DNA from: an uncultured Polaribacter sp.
Lineage (GTDB): Bacteria > Bacteroidota > Bacteroidia > Flavobacteriales > Flavobacteriaceae
NCBI RefSeq assembly: GCF_947500975.1
Contig: NZ_CANMUE010000008.1
Location: 80,690 to 144,689, forward strand
Direction of reading: 5' to 3'
Length of the DNA stretch: 64,000 nucleotides
The translations under genes were made by a program, and so were the position numbers. Positions 1-64,000 of the stretch are shown piece after piece (position 1 is the stretch's first letter; the number at the start of each line of letters is the position of its first letter). Below the pieces are notes generated by a model. It was not told the origin of the DNA. It searched no databases and saw nothing but the letters and a program-made list of their open reading frames with translations.

Positions 1-453
1 GCAATTGTTCCAATTAAAAAAGATGATTATTATGTAGCTTCTGGTTACAAAATGAGAATGCATCCTATTTTAAAAATTAATAAATTTCATAAAGGAATGG
101 ACTTTACTGCCGCAACAGGAACTCCAATTTATGCTTCTGGAAATGGAAAAGTAGATAGAGCAGAAAGAAGTACTACTTTTGGTAAAGTGGTTTATATAGA
201 ACATGGTTATGGCTATAAAACTATTTATGCTCATATGAGTAAAATAAAAGTACAAAAAGGAGATGTTGTAAAAAGAGGAGATTTAATTGGTTTTGTTGGT
301 AATACAGGTTTATCTGTTTCACCACATTTACATTATGAAGTTCATAAAAATGGTGTAGCATTAAATCCTCTTAATTTTTATTATGGTAACTTATCTTTAG
401 AAGAATTTGCGGCCTTACAAAAAGCATCAGAAGAGAGTCAATCTTTTGATTAA
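1..453 (+). CDS. M23 family metallopeptidase, 5'-truncated by window edge
   Basis: Frame is open to base 1 (AIVPIKKDDYYVASGYKMRMHPI...); HKGMDFTAATGTPIYASGNGKV and HLHYEVHKNG motifs of LytM/M23 peptidases. Confidence 0.9.
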   Translation, partial: AIVPIKKDDYYVASGYKMRMHPILKINKFHKGMDFTAATGTPIYASGNGKVDRAERSTTFGKVVYIEHGYGYKTIYAHMSKIKVQKGDVVKRGDLIGFVGNTGLSVSPHLHYEVHKNGVALNPLNFYYGNLSLEEFAALQKASEESQSFD

Positions 454-465
454 TTTATACTATTT

Positions 466-795
466 ATGTACATAGACTTACCCAAAAAAAGATATTATAA
501 AATAGGAGAAGTTGCAAAAGCATTCTCTGTAAATACTTCTTTAATTCGTTTTTGGGAAAAAGAGTTTGATATTATCAAACCAAAAAAAAATGCCAAAGGA
601 AATCGTCTTTTTACGCAAGAAGATATTTCTAACTTTAAGCTCATTTTTAATTTAGTAAAAGAAAGAGGTTTTACATTAGATGGCGCAAAACAAAAATTGA
701 AAAAAAATCCTGAAGGAATTTTTAATAATCACGAAATTATTACCAGATTAGAAACTGTAAAAGCTGAGCTTCAAAAAATAAAAAATCAGCTTTAA
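466..795 (+). CDS. MerR family transcriptional regulator
   Basis: YYKIGEVAKAFSVNTSLIRFWEKEFDIIKPKKNAKGNRLFTQEDI is a MerR-type helix-turn-helix. Confidence 0.88.
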   Translation: MYIDLPKKRYYKIGEVAKAFSVNTSLIRFWEKEFDIIKPKKNAKGNRLFTQEDISNFKLIFNLVKERGFTLDGAKQKLKKNPEGIFNNHEIITRLETVKAELQKIKNQL

Positions 796-892
796 ACGTT
801 AATTTCCTTTTTTATAAAAATCATAAAACGCTAGCCTTATAATTGAGAATCAGTCAATTTTATAGTGTTAAATATATCTGATTTTATTAAAT

Positions 893-910
893 TACTATGC
901 ATGCATAATA
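893..910. promoter_or_regulatory. Candidate operator palindrome upstream of the acyl-CoA dehydrogenase operon
   Basis: TACTATGCATGCATAATA: perfect 10-bp palindrome ATGCATGCAT (897-906), extendable to 18 bp with one mismatched pair. Confidence 0.35.
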
Positions 911-990
911 TTTTTCATTATATTTGAAAACATTAAAGATGTTTATTTTTAATAATTCACATCAAATATCAATTATAAAACTTCAATATT

Positions 991-2805
991 ATGTCAAAAA
1001 AATATGTAGATATAGAAACACTTAAATATATACTTTATGATGTTCATAAATTAGAAGATTTATTATCAAGAGAAAGATTTCAGGAACATGATTTGGAGTC
1101 GTTAGACATGTTTATAGACTCTGTAAAAGAATTTTCTGATAGAGAATTGCATCCTTATTTTAAAGAAATGGATGAAACTCCAGCTTACCATAAAGACGGA
1201 ACTGTTATTGTTCATGAGCAAGTGCACAAAGTAATGCTGCAATCTGGAGAAATGGGTATTATTTCAGCATGTTTTGATTATGATGATGGAGGTTTACAAA
1301 TTCCAATATCTGCTTTTCAGGCAGCATTATATATTATGGATGCAGCCAACAATCATTTACCTGGTTATCCAAGTTTAACACTTGGTGCTGCAGAATTAAT
1401 TGTTGAATTTGGTAAACAAGAATTAAAAGATATTTATGTTCCAAAAATGCTTTCTGGCGTTTGGGGAGGCACCATGTGTTTAACAGAACCACAAGCAGGT
1501 AGTTCTTTATCTGATATTGTTACAAAAGCAACTCTAACAAATGATGGTTTTTATAAAATTACTGGACAAAAAATATTTATATCCGGAGGTGATAATCAGT
1601 TTTCAGAAAACATAATTCATTTAGTTTTAGCAAGAATTGAAGGTGCTCCAAAAGGCACAAAAGGAATTTCTCTTTTTGTAGTTCCTAAAAACAGATTAAA
1701 AGAAGATGGATCTTTAGAGTATAATGATGTAATGACAGTTGCCGATTTTCAAAAAATGGGTCAAAAAGGATATTGTACAACACATTTAGGTTTTGGAGAT
1801 AATGACGATTGTAGAGGTTGGCTTATAGGTGAAGAACATAAAGGTTTAGCACAAATGTTTTTAATGATGAATGGTGCAAGAATAGCTGTTGGTAGAGGTG
1901 CTGCTGCCATTGCAATGGCAGCTTATAGAACCTCATTACAATATGCAAATGAAAGACCTCAAGGACGAAAACTATCTGCAAACGGAAAGAAAAACCCTAC
2001 TGAAAAACAGAGTTTAATTATAGAACATCCAGATGTTAGAAGAATGTTACTATTACAAAAATCAATAGTAGAAGGTTCTTTAAGTTTGGTAATGTTAGCA
2101 TCAAAATATCATGATATTCTTACTACCGCAACTTCTAAAGAAGAAAAAGAAAAATATCATTTATTATTAGAAATGATTATTCCTATCGTAAAAACTTATC
2201 CTTCAGAAGCAGGTGCAGAATCTGTTGATAATGGGTTACAAATTTTAGGTGGCTATGGGTTTTGTACCGATTTTTCTTTACAGCAATATTATAGAGATAT
2301 CAGAATTTCTGCTTTATACGAAGGTACAACAGGAATTCAATCACAAGATTTATTAGGTAGAAAAGTACCAATGCAAAATGGTAAAGCACTAAAATTATTA
2401 GCTGCAGAAATTATGCAAACAATAATAATTGCTTCTAAAGATGATGAATTAAAAGACTATGCTACTATTTTGGGTGATAAATTAAAAAACTCTCAAAAAG
2501 TATTAGAGCATTTAATGCCTTTTGCTATGAAAGGAAATTATGAACGCTATTTAGCAGATGCTAATTTATTTATGGAATATATGAGTATTGTTGTTTTAGG
2601 ATGGTTATGGTTAGAAATGGCTGTAGATTCTAAAAATCAATTAAACAATGCTGATAAAAAATATTCAAAAACCTTTTATGAAAGTAAAATTCATACCATG
2701 AAATTCTACTTTAAATATGAAGTTCCAAAAACAAATTCATTAGCCGAATCTTTAATGAGTGATGAGGTTTTAACGATCAAAAAAGACAAAGAATATATTA
2801 TATAA
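991..2805 (+). CDS. Acyl-CoA dehydrogenase, long form with C-terminal extension
   Basis: 604 aa; GGTMCLTEPQAGSSLSD, YKITGQKIFISGGDN, LQILGGYGFCTDFSLQQYYRDIRISALYEGTTGIQ motifs. Confidence 0.92.
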   Translation: MSKKYVDIETLKYILYDVHKLEDLLSRERFQEHDLESLDMFIDSVKEFSDRELHPYFKEMDETPAYHKDGTVIVHEQVHKVMLQSGEMGIISACFDYDDGGLQIPISAFQAALYIMDAANNHLPGYPSLTLGAAELIVEFGKQELKDIYVPKMLSGVWGGTMCLTEPQAGSSLSDIVTKATLTNDGFYKITGQKIFISGGDNQFSENIIHLVLARIEGAPKGTKGISLFVVPKNRLKEDGSLEYNDVMTVADFQKMGQKGYCTTHLGFGDNDDCRGWLIGEEHKGLAQMFLMMNGARIAVGRGAAAIAMAAYRTSLQYANERPQGRKLSANGKKNPTEKQSLIIEHPDVRRMLLLQKSIVEGSLSLVMLASKYHDILTTATSKEEKEKYHLLLEMIIPIVKTYPSEAGAESVDNGLQILGGYGFCTDFSLQQYYRDIRISALYEGTTGIQSQDLLGRKVPMQNGKALKLLAAEIMQTIIIASKDDELKDYATILGDKLKNSQKVLEHLMPFAMKGNYERYLADANLFMEYMSIVVLGWLWLEMAVDSKNQLNNADKKYSKTFYESKIHTMKFYFKYEVPKTNSLAESLMSDEVLTIKKDKEYII

Positions 2806-3578
2806 TGAATATAAAACAACAATTTAATTTAGAAGGTAAAGTTGCTATTATTACAGGTTCAAGTAAAGGAATTGGAAAAGCAATTGCAAAAGGTTTAGCC
2901 CAAAATGGTGCACAAGTTATTATCTCTAGTAGAAGTCAAGAAGCCTGTGATGAAGTTGTAAAAGAGTTTATAGCTGAAGGATTAAAAGCTACAGGAATTG
3001 CTTGCCATATAGGAAAAGAAGATCAACGAAAAAACTTAGTTTCTAAAGCATTAGAAGCTTTTGGCAGAATTGATATTCTAGTAAATAATGCAGCTATAAA
3101 TCCAGTTTTTGGACCCATTGAAGATGTAGATCCAGCAATTTTTGATAAAATTATGGATGTGAATGTAAAAGCTCCTTGGAGTTTATCAAACTTAGTATTA
3201 CCACATTTTAAAGCAAATAAAAACGGAAGTATTATTAATATTGCCTCAGTAGAATCTTTAACGCCAGGTTTTGGGTTAGGTATTTACAGCACAAGTAAAG
3301 CTGCAATTTTAATGCTTACAAAAAATCAAGCAAAAGAATGGGGTCAACATGGTGTTAAAGCAAATGCAATTTGTCCTGGCTTAATAAAAACAAAATTCAG
3401 TGCTGCACTTTGGCAAAATGAAAAAATACTCGGCAAAATTAAAAAAACATTACCAAGCCAAAGAATGGGAATGCCAGAAGAAATGGTAGGTTTAGCTTGT
3501 TTATTAGCTTCTGATGCGGGTAATTATATGACAGGTGGTGTTTATACTGCTGATGGAGGTTATATGATTGCTGGATAA
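2805..3578 (+). CDS. SDR family oxidoreductase
   Basis: TGSSKGIGKAIA cofactor motif, NNAA, YSTSKAA catalytic motif; start overlaps the upstream stop. Confidence 0.92.
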   Translation: MNIKQQFNLEGKVAIITGSSKGIGKAIAKGLAQNGAQVIISSRSQEACDEVVKEFIAEGLKATGIACHIGKEDQRKNLVSKALEAFGRIDILVNNAAINPVFGPIEDVDPAIFDKIMDVNVKAPWSLSNLVLPHFKANKNGSIINIASVESLTPGFGLGIYSTSKAAILMLTKNQAKEWGQHGVKANAICPGLIKTKFSAALWQNEKILGKIKKTLPSQRMGMPEEMVGLACLLASDAGNYMTGGVYTADGGYMIAG

Positions 3579-3667
3579 TTTTTTAAACACTAGATAGAAA
3601 AATAGTTTCACGATTTTATGTACTCTAAGCTTCTATATGGTGATAATAGTGCAAATAAAATTAAACT

Positions 3668-4882
3668 ATGAACTTCGAACACACAAGTAAATCACTAGAA
3701 ATACAACAAAAACTAACCGCTTTTATCCAAGAACACATTGTTCCTGTAGAAGAAGAGTATATAGCTTTTCAAGCAGATAAAAATAATATGTGGAAGCGTT
3801 TTCCAAAGATAGAAACGCTAAAACAAAAAGCAAAAGATGCTGGCTTATGGAATCTTTTTTTACCAAAAGATTATGGAGATTTAAGTCCAGGTTTAACCAA
3901 TTTAGAATACGCTCCTTTAGCTGAAATAATGGGGCGAAAAATATGGATTTCAGAAATTTTTAATTGTTCTGCACCAGATACAGGAAACATGGAAGTATTA
4001 GCAAAATATGGAAATGAAGCACAAAAAAAACAATGGTTAGCTCCTTTAATGAATGGAGAAATTCGTTCAGCATTTTTAATGACAGAACCACAAGTAGCTT
4101 CTTCAGATGCTACTAATATAGAAACTTCAATTGTTTTAGATGGTAATGAATATTTAATTAATGGAAGAAAATGGTGGTCTTCTGGTGCAATGGATCCACA
4201 TTGTAAAATAGCTATTATTATGGGTAAAACTGACCCAAATGCACATAGACATCAACAACAAAGTATGGTTTTGGTTCCTATGGATACTCCTGGATTAAAA
4301 ATTATAAGACCACTTTCTATTTTAGGTTTTTATGATTCTCCTGAAGGACACGCAGAAATTGAATTAAACAATGTTAGAGTTCCGAAAGAAAACTTAATTT
4401 TAGGAGAAGGACGAGGTTTTGAAATAGCACAAGGGCGTTTAGGACCTGGTAGAATTCATCACTGCATGCGTTTAGTAGGAATTGCACAATATGCATTAGA
4501 AACAATGTCCAAGAGAACTTTAGAAAGGGAAACTTTTGGAAAAAAATTTTATGAATATAGTAGCATCAGACACGATATAGCAAAATCCGCTTGCGAAATT
4601 GAACAAGCACGTTTACTAACTCTTTCTGCTGCTGCAAAAATGGATAACAAAGGGAATAAAGAAGCAAAAGATATTATTGCAATGATAAAAATTGTAGCTC
4701 CAAATATGGCTTTAAAAGTAATTGATAGAGCTATGCAAATTTTAGGCGGAAAAGGTGTTGGTCCAGATACTTATTTACCACATTATTTTGCCATTGCAAG
4801 GATGTTGCGTTTGGCAGATGGTCCAGATGAAGTACACATGTATCAACTAGGAAAAAGTTGTATTAAAAAATATGGAAGTTAG
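3668..4882 (+). CDS. Acyl-CoA dehydrogenase family protein (ACAD10/11-like)
   Basis: [52 protein letters not shown]. Confidence 0.9.
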
Positions 4883-4884
4883 AA

Positions 4885-5943
4885 ATGAGCAATCAAAAAG
4901 TAAGAAAAGGTGAGGAATTACCTGATATTCCTTTAAAAAAATATTTAAAAGAAATCAATTTAATTAATTCAGTTGAAAGTGAGTTGTTTGTACAACAATT
5001 TACAAACGGGTATTCTAACTTAACTTATTTACTACAAATAGAAAATAAAGAATATGTTTTAAGAAAACCACCAAAAGGCGCTATCAAAAGAGGTCATGAC
5101 ATGAGTCGTGAATTCAAAGTACAAAATAGTGTTCATAAAGTGTTTTCCAAAGCTCCAAAAATGTATGCTTTTTGTAATGATGAAACTATTTTAGGAAGTG
5201 ATTTTTACATCATGAAAAAAAAGGAAGGTGTTATTTTAAACTTTAAAGAAGCAAAACAAAGAAACATTAAACCATCATCATATAAAACAATTGCAAACTC
5301 ATGGTTAGACACTTTAGTCGAATTACATAAAGTAGATTATAATGCCGTTGGTTTGGGTAATTTAGGTAAACCTGAAGGCTATGTAGAAAGGCAGGTTTCT
5401 AACTGGGGAAAACAATATTTAAAAGCCAAAACTGATGAATATCATGAAGCAGAAATGGTGATAAATTGGATGAAAGAACATCAACCAAAAAAATACGATC
5501 ATTGTTTAATTCACAATGATTTTAAATATGACAATGTTGTTTTTAAAGATGATTCTTGGCAAGAAGTTTCAGCCGTTTTAGATTGGGAAATGGCAACTTT
5601 AGGAGATCCTCTAATGGATTTAGGAACTGCTTTGGGTTATTGGACAGTTGCCTCAGATCATGATTTTGTAAAGCAAGGAATCCCTTCACCAACTGTTTTT
5701 GAAGGCAATCCTATTAGAAGTAAAATTGCTCAAATGTATGCAGAAAAATCAGGCAGAAATTTAGATAATTTAGTTTTCTATTATGTGTTTGGATTATTCA
5801 AAATTGCAGTAATAGCACAACAAATTTATTATAGATATGATAAAGGATGGACAACAGATTCTCGTTTTGCTAACCTAAATAAAGCCGCAGAATTGTGTTG
5901 TAAATTGGCATTAAAAGCTATTAAAACTAATAAAATAGATTAA
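4885..5943 (+). CDS. APH-family phosphotransferase (ACAD10/11 kinase-domain-like)
   Basis: YVLRKPPKG, HDMSREFKVQ, LIHNDFKYDNVVF, VLDWEMATLGDPLMDLG kinase motifs; 2 nt after the ACAD gene. Confidence 0.88.
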   Translation: MSNQKVRKGEELPDIPLKKYLKEINLINSVESELFVQQFTNGYSNLTYLLQIENKEYVLRKPPKGAIKRGHDMSREFKVQNSVHKVFSKAPKMYAFCNDETILGSDFYIMKKKEGVILNFKEAKQRNIKPSSYKTIANSWLDTLVELHKVDYNAVGLGNLGKPEGYVERQVSNWGKQYLKAKTDEYHEAEMVINWMKEHQPKKYDHCLIHNDFKYDNVVFKDDSWQEVSAVLDWEMATLGDPLMDLGTALGYWTVASDHDFVKQGIPSPTVFEGNPIRSKIAQMYAEKSGRNLDNLVFYYVFGLFKIAVIAQQIYYRYDKGWTTDSRFANLNKAAELCCKLALKAIKTNKID

Positions 5944-6329
5944 ATAAAATTATTAGAAATACTCTTTGCTAAACTAACAAATTCATCATTTGTTAATTTT
6001 ACTTTTTTAGTAAACTGAATATCCGCCATTTCATTTAAAGGAATTAAATGAACATGTACATGAGGCACTTCTAAACCAATAACACTCATCCCTACTCTTT
6101 TACAAGGCACAGTTTTTTCAATTGCTTTTGCAATTCTGAAAGAAAAATCCATTAAATTTTTATACTCCTCTTTTGATAAATCAAAAATCTTATCCTCTTC
6201 TTTTTTAGGAACCACTAAAGTATGCCCCTTTGCATTTGGATTAATGTCTAAAAAAGCAATAAAATTATCATCTTCGGCAACTTTATAACTTGGTATTTCT
6301 CCTGTAATTATTTTGGTAAATATGCTCAT
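5940..6329 (-). CDS. HIT family protein
   Basis: 129 aa; NPNAKGHTLVVPKK and HVHVHLIPL histidine triad. Confidence 0.93.
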   Translation of the reverse strand: MSIFTKIITGEIPSYKVAEDDNFIAFLDINPNAKGHTLVVPKKEEDKIFDLSKEEYKNLMDFSFRIAKAIEKTVPCKRVGMSVIGLEVPHVHVHLIPLNEMADIQFTKKVKLTNDEFVSLAKSISNNFI

Positions 6330-6407
6330 TTTTCAGTTTTAACTATCATTTTGGTGTAAAAAAGACACTATTTTTTCACACTTTATGGTAATAATTTTTC
6401 TATTCTT

Positions 6408-6881
6408 TTACCTAGAAATTTCAACGATTTCAAATTTCATAATCCCACTAGGAACTTGAATTTCTGCGATTTCTCCAACTTTTTTACCTAATAAACCTTT
6501 ACCAATTGGTGAGTTTACAGACAATTTTCCATTTCTAACATCAGTTTCAGAATCTGCAACCAACCTATAAGAGAATTCCATGCCATTAACTGTATTCTTA
6601 ATTTTTACATTAGAATGAATTAATACTTTAGAAGTATCTAATTGACTTTCATCTAAAATACGAGCATTAGCAACTACGTTTTTTAATTTTGCAATTTTAA
6701 ACTCTAAATGAGATTGCTCTTCTTTTGCTGCATGATATTCAGCATTCTCACTCAAATCACCTTTATCTCTTGCATCAGCAATTTCTTGTGTTACCCTTGG
6801 ACGCTCAACTTGCTCTAATTGATGCAATTCATCCTTCAACTTTTTTAATCCTTCTGCAGAATAATAAGAAATTTCACTCAT
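6408..6881 (-). CDS. greA: Transcription elongation factor GreA
   Basis: 157 aa; RDKGDLSENAEYHAAKEEQ and SPIGKGLLGKKVGE motifs. Confidence 0.95.
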   Translation of the reverse strand: MSEISYYSAEGLKKLKDELHQLEQVERPRVTQEIADARDKGDLSENAEYHAAKEEQSHLEFKIAKLKNVVANARILDESQLDTSKVLIHSNVKIKNTVNGMEFSYRLVADSETDVRNGKLSVNSPIGKGLLGKKVGEIAEIQVPSGIMKFEIVEISR

Positions 6882-7074
6882 TTTTATTTTATTTTATTTA
6901 TTACTTTCTTTAACAAACATTTCAATTTATTATTTAAAGAAAAATATCTAGTATTTTAAAAAACGTAACGATGGTTTTAAATCAAAAATCCCATTACCTT
7001 AATAGGAATGAGATTGTTATACAAATGTACAAAATAATTGTAACTTGTCATCGTTTTAAAAAAAACTGTTTTAT

Positions 7075-7494
7075 ATGATATTTAAGAAAATAACCTTTTT
7101 TTTTATGTTAATTTCTCTTTTGAGCTGCTCAGATAATAGCGCACTACAAAATTGTATTCAAACTTTACCAATAAATATTGCTACAGATTTAAACAATCCT
7201 GAATTGATAAACGCACAAACCCCTGGAGGTTCTGCTAACATTTCTGGTGGTAATAAAGGTATTTTATTATTTAATAAAAACGGAACTGATTTTGTAGCCT
7301 TTGATAAACTTTGCCCTAATGATGCTTGTACTACTCCAATGACCTTTGAAAACAGATTATTAAAATGTTCTTGTGATCAAAGCACCTATAGTGTAGATTT
7401 TGGGGGAGCCCCTCAAACCGATGGTTTTATATGCCCGGCAATTGAGTATAGAGTTACAAAAACTGGAACTACAATTCGAATCAGCAATTTTTAA
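7075..7494 (+). CDS. Rieske-like (2Fe-2S ligand-degenerate) lipoprotein
   Basis: Lipobox-type N-terminus LISLLSCSD; CPNDAC...CSCDQSTY occupies the Rieske CxHxxC / CPCH positions. Confidence 0.6.
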   Translation: MIFKKITFFFMLISLLSCSDNSALQNCIQTLPINIATDLNNPELINAQTPGGSANISGGNKGILLFNKNGTDFVAFDKLCPNDACTTPMTFENRLLKCSCDQSTYSVDFGGAPQTDGFICPAIEYRVTKTGTTIRISNF

Positions 7495-7517
7495 TAGTTT
7501 CTTAAGCTAGAGTTGAT

Positions 7518-7525
7518 TATTTTTG
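7518..7525 (+). promoter_or_regulatory. Bacteroidota -7 type promoter element (TAnnTTTG) upstream of purK
   Basis: TATTTTTG, 22 nt before the GTG start. Confidence 0.4.
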
Positions 7526-7547
7526 TCGAAACACAACAATATTAAAC

Positions 7548-8705
7548 GTGAAAAATTATTTCTCTTCTGATTTTAAATTAGGTATTTTAGGTGGTGGTCA
7601 ACTAGGTAGAATGCTTCTAACAGAAACTCAAAAATTTGATATCCATACATCTATTTTAGATTCCAATAAAAATGCACCATGTGCAGAAATTTGCAACCAT
7701 TTTGAAATTGGAGATTTACTAGATTTTGATGCAGTTTATAACTTTGGTAAAACTGTAGATGTATTAACTATTGAAATAGAAAATGTAAATATTGATGCTT
7801 TAGATAAACTAGAATCTGAAGGATTAACAATCTATCCAAAACCAAAGAATTTAAGAGTAATACAAAGTAAAGCAAGTCAAAAAAACTTTTATTTTGATCA
7901 TAAAATACCAACTGCTCCTTTTTCTCATTTTGCCTATTTAGAAGAGTTAGTTCTTTGTTTAGAAAGTGAAATTATTAATTTTCCATTTGTTTGGAAAGCT
8001 GCACGTTTTGGGTATGACGGTAATGGAGTTAAAATTGTTAGAAATTTTTCTGATTTAGACACACTACCAAATGTTGAATGTATTACGGAACAATTAATTC
8101 CTTTTAAAAATGAATTAGCCGTAATTGTTGCCAGAAATACTGATGGAGAAACAAAAACATATCCTGTTGTTGAAATGGAGTTTCATCCAGAAGCCAACCA
8201 AGTAGAATATGTAATTTGCCCCGCAAGAATTGGTGAAAGTGTTGCCAAAAAAGCCCAAAAAGTTGCTTTAAAAGTAGTTGAAAAACTAGATTTTGTTGGT
8301 TTATTAGCGGTTGAAATGTTTCAAACAGAAACCAATGAAATTTTGGTAAATGAAGTTGCTCCAAGACCGCATAATTCTGGTCATTACTCTATTGAAGCAA
8401 GTTATATCAACCAGTTTGAACAACATTTACGATCTATTTTAAACCTTCCTTTAGGAAATACGGAAAGTAAAGTTGCCGGAATTATGGTAAACTTAGTAGG
8501 TGAAGAAGGTTTTTCTGGCGATGTAGTTTATCAAAATATAAATAATATTTTAAAAATTGATGGAGTAACACCTCATATTTATGGTAAAAAAGAAACACGT
8601 CCGTTTAGAAAAATGGGGCATGTAACCATTGTAAATAAAGATATTGACACTGCAAGAAAGATTGCACAAAAAGTAAAAGAAACAATTAGAGTAATTAGTA
8701 AGTAA
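7548..8705 (+). CDS. purK: 5-(carboxyamino)imidazole ribonucleotide synthase
   Basis: KLGILGGGQLGRMLLTE, FGYDGNGV, NEVAPRPHNSGHYSIEA; GTG start. Confidence 0.95.
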   Translation: MKNYFSSDFKLGILGGGQLGRMLLTETQKFDIHTSILDSNKNAPCAEICNHFEIGDLLDFDAVYNFGKTVDVLTIEIENVNIDALDKLESEGLTIYPKPKNLRVIQSKASQKNFYFDHKIPTAPFSHFAYLEELVLCLESEIINFPFVWKAARFGYDGNGVKIVRNFSDLDTLPNVECITEQLIPFKNELAVIVARNTDGETKTYPVVEMEFHPEANQVEYVICPARIGESVAKKAQKVALKVVEKLDFVGLLAVEMFQTETNEILVNEVAPRPHNSGHYSIEASYINQFEQHLRSILNLPLGNTESKVAGIMVNLVGEEGFSGDVVYQNINNILKIDGVTPHIYGKKETRPFRKMGHVTIVNKDIDTARKIAQKVKETIRVISK

Positions 8706-8707
8706 TT

Positions 8708-9187
8708 ATGGTAGGAATAATAATGGGAAGTGATTCTGATCTTCCAATAATGCAAGAAGCAATAGATATTTTAGAAAGTTTTGATATTCAAATTGAAGTA
8801 GATATTGTGTCTGCTCATAGAACTCCAGAAAAATTAGTAAACTATTCTAAAAATGCACATCTAAGAGGAATAAAAGTAATAATTGCAGGCGCTGGAGGTG
8901 CAGCTCATTTACCAGGAATGGTAGCAAGTATGAGTCCTTTACCAATAATTGGTGTACCTGTAAAAAGTAGAAATTCTATTGATGGTTGGGATTCTGTATT
9001 GTCTATTTTACAAATGCCTGGTGGTGTTCCTGTTGCAACTGTAGCTTTAGATGGTGCAAAAAACGCAGGTATTTTAGCTGCCCAAATTATTGGCGCTTCT
9101 GATAAATGCGTTTTAGACAAAATTATTGCTTACAAAGAAGGATTGAAATTAAAGGTTGAAAAAGCTTCTGAACGTGTAAGAAAATAA
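8708..9187 (+). CDS. purE: 5-(carboxyamino)imidazole ribonucleotide mutase
   Basis: IIMGSDSDLPIMQEA, SAHRTPE, AGAGGAAHLPGMVA. Confidence 0.96.
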   Translation: MVGIIMGSDSDLPIMQEAIDILESFDIQIEVDIVSAHRTPEKLVNYSKNAHLRGIKVIIAGAGGAAHLPGMVASMSPLPIIGVPVKSRNSIDGWDSVLSILQMPGGVPVATVALDGAKNAGILAAQIIGASDKCVLDKIIAYKEGLKLKVEKASERVRK

Positions 9188-9235
9188 CATTTTTTACAAT
9201 TACACTTTTCAACAATTAAACAAATATACATTTTG

Positions 9236-11251
9236 ATGAATCCACTTTTACAAGATTTTAATACAGCTCCTTTTTCTAAAATTTCTAATGAGAATTACAA
9301 ACCTGCTATCAAAAAAGGTATTGAAATTGCCAAAGCAGAAATTGATGAAATCACAAATAATTCTGAATCTCCAACTTTTAAAAACACAACGGTTGCTTTA
9401 GATTTTACCGGAGAAAAACTAAATAGAATCACCAGTATTTTCTTCAATTTAAACTCAGCAGAAACTAATGATGAGATTCAAAAAATAGCGCAAGAAGTTT
9501 CTCCTTTGTTAAGTGAGTTTTCAAATGATATTAGGTTAAATAAGGCTTTATTTAAAAGAGTAAAATCGGTTTTTGATGATAAAGAAAATCTAGATTTAAC
9601 TAAAGAGCAAAACATGTTGTTAGAAAAACAATATAAAGGTTTTGCTAGAAATGGCGCTAATTTAAATGAAGATGATAAATTAAAACTTAGAGAAATTGAC
9701 GCTCAACTTTCTAAACTTTCATTAAAATTTGGAGAAAATGTTTTAGCTGAAACCAATGCTTTTGAAATGCATTTAACGAATGAAGAAGATCTTTCTGGAT
9801 TACCAGAAAGTGTAAAAGAAGCGGCAAAAGAAGTTGCAAAATCAAAAGAAAAAGATGGTTATATTTTTACTTTAGATTACCCAAGCTACATTCCGTTTTT
9901 AACGTATGCAGATAATAGAGAATTAAGAAAAAAAATGGCAATTGCTGCTGGTAAAAAAGCATTTCAAAATAATGAATTTAATAATGAGAAAATTGTTTTA
10001 GAGATTGTAAACTTACGTCAACAAAGAGCAAATTTATTAGGTTATAAAACACATGCTCATTTTGTTTTGGAAGAAAGAATGGCAGAAACGCCAGAAAATG
10101 TAATTGAGTTTTCTAATAATTTATTACAAAAAGCAAAACCAGCTGCAAAAAAAGAATTTGAAAATTTAGAAAATTACGCTAAAAAATTAGACAATATAGA
10201 TCAACTTCAAAAATGGGATGGCTCTTATTATTCTGAGAAACTAAAGAAAGAATTATTCGATTTAGATCAAGAAATTTTAAAACCATATTTTAAATTAGAA
10301 AATGTTATTGATGGTGTTTTCGAAATTGCAAATCGTTTGTTCGATTTAAATTTTGAAGAAGTTTCTAATATAGAAAAATACCATGAAGATGTAAAAACAT
10401 ACAATGTTACTGATAATCAAGGCAACTTTATTTCTGTTTTTTATGCAGATTTTCATCCTAGAAAAGGAAAACGCAATGGTGCTTGGATGACTAGCTACAA
10501 ATCACAACAAATTAAAAACGGAATTAACGAAAGACCACACGTTTCTATCGTTTGTAATTTTACAAAACCAACCGAAACAAAACCTTCGTTATTAACTTTT
10601 AATGAAGTTACAACGTTGTTTCATGAGTTTGGACATGCGTTACACGGTATGTTAGCAAACACCACTTATAATAGTTTATCAGGCACTTCTGTTTCTTGGG
10701 ATTTTGTGGAGTTACCAAGTCAGGTTTTTGAAAACTGGTGTTATGAAAAAGAAGCTTTAGAGTTGTTTGCAAAGCATTATGAAACTGGTGAAATTATTCC
10801 AATGAAATATATTGAAAAGATAAAAGAATCTGCTAGTTTTCATGAAGGTATGCAAACTTTACGTCAACTAAGTTTTGGTTTATTAGACATGAGTTGGCAT
10901 TCGCAAGACTCATCAAAAATAAAATCTGTAAAAGAATTTGAAAATGTTGCTTTTTCCGATACAAAATTATATCCTGATGTTGCAGAAAATTGTATGAGTA
11001 CTGCTTTTTCTCATATTTTTCAAGGAGGATATTCTGCTGGATATTATTCATATAAATGGGCAGAAGTTTTAGATGCAGATGCTTTTGAATATTTCTTAGA
11101 AAAAGGAATTTTTAATAAAGAAGTAGCTACTAAATTTAAAGAAAATGTATTGTCTAAAGGCGGAACAGAAAAACCTATGGAATTATACAAACGTTTTAGA
11201 GGGCAAGAACCAAAACCTGATGCTTTATTAAAAAGAGCAGGATTATTATAG
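9236..11251 (+). CDS. M3 family oligopeptidase (Dcp/PrlC-like)
   Basis: HEFGHALHG zinc motif; TTFNE...VELPSQVFENW; second Met of the listed ORF is the likely ATG start. Confidence 0.93.
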   Translation: MNPLLQDFNTAPFSKISNENYKPAIKKGIEIAKAEIDEITNNSESPTFKNTTVALDFTGEKLNRITSIFFNLNSAETNDEIQKIAQEVSPLLSEFSNDIRLNKALFKRVKSVFDDKENLDLTKEQNMLLEKQYKGFARNGANLNEDDKLKLREIDAQLSKLSLKFGENVLAETNAFEMHLTNEEDLSGLPESVKEAAKEVAKSKEKDGYIFTLDYPSYIPFLTYADNRELRKKMAIAAGKKAFQNNEFNNEKIVLEIVNLRQQRANLLGYKTHAHFVLEERMAETPENVIEFSNNLLQKAKPAAKKEFENLENYAKKLDNIDQLQKWDGSYYSEKLKKELFDLDQEILKPYFKLENVIDGVFEIANRLFDLNFEEVSNIEKYHEDVKTYNVTDNQGNFISVFYADFHPRKGKRNGAWMTSYKSQQIKNGINERPHVSIVCNFTKPTETKPSLLTFNEVTTLFHEFGHALHGMLANTTYNSLSGTSVSWDFVELPSQVFENWCYEKEALELFAKHYETGEIIPMKYIEKIKESASFHEGMQTLRQLSFGLLDMSWHSQDSSKIKSVKEFENVAFSDTKLYPDVAENCMSTAFSHIFQGGYSAGYYSYKWAEVLDADAFEYFLEKGIFNKEVATKFKENVLSKGGTEKPMELYKRFRGQEPKPDALLKRAGLL

Positions 11252-11259
11252 TAAACAAC

Positions 11260-11294
11260 AGCAGTTTTCAGTAAATACTTTACTGAAAACTGCT
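11260..11294. terminator. Perfect 16-bp stem hairpin between convergent genes
   Basis: AGCAGTTTTCAGTAAA-TAC-TTTACTGAAAACTGCT; no T-tract on either side. Confidence 0.65.
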
Positions 11295-11306
11295 ATTGCA
11301 AACTGT

Positions 11307-12545
11307 TTATTTATTTTTCTCTTCAATCCATTTGCTCATATATTTTGTAGCTTGTAATGTTTGATGTTGTAATAAATTACCTAAAAAATTTTGAGTCCTA
11401 TGTTCCTCTAAATTTAGTTGAAGTTCTTTAATTCCATTTATAAAAACCGGACTTAAATTCTCTTTATCATAAATTTGGTTGATAATTTCAATTCCTTTTT
11501 TTTGAGATGATTCCCATAATTTTTCATCAGAATATAATTGAACTGCTTTTTTAGAAAATTCATTAAAATCATTTTCTACAAAACCATTCCAAAGTAAATT
11601 ATGGTGCATCCCTTCTGCTCCAATTTCGGTAGTTACACTTGGTGTTCCGCAAGTCATAGCTTCAGTCAATTTACCTTTTATTCCTGCACCAAATCGTAAA
11701 GGCGCTAAAACTACTCTAGCGTTTTTAACAACTTCTTCCGCATTTCCTGCAAAACCTTTTATAATAAAACCATCTTTTTTATTATGTAGTTCTTTAATTT
11801 GTTGTGTTACATAGGCTCCATAAACATGAAGTTCTGAATTAGGAATTAATTTTCTGATATTACTCCAAATTTCTTTTTTTAGAGTGATAACAGCATCAAC
11901 ATTTGGTTTATGAAAAAAATTACCAATAAACACGAAGTGGTTTCTTTCAGAAAAAGGTTTCCAATTTTTAGTTTGATTTTTATCAATTTTATATAATAAA
12001 AAAGGCAAATAATACAAGATTTTTCCATCAATCTTAAAAACAGATTTTAGCAAATTCATTTCAAAAGTAGAAATAATCAAACTCAAATCACATCTTAAAA
12101 TAGATGCTATTTCACGTTTTGTTTCATCAGATTTTAATAAAGCATTGTTTGTAAACTCTTCTCCTTTTTTTAATTGTTGATATCTTACTTTTCGTAAAAA
12201 ATGTAAATCTTCAGTATCTAAAATTCGTAAAGCTTTAGGGCAATTTTCTGCAACTCTCCAACCAAATTGCTCTTCAATCATAAAACGATCAAAAACAACA
12301 ATTTTTGGGTTTAATTTTTTTACAAAATCATCAAAAGAAATATTATTTAATTCAATAAAAACTTCATGAACACCTATTGTTGATAAATCAAGTGCCTTTT
12401 GATTTTTTGTTGCAGAAGATGCAAAAGTAACTTTCCAATTTTGTTTTAAATAAAGCTCAATTAACTGCAACATTCTAGAGCCTGCAGCAGATGAATTTGG
12501 CTCAACCCAAACAGTACCAATAATTAAAACAGTATTTTCTACCAA
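11307..12545 (-). CDS. Glycosyltransferase (GT4-like)
   Basis: VFIGNFFHKPNVDAV, APLRFGAGIKGKLTEAMTCGTPSVTTEIGAEGM. Confidence 0.82.
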   Translation of the reverse strand: MVENTVLIIGTVWVEPNSSAAGSRMLQLIELYLKQNWKVTFASSATKNQKALDLSTIGVHEVFIELNNISFDDFVKKLNPKIVVFDRFMIEEQFGWRVAENCPKALRILDTEDLHFLRKVRYQQLKKGEEFTNNALLKSDETKREIASILRCDLSLIISTFEMNLLKSVFKIDGKILYYLPFLLYKIDKNQTKNWKPFSERNHFVFIGNFFHKPNVDAVITLKKEIWSNIRKLIPNSELHVYGAYVTQQIKELHNKKDGFIIKGFAGNAEEVVKNARVVLAPLRFGAGIKGKLTEAMTCGTPSVTTEIGAEGMHHNLLWNGFVENDFNEFSKKAVQLYSDEKLWESSQKKGIEIINQIYDKENLSPVFINGIKELQLNLEEHRTQNFLGNLLQHQTLQATKYMSKWIEEKNK

Positions 12546-13019
12546 CTATTTAGCATTCATTTGTTGCTTATAATCTGCTTGCACTTTTTTTCCCCAAGTA
12601 ACAATAGCATCAATTTGTTCTTGCGTTAAATTAGCTTCACTATGAGTCCAAGTATAAGAGTTTAAAGGCATTTCTCCTTTTTCTACTTCCTCATACAATT
12701 CATCCATTTTATGTTCTTTTCTTTTTAATGAATACTCATTCCATTTAGAAAAGTTTAAGTGTTTTTTTCCGTCTTTTACATGACTGTCTAACCAATAATT
12801 TATAGGTGTAATATTATTATACCAAGGATATTTGGTAACATTACTATGACAATCGAAACAACTTTCTGTTAAAATTTTACGGACTTCTGTTGGCGGATTT
12901 GTTTCAGCAATAAAAGCATCTATAGAAGTTATACTTCCTTCATTCTTATCTGGTCCAAAAAATTGCGAAATCAGTAATAAAATAAGTATAAAAAGTAATG
13001 TTTTTTTAAGAATCTTCAT
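12546..13019 (-). CDS. Haem-binding domain-containing protein (c-type CXXCH)
   Basis: N-terminal hydrophobic anchor; LTESCFDCHSNVTKYPWYNNITPINYWLDSHV. Confidence 0.85.
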   Translation of the reverse strand: MKILKKTLLFILILLLISQFFGPDKNEGSITSIDAFIAETNPPTEVRKILTESCFDCHSNVTKYPWYNNITPINYWLDSHVKDGKKHLNFSKWNEYSLKRKEHKMDELYEEVEKGEMPLNSYTWTHSEANLTQEQIDAIVTWGKKVQADYKQQMNAK

Positions 13020-13087
13020 GATATAAATTTTAGATTTTAAATATAGTAAAATTAACCAATTCTCTTACTCTTATCTAAAAATATATG

Positions 13088-13095
13088 TACTTTTG
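13088..13095 (+). promoter_or_regulatory. TAnnTTTG promoter element upstream of lpdA
   Basis: TACTTTTG, 19 nt before ATG. Confidence 0.4.
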
Positions 13096-13114
13096 TATCT
13101 AAAATTACAAAGTA

Positions 13115-14515
13115 ATGACATACGATATTATTGTTATTGGTTCTGGACCTGGAGGATATATAGCTGCAGTTAGAGCCTCTCAATTAGGAAAAAAAGTAGC
13201 AATTATTGAAAAATATTCTACTTTAGGTGGTACTTGTTTAAATGTGGGATGTATTCCGTCTAAGGCATTATTAGACTCTTCTCATCATTATTATGATGCT
13301 GTACATCATTTTGAAGAGCATGGAATTTCAGTTGAAAAACCTACTTTCGATTTTGGTAAAATGGTTGATAGAAAAGCCAAAGTTGTAGAAACTACCACTG
13401 GTGGAATTAAGTATTTAATGGACAAAAACAAAATTGATGTTTTTGAAGGATTAGGTTCTTTTGTTGATGCAACTCATATAAATATTGCAAAAAATGATGG
13501 TACTTCTGAAGTAATTGAAGGAACAAACATAATTATTGCAACTGGCTCAAAACCATCTACATTACCTTTTATCACTCTTGATAAAGAACGTGTAATTACT
13601 TCTACTGAAGCTTTAAAATTAAAAGAAGTACCAAAACATTTATTAGTAATTGGTGGTGGTGTTATTGGTTTAGAATTAGGTTCTGTATATAAACGTTTAG
13701 GTGCAAATGTTACTGTTATTGAATATGCAGCAAAAATTACACCAACTATGGATGCCGATGTTTCTAAAGAACTACAAAAAGTTTTAAAGAAACAAGGGAT
13801 TAAATTTGCTGTTAGTCATGGAGTTACTTCTGTAGAAAGAAATGGTGATGAAATAATTGTAAAAGCAAACAATAAAAAAGGAGAAGAAGTTACTTTTACT
13901 GGTGATTATTGTTTAGTTGCAGTTGGTCGTCATGCATACACAGCCGGATTAGGTTTAGAAAATGCAGGTGTAAAAGTTACAGAAAGAGGACAAATTGATG
14001 TTAATGATCATTTACAAACTAATATTTCTAATATCTACGCAATTGGTGATGTTGTTAAAGGAGCAATGTTAGCACACAAAGCTGAAGAAGAAGGTGTTGT
14101 TGTTGCAGAATATTTAGCTGGCGAAAAACCACATATAGATTATAATTTAATTCCTGGTATTATTTATACTTGGCCTGAAGTTGCCGCAGTTGGTAAAACT
14201 GAGCAAGAATTAAAAGATGCAAATGTAGATTATAAGGCTGGTAAGTTTTCTATGCGTGCTTTAGGAAGATCTAGAGCAAGTGGAGATATTGACGGATTTG
14301 TAAAAGTATTAGCAGATAAAAATACAGATGAAATTTTAGGAGTTCATATGGTTGGTGCGCGTGTAGCAGATTTAATCATGGAAGCTGCTGTTGCTATGGA
14401 ATATAGAGCTTCTGCAGAAGATTTAGCCAGAATTTGCCATGGTCATCCAACATACTCTGAGGCCGTTAAAGAAGCTGCAAAAGCTGCTTGGGACGGAAAA
14501 CCTTTAAATGCATAA
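13115..14515 (+). CDS. lpdA: Dihydrolipoyl dehydrogenase
   Basis: GSGPGGYIAAVRASQLG, GGTCLNVGCIPSKALL, ...ICHGHPTYSEAVKEAA. Confidence 0.96.
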   Translation: MTYDIIVIGSGPGGYIAAVRASQLGKKVAIIEKYSTLGGTCLNVGCIPSKALLDSSHHYYDAVHHFEEHGISVEKPTFDFGKMVDRKAKVVETTTGGIKYLMDKNKIDVFEGLGSFVDATHINIAKNDGTSEVIEGTNIIIATGSKPSTLPFITLDKERVITSTEALKLKEVPKHLLVIGGGVIGLELGSVYKRLGANVTVIEYAAKITPTMDADVSKELQKVLKKQGIKFAVSHGVTSVERNGDEIIVKANNKKGEEVTFTGDYCLVAVGRHAYTAGLGLENAGVKVTERGQIDVNDHLQTNISNIYAIGDVVKGAMLAHKAEEEGVVVAEYLAGEKPHIDYNLIPGIIYTWPEVAAVGKTEQELKDANVDYKAGKFSMRALGRSRASGDIDGFVKVLADKNTDEILGVHMVGARVADLIMEAAVAMEYRASAEDLARICHGHPTYSEAVKEAAKAAWDGKPLNA

Positions 14516-14531
14516 AATTTATACATAATAT

Positions 14532-14562
14532 AAAAAAACCTCACTATTTGTGAGGTTTTTTT
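14532..14562 (+). terminator. Rho-independent terminator after lpdA
   Basis: AAAAAAACCTCAC-TATTT-GTGAGGTTTTTTT. Confidence 0.85.
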
Positions 14563-14594
14563 GTTCTCAAAACTTTCGAGTATTTTTACACCAT

Positions 14595-15896
14595 ATGCAA
14601 AGAACAAATCGTACTTTTTCTGTTGATGATATTCAAGAATTTAAAACACAGCTTTTGTCTTGGTCTCAACAATTTGATACTGCTCTTTGGCTAGATTCTA
14701 ATAACTATAAACAAAAATATTCTAGTTTTAATTGTGCTTTAGCTATTGAAGAATTTACATCAATTAAAACTGATTATTATAATGCTTTTGACAAGTTAAA
14801 AGAATATCAAACCATAACTAAAGACTATATTTTTGGGTATATTTCTTACGATGTTAAAAATAATGTAGAACAACTTTCTTCTAACAATTATGATAATTTA
14901 GACTTTGCTGATTTATATTTTTTTCAACCACAAAAATTGATCTTTATCAATGGTAATGAAATTGAATTTTGTTATTTAAAAATGGTAGATGATGAAATAG
15001 AAAATGACTTCGAAGAAATTTCTAAAAACAAAAATCTAAAAACGCAAAAATCTAATTCTGATATCAAAATAAAACTCAGAATTCATAAAGATGAATACCA
15101 CTATAAAGTAAACAAAGTTTTAGATCATATTAAAAGAGGTGACATTTACGAAGCCAATTTTTGCCAAGAATTTTATGCAGAAAATGCTACTATAAATCCT
15201 TTAGAAGTTTACAATCACTTAAATGAAATTTCTGAGCCTCCATTTGCAGTTTTTTTTAAAATGGAACATCAATATGTATTATCTGCTTCACCAGAAAGAT
15301 ATATTAAAAAAGAAGGCGCAAAAATAGTTTCTCAACCTATAAAAGGTACCGCAAAACGTTTACGAAGTAAAATTGACGATGATAAAATTGCATCAGATTT
15401 AATGAGAGATGAAAAAGAGCGTTCAGAAAATGTTATGATTGTTGATTTAGTTAGAAATGATTTATCAAAAACTGCTAAAATAGGAACTGTAAAAGTAGAA
15501 GAATTGTGCAAAGTATATTCATTTAAACAAGTGCATCAACTAATATCTACAGTTGTATCTGAAGTTGAAGAATATACACATCCAATAGATATTTTACAAA
15601 GTACTTTTCCAATGGGAAGTATGACAGGAGCTCCAAAAGTTTCTGCAATGAAAATTATAGAAAACTTAGAAGAAACCAAACGTGGCTTGTATTCTGGCAC
15701 TGTTGGTTATATTACACCAGAAGGTAATTTCGACTTTAATGTTGTTATCAGAAGTATTTTATATAATGAAGAAAAAAAATACATTTCTTATTCTGTTGGT
15801 GGTGCAATTACAGCAAAATCAATTCCTGAAAAAGAATATGAAGAATGCTTATTAAAAGCAAAAGCCATGAAATATGTATTGCTAAACTCGAAATAG
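14595..15896 (+). CDS. pabB: Chorismate-binding enzyme, aminodeoxychorismate/anthranilate synthase component I type
   Basis: IKRGDIYEANFCQEF, SASPERYIK, QPIKGTAKR, GSMTGAPKVSAM; listed start at 14550 lies in the terminator so MQRTNRTF is preferred. Confidence 0.85.
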   Translation: MQRTNRTFSVDDIQEFKTQLLSWSQQFDTALWLDSNNYKQKYSSFNCALAIEEFTSIKTDYYNAFDKLKEYQTITKDYIFGYISYDVKNNVEQLSSNNYDNLDFADLYFFQPQKLIFINGNEIEFCYLKMVDDEIENDFEEISKNKNLKTQKSNSDIKIKLRIHKDEYHYKVNKVLDHIKRGDIYEANFCQEFYAENATINPLEVYNHLNEISEPPFAVFFKMEHQYVLSASPERYIKKEGAKIVSQPIKGTAKRLRSKIDDDKIASDLMRDEKERSENVMIVDLVRNDLSKTAKIGTVKVEELCKVYSFKQVHQLISTVVSEVEEYTHPIDILQSTFPMGSMTGAPKVSAMKIIENLEETKRGLYSGTVGYITPEGNFDFNVVIRSILYNEEKKYISYSVGGAITAKSIPEKEYEECLLKAKAMKYVLLNSK

Positions 15897-15915
15897 ATTT
15901 TTTTATATTTACAAT

Positions 15916-16155
15916 ATGATAATTGATCAAGAAGAAAAGTTTAAGTTAGTATTTGAAAATTTAAAAGAAAGGCCAAATGAAATAAATATGTTTGCTAAGT
16001 TTTTAGATATGTTTCCTTCTGAATGGAAACAACTAAAAATAAATTTCTCTAAATTTAATAGAAGTAAACAATTTGGCAGAACAATACCATTACCAAAACC
16101 AGAACAATCTTTAAAAAAAGAGATTAGAATTTGGCTAAAAAAACAACAATTATGA
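15916..16155 (+). CDS. Hypothetical 79-aa protein
   Basis: ORF 19 nt after pabB stop, overlaps the start of the downstream hydrolase. Confidence 0.6.
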   Translation: MIIDQEEKFKLVFENLKERPNEINMFAKFLDMFPSEWKQLKINFSKFNRSKQFGRTIPLPKPEQSLKKEIRIWLKKQQL

Positions 16156-16973
16156 CACATGATGAGTTTAATTTCAACATTTACAAAACCAAATTTTTTG
16201 GTCAATTTTGGAAAGCAAAAGAAACAAAAGCCGTTGTTGTATTAGTTCACGGAATGGGAGAACATTCCACCCGATATGTTCATGTTGCACAAAAATTAAC
16301 AAAAAACAATTTTTCTGTTGTTGCTTTTGATCATTTTGGACATGGCAAAACCTTAGGTAAACGTGGTCATAATCCAAATTTTGGAGCAGTTTTAGAAAGC
16401 GTATCAAAAACTATTGAAAAAGCAAAAGAATTATTTCCAAACAAACCTGTTTTTCTTTATGGGCACTCAATGGGTGGTAACACAGTTATTAATTATAGTA
16501 TTAGAAAAAAACATAATTTAAAAGGTATAATTGCAACAAGTCCGTTTTTAAAATTAGCATTTGAACCACCAAAAATTAAGTTAGCTGTTGGCAAATTGCT
16601 ACAAAAAATAGCACCTTCAATAACAATCGGAAATGGATTAAATGCCAATGACATTTCTAGAGATAAAATAGAAATTGACAAATATATTGATGACCCTTTA
16701 ATACATAATAAAATTAGCCCTAATTTTTCTTTAACTTTTATTGACACTGGTAAATGGGCAATTAGAAACGCTAATAAATTACAAACAAACATGTATTTAT
16801 TACATGGTACGGATGATAAAATTACTGATTATAAAGGAACACAAGAATTTACAAATAATTCAGAAAAAGCAACTTTAAAATTATTTAATGGCGGCTACCA
16901 TGAATTGCATAATGATTTATGTAAAGAAGAAATGCTACAAGATATTATAAACTGGTTAAATTCTCAGTTATAA
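16152..16973 (+). CDS. Alpha/beta hydrolase, monoacylglycerol lipase-like
   Basis: VLVHGMGEHSTRY, GHSMGGN nucleophile elbow, HGTDDKIT, GGYHELHND. Confidence 0.9.
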   Translation: MTHDEFNFNIYKTKFFGQFWKAKETKAVVVLVHGMGEHSTRYVHVAQKLTKNNFSVVAFDHFGHGKTLGKRGHNPNFGAVLESVSKTIEKAKELFPNKPVFLYGHSMGGNTVINYSIRKKHNLKGIIATSPFLKLAFEPPKIKLAVGKLLQKIAPSITIGNGLNANDISRDKIEIDKYIDDPLIHNKISPNFSLTFIDTGKWAIRNANKLQTNMYLLHGTDDKITDYKGTQEFTNNSEKATLKLFNGGYHELHNDLCKEEMLQDIINWLNSQL

Positions 16974-16995
16974 ATTACTTACTTTTGAGGCAGAA

Positions 16996-18297
16996 ATGCT
17001 GCAAAAATTTAAAAAACATATCAATAATAATTTCTCTTATTTAAGAGATAAAAAGCTATTAATTGCTATTTCTGGAGGTTTAGATTCGGTTGTTTTACAA
17101 CATCTTCTTTCCCAATTAAATTTCGATATTTCTTTAGCACATTGTAACTTTAAATTAAGAGGAAAAGAAAGTGATTTAGATGAAGAATTCATTAAAAAAA
17201 TATCTAAAAAATATTCTAATCAAATTTTTACAATAAATTTTGATACAAATAAATTTTCCCAAAAAAACAAACTATCAACACAAATTGCTGCACGACAATT
17301 AAGATATAATTGGTTTCAAGAACTTATAGAAAAACACAATTTTAATTATGTTTTAACCGCACATCATGCAGATGATAATTTAGAAACCTTTCTTATCAAT
17401 TTAACAAGAGGAACTGGTTTAGACGGATTTACTGGAATTCCTGAAAAAAATGGAAATATTATTCGTCCGCTTTTACCTTTTTCTAGGGAAGAAATTTTTG
17501 AATATGCTAACGAGCATAAAATTGAATGGCGAGAAGATGCAAGTAACGCATCTACAAAATATATCAGAAATAAAATTAGACATCAGATTGTACCTATTTT
17601 AAAAGAAATTAACCCCACTTTATTAAACACCTTTTCTAATACTATTGATAATTTGCAAGAGAGTAAACAAATTATTGAAGATAAAATTGAAGATGTAAAA
17701 TCTAAAACTATCACTTCAGAAAACAGTATTATAAAAATAGATATTGATAAAATCAATCAATTATCAAAACCAAAAGCATATTTATTTCAGCTCTTAAAAG
17801 TATACAATTTTACTGAGTGGAATGATGTTTATAATTTACTTTCTGCTCAATCTGGCAAACAAGTTTTTTCAGAAAATTACAGGTTATTAAAAGACAGAGG
17901 TTTTTTATTATTGTCTAAAAAAAAACCGACTTCTTCTAAAGAATTATCGTTTCAAATTGATAAAAATCAAACTCAAATCTCAAATCCAATTTCTTTGGTT
18001 TTTGAAGAAGTTCAGCAAAAATCATCAGAAAACAAACAAACTATTTACGTTGATAAAGATTTGTTAAAGTATCCTTTAAAGATAAGGAAATGGCAAAATG
18101 GTGACTATCTTTATCCCCAAGGAATGCAAGGAAAAAAAAAATTAAGTAAATATTTTAAAGATGAAAAATTTTCACTTTTAGAAAAAGAAAATACTTGGCT
18201 ACTTTGCAATACTGATAATGAAATTATTTGGGTGATAAATCATAGACAAGACAACCGTTTTATCAAAAAAAACAATTTAAAAATAACCACAACGTAA
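16996..18297 (+). CDS. tilS: tRNA(Ile)-lysidine synthase
   Basis: AISGGLDSVVLQHLL PP-loop, AHHADDNLETFLINLTRGTGLDG. Confidence 0.95.
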   Translation: MLQKFKKHINNNFSYLRDKKLLIAISGGLDSVVLQHLLSQLNFDISLAHCNFKLRGKESDLDEEFIKKISKKYSNQIFTINFDTNKFSQKNKLSTQIAARQLRYNWFQELIEKHNFNYVLTAHHADDNLETFLINLTRGTGLDGFTGIPEKNGNIIRPLLPFSREEIFEYANEHKIEWREDASNASTKYIRNKIRHQIVPILKEINPTLLNTFSNTIDNLQESKQIIEDKIEDVKSKTITSENSIIKIDIDKINQLSKPKAYLFQLLKVYNFTEWNDVYNLLSAQSGKQVFSENYRLLKDRGFLLLSKKKPTSSKELSFQIDKNQTQISNPISLVFEEVQQKSSENKQTIYVDKDLLKYPLKIRKWQNGDYLYPQGMQGKKKLSKYFKDEKFSLLEKENTWLLCNTDNEIIWVINHRQDNRFIKKNNLKITTT

Positions 18298-20267
18298 TGA
18301 ATAAATTTATCTTTTTAATAGCTTTTATACTCTGTTCATTTTTTAGTTTTTCGCAAACTGAAAATGATCCAATAAAAATAACAACTTCTGTTAAAAAAAT
18401 ATCTGATACTGAGTTTGATATTGCTTTTCATGCAAAACTTTACAAAGGTTGGTATTTATACTCACAATACAACCCTGAAGATGCTTCTTTACCACTAGAA
18501 ATTTCATTACAAAAAGATGAAATTGGTTATAAATTAATGGGTAAAGCCACTGAAAAAGAAACTTTTAAAAAATATTCTGAAATTTGGAGAAAAGAAGAAA
18601 TTGTTTTTAAAGATAAAGCAGTAATTACACAAAGAATACAATTAACAAATAAAGATCTCTCTCAAATAAAACTTAATTTCTTTGGACAAGTTTGTGAAAC
18701 TGCTTGTATAAATATTGATGAAGATTTTACAATTTCATTAGTTGGTAAAACAATTGAAGAAGTTATATCTATTGATGAAAAAAGCAAAAACCTAACTAAT
18801 AAATTAAAATTAGATTTAAAAAATACATCTCTTTTAAATAATACCTCAGATTCAAACTCTGAAAAATCAAATGGATTATTTAGTATATTTTTATTAGGTT
18901 TTGTAGGTGGTTTGTTAGCCTTGTTAACTCCTTGTGTTTTTCCTATGATTCCTTTAACAGTTTCGTTTTTCACAAAACAATCTCAAAATAAAAACAAAGG
19001 TATTTTTAATGCCGTTTTGTATGGAATTTTTATCGTATTTATATATATTTTATTAAGTCTTCCTTTTCATTTTTTAGATAATTTAGATCCAGAAATTTTA
19101 AATACAATCTCTACCAATATCTATTTAAATATTTTCTTTTTTGTGGTTTTGGTCTTTTTTGCGTTTTCATTCTTTGGCTTTTACGAAATAACTTTACCAA
19201 GTTCTTGGGGAAACAAAATGGATTCCGCTTCTTCAGTTGGCGGAATTATTGGAATTTTCTTTATGGCTTTAACCTTAGCAATTGTTTCATTTTCTTGTAC
19301 TGGTCCTATTTTAGGATCATTATTGGCAGGTTCATTAACTTCTGATGGTGGAGCAACACAATTAACAGCAGGAATGACTGGTTTTGGTTTAGCACTAGCA
19401 TTACCTTTTGCTTTATTCGCGTTATTTCCTAGTTGGTTAAATTCGTTACCAAAATCTGGTGGCTGGTTAAACACAACCAAAGTTGTTTTAGGGTTTTTAG
19501 AATTAGCTTTGGCTTTTAAATTTTTATCAAATGCAGATTTAGTTGCGCATTGGGGTATATTAAAACGTGAAGTTTTTATAGGAATTTGGATTGTAATTTT
19601 TATAGGATTAGCATTATATCTATTTGCTAAAATTAAGTTTCCACACGATTCTCCTATCAAAAAACTATCGTTTTCTAGAATTTCATTTGGGGTTTTAATT
19701 ATTGCTTTTATCATTTATATTGCTCCTGGAGTTTTAAAAACACCAACATGGAATTTAAGTTTACTAAGTGGTTTTCCACCTCCCCAATTTTATAGTGTTT
19801 ATGAAACCGAAAACAATTGTCCTTTAGGGTTAGATTGTTATAAAGATTTTGATGAAGGTTTAGCAGCAGCCAAAAAAACCAACAAACCCATTTTATTAGA
19901 TTTTACAGGCTGGGCATGTGTAAATTGCAGAAAAATGGAAGAAAATGTTTGGAGTGAACAAGACATTTATCAAACGTTAAAAGAGGACTATATTTTAATT
20001 TCTTTATATGTGGATGATAATGAAAAGAAGTTGCCAAAAGAACTACAATTCGATTTTTTAAAGCCAAATGGAAAAGTGAAAAAAATTGAAACTTATGGAG
20101 ATAAATGGGCTACATTTCAGGTGATAAATTTTAAAAACGCATCACAACCCTATTATGTTTTATTAAGTCCTGAGTTAGAAATTTTAAACAATACTCAACA
20201 ATATACAGATAGAGACACCTATTATAGTTGGTTAAAAGAAGGTTTATTAAAATTTAAAGAAAACTAA
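18297..20267 (+). CDS. dsbD: Thiol:disulfide interchange protein DsbD-like
   Basis: Signal peptide, N-terminal DsbD domain, TM core with LTPCVFPMIPLTV, C-terminal thioredoxin GWACVNCRKMEE. Confidence 0.92.
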   Translation: MNKFIFLIAFILCSFFSFSQTENDPIKITTSVKKISDTEFDIAFHAKLYKGWYLYSQYNPEDASLPLEISLQKDEIGYKLMGKATEKETFKKYSEIWRKEEIVFKDKAVITQRIQLTNKDLSQIKLNFFGQVCETACINIDEDFTISLVGKTIEEVISIDEKSKNLTNKLKLDLKNTSLLNNTSDSNSEKSNGLFSIFLLGFVGGLLALLTPCVFPMIPLTVSFFTKQSQNKNKGIFNAVLYGIFIVFIYILLSLPFHFLDNLDPEILNTISTNIYLNIFFFVVLVFFAFSFFGFYEITLPSSWGNKMDSASSVGGIIGIFFMALTLAIVSFSCTGPILGSLLAGSLTSDGGATQLTAGMTGFGLALALPFALFALFPSWLNSLPKSGGWLNTTKVVLGFLELALAFKFLSNADLVAHWGILKREVFIGIWIVIFIGLALYLFAKIKFPHDSPIKKLSFSRISFGVLIIAFIIYIAPGVLKTPTWNLSLLSGFPPPQFYSVYETENNCPLGLDCYKDFDEGLAAAKKTNKPILLDFTGWACVNCRKMEENVWSEQDIYQTLKEDYILISLYVDDNEKKLPKELQFDFLKPNGKVKKIETYGDKWATFQVINFKNASQPYYVLLSPELEILNNTQQYTDRDTYYSWLKEGLLKFKEN

Positions 20268-20316
20268 TTTGGTATAAATCTTGATGCTTATTCTAAGAAC
20301 CAAAACTTACAAAATT

Positions 20317-20688
20317 ATGAAAACTAAATACCTTTTTCTTTTTACTGTTTTTATTTTTAGTATTTCTTTAAACGCACAAAAACAAGATAAAAAAGAAACA
20401 ACAAAACCAACAAGTATTTATACTTTTTCTAAATTATCGGTTGATAAAAATGGTTTTTCAGCACTTAATAAAAGGTTAAATTTAAGTAACTATACTTTTG
20501 TTTTTTCAGATCCATTTAATCAAAGTTTAAATCAATTTTCTGAAGATTTTCAATACTTTGGAAAACACCCTTTGGCTTTCAATTACGATTATAAAAGATC
20601 TTTGGATAGAAATTTATCAAAAATTTTAGTGCTACAAAACGATCCAACACATTGGAATATACATTGTCAAAATCCTAATTTAAACTAA
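20317..20688 (+). CDS. Hypothetical secreted protein
   Basis: MKTKYLFLFTVFIFSISLNAQ signal peptide. Confidence 0.6.
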   Translation: MKTKYLFLFTVFIFSISLNAQKQDKKETTKPTSIYTFSKLSVDKNGFSALNKRLNLSNYTFVFSDPFNQSLNQFSEDFQYFGKHPLAFNYDYKRSLDRNLSKILVLQNDPTHWNIHCQNPNLN

Positions 20689-20862
20689 AAAAAACGTTTA
20701 ATATTCAGTAAAAATAATTCTGTTCGATAGAAATTAAACATTTATAAAAAAAATATCAAAATTTATATCGTTTTCGCAATTTTTTAATTGATTATTCGTA
20801 ATTCTCTAGGTATTTTACTTTTAGTTTTTTGTAATTTCACGAATTATAAAATTCGTAGAGTT

Positions 20863-23442
20863 ATGTCTGGATTACCCAAATTAGCAAGATTTAATAATAA
20901 TGTGCTTTCTAAATATCAAATTTACAATAGCATATTTATGACACTTCCTTTTGACACCATCAATAATACTGGTGTTATGTTACCTTTATTTCATAAAATA
21001 TGTGAAAATGGGTTTAAAGAAGGAAAAAATCCAACAGAAATTGTTGAAACTTTTTTCAAAAAATATCATGAAAACCCTACAGAAAAAGAAAAAACAGATT
21101 TACTTTTCCTATTTATACAATATATAGAACGCCAAGTAGTTTTATTTGATGCTGTAGAAGATGCTGCTTTTTCTAGCGTAAATAATATGGATGGAATTGG
21201 TACGCTTAGAAATTCTAAAGAAGCTGCCATTATTGGAAATAAAAAAGAAGAACTTAAAGCTTATTTAGAAGAATTTAAAGTAAGAATAGTGTTAACAGCT
21301 CATCCTACTCAATTTTACCCAGGTTCAGTTTTAGGAATTATTACTGATTTAGACAAGGCGATACAAAATGATGACTTATTATTAATAAAAAAATTATTAG
21401 CACAACTAGGAAAAACGCCTTTTTATAACAAGAAAAAGCCAACACCTTTTGATGAAGCTGTAAGTTTAGTTTGGTATTTAGAAAATGTTTTTTATCATTC
21501 TATACCAAAAATTTACAATTACATTCAACATAATGTTTATGATGGAAAACCTATAGATAATGAGATTATTGATCTTGGTTTTTGGCCTGGAGGAGATAGA
21601 GATGGAAACCCTTTTGTAACTACAGAAATTACTTTAAATGTAGCTGAAAGATTGCGTCAATCAATCCTTAGAAATTATTACAGAGATGTAAGAAGATTAA
21701 AAAGACGTTTTACTTTTGATGGTGTTCAAGAAATTTTAGGAAATCTAGAAAAAAGACTTTATAAACACGTTATTAGAAGTTATGCTAAAGTTAATTTTTC
21801 GCAAAAACTTTTATTACAAGAATTATATGCTGCTAGAGAAATAATTGAAACAAAACATCAATCTTTATTTATTGAGGAATTAAATGACTTTATTAATAAA
21901 GTAAGAATTTTTGGTTTCCATTTTGCAACATTAGATATTAGACAAGACAGTAGAGTTCATCATAATGCATTTACACAAATTGTAAATGATTTAATAGCAA
22001 TTGGTGACACTACTTTTCCTAAAAATTATCAACATTTATCTGAAAAAGAGCAAATAGATATACTTTCTGTAACCAAAGGTAGTATTGACCCAAGTATTTT
22101 ATCAGATGAAATGTCTGTTAAAACTATTGAGTCTATTTATGCACTAAAAACCATACAACAGAGAAATGGAGAAAGAGGTGCAAATCGTTATATAATTAGC
22201 AACAATCAAACGGCATTAAATGTAATGCAAACTTTTGCAATGTTAAATTTATGTGGTTTTGAAAACGAATTACCAGTAGATGTAATTCCTCTTTTTGAAA
22301 CAGTAGAAGATTTAATAAACGCAGAAGATGTAATGCGTACTTTATACACCAATAAGACTTACCGTTACCACTTAACTAAAAGAAAAAACAAGCAAACAAT
22401 TATGTTAGGTTTTTCTGATGGAACAAAAGACGGTGGGTATTTAATGGCAAATTGGGGAATTTTTAAAGCTAAAGAAGCATTAACAAAAGTTTCTAGAGAA
22501 TTTGATATTGAAGTAATTTTCTTTGACGGACGTGGTGGACCACCTGCAAGAGGAGGTGGAAAAACACATCAATTTTATGCTTCATTAGGGCCAACTATTG
22601 AAGATAAAGAAATACAGTTAACAATACAGGGTCAAACAATTAGTTCTAATTTTGGAACTTTAGACTCTTCACAATACAATTTAGAACAATTAATAAGCTC
22701 TGGTATTAAAAACGAAATGTTTACCAAAGATCAATTAAATGATGAGCATAGAAAACTTATAGATGACTTAGCTACAACTAGTTATAAAACTTATGTAGAT
22801 TTTAAAAATCATCCACAATTTTTACCGTATTTAGAAAAAATGAGTACGTTAAAATACTATGCAAAAACCAATATTGGAAGTAGACCAAGTAAACGATCTA
22901 ATTCTGATACTTTAGATTTTTCACAATTAAGAGCAATCCCTTTTGTAGGAAGTTGGAGTCAGTTAAAACAAAATGTTCCAGGATTTTTTGGAGTAGGAAC
23001 TGCACTTAAAAAATATGAAGACGCTGGTAAATTTGATCAAATTGTTGAGTTTTATAACGCATCAGATTTCTTTAAAACATTACTAGAAAACAGTATGATG
23101 AGTTTAACAAAATCTTTCTTTGGCTTAACAGCTTATATGGCTGATGATCCTGTTTATGGAGAATTTTGGAAAATTATTTTTGAAGAATACAAAACAACAA
23201 AAAGATTATTACTTAAACTAGCAGGACATACTGAACTAATGGAAAATTATCCTGAAGGAAAAGCTTCTATTGAAATTAGAGAAAGTATTGTTTTACCGTT
23301 ATTAACTATTCAACAATTTGCCTTAAAACAAATTCAAGAATTACAAAAAAATAATGGAAGTACTGCAGAGATTGAAACTTATGAAAATATGGTAATGCGT
23401 TCTTTATTTGGAAATATTAATGCGAGTAGAAACTCAGCTTAA
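20863..23442 (+). CDS. ppc: Phosphoenolpyruvate carboxylase
   Basis: VLTAHPTQFYPGSV, GFWPGGDRDGNPFVT, MLGFSDGTKDGGYLMANW, FFDGRGGPPARGGGKTHQF; ATG at 20863 preferred over the listed ATT. Confidence 0.93.
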   Translation: MSGLPKLARFNNNVLSKYQIYNSIFMTLPFDTINNTGVMLPLFHKICENGFKEGKNPTEIVETFFKKYHENPTEKEKTDLLFLFIQYIERQVVLFDAVEDAAFSSVNNMDGIGTLRNSKEAAIIGNKKEELKAYLEEFKVRIVLTAHPTQFYPGSVLGIITDLDKAIQNDDLLLIKKLLAQLGKTPFYNKKKPTPFDEAVSLVWYLENVFYHSIPKIYNYIQHNVYDGKPIDNEIIDLGFWPGGDRDGNPFVTTEITLNVAERLRQSILRNYYRDVRRLKRRFTFDGVQEILGNLEKRLYKHVIRSYAKVNFSQKLLLQELYAAREIIETKHQSLFIEELNDFINKVRIFGFHFATLDIRQDSRVHHNAFTQIVNDLIAIGDTTFPKNYQHLSEKEQIDILSVTKGSIDPSILSDEMSVKTIESIYALKTIQQRNGERGANRYIISNNQTALNVMQTFAMLNLCGFENELPVDVIPLFETVEDLINAEDVMRTLYTNKTYRYHLTKRKNKQTIMLGFSDGTKDGGYLMANWGIFKAKEALTKVSREFDIEVIFFDGRGGPPARGGGKTHQFYASLGPTIEDKEIQLTIQGQTISSNFGTLDSSQYNLEQLISSGIKNEMFTKDQLNDEHRKLIDDLATTSYKTYVDFKNHPQFLPYLEKMSTLKYYAKTNIGSRPSKRSNSDTLDFSQLRAIPFVGSWSQLKQNVPGFFGVGTALKKYEDAGKFDQIVEFYNASDFFKTLLENSMMSLTKSFFGLTAYMADDPVYGEFWKIIFEEYKTTKRLLLKLAGHTELMENYPEGKASIEIRESIVLPLLTIQQFALKQIQELQKNNGSTAEIETYENMVMRSLFGNINASRNSA

Positions 23443-23492
23443 ATAATGTTTCTTAAAAAATAGAAATAACATCTATTTATTAAAATTTTAAT

Positions 23493-23529
23493 AAAAAATG
23501 CGAGCTAAATATTTTGCTCGCATTTTTTT
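23493..23529 (+). terminator. Rho-independent terminator after ppc
   Basis: AAAAAATGCGAGC-TAAATATTTT-GCTCGCATTTTTTT. Confidence 0.85.
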
Positions 23530-23562
23530 ATTGATTAAGATTCTTTATCTTTAAAGAAAAAA

Positions 23563-25098
23563 ATGCTAGTAAAAGTCTACGGCTCAGCCGTTTTTGGTAT
23601 TGAAGCTACCACAATTACTGTAGAAGTAAATATAGATAAAGGAATCGGGTATCATTTAGTTGGTTTACCAGATAACGCTGTTAGAGAGAGTTCCTATAGA
23701 ATTTCTGCAGCGCTAAACAATAACTCTTTCAAACTTCCTGGAAAGAAAATCATCATTAATATGGCACCTGCAGATATTAGAAAAGAAGGTGCTGCTTATG
23801 ATTTAACTTTAGCTATAGGAATATTAGCAGCATCTAATCAAATAAAATCTGAACATATTAATAAATATTTAATTATGGGTGAGCTTTCTTTAGACGGAAG
23901 TTTGCAACCTATAAGAGGCGCATTGCCAATTGCAATAAAAGCAAGAGAAGAAGGTTTTAAATATTTAATTTTACCTAAAGGAAACGCTAAAGAAGCTGCA
24001 ATTGTAGATAATCTTGAAATTCTTGGAGTAGAAAATATATTAGAAGTTATTAATCATTTTAATGGTGATAAAATAATTGAACCTACAGTTGTAGATACAA
24101 GGGCAGAATTTTATAAAAACATCGATTTTCCTGAATTTGATTTTTCTGATGTAAAAGGACAAGAATCTATAAAACGTTGTATGGAAATTGCTGCTGCTGG
24201 TGGGCATAATATTATTTTAATTGGTCCTCCAGGATCAGGAAAAACAATGTTGGCAAAAAGATTACCTTCTATTTTACCTCCAATGACTTTACACGAAGCA
24301 TTAGAAACTACAAAAATTCATTCTGTAGTTGGTAAAACTAAAAACGAAGGGTTGCTATATCAACGTCCTTTTAGAAGCCCACATCATACAATATCTAATG
24401 TTGCACTTGTAGGTGGAGGTCAATATCCAAGACCAGGAGAAATTTCTTTATCACATAATGGCGTTTTATTTTTAGACGAATTACCCGAGTTTAAACGTGA
24501 TGTTTTAGAAGTAATGCGTCAACCTTTAGAAGACAGAGAAGTTACTATTTCTAGAGCAAAATTTACAGTTACGTATCCAAGTAGTTTTATGTTGGTAGCA
24601 AGTATGAATCCAAGTCCAAGTGGTTTTTTTAATGATCCAAATAGTCCAATGACCTCTTCTCCGCAAGAAATGCAACGCTATTTAAGTAAGATTTCGGGTC
24701 CTTTGTTAGACAGAATCGATATTCATATTGAGGTTACACCTGTTCCTTTTGAAAAATTATCCGAAGAAAGAAAAGGAGAATCTTCTGTAGAAATTAGAAA
24801 ACGGGTAACTGCTGCTAGAGAAATTCAATCAGAGCGTTTTAAAGAGTTTGAAAACGTGCATTATAATGCTCAAATGAATGTAAAGCAGATTCGAGAATTC
24901 TGTAAATTATCCAAAGAAAGTTTAACATTATTAAAAACTGCTATGGAAAAATTAAACCTTTCAGCTAGAGCCTATGACCGGATTTTGAAAGTATCTAGAA
25001 CCATTGCCGATTTAGCAAATTCTACTAACATTTCTCCAGATCATATTGCAGAAGCTATTCAATATAGAAGCTTAGATAGAGATGGTTGGTTGGGTTAA
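23563..25098 (+). CDS. comM: YifB/ComM family Mg chelatase-like AAA ATPase
   Basis: VEVNIDKGIGYHLVGLPDNAVRES, IGPPGSGKTMLAKRLP, RPFRSPHHTIS. Confidence 0.94.
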   Translation: MLVKVYGSAVFGIEATTITVEVNIDKGIGYHLVGLPDNAVRESSYRISAALNNNSFKLPGKKIIINMAPADIRKEGAAYDLTLAIGILAASNQIKSEHINKYLIMGELSLDGSLQPIRGALPIAIKAREEGFKYLILPKGNAKEAAIVDNLEILGVENILEVINHFNGDKIIEPTVVDTRAEFYKNIDFPEFDFSDVKGQESIKRCMEIAAAGGHNIILIGPPGSGKTMLAKRLPSILPPMTLHEALETTKIHSVVGKTKNEGLLYQRPFRSPHHTISNVALVGGGQYPRPGEISLSHNGVLFLDELPEFKRDVLEVMRQPLEDREVTISRAKFTVTYPSSFMLVASMNPSPSGFFNDPNSPMTSSPQEMQRYLSKISGPLLDRIDIHIEVTPVPFEKLSEERKGESSVEIRKRVTAAREIQSERFKEFENVHYNAQMNVKQIREFCKLSKESLTLLKTAMEKLNLSARAYDRILKVSRTIADLANSTNISPDHIAEAIQYRSLDRDGWLG

Positions 25099-26525
25099 AA
25101 AAACAACGGAATTACAAACTGATAATACAAAATTAACAAACCAACTGCAATTAGATTCAATACAATTCCTGCTCTTACCATTTGATTCACTTTCACATAA
25201 CCACTAGCAAAGACAATTGCATTGGGTGGAGTTGCCATTGGCAACATAAATGCACAACTAGATGCCATTGTAACAGGAATTAATAAATTTAAAATAGGAA
25301 TATCTAAACCGATAGCTATACCCGCAACAACAGGTGCTAAAACAGCAACTAAAGCAACATTACTCATCAATTCTGTCATAAATAACATTAGGACAATTAA
25401 TAAAGAAACTGTAAATAATATATTGAAGTTTCCTGCCGAAATTATATCTGTTATCAAAGAAACCAATCCACTTGAAGCCATTCCTTTTGCCAATGCTAAA
25501 CCTCCTCCAAAAAGGATTAAAATTCCCCAAGCTAATTTTTCTGTGTCTTTCCATTGAAGGATAAAACTGTCTTTTTTGAAATTCATAGGAATTGCAAATA
25601 AAGAAACAGCTCCAATTAAACTAATAACAGTATCAGTTAATTTTAAACCTGGAAATAGTTTGTTAATTATGGTTCTTGTAATCCAAAGAGAAACGGTGAT
25701 TGCAAAAATAGTTAACACTCTTTTTTCTTCTCTTGAAATTTTACCAAGTTTTTGTAATTCTTCATTAATAATATTTGTTGAAGATGTAAACAAAATATCT
25801 TTACAAGGAAAAAACCATTTTACCAATACAAAATAAACTGCTAATAACATTATGATTGAAAAAGGCAAGCCAAAACTCATCCAAGTTAAAAATGATATTT
25901 GAATATTATATTGATTTTCTAACAACCCAATTAAAACTGAGTTTGGTGGTGTTCCAATAACAGTTGCAATTCCTCCGGCATTTGCAGAAAACGCAATTCC
26001 TAACATAATTGCCAATGCAAAGTTTTTATCTGCTTTTGTAAAACCATCTTCGTCTTTTATTAGCAACCTAATTACAGATATTGCAATTGGTAACATAACA
26101 ACTGTAGATGCTGTATTGCTAATCCACATACTCATAAAAGCAGTAGCTATCATAAAACCTAAAATAACTTTATTGGGTGTTGTACCTGTAAGTTTTACAA
26201 TGGTTAATGCTATTCTTTTATGAAGATTTACTTTCTCTAAAGCCAAAGCCAACACAAAACCTCCAAAGAATAAAAAGATAATTGGACTTCCATAATTAGC
26301 ACCAACATCTGCAATTGGCATCACTTTTAAAAGTGGAAATAATATTAATGGCAACAAAGCTGTAACCGAAATATTTACAGTTTCTGTAATCCACCAAATT
26401 ACCATCCAAATAGCAACTGCAATAACTGAATCTGCTTTTTCTGAAACTAATATGATTGGCAAAAATTGAATCAAGAAAAATAAAATTGGCCCTAGTAGTA
26501 ATCCTATTTTTTTGGTTGATTGCAT
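25095..26525 (-). CDS. SLC13/DASS family anion:sodium symporter
   Basis: Multi-TM; WWITETVNISVTALLPLILFPLL, WISNTASTVVMLPIA, PMATPPNAIVFASG. Confidence 0.88.
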   Translation of the reverse strand: MQSTKKIGLLLGPILFFLIQFLPIILVSEKADSVIAVAIWMVIWWITETVNISVTALLPLILFPLLKVMPIADVGANYGSPIIFLFFGGFVLALALEKVNLHKRIALTIVKLTGTTPNKVILGFMIATAFMSMWISNTASTVVMLPIAISVIRLLIKDEDGFTKADKNFALAIMLGIAFSANAGGIATVIGTPPNSVLIGLLENQYNIQISFLTWMSFGLPFSIIMLLAVYFVLVKWFFPCKDILFTSSTNIINEELQKLGKISREEKRVLTIFAITVSLWITRTIINKLFPGLKLTDTVISLIGAVSLFAIPMNFKKDSFILQWKDTEKLAWGILILFGGGLALAKGMASSGLVSLITDIISAGNFNILFTVSLLIVLMLFMTELMSNVALVAVLAPVVAGIAIGLDIPILNLLIPVTMASSCAFMLPMATPPNAIVFASGYVKVNQMVRAGIVLNLIAVGLLILYYQFVIPLFF

Positions 26526-26539
26526 TTTTAATTTTTATC

Positions 26540-27004
26540 CTATTTTTTTACAGGCGCCCATTTTGTAAAAAACTCCATCACTTTTTCGGTACTGTGTCCT
26601 TTTCCTTCTTCAAGTTTACCACTATCTTGAGTATGCACTACTTTACCTTCTTCGTCTAAAATTACAAATACTGGGAATCCATATTTATCTGGACTTCCTA
26701 ATTCTTTAAAAATATCTTTATTTTCTCGAGAATAATTTAAGTGAACAGAAACATAATTTTCATCCAAAGCTTTCTTTAATATTGGAGTTGCTTTCACTTT
26801 ATCATCAAATAAAATACACCAACCACACCAATTTCCACCTGCTTGAATCATTACATACTTTCCTTCTGATTTAGCTTTCTTTACAGCATTTGCAATATCT
26901 GCCTTAGCATCTGCTTCTGAATTGTAGGGTTTTACTTTTTCCTCTTGAGCATTCATTTTAGCTATTGAAAAGCATATGATGAATACTAAAATTATTTTCT
27001 TCAT
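26540..27004 (-). CDS. Secreted thioredoxin-family protein
   Basis: Signal peptide MKKIILVFIICFSIAKMNAQ; GGNWCGWCILFDD; internal Met start preferred. Confidence 0.85.
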   Translation of the reverse strand: MKKIILVFIICFSIAKMNAQEEKVKPYNSEADAKADIANAVKKAKSEGKYVMIQAGGNWCGWCILFDDKVKATPILKKALDENYVSVHLNYSRENKDIFKELGSPDKYGFPVFVILDEEGKVVHTQDSGKLEEGKGHSTEKVMEFFTKWAPVKK

Positions 27005-27049
27005 AATTTCTGTAATTTTTAAGCTAAAATACTTCAATTAACTGTTACA

Positions 27050-27122
27050 AAAAAACTCGCAACTTTAGATAAACTTTTTACACTTAATTTATATAAGTGT
27101 GTTCATTAGTTGCGAGTTTTTA
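27050..27122 (-). terminator. Nested two-stem terminator-like structure after ahcY
   Basis: Outer arms AAAAAACTCGCAACT / AGTTGCGAGTTTTT with an inner hairpin ACACTTA...TAAGTGT. Confidence 0.7.
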
Positions 27123-27173
27123 CAATTAAATATTATAATTGATGAAATGTTAAAACTAATTCAACATAACTTT

Positions 27174-28487
27174 TTAATATCTATAATGCTCAGGTTTATA
27201 AGGGCCATCTACAGTTACACCAATATAAGATGCTTGATCTTCACGTAATTCTGTAAGCTCCACTCCTATTTTTGCTAAGTGTAATTTTGCTACTTTTTCA
27301 TCTAAATGTTTTGGTAACATATACACTTCATTTTTATAAGCATCGGCATTTGTCCAAAGTTCGATTTGAGCCAAAGTTTGGTTTGTAAATGAGTTAGACA
27401 TTACAAAACTTGGATGACCTGTTGCACAACCTAAGTTTACCAAACGACCTTCTGCAAGAATAATAATATCTTTTCCGTTGATGTTGTATTTATCAACCTG
27501 TGGCTTGATGGTATCTTTTGTATTACCATGGTTTTTATTTAACCAAGCCATATCAATTTCGTTATCAAAATGTCCAATATTACAAACAATTACCTTGTCT
27601 TTCATTGCCTCAAAATGACGACCTTGAATAATATCTTTGTTTCCTGTTGTAGTGATAATAATATCAGAATTACCAACAACAGTTTCTAATTTTTTAACTT
27701 CAAAACCGTCCATTGCCGCTTGTAAAGCACAAATTGGATCTATTTCTGTAACAGTAACAATAGAACCTGCTCCTTTAAAAGAAGCCGCTGTTCCTTTACC
27801 AACATCTCCATAACCACAAACCGTTACACGTTTACCAGCCAACATAATATCTGTTGCTCTACGAATTGCATCTACTGCAGATTCTTTACAACCATACTTA
27901 TTATCAAACTTAGATTTTGTAACAGAATCGTTTACGTTAATTGCTGGCATTGGTAAAGTTCCGTTTTTAACACGCTCGTATAATCTATGAACACCAGTTG
28001 TTGTTTCTTCAGATAAACCATTAATTCCTGCAGCTAGTTCTGGATATTTATCCAAAACCATATTTGTTAAATCTCCACCATCATCTAAAATCATATTTAA
28101 TGGTTGCTTGTCTTCACCAAAAAATAAGGTTTGTTCTATACACCAGTCAAACTCTTCCTCTGTCATATCTTTCCAAGCATACACAGCAGTTCCAGCAGCA
28201 GCAATTGCAGCAGCAGCCTGATCTTGTGTAGAAAAAATATTACAAGAACTCCAAGTAACTTCAGCTCCTAAAGCTTGTAAAGTTTCAATTAAAACAGCTG
28301 TTTGGATCGTCATGTGTAAACAACCTGCAATTCTTGCACCTTTTAATGGCTGAGAATCACCATATTCTTCTCTCAAAGACATTAAGCCTGGCATTTCTGC
28401 TTCTGCTAAATTAATTTCTTTTCTACCCCAAGCGGCCAAAGAAATATCTTTAACTTTGTTTGGTACGTAAGCTGTTTTTGTGCTCAT
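27174..28487 (-). CDS. ahcY: Adenosylhomocysteinase
   Basis: [37 protein letters not shown]-terminal [20 protein letters not shown] start preferred. Confidence 0.96.
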
Positions 28488-28549
28488 ATTATGTATATTT
28501 ATATTCAATATTTTAGAAGTGCAAATTTACGACATAGAAATTAAATAGT

Positions 28550-29176
28550 ATGCCTCTTTACAAAAGTTTAACGGTTCATAAAAACACCAAGGTTTTAATT
28601 TGGAAAATTGAACAACCTTTGGCTGTTTTATTAGAAGGAATTGAATTAACAGAAACCAGCAGAATACGTTTAAACAACATGAAATCTGAACTACATAAAA
28701 AGGGTTTTTTAAGCATTAGACATTTATTAAAAATAGCAAATTATACGGATGCTGATATTATTTATGATGAGTTTGGAAAACCACATTTAAAGGATGGTAA
28801 ATTTATATCTATTACTCATTCTTTTAATTTTACAGGTATTATTATTTCTGATGAATTTTCTGTTGGAATCGACATTGAAAAACAACGTGAAAAGATTTTA
28901 AAAATCGCACCTAAGTTTACACAAATTGAAGAATACAAAACAATAGCAAATGTAGATGCTTTAATTAGTAAACTTACAATTGTTTGGGGGGCAAAAGAGA
29001 GTTTATATAAAATTTATGGGAAGAAAAAATTGCTTTTTTTACATCATATATATGTAGATGATTTTAAATTTGATGATAAAAAAACTACTGGTGAAATCCG
29101 TTTTAATGGTAAAGAAACTACTTATAATATCGAATTTTTAGAATTTGAAGGTTTTACTTGTGTGTATGCTTATTAA
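28550..29176 (+). CDS. 4'-phosphopantetheinyl transferase superfamily protein
   Basis: SVGIDIEKQREKI and WGAKESLYK motifs. Confidence 0.88.
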   Translation: MPLYKSLTVHKNTKVLIWKIEQPLAVLLEGIELTETSRIRLNNMKSELHKKGFLSIRHLLKIANYTDADIIYDEFGKPHLKDGKFISITHSFNFTGIIISDEFSVGIDIEKQREKILKIAPKFTQIEEYKTIANVDALISKLTIVWGAKESLYKIYGKKKLLFLHHIYVDDFKFDDKKTTGEIRFNGKETTYNIEFLEFEGFTCVYAY

Positions 29177-29215
29177 ATAAATTACTGAATTCTGTTCTAG
29201 AATTATATATTCCTA

Positions 29216-29247
29216 TTGTGATAGAAAAACAAAACGCCTTACTTTTG
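29216..29247 (+). promoter_or_regulatory. Bacteroidota promoter (TTG-N21-TACTTTTG) upstream of pnuC
   Basis: TTG at 29216-29218 and TACTTTTG at 29240-29247, 27 nt before ATG. Confidence 0.45.
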
Positions 29248-29274
29248 ACTTTTAAAAAACCAAACTAAAACAAC

Positions 29275-29907
29275 ATGACAGAAATTTTAGATTTTCTTTT
29301 TGGTCAATACTCACAATCATCTACTATAGATATTACACTTGAAATTATTGCTATAATTTTTGGTTTTTTATCAGTTTGGTTTTCGAAACAAAATAAAATT
29401 TGGGTATTTCCAACAGGGATGATTAGTACATCAATCTTTGTGTATTTGTTATTAAAATGGGAATTGTTAGGTGATATGATGATTAACATTTATTACTTTA
29501 TCATGAGTGTTTATGGTTGGTATATTTGGACTCGTAAAGTAGATAACGATTTGGTTACACCTATCTCTGTAACAACAAAAAAAGAGAAAAAAACAGCTGT
29601 TTTTATTTTTATAGCAACTTTAGTTTTTGTTTTTATCATCTATAAAATTTTTAACAAATGGACATCTTGGGTTGCATATGCAGATACCATAACAACCGCC
29701 ATTTTCTTTGTTGGAATGTGGTTAATGGCAAGACGTAAAATTGAAAATTGGTTGTTTTGGATTGTAGGAAACATCATTTCTGTACCTTTATATTTTTACA
29801 AAGGATTTACATTCACTAGTTTTCAATACTTAGGATTTACATTTATAGCAATATTTGGTTATTTAGCATGGAAAAAAAGCTTAGACAAAAAGACATCAAC
29901 ATTGTAA
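29275..29907 (+). CDS. PnuC family transporter (nicotinamide riboside or thiamine-type PnuT)
   Basis: Seven-TM-like; NKIWVFPTGMIST, NIYYFIMSVYGWYIWTR, WLFWIVGNIISVPLYFYKGFTFTSFQY. Confidence 0.88.
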   Translation: MTEILDFLFGQYSQSSTIDITLEIIAIIFGFLSVWFSKQNKIWVFPTGMISTSIFVYLLLKWELLGDMMINIYYFIMSVYGWYIWTRKVDNDLVTPISVTTKKEKKTAVFIFIATLVFVFIIYKIFNKWTSWVAYADTITTAIFFVGMWLMARRKIENWLFWIVGNIISVPLYFYKGFTFTSFQYLGFTFIAIFGYLAWKKSLDKKTSTL

Positions 29908-30527
29908 AAGTGGTTTTGTTTGGTCCAGAATCTACTGGAAAAACAACACTTTCTCGTCATTTAGCAAGACATTACAATACTGTTTGGGCTCCAGAATTTG
30001 CAAGAGAATACTTACAAAACAAATGGAACAATGAGCGTAAAACTTGTGAAGCAGATGATTTAATACCAATTGCAATTGGGCAAATGAAATTGGAAAATAC
30101 ATTGGCAAAAAAAGCTGATAAAATATTAATTTGCGATACAGATTTATTAGAAACCAAAGTATATTCTGAAGAATTTTATGGTGGTTTTGTTGATGAAAAA
30201 CTAGACAAAGCAGCTAATGAAAACACCTATGATTTATACTTACTCACTTATATTGATACTCCTTTTGAAGAAGACGATTTAAGAGACAGACCAGAACTAC
30301 GGTTAGAAATGTTTAATGCTTTTGAAAACGCTTTAAAAAAACATAACAGACCCTATATTTTACTAAAAGGAGATAAAGAAACTCGTTTAAAAAATGCTAC
30401 CGCAGCAATTGATAAAATTATTGCAGATAAAGAAAATTTACATTCTTTTTCTGACTCTTTACAAGATATAGATATGCATTTTTTACATCATAGCTCAGAT
30501 GATTTTGGAAATTCTTATGATTTTTAA
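29868..30527 (+). CDS. NadR/RNK-like P-loop ATPase
   Basis: VVLFGPESTGKTTLSRHLARHYNTVWAPEFAREYL; overlaps pnuC by 40 nt. Confidence 0.85.
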   Translation: MEKKLRQKDINIVKVVLFGPESTGKTTLSRHLARHYNTVWAPEFAREYLQNKWNNERKTCEADDLIPIAIGQMKLENTLAKKADKILICDTDLLETKVYSEEFYGGFVDEKLDKAANENTYDLYLLTYIDTPFEEDDLRDRPELRLEMFNAFENALKKHNRPYILLKGDKETRLKNATAAIDKIIADKENLHSFSDSLQDIDMHFLHHSSDDFGNSYDF

Positions 30528-30593
30528 ATAAATAAGAGAAAAAAGAAGCTTATCAATTTTCTTTTATCTCTTTTCTAACTCTTTTTAGAAAAA

Positions 30594-30998
30594 ATGAACA
30601 AAGAAAATATCATCAAAGAACTTAATTTTAAGGCCATCAGAAGTTCTGGTGCTGGAGGTCAGCATGTAAATAAAACATCTTCAAAAATTGAGCTAACTTT
30701 TGATGTAGAAAACTCAAATTCCTTGTCTAATAATGAAAAAGATATTTTAAAAGTAAAACTCGCATCAAAATTAACCAATGAAAATGTGTTACTTATCTTC
30801 TGTGAAGAAACACGCTCTCAACATAGAAATAAAGATTTAGTTATTAAACGTTTTTTAAATTTGTTGACAACAAGTTTAATTCGCCCTAAAATAAGACGTA
30901 AAACAAAACCAAGTAAAGCTTCTATCAGAAGAAAAACTGAAAGCAAAAAAAGAACTTCCGTAAAAAAAGCATTAAGAAAAAAACCAGATATAAATTAA
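30594..30998 (+). CDS. arfB: ArfB/YaeJ-like peptidyl-tRNA hydrolase (ribosome rescue)
   Basis: RSSGAGGQHVNKTSSKIEL GGQ domain and basic C-terminal tail. Confidence 0.88.
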   Translation: MNKENIIKELNFKAIRSSGAGGQHVNKTSSKIELTFDVENSNSLSNNEKDILKVKLASKLTNENVLLIFCEETRSQHRNKDLVIKRFLNLLTTSLIRPKIRRKTKPSKASIRRKTESKKRTSVKKALRKKPDIN

Positions 30999-31005
30999 AG
31001 TAAAA

Positions 31006-31404
31006 TTAGCTATTTTTCATTTTCTCTAAATACTCACCCATTTTTTGATGCACAATATTTATAGCTTTTAAAGGCCTAATCATTACTTTTATTTCTTTTA
31101 ATTGCCCTTCTTCATTAAACTTAATCATATCAATTCCGTTAACTGAAACATCGCTAATTTCAGTTTCAAATTCTAACAAAGCATTTTCTTCGTCGCAAAC
31201 TTCTCTTATATATTTAAAATAACCGTTTGCTATAATTTTAGCTGCAGCTGTTAAATACATACTTACCATAAATTTACCTTTAATGGGTGTAAATACAACC
31301 GGAGAGTATAAAACAGCCTCATCTGCAATTAAATTTTTTAATCCATCAATATTTCTTGTTTCTAAAAATTGATGCCAGGTTTCTAATCCTTTTAATTTAT
31401 CCAT
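31006..31404 (-). CDS. NTF2/SnoaL-like family protein
   Basis: WHQFLETRNIDGLKNLIADEAVLYSPVVFTPIKGK fold pattern. Confidence 0.75.
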   Translation of the reverse strand: MDKLKGLETWHQFLETRNIDGLKNLIADEAVLYSPVVFTPIKGKFMVSMYLTAAAKIIANGYFKYIREVCDEENALLEFETEISDVSVNGIDMIKFNEEGQLKEIKVMIRPLKAINIVHQKMGEYLEKMKNS

Positions 31405-31492
31405 CTTAAAAATGCTTTTCTCAAAGCTACAAAAAAAACCATTTATAATTTGTTATTTAAAATTTACGTCTTAGTTTTGCGCCGTTCTCATA

Positions 31493-31593
31493 AAGGGGTG
31501 CTAAAACTGGATATTATTTCTTAGGAAACAAGTTCAGCAAAAGCTGAGATCATACCCAATGAACCTAGAACAGGTAATGCTGTTTAGGGAAAT
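31493..31593 (+). promoter_or_regulatory. TPP (thiamine pyrophosphate) riboswitch, THI element
   Basis: GGGGTGC ... GCTGAGATCATACCC ... GAACCTagaaCaGGTAATGCtGtttAGGGAAA matches the THI box core. Confidence 0.92.
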
Positions 31594-31601
31594 ATCGTTA
31601 A

Positions 31602-31676
31602 GTCATTGCGAAGAATTTATTCTGAAGCAATCTTTATTCTGAAGAGATTACCAAGTCGTAACCTCCTCGTAATGAC
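31602..31676. repeat. REP-like palindromic repeat, copy 1
   Basis: GTCATTGCGAAGAA...GAAGCAATCT...AGAGATTACCAAGTCGTAACCTCCTCGTAATGAC; related to copies at 58.0 and 59.2 kb. Confidence 0.7.
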
Positions 31677-31747
31677 TAAAAATTTTAATTATTCAATATT
31701 AATCACAAGAATAATTACCTCTTTTTATTCGTTTTAAATTTTTTAAA

Positions 31748-34126
31748 ATGAAAAAAAATATCTTTTTTTTATTCTTGTTTACAAGTATACTTGTAAACGC
31801 CCAAACATTTACACTAAAAGGAAAAGTAGTAAATGAAAACAACGAACCTTTACCAGGAGCAACTATTTTGGTAAAAGAAAGTAAAAAAGGAACTTCAACC
31901 GATTTTGATGGTCAGTTCTCAGTAAATCTTCCAAAAGGAAAGTACACAATTCAAGTTTCTTTTATTGGCTACAAGTCAGTTTCTAAGGAAGTTTCTTTGA
32001 CTAAAAATGATGAAATTGAGTTTTCATTATTGCCAGATTCTACAGTTTTAGAAGAGGTTTTGGTTTCTGCAGTTCGTGTAAAAGCGAATTCGCCAGTAAC
32101 ACATTCTAACTTATCAAAAAAGGAAATTGCAAAACGTAATTTAGGACAAGACATTCCTATTTTGCTTAACTATTTACCTTCTGTAACTACATCTTCTGAT
32201 GCTGGAGCAGGTATTGGTTACACGTATATTCGTGTTCGTGGTTCTGATGGAAGTCGTGTAAACGTTACAGTAAACGGAATTCCGTACAACGATGCAGAAA
32301 GTCAAGGAACTTTTTGGGTAAATATGGGTGATTTTGCTTCTTCTACAGAAAGCTTACAATTACAACGTGGTGTTGGTACATCTACCAACGGTTCTGGTGC
32401 TTTTGGTGCGAGTTTAAACATTTTAACGGATGCTATTTCTGAAGAAGCTAGTGGAGAAATTTCAAACTCTTTTGGTTCTTATGGAACAAGAAAACATACA
32501 GTAAAATTTACAACAGGAAAAATAAATGACAATTTTGAGTTTGCTGGTCGTTTGTCTAATGTGTATTCTGATGGTTACATAGACAGAGCTTTTACAGATT
32601 TAAAATCGTATTTCTTACAAGCTTCTTATGTAGATGAAAACACCTTAGTAAAAGCATTGGCTTTTGGAGGTAAAGAATATACTTATCAAGCTTGGTATGG
32701 CTTAACTGCAGAGGAATTAGCAGAGGATAGAAAACAGAATCCTTATACCTATGATAATGAAACTGACAACTACCAACAAGATCATTATCAGTTGCATTGG
32801 AATGAGAAATTAAACAAAAATTGGTCTACAAACTTAGGTTTAAATTACACAAGAGGTAAAGGATATTTTGAGCAATTTAAAGAAGAAGAATCTGCTGAAG
32901 ATTTTAATAACTTAATTACAGAAGATAGTGATGTTGTTGTTAGACGTTGGTTAGACAACCATTTTTATGTAGCCAATTTTAACGCTACATACAAAAACAA
33001 TAATATAGAAGTTATTGGAGGAATGTCTTACAGCAACTATACTAATGATCATTTTGGAGAAATAATTTGGGGAAGTGATTTATCTGAGGGAACTAGTATT
33101 AGAGATCAATATTATTTTAGTGATGCTAAAAAAACAGATTATAGTTCATTTATAAAAACTACTTATAAAATATCAAATCAATTAACTGCTTTTGTTGATT
33201 TACAAGGAAGGTTTGTAACTTATAAAACAAAAGGATTGACATCTGATAGAGATGAAATAGATGTAAATACTAATTTCAATTTCTTTAATCCTAAATTAGG
33301 ATTAACATACACACTTAACAACTCAAATAGTTTTTATGCATCTTATGCAAAAGCAAACAGAGAACCTAATAGAAATGATTTTGAAGTAGGAACTACACAA
33401 CACGAAAGTTTAGATGATTATGAGTTAGGTTGGCGTTTAAAAAACGAAAACATTAAATTAAGTACCAATGTTTACTATATGGATTATAGAAATCAGTTAG
33501 TATTAACTGGTGCTTTAAATGATGTTGGTTCTCCTATTAGAGCTACAAGCGGAAAAAGTTACCGTTTAGGTTTAGAAGTTGATGCAGATATTCGTGTAAA
33601 TGATCAATTTTCTATTAGACCAAATGTAGCCATAAGTTCTAATAAGAACGTAGATTTTAACGCGACCATAAATGGTGATTTAGTTAATTTAGGAAATACG
33701 CCTATTTCTAATTCTCCTGATGTAATTGCAGGTAATGCTTTTGTTTTTCAGCCTTTAAAAAACTTACAATTTTCTCTTTTATCTAAATATGTTGGCGAAC
33801 AATATATGGGTAATTTAGGTGGTGCAGTTGTGAATGAACCATCAATTCTTTATAAAGAAATATCTACAGATAACGAAAAACTAAAAAGTTATTTTACAAG
33901 TGATTTTAATGCAGTTTATGAAATAGAAACAAATAAAATATTTAAATCGGTTGTATTTACTGCTTTAATAAATAACATCTTTAACAAAAAATATGTAGAC
34001 AGGGGTTATTATTACACCTATGATGACACTTGGACAACTGCTGGTGTTACAACAACTGTTGATGGAGCTGGTTATTATCCGCAAGCAACAAGAAACTTCT
34101 TATTAGGAGTTACATTAAAATTTTAA
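31748..34126 (+). CDS. TonB-dependent receptor, TPP-riboswitch controlled (thiamine uptake candidate)
   Basis: Signal peptide; CarboxypepD_reg-like GKVVNENNEPLPGATILVKESKKGTSTDFDGQFSV; plug domain; C-terminal ...RNFLLGVTLKF. Confidence 0.92.
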   Translation: MKKNIFFLFLFTSILVNAQTFTLKGKVVNENNEPLPGATILVKESKKGTSTDFDGQFSVNLPKGKYTIQVSFIGYKSVSKEVSLTKNDEIEFSLLPDSTVLEEVLVSAVRVKANSPVTHSNLSKKEIAKRNLGQDIPILLNYLPSVTTSSDAGAGIGYTYIRVRGSDGSRVNVTVNGIPYNDAESQGTFWVNMGDFASSTESLQLQRGVGTSTNGSGAFGASLNILTDAISEEASGEISNSFGSYGTRKHTVKFTTGKINDNFEFAGRLSNVYSDGYIDRAFTDLKSYFLQASYVDENTLVKALAFGGKEYTYQAWYGLTAEELAEDRKQNPYTYDNETDNYQQDHYQLHWNEKLNKNWSTNLGLNYTRGKGYFEQFKEEESAEDFNNLITEDSDVVVRRWLDNHFYVANFNATYKNNNIEVIGGMSYSNYTNDHFGEIIWGSDLSEGTSIRDQYYFSDAKKTDYSSFIKTTYKISNQLTAFVDLQGRFVTYKTKGLTSDRDEIDVNTNFNFFNPKLGLTYTLNNSNSFYASYAKANREPNRNDFEVGTTQHESLDDYELGWRLKNENIKLSTNVYYMDYRNQLVLTGALNDVGSPIRATSGKSYRLGLEVDADIRVNDQFSIRPNVAISSNKNVDFNATINGDLVNLGNTPISNSPDVIAGNAFVFQPLKNLQFSLLSKYVGEQYMGNLGGAVVNEPSILYKEISTDNEKLKSYFTSDFNAVYEIETNKIFKSVVFTALINNIFNKKYVDRGYYYTYDDTWTTAGVTTTVDGAGYYPQATRNFLLGVTLKF

Positions 34127-34138
34127 TTACACTTTTTA

Positions 34139-34172
34139 AAAACCTCTTATTATTAAAAATAAGAGGTTTTTT
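34139..34172 (+). terminator. Rho-independent terminator after TonB receptor
   Basis: AACCTCTTAT-TATTAAAA-ATAAGAGGTTTTTT. Confidence 0.85.
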
Positions 34173-34200
34173 CTTACTTGACTTTCTGTTTTAAAAAAGA

Positions 34201-34270
34201 TAACTTAGCTAACTTCTGATATATGTCATTAAAAAAGACGTTATATCACTAATAACGTGGCAGTAATTAA
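34201..34270. repeat. Candidate attC-like palindromic boundary A (weakest)
   Basis: Imperfect stem AACTTCTGATATATGTC / GACGTTATATCACTAATAACGT at the left edge of the island. Confidence 0.35.
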
Positions 34271-34278
34271 AAAACAGA

Positions 34279-35046
34279 ATGTTAAAAGTAAACTACAACA
34301 ACAAAGAATATAAGTTTCCGCAAATGAATCCTATGCAATGGAATTCTTATGTATATGGAACTATTAATTTAGATAATAATTGGCGTGAATTAGATTATAA
34401 AAACGGTGGACATACCTTAAACATAGGTGCTATTTCTTATTTTGAAGTTCCTAAACAGTTATTTAATGAATTGTATAAAAGTGAGTTCTTTTTTTCAGAA
34501 CAAATAATCAATGAAATTGAAGATGGAGAATCTTTTGAAAAACTTCCAATAATATATTTTAATTTAGATATAAATTTTACCAAAATATTTGATTTTAACA
34601 CTTATGAAAGTGTTTTGATTGGAAATATAAAAAGTAAGTTTCCTACTTTTAAAGAACTTGAAAATTTAGTTTTAGATAAAGAAATTATTGAAGATTCTTT
34701 ATTACGTTTAAGTGATTCTTTTAATTACGAACCTACACTTACGGCAATACGTTTTGGAAAAATAAAAAACAATAGTATAAACTTAATCTGTATTGCTGAA
34801 TTTGAAACTCGCAATAAAACCAAAGGAGTTATTGAAATTAATGTTTGGTTACCTATTAACTTCTATTTTGAAGCAGGTGTTTACTCAAACAGTTTTCCTA
34901 ACTTATCAATAAAAGAAAGATTAATAGAAGTTAGAGATTGCTTTGCTACAGTATATAACATATCTGAATATGATTTAACCGAAAAAATAGTTGATCAAAA
35001 AAATAAACGAGTAAAAATTCAATTTCAAAATAAAAAATGGAATTAG
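34279..35046 (+). CDS. Hypothetical protein
   Basis: 255-aa ORF; overlaps the next ORF by 10 nt. Confidence 0.65.
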   Translation: MLKVNYNNKEYKFPQMNPMQWNSYVYGTINLDNNWRELDYKNGGHTLNIGAISYFEVPKQLFNELYKSEFFFSEQIINEIEDGESFEKLPIIYFNLDINFTKIFDFNTYESVLIGNIKSKFPTFKELENLVLDKEIIEDSLLRLSDSFNYEPTLTAIRFGKIKNNSINLICIAEFETRNKTKGVIEINVWLPINFYFEAGVYSNSFPNLSIKERLIEVRDCFATVYNISEYDLTEKIVDQKNKRVKIQFQNKKWN

Positions 35047-35660
35047 TACTTGCAATAGAACAACTTTATCAAACATTTTCTAAATTAACAAAACCAACTA
35101 AAATTGTAAATTATGGATGTGTTAGTTGCATTTCTAAGGATGATGAAAAATACTTTTTACAAACACCACTTAAAAAATTGAATGATCACATTTTTGGCGG
35201 CATTATGGAGTCTGGCAATGTTATAGAAATGGGTAACGAATGTTACAAATACTTTATTCCAAGAATTTTAGAATTGATAACAATAGAAAACTATGATTTT
35301 AGTTTTTCATTTGTGGAATACATTTACCGTGATTTTGCAAAATTCGACTATAAAAACACCTTTAATGAAAAAGAAAGAAGAGCTGTTGATAATTTTTTTT
35401 ATTCATATTTAGAACAAGAATTGGCAAAACCAAAAGTTGAAAGAGATGAATCTGAAATATTTAATATTGCCGAAACAGGGTTTAATGCAATTCCTCTTTT
35501 AGAAAAAATTCAACAAAGAAAAGACTGGGGAGAAATAAAAAAAGAACTCAATTATCATCTTTATTTACAAGAAAATAAATGGGTGAAATCTAAAGCAGAA
35601 TTTAAAATTTGGAGCAAAAAAGGCACAAGAAAAAGTATAATTAATTATCTTTCAAATTAA
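35037..35660 (+). CDS. Hypothetical protein
   Basis: 207-aa ORF, apparently translationally coupled to its neighbours. Confidence 0.65.
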   Translation: MELVLAIEQLYQTFSKLTKPTKIVNYGCVSCISKDDEKYFLQTPLKKLNDHIFGGIMESGNVIEMGNECYKYFIPRILELITIENYDFSFSFVEYIYRDFAKFDYKNTFNEKERRAVDNFFYSYLEQELAKPKVERDESEIFNIAETGFNAIPLLEKIQQRKDWGEIKKELNYHLYLQENKWVKSKAEFKIWSKKGTRKSIINYLSN

Positions 35661-35668
35661 AAATTGAA

Positions 35669-36802
35669 ATGAAAAAACCGATCTCACTTTATGCTCCGGA
35701 ATATTATAACGAAAAAATTATAACTAAAAATCGCCTAATACTAAAAAAAACAAAAGCATTACTTGCTGAAGACAATAACAAGTCATTATTTATTGCAAGT
35801 GTTGAAAACACTAAAGAATACAAATGTAATATCCCAGAAATTACTGAAGAATATAGAAATATTGCCACTAGATCATTCCATAAAGACCGAGAAAAAAACT
35901 GGGAATTACAAACTAAAATTAATGGTTGTAAAATCTATACTAGCAATTGGAATGATAAAGATTATCATTTTAGAATTTATTGGATTGTTATTTCTGAAGA
36001 CCATTTAATACAACTTTTCGGGCTATTTGAACCAAAATTTTCAGGGTTTTATAAACAACATTTTATGTTGAAAGGGCTAGATACAGAAATAGATACAAGT
36101 TTTGATTTTACATCTGAAACAAATCCAAATAATTTATTTGATTGCTTTCTTGTAGAAGTAGATATTAACGAGTTGCAAGAACGAATAGATGAGGCAAAAC
36201 AAAAAGAAATTAAAGCCCAGTTTTTAAAAGAAAATTTAAAACTGTCTAACAAAAACTTTTACACCATTTTAGCTACAGAACTTAAAGAAAAAGAAGAAGC
36301 GATTATAGATAGTTTTATGTGTAAAGATTGGAATATGTATTACGACTTACACAATCCAGAGAACTTTTCTAATCCAGACAGTACGATAGAATGGGAAGAC
36401 AATTCAGATGTTTTTGAATACTACAAAAAACCACATACTGATAACTCAAAAGTAACTATTGTGTGTAACGAAACAATTTGTGATTTACATGCATTGAAAA
36501 AACTTATTGATAATATAGAAATCGCAGAACAAAAAATACTTTCTTTTTTTGAGCATTATACTTTTGGAAATGGGGGAGCTTACGCGGATGCAATTCATTA
36601 TAAATACGCTAAAATAGAAATTGAACGATTACATAATACTACTTATACCAATAATGAATTTTTAAAACGAAATTTATGCTTAAGTGATATTATATTAACT
36701 GAAAACTCTAATGAATTAAAACTATATTTTGAGTGCAGTTGGGATACTGAACATGGAATTGACATTATCTTAAATGATAAATTTGAATGCAAGACGGAAT
36801 AA
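35669..36802 (+). CDS. Hypothetical protein, possibly two-domain
   Basis: 377-aa ORF 8 nt downstream of the previous gene; C-terminal ...YFECSWDTEHGIDIILND. Confidence 0.65.
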   Translation: MKKPISLYAPEYYNEKIITKNRLILKKTKALLAEDNNKSLFIASVENTKEYKCNIPEITEEYRNIATRSFHKDREKNWELQTKINGCKIYTSNWNDKDYHFRIYWIVISEDHLIQLFGLFEPKFSGFYKQHFMLKGLDTEIDTSFDFTSETNPNNLFDCFLVEVDINELQERIDEAKQKEIKAQFLKENLKLSNKNFYTILATELKEKEEAIIDSFMCKDWNMYYDLHNPENFSNPDSTIEWEDNSDVFEYYKKPHTDNSKVTIVCNETICDLHALKKLIDNIEIAEQKILSFFEHYTFGNGGAYADAIHYKYAKIEIERLHNTTYTNNEFLKRNLCLSDIILTENSNELKLYFECSWDTEHGIDIILNDKFECKTE

Positions 36803-36947
36803 TAACTAGTGTAATGGACTAGTATAAGAAGAATAACGGATTTTTTGTACTAATTTTTGGATAAAGAGAGACCTACTTAATATTTACTTAGTTTGGTTTT
36901 AGCTATTGAACCTCTATTATTATTTTTATACATTGTTAGGCATTATT
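36798..36947. repeat. Candidate attC-like palindromic boundary B
   Basis: Left AATAATAACTA (36798-36808), right TATACATTGTTAGGCATTATT; GTTAGGC at 36935-36941 fits the integron core-site consensus GTTRRRY. Confidence 0.5.
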
Positions 36948-36949
36948 TT

Positions 36950-37999
36950 TTAATCTACTAATATTTTAGTTTCAGATAATTCCTCAACTAGTTTTTCTTT
37001 GGTCTTCTGCTTTAAATTATTGGTTGTCAACCTCAATTTTTTCAACCATTTCATCTTGTAAATTGAATCAGGTAAATCTTGTAATAAATTATTATCTAAG
37101 TCTATTTCTTTTAAATTATTACAGTTAAAAATCAGTTCAGGTATGTGCCTAACACTCTGACAAGACCACAGATGTAATACTTGCAAACTCTCAAGCAAAT
37201 GTAATTCGTCCATCAAGTTTGTTGGGTCAAATTTATTTGTCCAATTTGAGTTGATTTTTAATACTTTTAATTTTTTTAATTTCCCGATTCCTTTTGGTAT
37301 CTCTTTAAGGTTATTAATTCCTAAATTTAGTTCTGTAAGTTTTAATAATTCAAAAAGTTCTTTTGGAATTTTTATCAACCCATTACCTTCTAAATTTAAC
37401 TTTTTTAGGCTAGTAAGTTTTGCAATAGAATTGGATATTTTTGCTTTTGAAGCACTTAGTTTAAGGTCTGTCAGCTTTTTGTTTTCTTTTAATATATTGA
37501 CCATTTGTTCAAAATCAAATTTAGTAGCACCAACCAATATTTCTAATTTTGACAATTCAGTCAGTTGACTTAGTGACTTAGGAAGTTTTGTAAGAGGAAC
37601 TGCAAACAAACTTAGTGATTTTAAGTTTTTCATTTTTCCTATAGTTTCAGGAATTGTATTAAAGCTTCCAGTTATTGTCAGTTTTTCTATGTTTTCCAAT
37701 GAGAAAATTATTTCTAGCTCTTTTTCGTTTTTACAAAAAACTCCTAGTTCTTTTAGGCTAGGGTAAGAACTTAAGTTGTTTGGAAAACTCACCCTTTCAC
37801 ACCCATAAAAATTAAGTATTTTCAGTTTGGGTAACTGTGAAACAAATTCAGGTATAATCTCGATATCTGTATACCCAATATCTAATTTTTCTAAATTCTT
37901 ACATTTTTCTATTTCTGATGGAATTTCTTCCCAACCTACTAAGTCAATGCGTTTAACTGAAAGTGGGGCTTTGTTAATCTTTTTTAAGAGTTTTTCCAT
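36950..37999 (-). CDS. Leucine-rich repeat protein (cytoplasmic, no signal peptide)
   Basis: Repeated LxxLxxLxLxxNxLxxIPxx units, e.g. LKKLNLEGNGLIKIPKELFELLKLTELNLGINNLKEIP. Confidence 0.88.
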   Translation of the reverse strand: MEKLLKKINKAPLSVKRIDLVGWEEIPSEIEKCKNLEKLDIGYTDIEIIPEFVSQLPKLKILNFYGCERVSFPNNLSSYPSLKELGVFCKNEKELEIIFSLENIEKLTITGSFNTIPETIGKMKNLKSLSLFAVPLTKLPKSLSQLTELSKLEILVGATKFDFEQMVNILKENKKLTDLKLSASKAKISNSIAKLTSLKKLNLEGNGLIKIPKELFELLKLTELNLGINNLKEIPKGIGKLKKLKVLKINSNWTNKFDPTNLMDELHLLESLQVLHLWSCQSVRHIPELIFNCNNLKEIDLDNNLLQDLPDSIYKMKWLKKLRLTTNNLKQKTKEKLVEELSETKILVD

Positions 38000-38010
38000 T
38001 TCGTTTTTAA

Positions 38011-38141
38011 AATAATAACTAACGTTTTATGTGTATGATTTGTTGCGTTGGTTTAGCAAATAAATACTTAATTGAAAATCCGCGAGGATTTTCGTAAGTT
38101 GGCTAAAAGAAAGCAATAAAATATACACGGTGTTGTAGGTA
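38011..38141. repeat. Candidate attC-like palindromic boundary C
   Basis: AATAATAACTAACG...ATACACGGTGTTGTAGGTA with a perfect central hairpin GAAAATCC-GCGA-GGATTTTC (38074-38093). Confidence 0.6.
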
Positions 38142-38145
38142 GTTT

Positions 38146-38685
38146 TTATTCAATAATCTTTGTTTTTTCCTTTTTCAAATCAGATGTGAATTTAAATTCA
38201 AAATTTTGCTCTTTTTCTATGTTTTTCAGATCAAAGCTAAAAACGGTAAATTCATATTTTGAATTATTTTCTTTTTTTAATTCCGTGTAATCTTGCAATT
38301 TCCTTTTTCTCAAGTTGGCATATAATTCAGACACTTTTTTATTTGATTGTGAAATTTCTACTGCTTTTTTTATTCGGATAATTTCAGCGAGTAAATCTGA
38401 TTCAAACTTTTTCTTTGAATTTGAATATCCATTCGAATCTAAATAATTCCAAATTTTATTATTGTGAATTTCAACACTATCGATTAAACTTTCAATGAAT
38501 GAATCTCCTGCAATTCCTTTTATTTTAAATGGCCAATCTTTTTCAATTATTTTTTCCGCATTTTGATTTACAAAGTTTCCAATACTGAAAAGAGTCCAAA
38601 TTTCGAGCGTGTCATTTTTTTTCTCAATTTGTGCTAAAGTCAAACTAGAAATCAGTAAAATTAATATGTTCGTTAGTATTTTCAT
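38146..38685 (-). CDS. Hypothetical secreted protein
   Basis: Signal peptide MKILTNILILLISSLTLAQ; Lys/Glu-rich 179 aa. Confidence 0.65.
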   Translation of the reverse strand: MKILTNILILLISSLTLAQIEKKNDTLEIWTLFSIGNFVNQNAEKIIEKDWPFKIKGIAGDSFIESLIDSVEIHNNKIWNYLDSNGYSNSKKKFESDLLAEIIRIKKAVEISQSNKKVSELYANLRKRKLQDYTELKKENNSKYEFTVFSFDLKNIEKEQNFEFKFTSDLKKEKTKIIE

Positions 38686-38690
38686 TTAAT

Positions 38691-38815
38691 TACCTACAAC
38701 AATATATTAAAACAATAAAGTTAAGTTACAACCTAAAATTAGTTCATATTATAAAGTCTACCAAACTTGAAAGCAAGTATATTCTAAAATCTTACTAAAC
38801 ACATCAACCGTTAGT
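38691..38815. repeat. Candidate attC-like palindromic boundary D
   Basis: TACCTACAACAATATATT...CACATCAACCGTTAGTG; TACCTACAACA is the exact reverse complement of TGTTGTAGGTA at 38131-38141. Confidence 0.5.
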
Positions 38816-38830
38816 GTTTTTCAAAGTTTA

Positions 38831-39520
38831 TTATTCAACCAAGTTTTCAATAAAACTTTCAATAGAGCTTGCATTATCAACAGAAAAATCACCAATTTTA
38901 GTTCTTCTTAAAGCTGATAAATGAGCTCCAGAGTTTAATGCTTTTCCATAATCGAATGCTATTGAGCGAATATAAGTTCCTTTACTACAAACTACTCTAA
39001 AATCAACTTGAGGTAGATTAATATTTGTAATTTCAAATTCTGAAATGGTTACTTGTCTTGAAGCAATTTCTGTTGTTTCACCTTTTCTAGCTAACTCATA
39101 CAAGCGTTTTCCATCTTTTTTAATAGCTGAAAAAATGGGTGGTTTTTGCTGAATATCACCTAAAAACTGTTTTGTAGTTTCTTTTAAAAGTGATTCTGTA
39201 ATATGTTCAGTAGAAAATGATTGATCAATCTCTGTTTCTAAATCATAACTAGGCGTGGTTGAACCGACGGTAAAAGTACCCGTATATTCTTTTATCTGAC
39301 CTTGATAAGTATGAATATTTTTAGTTTCCTTACCTGTACAAATAATTAATAAACCTGTTGCTAAAGGATCTAAAGTACCAGCATGACCAACTTTAATTTT
39401 CTTAATTTTAAAACGCTGTTTAATATGCCAACGTAATTTATTTACAACTTGAAAAGAGGTCCATGTAAGTGGTTTATCAATTAATAAAACCTTACCGTTC
39501 TTAAAATTTTCTTCAGTCAT
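38831..39520 (-). CDS. truB: tRNA pseudouridine(55) synthase
   Basis: GKVLLIDKPLTWTSFQVVNKLR, KVGHAGTLDPLATGLL. Confidence 0.95.
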   Translation of the reverse strand: MTEENFKNGKVLLIDKPLTWTSFQVVNKLRWHIKQRFKIKKIKVGHAGTLDPLATGLLIICTGKETKNIHTYQGQIKEYTGTFTVGSTTPSYDLETEIDQSFSTEHITESLLKETTKQFLGDIQQKPPIFSAIKKDGKRLYELARKGETTEIASRQVTISEFEITNINLPQVDFRVVCSKGTYIRSIAFDYGKALNSGAHLSALRRTKIGDFSVDNASSIESFIENLVE

Positions 39521-39530
39521 TTTTATCGAC

Positions 39531-40325
39531 TTATTTTAAAAACGAATATGCTACTGCAATAGCACCAACTATGGCACAGTAAATTGAAAAATAATATAAT
39601 TTGCTTTTCTTAACTAAAGCAATCATCCATTTACAAGCTAATAAACCAGCTAAAAATGCGGCTATAAAACCAGCGGAAACAGATATCATTTCTGATGATT
39701 GAAAATTTAAATCTCCACTTAAAACATCTTTTCCAATTTTTCCAAAAATTAAAGGAACAACCATTAAAAAAGAAAAACGCGCAGCTTTTACCCTATCTAC
39801 ACCTAATAAAACGGAAGTAGAAATTGTTGCTCCAGATCTAGAAATACCTGGTAACATTGCTACTGCTTGAGAAACACCAATTATTAAAGCATCCCAAAAA
39901 GTTACTTTTTTTTCTGTGCTTTTTGCTTTATCTGCAAATAATAATAAGATTGCTGTTAAAAATAGCATCATACCAACTATAAAAATCTCTCCACTAAAAA
40001 AGGATTCTAATTGTTCTTCAAAAAGAAGTCCAATTACTACAGCAGGAATCATTGAAATAATAATTTTTAATGAGAATTTTAATTCATCATTCCATTTAAA
40101 TTGAAATAATCCTTTAAATATTTCCAATACTTCTTTTCTAAAAATTACTAAAGTACTTAACGCGGTTGCAAAGTGTAAAACTACTGTAAATGTTAGGCTC
40201 TCCTCAGGCACAGATGTATCACCTAAAACAACTTTTGCTAATTCTAAATGCCCGCTTGAAGAAACAGGTAAAAACTCAGTTAATCCCTGAATAAGACCTA
40301 ACACGATTGCTTCTAAAATATCCAT
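39531..40325 (-). CDS. uppP: Undecaprenyl-diphosphate phosphatase
   Basis: GLIQGLTEFLPVSSSGHLELA, LPGISRSGATIST. Confidence 0.95.
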   Translation of the reverse strand: MDILEAIVLGLIQGLTEFLPVSSSGHLELAKVVLGDTSVPEESLTFTVVLHFATALSTLVIFRKEVLEIFKGLFQFKWNDELKFSLKIIISMIPAVVIGLLFEEQLESFFSGEIFIVGMMLFLTAILLLFADKAKSTEKKVTFWDALIIGVSQAVAMLPGISRSGATISTSVLLGVDRVKAARFSFLMVVPLIFGKIGKDVLSGDLNFQSSEMISVSAGFIAAFLAGLLACKWMIALVKKSKLYYFSIYCAIVGAIAVAYSFLK

Positions 40326-40326
40326 A

Positions 40327-40569
40327 TTATTTTTTAGGATTTACCAAAATAGCATAAATTTCTATTGCTAAACCAATAATTACTAATGTTGGTGCTAATC
40401 TAATACGTTGCCAATTATAAATTTCTTCATTAAAAACTTCAGGATTATCACTACCTCCACCAGACATAAAAATAAAGCCCAAAGTAATAAAAACAATACC
40501 AATTGCCATGAACATGTAATTTCTTTTTCCGAATAAAAATTCAGAATTTTCTATGTTTTTATCTTTCAT
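40327..40569 (-). CDS. DUF3098-like small membrane protein
   Basis: 80 aa, two TM segments, between uppP and ftsX. Confidence 0.75.
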   Translation of the reverse strand: MKDKNIENSEFLFGKRNYMFMAIGIVFITLGFIFMSGGGSDNPEVFNEEIYNWQRIRLAPTLVIIGLAIEIYAILVNPKK

Positions 40570-40572
40570 ATT

Positions 40573-41451
40573 CTAATAATAAAGTTCTTCTGTTTGTAAA
40601 TTTAAAAAACGTTGAGTAGCAAAAAAAGTACTTAACATAGTTATTATAAATGCTGCTAAAACAACACCTAAAGCTAAATAAATTAAAGATATATAGTCTT
40701 TTAAAATATTTAAACTTGGCACATATTTATCAATATAAAAAATTACAACTGCCAAGCCAATTAATGCTAAAAATGCACCGAGCATTCCTAGTTTTATACT
40801 TCTAAAAATAAAAGGTTTTCTAATAAAACCTTTAGTAGCACCAACCATTTGCATTGTTTTAATGTTAAACCTTTTACTATAAATTGATAACCTTATTGAA
40901 CTATTAATTAAAATAATAGCTATTAAACTAAAGAACCCACTTAAAACTAAAAGCCAAAAACTAATTCTTTTAATATTTTTTGTTAATAATGCTATCAAAG
41001 GTTTATCATAAGAAACATCTACTATAAATGCATTTTTTAAAAATCTAGTTTCCAATTCTTGCATTTTATCTAAAGTAACATAATCCGCTTTTAGGTAAAT
41101 ATCAATTCCATTTTTTAAAGGATTTTCTCCTAAAAAATTTAAAAAATCTTCACCAATTTCTTTACTATATTTTTTTGCGGCTTGTGTTTTACTAATATAA
41201 ATTGCCTTTTTGGTAAAATCTTCTGTTAAAAGAGATTCTCTAAAAGTTTTAATTTGTTTTTGAGTTACCTCATCTTTAATAAATAAAGAAATGGCAACTT
41301 TTTCTTTAACATGATTGGCAACTTTTGTAGATTTTAACAAAACCAACCCCAAAACACCAACCATAAAAAGCACTAATGCAATACTTATTACTACTGAAAA
41401 GTAAGAAGATTGTAGGCGTCTTTTTTGATAAGAATCAAATTTTGATGACAT
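40573..41451 (-). CDS. ftsX: Cell division protein FtsX
   Basis: Four TMs; FNIKTMQMVGATKGFIRKPFIFRSIKLG permease motif. Confidence 0.9.
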   Translation of the reverse strand: MSSKFDSYQKRRLQSSYFSVVISIALVLFMVGVLGLVLLKSTKVANHVKEKVAISLFIKDEVTQKQIKTFRESLLTEDFTKKAIYISKTQAAKKYSKEIGEDFLNFLGENPLKNGIDIYLKADYVTLDKMQELETRFLKNAFIVDVSYDKPLIALLTKNIKRISFWLLVLSGFFSLIAIILINSSIRLSIYSKRFNIKTMQMVGATKGFIRKPFIFRSIKLGMLGAFLALIGLAVVIFYIDKYVPSLNILKDYISLIYLALGVVLAAFIITMLSTFFATQRFLNLQTEELYY

Positions 41452-41528
41452 ATTTAGTTTTGATTTTTAAAACAGCTGCAAGATAATAATTAGTACTCAT
41501 TTAACAGTAAGTGTTAGCAGTATTTTAA

Positions 41529-41930
41529 CTATTCTATTTCTTGGCACAACTCAATTAAAACTCCATTTGTAGCTTTTGGATGTAAAAAGGCAACCAACTT
41601 ATTGTCTGCTCCTTTTTTTGGGGTTTCATTTAAGACAATAAAACCTTCTTTTTTTAATCTTGTAATTTCTGATTGAATATCAGTTACAGCAAATGCTATA
41701 TGATGAATTCCTTCTCCTTTTTTATCTATAAATTTTGCAATAGGGCTATTAGAATCTGTTGCCTGTAGCAATTCTATTTTATTAGGACCACTTTTAAAAA
41801 ATGAAGTTGTTACACCTTCTGAAGCAACCTCTTCTGTTTTATAAGGTAGTTTACCAAAAAGTGAAGTAAATAGTTTGTTAGAATCCTCGAGGTTTTTAAC
41901 AGCAATTCCTATATGTTCTATTTTATTCAT
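41529..41930 (-). CDS. mce: Methylmalonyl-CoA epimerase
   Basis: IEHIGIAVKNLEDSNKLF, GEGIHHIAFAV, HPKATNGVLIELCQ. Confidence 0.93.
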   Translation of the reverse strand: MNKIEHIGIAVKNLEDSNKLFTSLFGKLPYKTEEVASEGVTTSFFKSGPNKIELLQATDSNSPIAKFIDKKGEGIHHIAFAVTDIQSEITRLKKEGFIVLNETPKKGADNKLVAFLHPKATNGVLIELCQEIE

Positions 41931-41938
41931 TATAAAAA

Positions 41939-43360
41939 TTATCTAGCATTAATTTTAATATTATCTATTTCGTAAGTTCCATCAAAACTTACATTTCCAG
42001 AACCTGTATATTTAAAAGCGATAAAAGCCGTACCTGTATAACTTGATAAATCTATATAAGTTGAATGTACCCAGTTTTTAAAATTTTCTCCATCAGAAAC
42101 AATTTTTGCAGGTAAAACATCCCAAATCGCAGAAGTAATATTCGCATTTACACCGTCCCAGTTTGTAGAAATTAAAACTTCTAAATTACTTCCATTTGCA
42201 AAACTGTTTGATGATTCAAATGATAAAAATTCTTCTGAAGTTGTATCTAAATCTATTCCTTTTGTTATTAGCCAAGTTATTGTACTTGAATTTCCTGAAT
42301 TGCTAGAACCAACTCTGGCTGCAATACTTTGCGAGTAAGTATCAGAATATGACCTCCAAGATTGTGTACCTTCTTCTCTATAGTTACCCCAATCTTCAAT
42401 AGATATTTCGCCTGATGTTTCTTCAAAATCTTCTTCTAACAAAATTGTAGGAAAATCATTTTCTGACAATGTTGAACATCGTTCTCCAGTCATAAAAACA
42501 TCTTCTACAGAATTTAAAACTAATACTAAAAAATCGCCACCAAAATCATTTGAAACTACCGCATTAATATAACCTCCTCCGGTTGGTAATGTGTTATTAG
42601 CAAAACTTGCAAAAGAACTTGTTTCTAATAAAAGGTCTGCATATCCTAAAGTTTGACAGCTTTGTATTTTTCTATGAGTATCAAAATCTTCTGTTGGATC
42701 TACATAAGATTGTCCTTCTAAATTAGTTGGAAAAAGAACATTTTCTACTGTTATATAGGTTCCAATATCCGAAGCATTAACAGCCGCTAAAGAAACTGAT
42801 TTTGGGATAATTGTTTCGGTAGTATTAGATCGAAAAAAATGATTTTCTAATTGATTTAGAGAAACACTTTCTATTTCACTTACATCGGTAGGACTAATTT
42901 TTCCTCCTATAGCAGTAACGCCATCTCCAGAATTTGTTTCTCCAATATATAAATCTTTCAGAAGGATATAAACTTCTCTACCAAAATTATACTTGTTATA
43001 ATTGCTAGTTAAATTCAATACTACTTTAATACCGGCAGTTGGATCTTCAGGCGTATCTTGCATATAAAATTCTTTAAAAAAATTACCTTCTAAATCAGAA
43101 GAAACCACATAACCTTTAACAATAATGTTAGATGTAATTTTTAAAGGCTCGTTACCTGAAACATATAAAGATTTTAAATCATTTATAGTCTTTAACTCAA
43201 TTTGCCCGTTACTTACACTATCTAAAAGTGCATTTAATTTTGAATTTTCTTCGGTTCCTATTCCTTGAGGAACTATATAATTACCATCTTCTACACAAGA
43301 TGTAAAATAAATACTAGATACTAGAGCTAGTAATAAAATTAATAATAGATTCTTTTTCAT
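41939..43360 (-). CDS. DUF5689-like lipoprotein with C-terminal choice-of-anchor-type domain
   Basis: Lipobox YFTSCVEDG; OB-fold-like SNIIVKGYVVSSDLEGNFFKEFYMQD; C-terminal jelly-roll pattern. Confidence 0.75.
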   Translation of the reverse strand: MKKNLLLILLLALVSSIYFTSCVEDGNYIVPQGIGTEENSKLNALLDSVSNGQIELKTINDLKSLYVSGNEPLKITSNIIVKGYVVSSDLEGNFFKEFYMQDTPEDPTAGIKVVLNLTSNYNKYNFGREVYILLKDLYIGETNSGDGVTAIGGKISPTDVSEIESVSLNQLENHFFRSNTTETIIPKSVSLAAVNASDIGTYITVENVLFPTNLEGQSYVDPTEDFDTHRKIQSCQTLGYADLLLETSSFASFANNTLPTGGGYINAVVSNDFGGDFLVLVLNSVEDVFMTGERCSTLSENDFPTILLEEDFEETSGEISIEDWGNYREEGTQSWRSYSDTYSQSIAARVGSSNSGNSSTITWLITKGIDLDTTSEEFLSFESSNSFANGSNLEVLISTNWDGVNANITSAIWDVLPAKIVSDGENFKNWVHSTYIDLSSYTGTAFIAFKYTGSGNVSFDGTYEIDNIKINAR

Positions 43361-43371
43361 TTTCTTTTTTT

Positions 43372-46131
43372 TTAAAAACTTAAATTAATATTTAAAAAAT
43401 AGGTAGTTCCTCTACCATACCAATATTTATTACCAAATACTGGCTTATCTAAGGCTTTATCATCTCTTAATTGTCTATAATTAGCGTTTCTTCCTTGTTC
43501 AAATCCTCCAGATTTGTATTCCGTATTTAGTAAGTTATTTACAGTTGCAAATACACTAATAAATTTATCATTTATTTTCCAAGATTTTCCACCAACTAAA
43601 TTAACAACTTTGTAATCATCAAACTTTTCTTGTTCTAATAATTCTTCAGCTAATTCTATATCATAATCTGTAAAAACCAAACCATCATCATCTGTATAAA
43701 AATTACTAGATCTATTTAAAGGTGCAACATCTACAAAAGTATTGCTGAAAAAATTTACAGTTGCTCCTACCCACCAATAATTTGGATCTCTATACTCAAA
43801 ACCAATAGAATATGCATTTTGGGGTCCAGATGATAACTTGTAATTTTTAAGATTTGTTTGACCAAAATCTTTTGATCCGTTTACAAAACCAACAGAAACA
43901 GATTCTGAATCATCTTCTGATGTTAGATACAAATTTGGATTATTATCATAAATATATTTACCCATTGAAGCTGCTCCTTTTATCTTGATTGTTGAAGTAA
44001 CTTGGGCTTCTAAACCAAATTCTAAACCTAAATGTTTTTTATTTATACCTGTTAAAACTTCTTGAACAAATGCTGTATTATCACCTCCAATACCATCAGC
44101 AAAATAAAAAGCTATTTCTGTAGCATCTTTAATATACGTATAATAACCCGTTAATTTAGATGTAACTATTGGCCCTCGAAAAATATAACTAGCATCAGTA
44201 GAAAACGTGCTTTCGCTTTGTAAATTTAGAACTACATTATTATTTTCTCTTGAGTTCGAAAATGAATTTTTTATTGTTGGCGCATTTGTTAAAAAAGCAA
44301 CATTAGCATTTACTAAATGACGTCCATTAATTTTATAAGTTCCACCAGTTTTTACACCAAAATTTGTGAAATTTAGTTTTTTAGAATTCCCTAAAGAACT
44401 TGTTGGAAAACCTCCGTTTTGAAACAGCCCCTCTCTTTGATGCGAAGTTCTAGAGATATTTGCAGCAGCGTAAAAATCTATTTTATTATATGTAAATTGA
44501 GATTGAATAAATGCACTTAAAACATCTGAATTTAAATTATAATTGTATTTAAACTTATCTCCTTGCAAAACAACCCTATCTGGTGTCAGTAAGTTGTTTT
44601 GTTTCTCACTATCTGTTTCAGCAAAATTATCAATATCTAAATACCCTTTTCCCCCTAATAAATCTATAACTTCTGCAAAATTATTAGACCTTAAACGTTT
44701 GTATTCAACTTTAGCATTTAAAGTAATATTATTATTTATTTCTGAATTTAAAATGGAATTAAAAGTAAATTGTTTGTCGTCATTTCTATCTTCATACAAT
44801 ACATAAGCGCTATTTATATCTACATCAAAATTTGTAATATTTGCATCAAAAATTCTCTCCCAATCTAATTGTCCATTGCTTTGAAAATCTTCTAATGCTT
44901 CATAAGCACCTATTAAATCATTATTACTTTCATAAAAACTAGGTAAGTTTTGGTAATAAGTTGGACTTGGATTTGCGCCTCCATTAAAATCTAAACGACT
45001 ATTTCCTATTTTACCAAACTGATAAGAAACATTTGTTTGCAAATAATTTTTATCAGAAATTTTCCAATAATGATTTAACATTAAAATTGGTTCTTTAACT
45101 TCTTTTATTCTAGAATTGGTTTTTCTACTATTTATATAACCCCAATACTCATTATATTTTATGCCTTTTAAATCAAAAACTTCTTGTGTATTTGGTGATG
45201 ATTTACCTCTTCTATTTGGGGCAAAAATAGATGTAAAATTAATACTATGTTTTTCATCTATTTTTTTTTCTATAGATGCAAAAAAAGAATAAGCGTTGTA
45301 AATTGTAACATCATTAAAACCCTCTAAACCAGCTCTTCTACTTCCAGAAAAAGTCATTGCCCAACCATTTTCTAAAACACCAGACGAATAAGTTCCCATT
45401 ACCCTATGCTCATAACTTCTATTAGATGAAGAATACGAAACTTTTACACCTGGTTTTTGCTCTGATGCTCTAGTATTCATATTTGTAGAACCTAAAACTC
45501 CACCAAAAGTAAAGTTAGAAGGATCTAAACCATTACTTAACTCTTGATTTCTTAATACATCATTTAGCCCACCCCAATTACTCCATTGTGCCCTACCATC
45601 GTACAACTTATTCATTTCAATTCCGTTAATTAAAACCTTACCGTTACCAGAATCTAAGCCTTTAATACTAAAAAAAGAAGAACTAAATTCAAAAGCGGCT
45701 GTACGTAAATAAATATCTTTTGTTGCTTGTAACAAACCAGCAATATTGTCTGCTGTATTAGCATCATTATTTAATTCATCATCTGTAATTGTAATTAAAC
45801 TTAAATCCTGATCTTCAATAATATTTCTATATAAAAGTACAATACCTAAATCTATATTTGTATTACCAGAAAATTCTACAGGAAAATTTTGAGTCTCATA
45901 ACCCGTTAATTTTATCTCAACAATATATTTACCATTAATAATATTTATTAAGTTAAAAGCACCATTTAAACTTGTTACTTGGCTTTTTGATATATTTTTA
46001 ATACTAACCAAAACGTTTTGAAGAGGAGTTTCCGAATTACTATCCGAAACAATTCCTTTTACAGTATTTTGTGATGATAAAGTTGTTATTAAAAAAAATA
46101 GCATAAATATTGATAAAACAATTTTTCTCAT
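43372..46131 (-). CDS. TonB-dependent receptor
   Basis: CarboxypepD_reg-like N-terminus GIVSDSNSETPLQNVLVSIKN, plug and beta-barrel, C-terminal FLNINLSF. Confidence 0.9.
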   Translation of the reverse strand: MRKIVLSIFMLFFLITTLSSQNTVKGIVSDSNSETPLQNVLVSIKNISKSQVTSLNGAFNLINIINGKYIVEIKLTGYETQNFPVEFSGNTNIDLGIVLLYRNIIEDQDLSLITITDDELNNDANTADNIAGLLQATKDIYLRTAAFEFSSSFFSIKGLDSGNGKVLINGIEMNKLYDGRAQWSNWGGLNDVLRNQELSNGLDPSNFTFGGVLGSTNMNTRASEQKPGVKVSYSSSNRSYEHRVMGTYSSGVLENGWAMTFSGSRRAGLEGFNDVTIYNAYSFFASIEKKIDEKHSINFTSIFAPNRRGKSSPNTQEVFDLKGIKYNEYWGYINSRKTNSRIKEVKEPILMLNHYWKISDKNYLQTNVSYQFGKIGNSRLDFNGGANPSPTYYQNLPSFYESNNDLIGAYEALEDFQSNGQLDWERIFDANITNFDVDINSAYVLYEDRNDDKQFTFNSILNSEINNNITLNAKVEYKRLRSNNFAEVIDLLGGKGYLDIDNFAETDSEKQNNLLTPDRVVLQGDKFKYNYNLNSDVLSAFIQSQFTYNKIDFYAAANISRTSHQREGLFQNGGFPTSSLGNSKKLNFTNFGVKTGGTYKINGRHLVNANVAFLTNAPTIKNSFSNSRENNNVVLNLQSESTFSTDASYIFRGPIVTSKLTGYYTYIKDATEIAFYFADGIGGDNTAFVQEVLTGINKKHLGLEFGLEAQVTSTIKIKGAASMGKYIYDNNPNLYLTSEDDSESVSVGFVNGSKDFGQTNLKNYKLSSGPQNAYSIGFEYRDPNYWWVGATVNFFSNTFVDVAPLNRSSNFYTDDDGLVFTDYDIELAEELLEQEKFDDYKVVNLVGGKSWKINDKFISVFATVNNLLNTEYKSGGFEQGRNANYRQLRDDKALDKPVFGNKYWYGRGTTYFLNINLSF

Positions 46132-46277
46132 AAAGTCTGCTTATATTTTTATAAATTTACTAGCAATTTAGGATACAAAATTAACCATTTTTAACAAGAT
46201 TTATCTTAAAAGAGTATTATATACCAATTTTCCTTTATTTTTACTTATAACTTAGTACGCTTTTTATCTGAAAATAA

Positions 46278-47333
46278 ATGAAAAAGTATCTCCATTTTTT
46301 AATAATTATTTCTCTTTCAACTTCGACTCTTTTTTCTCAAAAAAAAGAAAAAAAATACAACATCAGAACCATTGCTTTTTACAATTTAGAAAATTTATTT
46401 GATACTATTAATGATACTACTATTAATGATGAAGCTAGTCCAATAATGGAGTTAAAAGCAAATAGATCTAAAGTTTATTGGGATAAAATTGATAAACTAA
46501 GTAGTGTTATTTCGCAAATTGGTTTAGACAAAGCAAATACTAGTCCAGCTATTATTGGTGTTTCTGAGGTAGAAAACTTAAGTGTTTTAGATGATTTAGT
46601 AAAATCCAAACATTTGATTCAAAAAAATTACGGAATCATTCATTATGATTCTCCCGATAAAAGAGGAATTGATGTAGCTTTATTATATCAGAAAAAATAT
46701 TTTAAACCTATTCATCATGAGTCCTTTAATCCTAATATTTATAAAGAAAACTATAAAATATACACAAGAGATCAACTCTTAGTTTCTGGTTATTTAGATG
46801 ATGAATTAATTCATTTAATAGTAAATCATTGGCCTTCTAGAAGAGGTGGTGAAGCAAAAAGTAGGCCTTTACGAGAAAAAGCAGCACACCAAAACACAAA
46901 AATTATTGCTAAAATTAGAGAAAAAGACGATAATGCTAAAATTTTAATTATGGGCGATTTTAATGATGACCCAACAAATTCTAGTTTTAAAAAAGTTTTA
47001 AAAACTAAAAGTCATAAAAATAAAATTGGTAAAATGGATATTTATAATCCATATGAAGATTTGTACCGAAGAGGCTTTAATACTTTAGGTTATAAAGATA
47101 AAATTAACTTATTTGATATGATTTTAATTTCATCACCATTATTAAATAAAAGCAAAAAAGATTTTTCTACTTATAAAATGTTTAAAGCAATGATTTTTAA
47201 CAAGCGTTTTTTAACAGAAAAAAATGGTAAATACAAAGGGTATCCTTTTAGGAGTTTTTCAAATGGTGTTTATGCTGGTGGTTATTCTGATCACTATCCT
47301 GTTTACATGTATCTACTTAAAGAACAAAAATAA
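46278..47333 (+). CDS. Secreted endonuclease/exonuclease/phosphatase family protein
   Basis: Signal peptide; AFYNLENLFDT, GVSEVENL, NHWPSRRGG, ILIMGDFNDDP, SDHYPVY. Confidence 0.92.
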   Translation: MKKYLHFLIIISLSTSTLFSQKKEKKYNIRTIAFYNLENLFDTINDTTINDEASPIMELKANRSKVYWDKIDKLSSVISQIGLDKANTSPAIIGVSEVENLSVLDDLVKSKHLIQKNYGIIHYDSPDKRGIDVALLYQKKYFKPIHHESFNPNIYKENYKIYTRDQLLVSGYLDDELIHLIVNHWPSRRGGEAKSRPLREKAAHQNTKIIAKIREKDDNAKILIMGDFNDDPTNSSFKKVLKTKSHKNKIGKMDIYNPYEDLYRRGFNTLGYKDKINLFDMILISSPLLNKSKKDFSTYKMFKAMIFNKRFLTEKNGKYKGYPFRSFSNGVYAGGYSDHYPVYMYLLKEQK

Positions 47334-47352
47334 TTTTAAATTTATATAAAAT

Positions 47353-47387
47353 AAAAAACCCACAACTTTTAAAGTTATGGGTTTTTT
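47353..47387. terminator. Bidirectional terminator
   Basis: AAAAAACCCA-CAACTTTTAAAGTTA-TGGGTTTTTTT between convergent genes. Confidence 0.8.
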
Positions 47388-47420
47388 TGATAAAAAATTA
47401 TTGCCTTTATTATCTATTTA

Positions 47421-48950
47421 TTACTTTTTAGTAACAAATCTATAATATAAGTATGTATAAGCATCTCTAGGTATAATTGTAATCCACTTTTTGTGTTTTA
47501 AATACCATTTAAAACGTATTGAGTATACTCCTTTAGTTAAATATGCAGCAATAAAAGGATGAATATGTAATTGTATCTTTTTATTGTTTTTAGAATTTGA
47601 CATCAATTTTTCTAAATCTGCTTCAATATTGTCTAATAAGACAATTGGAGCCTCAACTTGACCATTTTTATTTGGGTTTTCTTCGGTAGTTTTTATACTT
47701 AACTCAGGTCTTACCCTTTGTCTTGTAATTTGTATCAACCCAAATTTACTTGGCGGTAATATTTTGTGTTTTGTTCTATCAAAAGACATTTGTTCTTTCA
47801 AGTGCTGAAACAGTTTATTTCTGTTTTCAGTTTTATGCATATCAATAAAATCAACAACTATAATACCACCCATATCACGCAATTGTAATTGACGTGCTAC
47901 TTCTGTGGCAGCTATTAAATTTACTTCTAATGCAGTATCTTCTTGAGAACCTGCTTTATTAGAACGGTTTCCACTATTTACATCAATAACGTGTAAAGCT
48001 TCAGTATGCTCTATAACTAAATAGGCTCCTCTGCTCATGGAAACTGTTTTTCCAAACGAAGTTTTAATTTGTCTTTCAATTCCATATTTTTCAAAAATTG
48101 GAACATCAGATTTGTGAAGTTTTACAATTTTTTCCTTCTCAGGATAAATTTCTTGTAAATACTCCTTAATTTCAACATTTAAAGTTTCATCATTTGTAAC
48201 AATGTTGGTGAATGATTCATTCATAATATCTCTTAAAATTGATGAAGCTCTGTTTAATTCGCTTAAAATTTTTGTTGGTGTATTTGTATTTGCTATTCTT
48301 TTAGACATTGTTTTCCAACGTTCTAAAGAGTTTTGTAAATCTTTATCTAGCTCTGCTACTTTTTTTCCTTGCGCAACAGTTCTTAAAATAACACCAAAGC
48401 CTTTAGGCTTAATACTTTTTGCCAATCTTTTTAATCGTTCTTTTTCTTTTGGATCTTCTATTTTTTGTGATACAGAAACTCTGTTAGAAAAAGGAACTAA
48501 AACCAAAAACCTACCAGCTATAGATAATTCTGAACTTAGTCTTGGTCCTTTTGTTGAGATTGGTTCTTTTACAATTTGTACTAATAGGTTTTGCCCTGAT
48601 TTTAGTACTTTGTTAATACTACCGTCTTTGTGAATGTCTTCCTGAAATCGGAAATTTTTTAAAGTGAATTCTTTATACTTACCTGTGCCTACTTTCTTAA
48701 TGAACTCATTTAATGATTTTACCTGCGCACCTAAATCATGATAATGTAAAAACCCATCTTTTGGGTACCCTACATTTACAAAGGCTGCATTTAAACCTGT
48801 TAATACTTTTCCTATTTTGGCTAAAAATATATCGCCAACAGAAAATTTATTATCAGATGTTTCATTATTTAATTCAATAAGTTTTCCATCTCTTAATAAG
48901 GCAAAATCAATATCAGATGAATTTGAACGAATTATTAATTCTGTTTTCAT
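47421..48950 (-). CDS. rng: Rne/Rng family ribonuclease
   Basis: DIFLAKIGKVLTGLNAAFVNVGYPKDGFLHYHDLG S1 domain; IVVDFIDMHKTENRNKLF catalytic motif. Confidence 0.94.
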   Translation of the reverse strand: MKTELIIRSNSSDIDFALLRDGKLIELNNETSDNKFSVGDIFLAKIGKVLTGLNAAFVNVGYPKDGFLHYHDLGAQVKSLNEFIKKVGTGKYKEFTLKNFRFQEDIHKDGSINKVLKSGQNLLVQIVKEPISTKGPRLSSELSIAGRFLVLVPFSNRVSVSQKIEDPKEKERLKRLAKSIKPKGFGVILRTVAQGKKVAELDKDLQNSLERWKTMSKRIANTNTPTKILSELNRASSILRDIMNESFTNIVTNDETLNVEIKEYLQEIYPEKEKIVKLHKSDVPIFEKYGIERQIKTSFGKTVSMSRGAYLVIEHTEALHVIDVNSGNRSNKAGSQEDTALEVNLIAATEVARQLQLRDMGGIIVVDFIDMHKTENRNKLFQHLKEQMSFDRTKHKILPPSKFGLIQITRQRVRPELSIKTTEENPNKNGQVEAPIVLLDNIEADLEKLMSNSKNNKKIQLHIHPFIAAYLTKGVYSIRFKWYLKHKKWITIIPRDAYTYLYYRFVTKK

Positions 48951-49005
48951 ACTGAACTGGTTTTAACGCTACATAAAAAACATGCAGCATGGATTAATAT
49001 TGTCA

Positions 49006-49041
49006 GGTATTTGTAATACCATTTGAGGTTTGTGTAACCTC
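49006..49041 (-). other. Tandem hairpins in the rng 5' leader region
   Basis: GGTATT-TGT-AATACC (49006-49020) and GAGGTT-TGTGT-AACCTC (49025-49041). Confidence 0.6.
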
Positions 49042-49083
49042 GATGTCAATGAACTTTTTTTTGTTTTTTACTAAACAATAAAC

Positions 49084-49111
49084 GAAAAAGTAAGCGAATG
49101 CTTACTTTTTC
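49084..49111 (-). terminator. Terminator overlapping the 3' end of the 29-aa ORF
   Basis: Perfect 12-bp stem GAAAAAGTAAGC-GAAT-GCTTACTTTTTC. Confidence 0.75.
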
Positions 49112-49191
49112 TTGTGTCTATTTGCTCTTGCTCTTTTTTTTCTTTTGTGCGTAGAGATCTTTGCTCTCTTTCTTTTTTTACCACTTGGCAT
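49102..49191 (-). CDS. 29-aa Lys/Arg-rich small protein (AURKAIP1/COX24-like, ribosome-associated candidate)
   Basis: Reverse-strand ATG..TAA reads MPSGKKRKRAKISTHKRKKRARANRHKKK; too short for the supplied ORF track. Confidence 0.85.
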   Translation of the reverse strand: MPSGKKRKRAKISTHKRKKRARANRHKKK

Positions 49192-49246
49192 AATGTACGA
49201 TGTTTTTATAAACCTTATTATATTTTAGGTTTAGATTAATACTGTT

Positions 49247-49537
49247 TTATTTTACAGCTACTTTATTTTTTACTCCTTCTGTAAAAGTTTTGGCTGGTTT
49301 AAAAGCCGGAATATTGTGAGCTGGTATTTTGATCGTTGTATTCTTAGAAATATTTCTACCCGTTTTTTCTGCTCTTGTTTTGATAATAAAACTACCAAAG
49401 CCTCTTAAATAAACGTTATCTCCACTTTCTAATGCATCCTTTACTTCAGTCATAAATGCTTCAACTGTTGCTAAAACATCTGTTTTTTCTATACCAGATT
49501 TGTCTGAAATTTTTGATACGATATCTGCTTTCGTCAT
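49247..49537 (-). CDS. HU family DNA-binding protein
   Basis: MTKADIVSKISDKSGIEKTDV, LRGFGSFIIKTRAEKTGRN, IPAHNIPAFKPAK. Confidence 0.95.
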   Translation of the reverse strand: MTKADIVSKISDKSGIEKTDVLATVEAFMTEVKDALESGDNVYLRGFGSFIIKTRAEKTGRNISKNTTIKIPAHNIPAFKPAKTFTEGVKNKVAVK

Positions 49538-49678
49538 GTCTCTATTTTTACTATTTTTTTGTTAAATTTGTTTCAAAAATGCGGATGCAAATATATGATA
49601 ATTAATCAATTCCAAAAACTTAAACACTTAAATTTATGTGAATTTTAAAATGTAATATTGCATTTCTATTTTTTACAC

Positions 49679-50722
49679 ATGATTTTTTCTAACACATTAA
49701 TTTACTGGTACTTAAAAAATAATAGAGAATTGCCTTGGCGCAAAACCAAAAACCCATACTTTATTTGGTTATCAGAAATTATGTTACAGCAAACAAGAGT
49801 TGCACAAGGTTTGGCATATTATCTAAAATTTACTGAAAAATTTCCAACAGTTTTTGACCTCGCAAAAGCCGATGAAAGTACCGTTTTAAAAATGTGGCAA
49901 GGTTTGGGTTATTATTCTCGCGCACGAAATTTACATTTTACGGCAAAACATATTGCAAATGAATTAAATGGCGAATTTCCATCAACATATAAAGAAATCA
50001 TAAAATTAAAAGGAATTGGAGATTATACAGCCTCAGCAATTGCTTCAATTTGTTTTAAGGAAGCCGCAGCTGTTGTAGATGGAAACGTTTACAGGGTGCT
50101 TTCTAGGTATTATGGTATTAAAACACCTATTAACTCATCTGCAGGTATTAGAGAATTTAAAGCCCTAGCGCAGACTTTAATTGACAAAACACAACCAGGG
50201 AATTACAATCAAGCACTTATGGATTTTGGTGCACTACATTGCAAACCACAAAATCCTTTATGCGAAACTTGTCCTTTTGCTGATAGTTGTGTAGCTTTAG
50301 AAAAGAGTTTAACAAAAGAATTACCTGTAAAAGAGAAGAAAATTAAAGTAAGAAATCGTTATTTTAACTTTTTAGTGATAAAAACGAACGATAATAAAAC
50401 TGTTTTATCAGAAAGAAAAGGAAAAGGAATTTGGCAAGGTTTGTATCAATTTCCATTAATTGAAAGCAATAAAATCATCAATAAAAATGAGTTGATTTCA
50501 TCTGAAGAATTCATCAATTTATTTCCTTATCAAACCACAATTTCACTTTTTAATAAAAAGGAAATTATTCATAAATTATCTCATCAACATTTATACACTC
50601 AATTTTGGATTGTAGAAACTAAAAACTTCTCTAAAACAAATATAAACTGGTCAGAAATAGAAAAATTTCCTGTTCCTGTTCTAATTGCTAATTTTTTAGA
50701 AACATTTCTAACTAAAAAGTAA
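49679..50722 (+). CDS. mutY: A/G-specific adenine glycosylase
   Basis: LPWRKTKNPYFIWLSEIMLQQTRV, LKGIGDYTASAIASI, CxnCx2Cx5C cluster CKPQNPLCETCPFADSC; internal ATG preferred. Confidence 0.95.
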   Translation: MIFSNTLIYWYLKNNRELPWRKTKNPYFIWLSEIMLQQTRVAQGLAYYLKFTEKFPTVFDLAKADESTVLKMWQGLGYYSRARNLHFTAKHIANELNGEFPSTYKEIIKLKGIGDYTASAIASICFKEAAAVVDGNVYRVLSRYYGIKTPINSSAGIREFKALAQTLIDKTQPGNYNQALMDFGALHCKPQNPLCETCPFADSCVALEKSLTKELPVKEKKIKVRNRYFNFLVIKTNDNKTVLSERKGKGIWQGLYQFPLIESNKIINKNELISSEEFINLFPYQTTISLFNKKEIIHKLSHQHLYTQFWIVETKNFSKTNINWSEIEKFPVPVLIANFLETFLTKK

Positions 50723-50762
50723 TTGAAATTTTTAGTACTTTTGATATACTAATAATTAAGCT

Positions 50763-51194
50763 ATGGCAGGAACAATAAACAAAGTAATTTTAATTGGTAA
50801 TTTAGGTGATGATGTAAAAATGCATTATTTTGATGATCAAAATTGTGTGGGTCGTTTTCCAATTGCTACTAGCGAAAGTTATACTAATAAACAAACCGGA
50901 GAAAAAGTAACAACAACAGATTGGCACAATTTAGTAGTTAGAAATGGACTAGCTAAAGTTTGTGAAAAGTACCTAGCTAAAGGTGATAAAATATATGTGG
51001 AAGGAAAATTAAAAAACCGCCAATGGGAGCAAGATGGAGTAAAACGTTATGCTACAGAAGTTCATGTAAATGAAATGACAATGTTATCTACCAAAAAAAA
51101 CACGGACACTTCTAATGTTCCTCCACAAAACCAACAACCTTCTGTACAACCAAAATCGGTTGCAAAAGAAGAAAATGACGACTTACCATTTTAA
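50763..51194 (+). CDS. ssb: Single-stranded DNA-binding protein
   Basis: GTINKVILIGNLGDDVKM; acidic C-terminal tip EENDDLPF. Confidence 0.96.
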   Translation: MAGTINKVILIGNLGDDVKMHYFDDQNCVGRFPIATSESYTNKQTGEKVTTTDWHNLVVRNGLAKVCEKYLAKGDKIYVEGKLKNRQWEQDGVKRYATEVHVNEMTMLSTKKNTDTSNVPPQNQQPSVQPKSVAKEENDDLPF

Positions 51195-51213
51195 TTAATC
51201 AAAACGCGATAAT

Positions 51214-52542
51214 TTGGACCCAGATCCTGAACATTTGTTAATACATTTTTCTTCCATAGATTTACTTCATTCTTTAAACGGAATTGCACTTATTATTTTA
51301 CTAATTTGTTCTGCCTTAATTTCTGGAACAGAAGTTGCTTTTTTCTCACTTTCGCAAACAGATTTAGACGAACTTGATAAGGAAAGTAAAAGCGAAAATA
51401 TTATTGTAAAATTATTAGAAAAACCTCAAAAGTTATTGGCAACAATTTTAATTACTAATAATTTTATCAATATTTTAATTGTACTTCTTTTTGCCTCTTT
51501 AGCTGAAAGTTTATTTAATGATTTTAATTACAATTTAAATCTTCATTTTTTTACAATTCCAGTTCGTTTTTTAATAGAAATAATACTTGTTACTTTTTTA
51601 ATTCTCTTATTTGGAGAGGTTTTACCAAAAATATACGCTTCTAGAAATGCGCTTCGTTTTTCTAAAATAATGTCTAAATTTATACATGTTATCAATATAT
51701 TTTTAACACCTTTTACACTGCCATTAATTACCCTAACAAAATATATTGAAAAGAAATTAGGTAGTAAAAACAGTAATTTTTCTGTTGAAACTTTATCACA
51801 AGCTTTAGAATTAACTTCTGATGGAGCAACTACAAAAGATGAGCAAAAAATTTTAGAAGGCATCGTAAATTTTGGTAATACAGAAACGGTGCAAATTATG
51901 AAACCAAGAATAGATATTTTTGCACTTTCTGATGATGAATCTTATGAAACTGTTCTTAGCAAAATTCAAAAAAAAGGCTACTCTAGAAACCCTGTTTATA
52001 AAGAAAATATAGACACAATTATTGGTGTTTTGTATTCTAAAGACTTATTAGCACATTTAAATAAAACAAATTTTAAGTGGCAATCTTTGTTAAGAGAACC
52101 CTTTTTTGTGCCAGAAAATAAAAAATTAGATGACTTGTTAAGCGATTTTAGAGAGAAAAAAAATCACTTAGCAATTGTTGTTGACGAGTACGGAGGAACA
52201 AGTGGTTTGGTTACCTTAGAAGACGTTATTGAAGAAATTGTGGGAGATATTAATGATGAGTTTGACGATGATGATTTAGCTTACTCTAAGATTGACGAAA
52301 ACAATTATGTTTTTGAAGGCAAAACAACTATAAAAGATTTTTGCAAGGTTTTAGATGATGAAGATGAAGAAATTTTTGAACGTGAAAAAGGCGAAAGCGA
52401 AACTTTAGCTGGTTTTATTTTAGAAATTTATGGTAAATTCCCTAAAAAAGGAGATAAAATAAATTTCAAAAATTATACGTTTACTATTGAAGCGTTAGAT
52501 AAAAAACGCATAAAACAAGTTAAAGCAACTAGAAATGCGTAA
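51214..52542 (+). CDS. gldE: Gliding motility-associated protein GldE (CorC/HlyC-type with CBS domains)
   Basis: DUF21-type TM region LLICSALISGTEVAFFSLSQTDL, CBS domains, CorC-type C-terminus; TTG start; followed by gldD. Confidence 0.88.
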   Translation: MDPDPEHLLIHFSSIDLLHSLNGIALIILLICSALISGTEVAFFSLSQTDLDELDKESKSENIIVKLLEKPQKLLATILITNNFINILIVLLFASLAESLFNDFNYNLNLHFFTIPVRFLIEIILVTFLILLFGEVLPKIYASRNALRFSKIMSKFIHVINIFLTPFTLPLITLTKYIEKKLGSKNSNFSVETLSQALELTSDGATTKDEQKILEGIVNFGNTETVQIMKPRIDIFALSDDESYETVLSKIQKKGYSRNPVYKENIDTIIGVLYSKDLLAHLNKTNFKWQSLLREPFFVPENKKLDDLLSDFREKKNHLAIVVDEYGGTSGLVTLEDVIEEIVGDINDEFDDDDLAYSKIDENNYVFEGKTTIKDFCKVLDDEDEEIFEREKGESETLAGFILEIYGKFPKKGDKINFKNYTFTIEALDKKRIKQVKATRNA

Positions 52543-53083
52543 CCTTTTTTTTATTATAATTTCTCTTATTTTTCTTTCTTGTAATACAGATGTTTTACCA
52601 AAACCAAAAGGGTATTTAGGCTTAACATATCCGCAAAAAGAATACAAAATCCTTACTCTTAAAAGACCTTATACTTTTGATGTTTTAAAAAGAACTACTA
52701 TTATTGATGATACAAATAATTGGTTAAAAATTAAATATCCTAATTTAAAAGCTTCTTTAGATATTACTTATAGGCCCATTGAAAACAACTTAATAGAACT
52801 TTTAACTGAAGCAGAAAAATTGGTTTTTAAACATGCTGTAAAAGCAGAACAAATTACCCCAAAAGACTTTGTGAATCCTAAAAAAAGAGTCTTTGGAAGT
52901 TTGTATGAAATTACAGGAAACGCAGCCTCAAACCTACAGTTTCATGTTACAGACAGTACAAGTAATTTTATAAAAGGTTCTTTGTATTTCTACGCAAAAC
53001 CTAACTACGATTCTATTTTACCTGCAGTTGCGTATATAAGAGAAGATGTTTTAAAATTAATTGAAACTTTAGAGTGGAAGTAA
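52535..53083 (+). CDS. gldD: Gliding motility lipoprotein GldD
   Basis: Lipobox SLIFLSCNTD; PKPKGYLGLTYPQKEYK; 8-nt overlap with gldE. Confidence 0.88.
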   Translation: MRNLFFIIISLIFLSCNTDVLPKPKGYLGLTYPQKEYKILTLKRPYTFDVLKRTTIIDDTNNWLKIKYPNLKASLDITYRPIENNLIELLTEAEKLVFKHAVKAEQITPKDFVNPKKRVFGSLYEITGNAASNLQFHVTDSTSNFIKGSLYFYAKPNYDSILPAVAYIREDVLKLIETLEWK

Positions 53084-53131
53084 ATTAATTCTTTTTTTAT
53101 CTTTAGAAAAAAACTAAAAAAGTTGTTTATT

Positions 53132-55159
53132 ATGAAAATGCTATCTAAATTTTCTCTACTAATAACCTTATCCCTACTATTATTTTCTTGTGAAAATGAA
53201 GAAATAATAGATGATTATATTCAAAGAGATGCTAATGCCAGTCATTTAATAGGTACTTGGGCTATACAAACTGTTACTATTAATGGCAATACTTCAGAAG
53301 CCCCAATAAGTTTTCAAGAATGTGGTACAGACTATTTTACATATTCTGCTGATAATGTTTATCAAGAAACTGTTTTTAAAACGTCTTTATGTAATGCCGA
53401 TAAAGCCAATGCAAACTGGGCCTTAAAAGATGGCATTATTAACTTATCATCAAATACTGGTGAATCACAAACTATAGAGGTTAGAAAATTAAATGAAAAC
53501 ATTTTTATTTTTCAAGTTTATTTAGATTTAGATGTAAATAATGGCACTGAAGCCTATATTTTTACAGCTACAAGGTACACACCTCCCAAAGAAGTTGACA
53601 TTTACACAGATACATTTTATCAAAAATCAAATGATAGTCAAATAGAATTTACTTGGAATAAATACTCAGGCTATAAAACATTTCTAAAATATGAAATCTA
53701 CAGAACAGATGAAACTTGCAACTCATCATCTGTAAAATTAATAAAAACAATAACAGATGTAAATGAAAACTACTTTGTAGACTTAGAGGCTTTTTCTACT
53801 GAACATTGTTATCAACTTAAAATTTATACAGATGAAGGCCTATTAGGAGAAAGTAATTTAATAACCATTTTTACTGATAATCTTAGACCAGAACATGTAA
53901 ATTTTGTCAATGCTAATGTTAATAACGAGTCTGTAACCTTAACTTGGGAAAAATCTGAAGACCCTTATTTTTCTCATTACGAAATTAAATATTACGATAC
54001 TCTAGATTTTACGCCAAACTATAACGAACATGTTACCGTTATAGATGATGTAAATATTACCAGTTTTACAGACACAAACCCTCCTTATTTATTACAACCT
54101 GTATATGTAATTTTAGTTTATAATAAGTTTGGAAACTACAGTTATATCATAGAAAATGAAAACTCAATTTCTGTAAATTTAAACAGAATTGGTATGTTAG
54201 ATATAGAATATTTATATAAAATGGTTTACGATAGAGAATCCAAGTCTTTTATATTTTATTACAGAGAATCTACTTATGGTAATTATAAATTTGCAAAATA
54301 TAGTACTATAGATAAAAAATTTGTTGCAGAATCATACAAACAACCAACATCGTCTACAAGTACTAGTATGCAAATAATTGATTCTGAAACCGGCTATGGC
54401 AAAGAGTTTATTTACCCACAAAATGATGAATTATGGGTTTATAATGCAGATGATTTAACATACAAATACGCTTTTAATTTAAGCAATTCAAGCACAGGAA
54501 GTTTTAGTTATTTGGGAAATGATATTTGGGTTGTAACAGACAATGAGAATGTATTTACCTATTTAAGAAATAATGATGCTTTTACACTATTAGACAAAAA
54601 ACCTCATTTTACACAACATCAAGGAAGTGGTCATTATGAAATTCTAAAAATAGATACAAACACCATATTAGTAAGTCATGATAATGAAGGTAGGGCTATA
54701 CTTTATAAAATTGATGAAAATGGAATTATTGTCAATCATGGCATAAAAAATATTCCATTGCAATACAATTATAACCATAATAATGTGCAGTATAACTCCA
54801 ATTCTACATACATCGTAAACACAACTAATAATAAAATTTACAGCGCTAATGATTATTCTCTTATAAAAGAATACAACTCTCCAGCAATAACATCAAATTT
54901 AAGTAGAGATGGATCAAAAATTTATGGCACAAATAATACCAGAGAACTTACAGACGATTACAATACTGCTAAAAAAGAAGTAATAATATATGATATAGCA
55001 ACTAGAAACATAGAAACAAAAGAATCTAAAGGATATCCGTTATACATTACTGATAATGAAGATGGAAACATTATTTGTTTATCTGCAAATTTTCCTGGTG
55101 AGACATTTGATAATTTTGAAAGCAAAGTTAAAAATTTGTTTATAGAAGTAATTGAATAA
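53132..55159 (+). CDS. Lipoprotein with lipocalin-like N-terminus, Fn3-like domains and C-terminal repeat domain
   Basis: Lipobox LLLFSCEN; LIGTWAIQTVTINGN lipocalin-like; Fn3-like TLTWEKSEDPYFSHYEIKYYD. Confidence 0.7.
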   Translation: MKMLSKFSLLITLSLLLFSCENEEIIDDYIQRDANASHLIGTWAIQTVTINGNTSEAPISFQECGTDYFTYSADNVYQETVFKTSLCNADKANANWALKDGIINLSSNTGESQTIEVRKLNENIFIFQVYLDLDVNNGTEAYIFTATRYTPPKEVDIYTDTFYQKSNDSQIEFTWNKYSGYKTFLKYEIYRTDETCNSSSVKLIKTITDVNENYFVDLEAFSTEHCYQLKIYTDEGLLGESNLITIFTDNLRPEHVNFVNANVNNESVTLTWEKSEDPYFSHYEIKYYDTLDFTPNYNEHVTVIDDVNITSFTDTNPPYLLQPVYVILVYNKFGNYSYIIENENSISVNLNRIGMLDIEYLYKMVYDRESKSFIFYYRESTYGNYKFAKYSTIDKKFVAESYKQPTSSTSTSMQIIDSETGYGKEFIYPQNDELWVYNADDLTYKYAFNLSNSSTGSFSYLGNDIWVVTDNENVFTYLRNNDAFTLLDKKPHFTQHQGSGHYEILKIDTNTILVSHDNEGRAILYKIDENGIIVNHGIKNIPLQYNYNHNNVQYNSNSTYIVNTTNNKIYSANDYSLIKEYNSPAITSNLSRDGSKIYGTNNTRELTDDYNTAKKEVIIYDIATRNIETKESKGYPLYITDNEDGNIICLSANFPGETFDNFESKVKNLFIEVIE

Positions 55160-55163
55160 CAAA

Positions 55164-56933
55164 TTAAACAATTTCCATTTTTTGCAATAAAAAAGAGGCG
55201 TTCATATTTTTACAAACTCCGTTTTTTAAAGTATAATCAAAATGAAGTTCGTTATCAATTATCTCTGCATCAAAATAATAATTTTTAATCTCTTTAAATT
55301 CATTTTCTAACTCGCACAAACTCACATCATGCGTTGCAATAATTCCTGTGGATTTAGATTTTGTTAATTTCTCAACAAATTTTTTAGAGCCAATTGCCTT
55401 GTCTTTACTATTTGTACCCTTTAAAATTTCATCTAAAATGATAAAATAATCCTTATCATGAATTTCATCAACAATAAATTTTAAACGCTTTAATTCCGAA
55501 TAAAAATACGACTCATCTTCTGTTAAAGAATCTGTAGTTCTCATACTAGTAATCAATTTTATTGGCGTATATTCAAAACTTTTAGCACAAACAGGTAAAC
55601 CACAATTTGCCATTACAATTGATAAAGAAACTGTTCTTAAAAAGGTGCTTTTACCAGCCATATTAGCTCCAGTAACTATAAAAAACTGCTCGTTTTCAAT
55701 TGTAAAATTATTGTCAATTCTTTTATCAACTTTTAATAAAGGATGCCCTAAGTTGGTAGATTTTATAGTTTCTTTTTTTGATGTTATTGTTGGAAACACA
55801 AAATTTGGATGATTAAACTTAAAGTTAGCTAACGAGTTTTGAGCATCAAAATAAGCAACTACTTCAAACCATTTTTCTACTACATGTTTGTATTTTTTTA
55901 TCCATTTTTCAACTTTAAGCGCATTGCTTATTTCAATTAAAAAAAGCCCATTGCCCAAAACAGCAATAATAATATTGTTTCTATTATCAAAAGCATCTAA
56001 AACTTTAGAAAATTCTTTAAAAATAAGAGAAGCTTTTTTATTTTCTGATTGAATTACTTTTTGTTTTTCTGTTAAATTTCTTGAAGAAAAAACCTCATTT
56101 TCTATTTCATTTAACAATTGATGATATTGCTTAAAAGTTTCTCTAACTTTATCCGTTTCAGAATATAAATTGTTTGTATTCTTTAAAAAAGCCCCAGTTA
56201 TAAAAAGCCCCATAAAAAACCATACTAGTAAAAACGAAAAGGAAATATAACCAAAAGAAACTAGACCAATTAAAAGCACAGAAATTATTGAAAACCCTAC
56301 TTGAATTATAGATAAAAACTTTGGAAAAACAGACGCGTAATTCTGAATCCAGTTTGTAATAAAATTGGTATTACTTTTTACAGTTACCAAACTAGCCAAA
56401 GCAGAAAAATGCTGACGCCATTTTACTTTTTCGGAAAGCTCATTAATAGCATTTTGCTTCTCTAAAATAGCATCGGTTTTATTTTCTGTAAAAACTTTAG
56501 CTAAGGTAATTTTTCCGTCTTTAGTTCTTGTTCTATTCGTATATTGGAAAAAAGAACCTTTACCAAATAAATCAATATCATTGCTATAAAAATGAGAAGG
56601 ATTTATAAATTCTTTTCCAGATTCTAATAGATGAAACTCTCTATTTAGAACTTTTATTTCTGTTTTGTTGATGTTAATTTTAGCGTCAATAACATCTTTT
56701 TCTCTCTTTAATTTAAGGTACTTTAAAACTAAAAAGGAAAACAGAAAAATTCCTAAAAAAACAATGATAAAAACATCTGGATAGCTACCAAAAGTTAGGT
56801 AAATTAAAAAACAAGTAGCTAAAAAAACTGCAAATCTAAAAATACCTAAATTAATAAGTTTCCTTTTAAGAATAGAAGTTTCTTTTTCTAATTCGTTTTT
56901 TTGATTTAAATAAAAATCTAAAGGTCTTTTCAT
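55164..56933 (-). CDS. Membrane-anchored MutS-like ATPase
   Basis: FFIVTGANMAGKSTFLRTVSLSIVMANCGLPVCA, TDSLTEDESYFYSELKR, FIILDEILKGTNSKDK, ATHD; hydrophobic segments at N-terminus and mid-protein. Confidence 0.88.
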   Translation of the reverse strand: MKRPLDFYLNQKNELEKETSILKRKLINLGIFRFAVFLATCFLIYLTFGSYPDVFIIVFLGIFLFSFLVLKYLKLKREKDVIDAKININKTEIKVLNREFHLLESGKEFINPSHFYSNDIDLFGKGSFFQYTNRTRTKDGKITLAKVFTENKTDAILEKQNAINELSEKVKWRQHFSALASLVTVKSNTNFITNWIQNYASVFPKFLSIIQVGFSIISVLLIGLVSFGYISFSFLLVWFFMGLFITGAFLKNTNNLYSETDKVRETFKQYHQLLNEIENEVFSSRNLTEKQKVIQSENKKASLIFKEFSKVLDAFDNRNNIIIAVLGNGLFLIEISNALKVEKWIKKYKHVVEKWFEVVAYFDAQNSLANFKFNHPNFVFPTITSKKETIKSTNLGHPLLKVDKRIDNNFTIENEQFFIVTGANMAGKSTFLRTVSLSIVMANCGLPVCAKSFEYTPIKLITSMRTTDSLTEDESYFYSELKRLKFIVDEIHDKDYFIILDEILKGTNSKDKAIGSKKFVEKLTKSKSTGIIATHDVSLCELENEFKEIKNYYFDAEIIDNELHFDYTLKNGVCKNMNASFLLQKMEIV

Positions 56934-56939
56934 TTAATT

Positions 56940-58019
56940 TTATTTATAACTAGATATTCCACCAGTTAAATTCAACACTTCTAAATCTGGATATTTTGTT
57001 TTTAATCTTTCTACAGCCTTGTAACTATTAAAACCTCTTTGGCAAACCATCACATAGGTTTTACTCTTATCAATATTTATTTTATCTGCATCAAATTGAT
57101 TGATATGAATAGTTTGCTGTACATTAAAAGGCAATTTTAAATTGTTTAAAACTGCTATAATTTCAAGGTTTTTATCACCTAATTTTTCTTTTAATTTTTC
57201 TGATGATATTTGCCAATCAGGATTTTGCCCAGCACAAACAGCATCTACATAGGTTTGAACTTTAAAAATCTTAGCAATTTTATCTTTTAGAAAAATCGGT
57301 TTTAACTTCATTTTTAATTGAGTGTTTTGCAACGAGTTGTAAATTAACAATTCATTTACTAATGGCTTTCCAATTTCTGTAATTAATTTTAAAACCTCGT
57401 TTACTTGTTGTGTTGCAATCATTCCAACAATAGAATTTAAGGTTCCTGCTGCTTCACAATTAGGAATGTCTGTTGCCATTTTTGGAAACGCATCTCTTAA
57501 ATTTGAAGAATAAGTTCCGTCTTTTTGCAACACATTAAAAGTAGCTACATAACCATCAAACTTATATAAAGAACCATACACCAATGGCTTATTTTTAATA
57601 ACACAAGCATCATTAATTAAGTATTTTGCGTGTAAAGAATCTGTTCCATCAACAACAACATCAACATTTTCTATCAACTCAAAAACATTTTCTTTTGTAA
57701 TAGGCTTGTTAGTAAAATTTACTTCGGTAAACGGTGCTCTATTTTTTATAAATGATGATAAAGCTTCTGCTTTCGATTTGCCAACATCGTCTAAACTATA
57801 AAAAACTTGCCTGTGTAAATTGGTAATATCTACAGTATCAAAATCTACCAAATGGATTTTCCCAATTCCGCTTGAGGCTAAATACACCGCAATTGGACTT
57901 CCTAATCCGCCACAACCTACCACCAAAACAGATGCGTTTTGTAATTTTTGTTGCCCAACTTCACCAATTTCTGATAAAGTAATTTGACGTTTAAAAAGTT
58001 GGTTTATTCTTGGTTTCAT
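56940..58019 (-). CDS. moeB: HesA/MoeB/ThiF family adenylyltransferase with C-terminal rhodanese domain
   Basis: VLVVGCGGLGSPIAVYLASSGIGKIHLVDFDTVDITNLHRQ; YVMVCQRGFNSYKAVERL. Confidence 0.9.
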   Translation of the reverse strand: MKPRINQLFKRQITLSEIGEVGQQKLQNASVLVVGCGGLGSPIAVYLASSGIGKIHLVDFDTVDITNLHRQVFYSLDDVGKSKAEALSSFIKNRAPFTEVNFTNKPITKENVFELIENVDVVVDGTDSLHAKYLINDACVIKNKPLVYGSLYKFDGYVATFNVLQKDGTYSSNLRDAFPKMATDIPNCEAAGTLNSIVGMIATQQVNEVLKLITEIGKPLVNELLIYNSLQNTQLKMKLKPIFLKDKIAKIFKVQTYVDAVCAGQNPDWQISSEKLKEKLGDKNLEIIAVLNNLKLPFNVQQTIHINQFDADKINIDKSKTYVMVCQRGFNSYKAVERLKTKYPDLEVLNLTGGISSYK

Positions 58020-58023
58020 TTTT

Positions 58024-58110
58024 TGTCATTGTGAGGAACGGAGCAATCTCCTCATTAAAATTAGATAATTAAATAAACAGATTACTTCGTTATTCTTGCT
58101 TGTAACGATA
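58024..58110. repeat. REP-like palindromic repeat, copy 2 (right arm inside mobA)
   Basis: GTCATTGTGAGGAACGGAGCAATCTCC...CAGATTACTTCGTTATTCTTGCTTGTAACGA. Confidence 0.75.
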
Positions 58111-59215
58111 AGTAAGAAATTTCTTTTTTAGCCAAATCAAACTCTTCAGGCGTATTCACATTTCTAATAAAACTATCATCTACTTCTACTATTTCAACAT
58201 CAGAATTGATTAACATTTTACGAGGACAAGAATACCCTTGCGCTAAATATTGCAATAAAATAGCATATGCTTTTGGCTCATAAATAGTTATTAAAGGCTC
58301 TACAAACTCTTTCCCTTTTCCTTTAATTGCAGTTGCTACTTTACTTGGATTTCTATGTTTTAAAACCAATTTTATAATCTCTTCATCTACAAAAGGAATA
58401 TCTGTGGCCAACACAAACCAAGCGGCATTTGGGTCTTTCTGAAAAGCAGAACAAATTCCGCCAAATGGACCTAAATTTAAAAACTTATCATGAATCTCAT
58501 CTTCTTTTTCTGATGCGTTTTGAACAGCATAAAAGGTTTCTAAATTATTGTTTTCTAACAATTCTTTTACCACCTCTTTTTGAGGTTTTCCAAAATAATC
58601 GAGTTCAGATTTATCTGTTCCCATTCTTGTACTTTTTCCGCCAACCAAAACCAACCCTTTTACGGGAGCAATTTTTTCTAGAATAAGATTATTAATGTGA
58701 TTCGTAATCTTATCAACCTCATCAATTGTATAACAAGAAATATTCTTTATCTGCGGATATTTATCTTCCAAAAAAGAAAAATATTTTGTCTCCTCTTTTA
58801 GTTTAATAATAAACTGAATATTATCTAACTGCTCTAATCTTTTTAAAACTGAAGCTTCTTTTGCATCATCTAAAATTAAAATTTGTTTTGCACCTTGATA
58901 ATGGTTTCCGTTGATAAAAACAAAATCATATTGTGCAAATTGCAAACGCTGTTCAAACTTATTTACGTTACCAGAAGTTGTAATTTGTAAATTTCCTTGA
59001 TGATGAAAAGTAAATTCAGACAATTTATTTTCTTCAACATCTTTTGCATGAGAGGCATCAAAATACGCTAATTTATAGTTTGATAATTTCTCAGAAACTT
59101 GATGAACCAAATCAGAAATAATACCACAATTTGTTCCTAAAATGGCAATTTCGTTTGGGGCAAAATTATCATTATTTCGTCTAATTAAATTTGTATGTTT
59201 TTTGTGCTTTTTCAT
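58082..59215 (-). CDS. mobA: Molybdenum cofactor guanylyltransferase (MobA) with N-terminal MobB-like domain
   Basis: GLVLVGGKSTRMGTDKSELDYFGKPQ, LATDIPFVDEEII; N-terminal ~180 aa precede the NTP-transferase domain. Confidence 0.85.
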   Translation of the reverse strand: MKKHKKHTNLIRRNNDNFAPNEIAILGTNCGIISDLVHQVSEKLSNYKLAYFDASHAKDVEENKLSEFTFHHQGNLQITTSGNVNKFEQRLQFAQYDFVFINGNHYQGAKQILILDDAKEASVLKRLEQLDNIQFIIKLKEETKYFSFLEDKYPQIKNISCYTIDEVDKITNHINNLILEKIAPVKGLVLVGGKSTRMGTDKSELDYFGKPQKEVVKELLENNNLETFYAVQNASEKEDEIHDKFLNLGPFGGICSAFQKDPNAAWFVLATDIPFVDEEIIKLVLKHRNPSKVATAIKGKGKEFVEPLITIYEPKAYAILLQYLAQGYSCPRKMLINSDVEIVEVDDSFIRNVNTPEEFDLAKKEISYLSLQARITK

Positions 59216-59246
59216 CTTCTGCTGAACTTGTTTCAGTATCTTTTAA

Positions 59247-59314
59247 TCATTGCAAATAAAGTGAAGCAATCTTTTTATCGAGAGATTACTTCGTCATACT
59301 TCCTCGTAATGACG
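59247..59314. repeat. REP-like palindromic repeat, copy 3
   Basis: TCATTGCAAATAAAGTGAAGCAATCT...AGATTACTTCGTCATACTTCCTCGTAATGACG. Confidence 0.75.
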
Positions 59315-59788
59315 CTAGTTTTTTATATCAGATTTTCCGCCTGTTTTTTCTAATAATTTTACTTCTCTAATTATCATTTTCTGACTGATACTTTTACACA
59401 TATCATAAATAGTTAAACACGTAATATTTACACCCGTTAAAGCTTCCATTTCTACACCAGTTTTACCTGTAATTGTTACTTTACAAAGTACTTCTATGTT
59501 TTCAGCATCTACAATTTCTATATCTACATCAACGCCATTAATTAATAATGGATGACACATAGGTATTAATTCTGATGTCTTTTTAACACCCTGAATTCCT
59601 GCAATAATTGCCGTTTGAAAAACAGGTCCTTTTTTGGTGATTAACTCATCATCTGTAAAATGAGAAATTACTTCTTTTCCTAAAAACATGGTTGCTTTTG
59701 CAATAGCTGTTCTTTTGGTAATTTTCTTGTCAGAAACATTTACCATTTTTGGGTTGTTCTTTTTATTTATGTGTGTAAAGTTTCCCAT
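59315..59788 (-). CDS. moaC: Cyclic pyranopterin monophosphate synthase
   Basis: MVNVSDKKITKRTAIA, ELIPMCHPLLINGVDVDIE, GVEMEALTGVNITCLTIYDMCKS. Confidence 0.95.
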   Translation of the reverse strand: MGNFTHINKKNNPKMVNVSDKKITKRTAIAKATMFLGKEVISHFTDDELITKKGPVFQTAIIAGIQGVKKTSELIPMCHPLLINGVDVDIEIVDAENIEVLCKVTITGKTGVEMEALTGVNITCLTIYDMCKSISQKMIIREVKLLEKTGGKSDIKN

Positions 59789-59813
59789 AATTTTAGTTTT
59801 AAATTTTGAGCGA

Positions 59814-59885
59814 TTAATTTTTAGCTTCTCTTGTCTCTTTTAATGAAAATTCAAAGCTTTTCTTTTGAACAATACTTTCTTTCAT
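59814..59885 (-). pseudogene. Possible remnant of a four-helix-bundle (S23/TIGR02436-like) gene
   Basis: Reverse-strand ORF MKESIVQKKSFEFSLKETREAKN*; first ~15 aa resemble the N-terminus typical of that family. Confidence 0.3.
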
Positions 59886-59933
59886 AGCTATATTTTAAAT
59901 TTAACACTCAAAACTAAACATTTAAAATTATAA

Positions 59934-61163
59934 TTATCTATATCTTAAAATTGGAAAAACTTCTCCTTTTTTAAACTCATTTTTATCATTTGGTAATTGA
60001 ATAAAAGCATCTGTATGCACCAAACTAGCTAAATCTCCAGAACCATTTCCGATAATTGGAGTTGCGATTAAATGCCCAAATTTGTAACTTAATTTTACTT
60101 GTAAAAAGTAGTCTAAATTTGGTTTAAAAGTGACATCGGCGTTTAAAATTGCAGTTTCTTTTTCTACATCTAGTCCTACTAATTTATAATACCAAGGATA
60201 AAAATACGCCAAACAATTTACAAAAGTAGAAATTGGGTTTCCAGGAAAACCGAACACAATTGTGTTTTTTTGGTATTTATTCTCCTTGAGTTTATCAGTA
60301 TCCAAAGATGATTTATGTCCAAACCAAAATGGTTTACCTGGTCTTTGCGCTACTTTATGAAAGAGTTTTTTTACTTCTAATTCTTCAAAAACTTCTGGTA
60401 AAAAATCAAACTTTCCTTTACTAACTGCTCCGCTAAAAAGTAATACATCATATTCTTTTAAATATCTTTCAATTTTAGATTTTAAAACAATTTTATCATC
60501 AGTAATATGCGCTGTTTCAGATGGAATATTTAATTTTTCTAATAACGAAACCAATGTAAAAACATTGCTTCTTCTTATTTGATGTTCTAACGGAATTTGA
60601 TCAACAGCAACCAATTCATCGCCTGTTGATATAATAATCACTTTTGGCTGTTTTGCTACTTTTACAAATGATTTACCTACAGTAGCCAAAACCCCTATTT
60701 CTGCTGCCGATATTTTGGTGGTTTTTTTGATTAATAAATCGCCAACTTTACCATCTTTCCCTTTATTATGTATGTTTTGCCCTTCATTAATCAAATTAAT
60801 ATTGATAGTTGCTACTCCATTTTCTATCGTAAGATCTTCATAACGAATAACAGTATTTGCATTATTTGGTAAAACTGCGCCTGTCATTACTTCTATACAA
60901 TTTTCAGAATTTTGAAGTGTCATTTGCTCACTTCCTGCAGCTTGAATACCTTCTATTTTAAAGCTTTTTTGTCCGTTTTTAAATGATTCATAATCAATTG
61001 TAATTCCATCCATAGAAACTCTGTTAAAAGGCGGGAAATCTCTATCTGCAAGAATATCTTCTTTTAAAATTCTACCTACAGATTTTATAAACGAGATTTC
61101 TTCAACTCCAAAATTTTGAGTTGAATTTAAAACTGTTTCTAAGGCTTTTTCTACTGAAATCAT
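59934..61163 (-). CDS. moeA: Molybdopterin molybdotransferase
   Basis: DRDFPPFNRVSMDGI, TGAVLPNNANTVIRYED, ISTGDELV, GFPGNPISTFV. Confidence 0.95.
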   Translation of the reverse strand: MISVEKALETVLNSTQNFGVEEISFIKSVGRILKEDILADRDFPPFNRVSMDGITIDYESFKNGQKSFKIEGIQAAGSEQMTLQNSENCIEVMTGAVLPNNANTVIRYEDLTIENGVATININLINEGQNIHNKGKDGKVGDLLIKKTTKISAAEIGVLATVGKSFVKVAKQPKVIIISTGDELVAVDQIPLEHQIRRSNVFTLVSLLEKLNIPSETAHITDDKIVLKSKIERYLKEYDVLLFSGAVSKGKFDFLPEVFEELEVKKLFHKVAQRPGKPFWFGHKSSLDTDKLKENKYQKNTIVFGFPGNPISTFVNCLAYFYPWYYKLVGLDVEKETAILNADVTFKPNLDYFLQVKLSYKFGHLIATPIIGNGSGDLASLVHTDAFIQLPNDKNEFKKGEVFPILRYR

Positions 61164-61209
61164 TATTTAAAAATGTGAATCGTTTATTTGTCTAACTGTT
61201 TTGTTGAAC

Positions 61210-62202
61210 TTACCCTCCAATTGTACTCATACTTTCAGAAACATTTCCTTTTTTACGATTTGCTTCTGCTATAAATCCGTTTTCTGGTTTTTCTTTTATC
61301 AAACTTAAAAAGAGTTCTTTTAGATCTTCATTAGAAGCACCGTTTCTTATAAAATCTCTTAAATTAAAAACGCCATCATCAAACAAACAGTTTTTAAAAG
61401 TACCTGTACTTGTAATTCTAATTCGATTACAATCATTACAAATAGTTCTTGTAAAAGCAGGAATAATTCCAATAGTACCCAAGTGATTATCTATTTTATA
61501 ATTTCTTGAAGTAGATGATTTTTCGGATTGAATTTCCTCAACTATAAACTCCGTTTTTATTTCTTCTAAAATCTTTTTTAATGTCCAATTCTCTTTCATT
61601 TCTCGTTGCCCTTTTCCGTTAAAAGGCATTTCTTCAATAAAACGAACAGCAACGTTTTTATCTTTTGTTAATCTTACAAAATCTGTAATTTCATCGGTAT
61701 TAAAACCAGATTGTACAACCACATTTAATTTTAGGTCTAAACTACTTTTTTCTAATAATTCAAACGTTTTATAAACTTCAGGAAAAACATCTCTTCTTGT
61801 AATTTTTGCAAATTTGTCAGCATTTAAACTATCAATACTTAAATTTATTTTTTTTACCTTTTCAAGATTTTCAATGGTTGAAATATGTTGAGAAATTAAT
61901 GCGCCATTTGTTGTGATATTGATTTCATCTAACAAATCATTAAAAGACAACATTTCTAAAAAATCTACAAAATCTTTTCTAACAAAAGGCTCACCTCCTG
62001 TTAAACGTACTTTTTTAACACCTAGTTCTGTTAGCACACGAATTAAACGATACATTTCTTTAAAGGTCAGTAATTCTTGCCTTGGTACAATATCAATACC
62101 ATGAGCTGGCATACAATATTGGCAACGCAAATTACAACGATCTGTAACTGCTAATCGCACATATTCTATTCGCCTGCCAAAACTATCTGTTAATTTGCTC
62201 AT
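61210..62202 (-). CDS. moaA: GTP 3',8-cyclase
   Basis: RLAVTDRCNLRCQYCMP radical SAM motif; CNDCNRIRITSTGTFKNCLF; C-terminal GG. Confidence 0.96.
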   Translation of the reverse strand: MSKLTDSFGRRIEYVRLAVTDRCNLRCQYCMPAHGIDIVPRQELLTFKEMYRLIRVLTELGVKKVRLTGGEPFVRKDFVDFLEMLSFNDLLDEINITTNGALISQHISTIENLEKVKKINLSIDSLNADKFAKITRRDVFPEVYKTFELLEKSSLDLKLNVVVQSGFNTDEITDFVRLTKDKNVAVRFIEEMPFNGKGQREMKENWTLKKILEEIKTEFIVEEIQSEKSSTSRNYKIDNHLGTIGIIPAFTRTICNDCNRIRITSTGTFKNCLFDDGVFNLRDFIRNGASNEDLKELFLSLIKEKPENGFIAEANRKKGNVSESMSTIGG

Positions 62203-62616
62203 TTAATTTGGTAATCTCTTACTTATTAATCCATAGAAAAATGCCCCTAAAAGTGCACCAAATAATAAAATTAATGCTGGTATTAATTGAAACCCAAAGA
62301 TTACAAAAATTGGAGCTGCACAAGCCCCTGAAATCCCCCAACCTAAGCCAAAAAGTGTCCCTCCAAAAACGGTACTTATAAAGCCTTTTTTCTTCGGTTT
62401 TGGTACTATTTTATTTCCGTTGATATCTTTTATTTTTCCGCTTTTAAATAACTGCATAAAAACAGCAGAAATTACAACCGCTCCGCCAATAATACCAAAC
62501 ATATGAAAAGATTGAAATTTAAACATTTCGTAAAAGCGATACCAAGAAATAGCTTGTGTTTTACTTAAAACAATTGCGAAAAAAATTCCTAATATTAAAA
62601 ATTTGATGTTTTTCAT
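62203..62616 (-). CDS. YeeE/YedE-type (DUF6691-like) half-transporter
   Basis: GGTLFGLGWGISGACAAPIFVIFG. Confidence 0.85.
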   Translation of the reverse strand: MKNIKFLILGIFFAIVLSKTQAISWYRFYEMFKFQSFHMFGIIGGAVVISAVFMQLFKSGKIKDINGNKIVPKPKKKGFISTVFGGTLFGLGWGISGACAAPIFVIFGFQLIPALILLFGALLGAFFYGLISKRLPN

Positions 62617-62619
62617 AAC

Positions 62620-63177
62620 TTAAAAAATTAAAGGAATTACAAACCATGTAGCAATAATGCCACCAATAAAAAAGCCAATAACAGCAAGTAAAGATGGTAA
62701 TTGCAAACTACTTAAACCTGTAATTGCATGACCAGAAGTACAACCACCGGCATAACGTGTTCCAAAACCAATTAGTAATCCTGAAATTAAAAGAATTAAA
62801 AATCCCTTTAATGAAAAGATAACATCGTTGCCAAAAATTTCATCAGGAAAATATTGATTACCAACATTTGAAAAACCTAAATTTGTAAGTTCTTGAACTG
62901 TTTTTGGGTTTAAATCTATGTTTGTATTTGGAATTAAATATGTTGCAGATATGAATCCACCAATAATTAATCCAATTACAAATAATAACGCAAAATCACG
63001 TTGTTTCCAATCTTTTTTAAAATAGTCAGAAACTTTACCAGCTCCTGCCATTGTACAAAGGGTTTCAAAATTTGTAGATGCCCCAAAATTTTGTCCAAAA
63101 TAAAAATATAAGAATAGCGAAACTGCTATTAATGGCCCACCTATAAACCAAGCCCAAGGTTGTAATATAAAATCCAT
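62620..63177 (-). CDS. YeeE/YedE family sulfur transporter half
   Basis: LLIGFGTRYAGGCTSGHAITGLSSLQLPSLLA. Confidence 0.88.
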   Translation of the reverse strand: MDFILQPWAWFIGGPLIAVSLFLYFYFGQNFGASTNFETLCTMAGAGKVSDYFKKDWKQRDFALLFVIGLIIGGFISATYLIPNTNIDLNPKTVQELTNLGFSNVGNQYFPDEIFGNDVIFSLKGFLILLISGLLIGFGTRYAGGCTSGHAITGLSSLQLPSLLAVIGFFIGGIIATWFVIPLIF

Positions 63178-63244
63178 AATTTATTCATTTTTTTTTTGAT
63201 ACAATTTCGCTAAAAAATCGAAATCACCCGAATTGACATTTAAT

Positions 63245-64000
63245 TTAAGTTTTATCTTTTAAATAATTCATAATTATTTTTGTTGCTCCAAGATTATCTT
63301 TAATATATCTTTTATTAATAGCTCCTGTTAATTTTCTTTCTCCTTCTTCAATTTTTAAATCAATTAAACTCTTAGTAAATTCTTCTTGATTTTGAACCGA
63401 AATACAACCACCAATCTTCACCAAATCTACTGCTTCTTTAAATTTGTCATATTTATCGCCTATAATAACAGGAATTCCAAAAGTTGCTGGTTCTAAAATA
63501 TTATGTAAGCCTGTTTTTAAACCTCCACCAACATAAGCTACATCTGCAGCAGCGTAAATTTTAGTTAAAATTCCTATGGTATCAATTATAAAAACTTGAT
63601 ATTTTGATAAATCTTTATTTATTTTTTCGGAATACAAAACTGTTTTTTTGTTGATAGATTTCTGTAAATCTAAAATTGCATCTTGCTTAATATTATGTGG
63701 CGCAATTATAAATTTCTCATTTTCTGATGCATCATTATTTATGTAATTTACCAACAATTCTTCATCTTCTTGCCATGTGCTTCCTGCAACAATTGTGTAG
63801 GTATTGTTTTTAAATTCGTTTATAAAATCTAGAGAATTATCTTGTTCTAAAATTTTAGAAACTCTATCAAAACGTGTATCACCAGAAACTGTAACATTAT
63901 TAAAATTAATACTTTCTAATAATTCTTTTGATTTTTGATTTTGCACAAAAAAGTGGTGAAAAGCTTGTAACGATTTACGCATAAATCCGCCATAAAATTT
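63245..64000 (-). CDS. waaA: 3-deoxy-D-manno-octulosonic acid transferase, N-terminus beyond window
   Basis: GSTWQEDEELLVNYI, APHNI, AYVGGGLKTGLHNILEPATFGIPVIIG; frame is open to base 64000. Confidence 0.9.
   Translation of the reverse strand, partial: KFYGGFMRKSLQAFHHFFVQNQKSKELLESINFNNVTVSGDTRFDRVSKILEQDNSLDFINEFKNNTYTIVAGSTWQEDEELLVNYINNDASENEKFIIAPHNIKQDAILDLQKSINKKTVLYSEKINKDLSKYQVFIIDTIGILTKIYAAADVAYVGGGLKTGLHNILEPATFGIPVIIGDKYDKFKEAVDLVKIGGCISVQNQEEFTKSLIDLKIEEGERKLTGAINKRYIKDNLGATKIIMNYLKDKT

Follow-up and report, generated by a model that had tools for sequence, protein, structure and literature searches.

A probable mobile gene cassette beside truB in a Polaribacter genome and a putative Bacteroidota integron lineage with a non-IntI integrase

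The window, the whole stretch of 64,000 nucleotides analysed here, contains an island of genes between a TonB receptor gene and truB. An earlier note described four long imperfect palindromes (A to D) at the edges of this island and between its genes, and took the genes for cassettes of an integrase-less array with attC sites of a diverged Bacteroidota family. Are these genes integron cassettes, and what could have moved them? The cassette nature and the attC family hold up, but the array in the window does not, since the window has one attC (C), one well supported cassette and one probable, partly decayed cassette with an LRR gene. As judged from sequence comparison, the 179-aa gene by truB very likely belongs to a Bacteroidota integron lineage as a mobile cassette that came to lie outside any array, at a non-canonical chromosomal site.

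A single attC-like site in the window

All sequences quoted in the earlier note are present in the window where it had placed them. Folded as DNA, segment C exceeds its dinucleotide shuffles (z -4.3 on the plus strand and -3.2 on the minus strand, with none of 200 shuffles equal). In contrast, the other three supposed palindromes fold at chance level on both strands in the same comparison, with z values of -0.7 and -0.9 for A, +1.2 and +1.1 for B, and -0.1 and +0.4 for D. When C was used as a DNA query against 59 genomes, most relatives of the genus showed strong matches, clustered and on one strand per cluster. The covariance model R1, with 147 positions, was built from an alignment of 30 full-length copies. 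Applied to the island with filters off, R1 matches C alone, at 125.7 bits; the best fragment of D reaches 12.8 bits (E 0.09). Segments A, B and D were rejected as attC-like sites on account of their chance-level folds and the lack of an R1 match. An Rfam search gave no match.

The perfect 11-bp inverted box reported around the 179-aa gene is indeed there, as TGTTGTAGGTA at 38131-38141 and TACCTACAACA at 38691-38701, and these are its only two exact copies in the 64 kb. This box is the end signature of a cassette and no component of a palindrome D. The features of the island are as follows.

38011..38147, plus strand (consensus orientation): attC-like site C, with a fold, 125.7 bits to R1 and homologues in the arrays of relatives; in the cassette direction it reads on the minus strand, gene first and site second, and it is the single family member in the window
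38146..38685, minus strand: ORF of the 179-aa gene of the predicted cassette, whose protein has copies at 100% and 94% identity in the genome G066
38023..38699, minus strand: predicted cassette of the 179-aa gene, comprising the gene and its attC (C), with G^TT bounds at both ends at the presumed crossover position
38691..38701, no strand: D box, read as the junction of the insertion and the cassette's outer box, with no fold and no R1 match beyond it
36950..37999, minus strand: gene of a 349-aa LRR protein (PF23598, E 6e-29, and other LRR models)
36935..38022, minus strand: probable second cassette (LRR gene), with ends complementary at 11 of 13 positions and its own attC decayed or lost
36798..36934, no strand: segment B, with a fold at chance level and no R1 match, at most a decayed attC

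Three plus-strand ORFs at 34279-36802 (255, 207 and 377 aa) lie between the TonB receptor gene and B. Apart from a weak match to DUF6985 in the third, they gave no family matches, and they have no cassette features.

Arrays of the site family in relatives

Searching relatives with a covariance model, proposed earlier as a check, uncovered a family of sites. Over 361 kb, R1 finds 213 of them, on one strand per array except for the mirror match of one palindrome on itself. Arrays can be long, with more than 100 sites in 95 kb in the genome G013 and more than 50 in about 85 kb in G016. In the orientation of C, the family consensus reads AAT-N7-AACG...TGTGTATG...(loop)...ATACACGGTGTT-N7-AGTTTTT. 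AAC and GTT are kept, but the core-site motif GTTRRRY, which had been offered as a clue, is no feature of the family; it fits the R' box at 3.5% of the sites of one array and at 25% of those of a second, and was rejected as the consensus.

The ends of the units follow a rule. The seven nucleotides after the GTT of one site complement the seven before the AAC of the next, perfectly in 92 of 113 cases in G013, where other offsets give 11-15. The G016 array has 29 of 53 pairs at 7/7 and 19 more at 6/7, against 0-3 at other offsets, and in other genera at least 6/7 is reached by 26 of 31 pairs. The outer N7 of a site thus pairs with the N7 that faces it in the next site, and its own other side is not its partner. 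Such complementary unit ends would be expected if each unit had once been circular and a folded attC had brought its two ends together. In an alignment fitted to the R1 model, so that the figures lean towards this model, 95.1% of hairpin cells are paired versus 37-55% in slid controls, and 27 of 33 pairs have changed on both sides, with 452 such cells versus 144 in shuffles. Conservation of an attC hairpin with paired outer boxes is supported by these comparisons.

Same-strand tandem cassettes, each ending in an attC, as expected of an integron, are found in the arrays of relatives; the window has a single site. Among the G016 units, 39 of 42 ORFs are oriented gene-then-site. In the G013 array (C1:2950001-3050000; L043-L047), which has a median spacing of 547 bp, 71 of 106 units have no ORF of at least 60 aa. 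These ORF-less units are apparently non-coding cassettes, many of them alike in sequence. The cargo seen in the G016 array (L038-L042) includes genes for a cytosine DNA methylase, a DRT-type reverse transcriptase, a GNAT protein, a beta-lactamase-family protein and an erythromycin-esterase-like protein.

The 179-aa cassette and its neighbour

The ends of the 179-aa cassette, at 38132-38141 and 38691-38700, are perfectly complementary. The N-terminus of its protein resembles a signal peptide, and a Pfam search with this protein gave sub-threshold matches alone. The protein was found in one of 59 other genomes of the genus, that of another species (G066), which has two copies, 100% and 94% identical. 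The DNA of the window and of the first G066 copy is 98.7% identical over 599 bp, as against 86% identity between the truB proteins of these genomes. Homology to both copies stops at window position 38700, which is the last base of TACCTACAAC and the predicted end of the cassette. Past this position, the G066 copies run into attC sites and the window runs into unrelated DNA, AATATATTAAAACA. D is therefore best taken as an insertion junction and no site, and the cassette, the end of which abuts this non-attC DNA, as lying outside any array. At the opposite end, the homology with G066 enters the proximal part of the attC, the interior of which differs. In its reconstructed circular form, the attC of the window has z values of -5.6 and -7.5 when folded. 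Taken together, these comparisons support the cassette structure, the hairpin conservation and past movement. Among 20 relatives, which differ in the genes 3' of truB, no empty target by truB was found, nor a close homologue of the window's TonB receptor next to truB.

The boxes around the LRR gene, at 36935-36947 and at 38011-38023, agree at 11 of 13 positions as had been reported, which is below typical units of the family. With such ends, this gene probably makes up another cassette, in part decayed, that lies behind the 179-aa cassette. The possibility of a cassette common to species was rejected for this gene, as the LRR protein has no homologue at E 1e-30 in 59 genomes of the genus.

The array integrase and its attI-like site

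That no integrase accompanies the cassettes is correct locally, but not for the whole genome. In the arrays of relatives, a tyrosine recombinase of about 390 aa is followed by an attI-like sequence, TATAACNAGTT, and then by the array. No gene scores above the TIGR02249 cut-off of 265 bits in this genome (G000) or in 13 relatives; most of these genomes have a tyrosine recombinase of about 370-416 aa that stays below it (about 190-211 bits). Its gene is located at the array end in several complete relatives, beside the attI-like site, which also backs the likeness to integrons. In G000 it lies on another contig, at an end of C11, as would be expected if an array broke the assembly. The attI-like sequence, ATATAAC(C/G)AGTT or a close variant followed by N7-AATT, is mostly 20-200 nt 3' of the integrase stop. 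Two integrase copies in the genome G001 are identical through AGTT and diverge right after it. Relatives of the integrase occur in Winogradskyella, Lutibacter, Mesonia, Bizionia, Polaribacter, Algibacter, Aequorivita and others, and at the loci from many genera 53 of 55 sites are downstream of the integrase and on the opposite strand.

The catalytic R, K, HxxR, H and Y are invariant in the integrase alignment. Identity to IntI1 is 37% in this alignment, which had a provisional IntI1 row; later comparisons used real IntI1 genes. The array integrases share with IntI (TIGR02249) the catalytic residues, the core and a C-terminal SPLD-like ending. They differ in scoring under the cut-off and in the spacing from K to HxxR, which is 62-65 residues versus 106-108 in 23 IntI, with no intermediates, and they are without the IntI insertion of about 42 aa. 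In a quick tree, which carried long-branch warnings, the 23 IntI form one fully supported clade separate from the array integrases. An additional domain around patch III is called a defining trait of IntI (PMC9668308), and by this trait the array integrase, which has no such domain, is not an IntI. IntI without the domain has been reported as inactive (Messier and Roy 2001, as cited in PMC9668308), and the array integrase would therefore need another way to bind attC.

The predicted structure of the array integrase (mean pLDDT 84.7, pTM 0.60) has an N-terminal domain of about 90 aa with a beta-beta-alpha-beta-beta-alpha order, for which no relative was suggested among the matches listed. The rest of the predicted fold matches XerA and IntI. 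XerA-type enzymes are close in several respects: 5hxy is the best solved-structure match by sequence, XerA is among the best by predicted fold, and the array integrase scores just under the NF040815 cut-off. Unlike these enzymes, it has the extra N-terminal domain, and its association is with cassette arrays instead of dif sites. Shorter insert-less integrases (about 280-320 aa) without the N-terminal domain were also observed (G118:C33, G126:C44, G261:C13 and Gracilimonas L168); they sit at the end of the array and are arranged divergently, like classical intI. It is noted that more than ten near-identical genes for tyrosine recombinases of 296-321 aa, found every 7-9 kb at G013:C1:2093162-2284996, belong to a tandemly repeated element and are unrelated.

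Distribution in Bacteroidota

Among 396 Bacteroidota genomes, 54 have sites (39 genera) and 102 have integrase matches at the survey threshold of E 1e-90, a number that is no integron count because this threshold also admits shorter relatives. Both are found in 35 genomes (Fisher p 6e-11). Sites were listed within 40 kb of 17 integrases. In 13 of these cases the order is integrase and then sites downstream on the other strand; three short integrases show the divergent classical order and one fits neither. Family sites are also present on plasmids of Tenacibaculum, Persicobacter and Flagellimonas and in phages of Tenacibaculum and Polaribacter, which makes plasmids and phage possible routes of transfer. 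Examples carrying sites are the Tenacibaculum finnmarkense plasmids CP116298.1 and CP116296.1 and the Tenacibaculum phage JQ (MT002873.2).

Proposed mechanism and alternatives

These sequences are best read as an integron lineage of Bacteroidota whose integrase is not an IntI. A cassette would excise as a circle, and its attC would fold as a single-strand hairpin in which the outer boxes of the circle's two ends pair. The circle could then be joined at G^TT by a dedicated tyrosine recombinase, its partner being another attC, the attI-like site directly 3' of the integrase gene or, occasionally, a secondary site. That the array recombinase is the enzyme of this reaction, that it acts on one folded strand, and where exactly the crossover falls, we infer by analogy with integrons. 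In our assessment, integron-type gene capture probably has a second form, a lineage widespread in Bacteroidota with a XerA-like recombinase that has the N-terminal domain of about 90 aa and no IntI insertion, single-strand hairpin sites, arrays of more than 100 cassettes and scattered single cassettes. The proposed cassette-like nature and diverged attC family are borne out by the same-strand arrays, the complementary ends, the covarying hairpin and an interspecies cassette with exact ends.

It is unlikely that the locus is an ordinary CALIN, left behind by canonical IntI integrons, and that an IntI present elsewhere in the population moved its cassettes. The attC-like site without a local integrase would agree with this, and insert-bearing IntI is present in Bacteroidota (L186). 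One of two attC sites of the Polaribacter phage P12002L was active with IntI1 in a published assay (PMC9892861), and the same phage carries R1 matches, among which the active attC may be. However, the TIGR02249 result in this genome and the 13 relatives speaks against an IntI, and the array ends are occupied by the insert-less integrase and the attI-like site. A CALIN has at least two attC without an integrase (PMC9024848), whereas the R1 search finds a single site in the window and the genome has an integrase. A still less probable alternative is that the cassettes are real but owe their movement to host XerC/D or to some other recombinase, with the integrase at the array end as a passenger. 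Host Xer proteins are present, and 19 of the 54 site-bearing survey genomes have no integrase match at the threshold used, but the order of integrase, attI and array is consistent across genera, and the sequence changes exactly at GTT behind the two integrase copies. Independent mobile repeats (REP- or MITE-like) in intergenic regions, with no cassette sites, are hardly credible: the conserved hairpin, many copies per genome and lone copies scattered over chromosomes would suit them, but the cassette-end rule, by which an outer box finds its partner in the next site and not across its own, contradicts random sites, the single strand per array is left unexplained, and the interspecies homology spans the gene and ends at the box.

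The proposed Bacteroidota integrons resemble the Vibrio-type superintegrons in having an integrase gene, an adjacent attI-like site and long one-strand arrays of gene then attC, in attC sites that are foldable imperfect palindromes with complementary outer boxes, and in cassettes common to species. Unlike in sedentary chromosomal integrons, the integrase has the extra N-terminal domain and lacks the IntI additional domain; in most cases its gene is not divergent but points at the array, and attI lies 3' of it. The outer boxes are longer, about 10 bp with AAC/GTT, and otherwise sequence-free, whereas those of classical attC are RYYYAAC/GTTRRRY.

IntegronFinder 2.0 reported few integrons in Bacteroidetes, where In0 only had been known before, and then one complete integron in Salinibacter ruber (PMC9024848). 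Our literature search, the coverage of which lacked preprints and most subscription journals, found no account of such Bacteroidota arrays; a large gene-capture system has apparently been overlooked so far. If the recombinase acts on attC-like hairpins without the IntI insertion, it becomes testable whether single-strand recombination needs this domain, and whether the insertion is required or is one solution among several. If true, this also bears on how integrons arose from Xer-like enzymes. The arrays represent a large uncatalogued store of cassettes, defence genes included.

Cassettes outside arrays

Lone cassettes are common in the genus and scattered over the chromosomes. When every one of them is closed at its N7 box, about half give attI-like junctions, such as AAC joined to TCGTTATAT; the remaining junctions, including that in the window, have other sequences. 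Near lone cassettes at 20 loci, one strong (partial) integrase match and a few weak ones were found. An adjacent integrase was rejected as a rule for lone cassettes, most of the 20 loci being without a recognisable gene. Insertion of cassettes outside attI is known for IntI as attG (Loot et al. 2024, as cited in PMC12901181). The truB junction resembles these insertions, in which cassettes lie outside attI and attC. As cited there, attG insertions are described for IntI, whereas here the recombinase would be a different one, and the target has no defined motif. Several of the lone cassettes L223-L241 end at an attI-like sequence without an integrase, and the junction of L235 continues into the apparent 3' end of an integrase gene.
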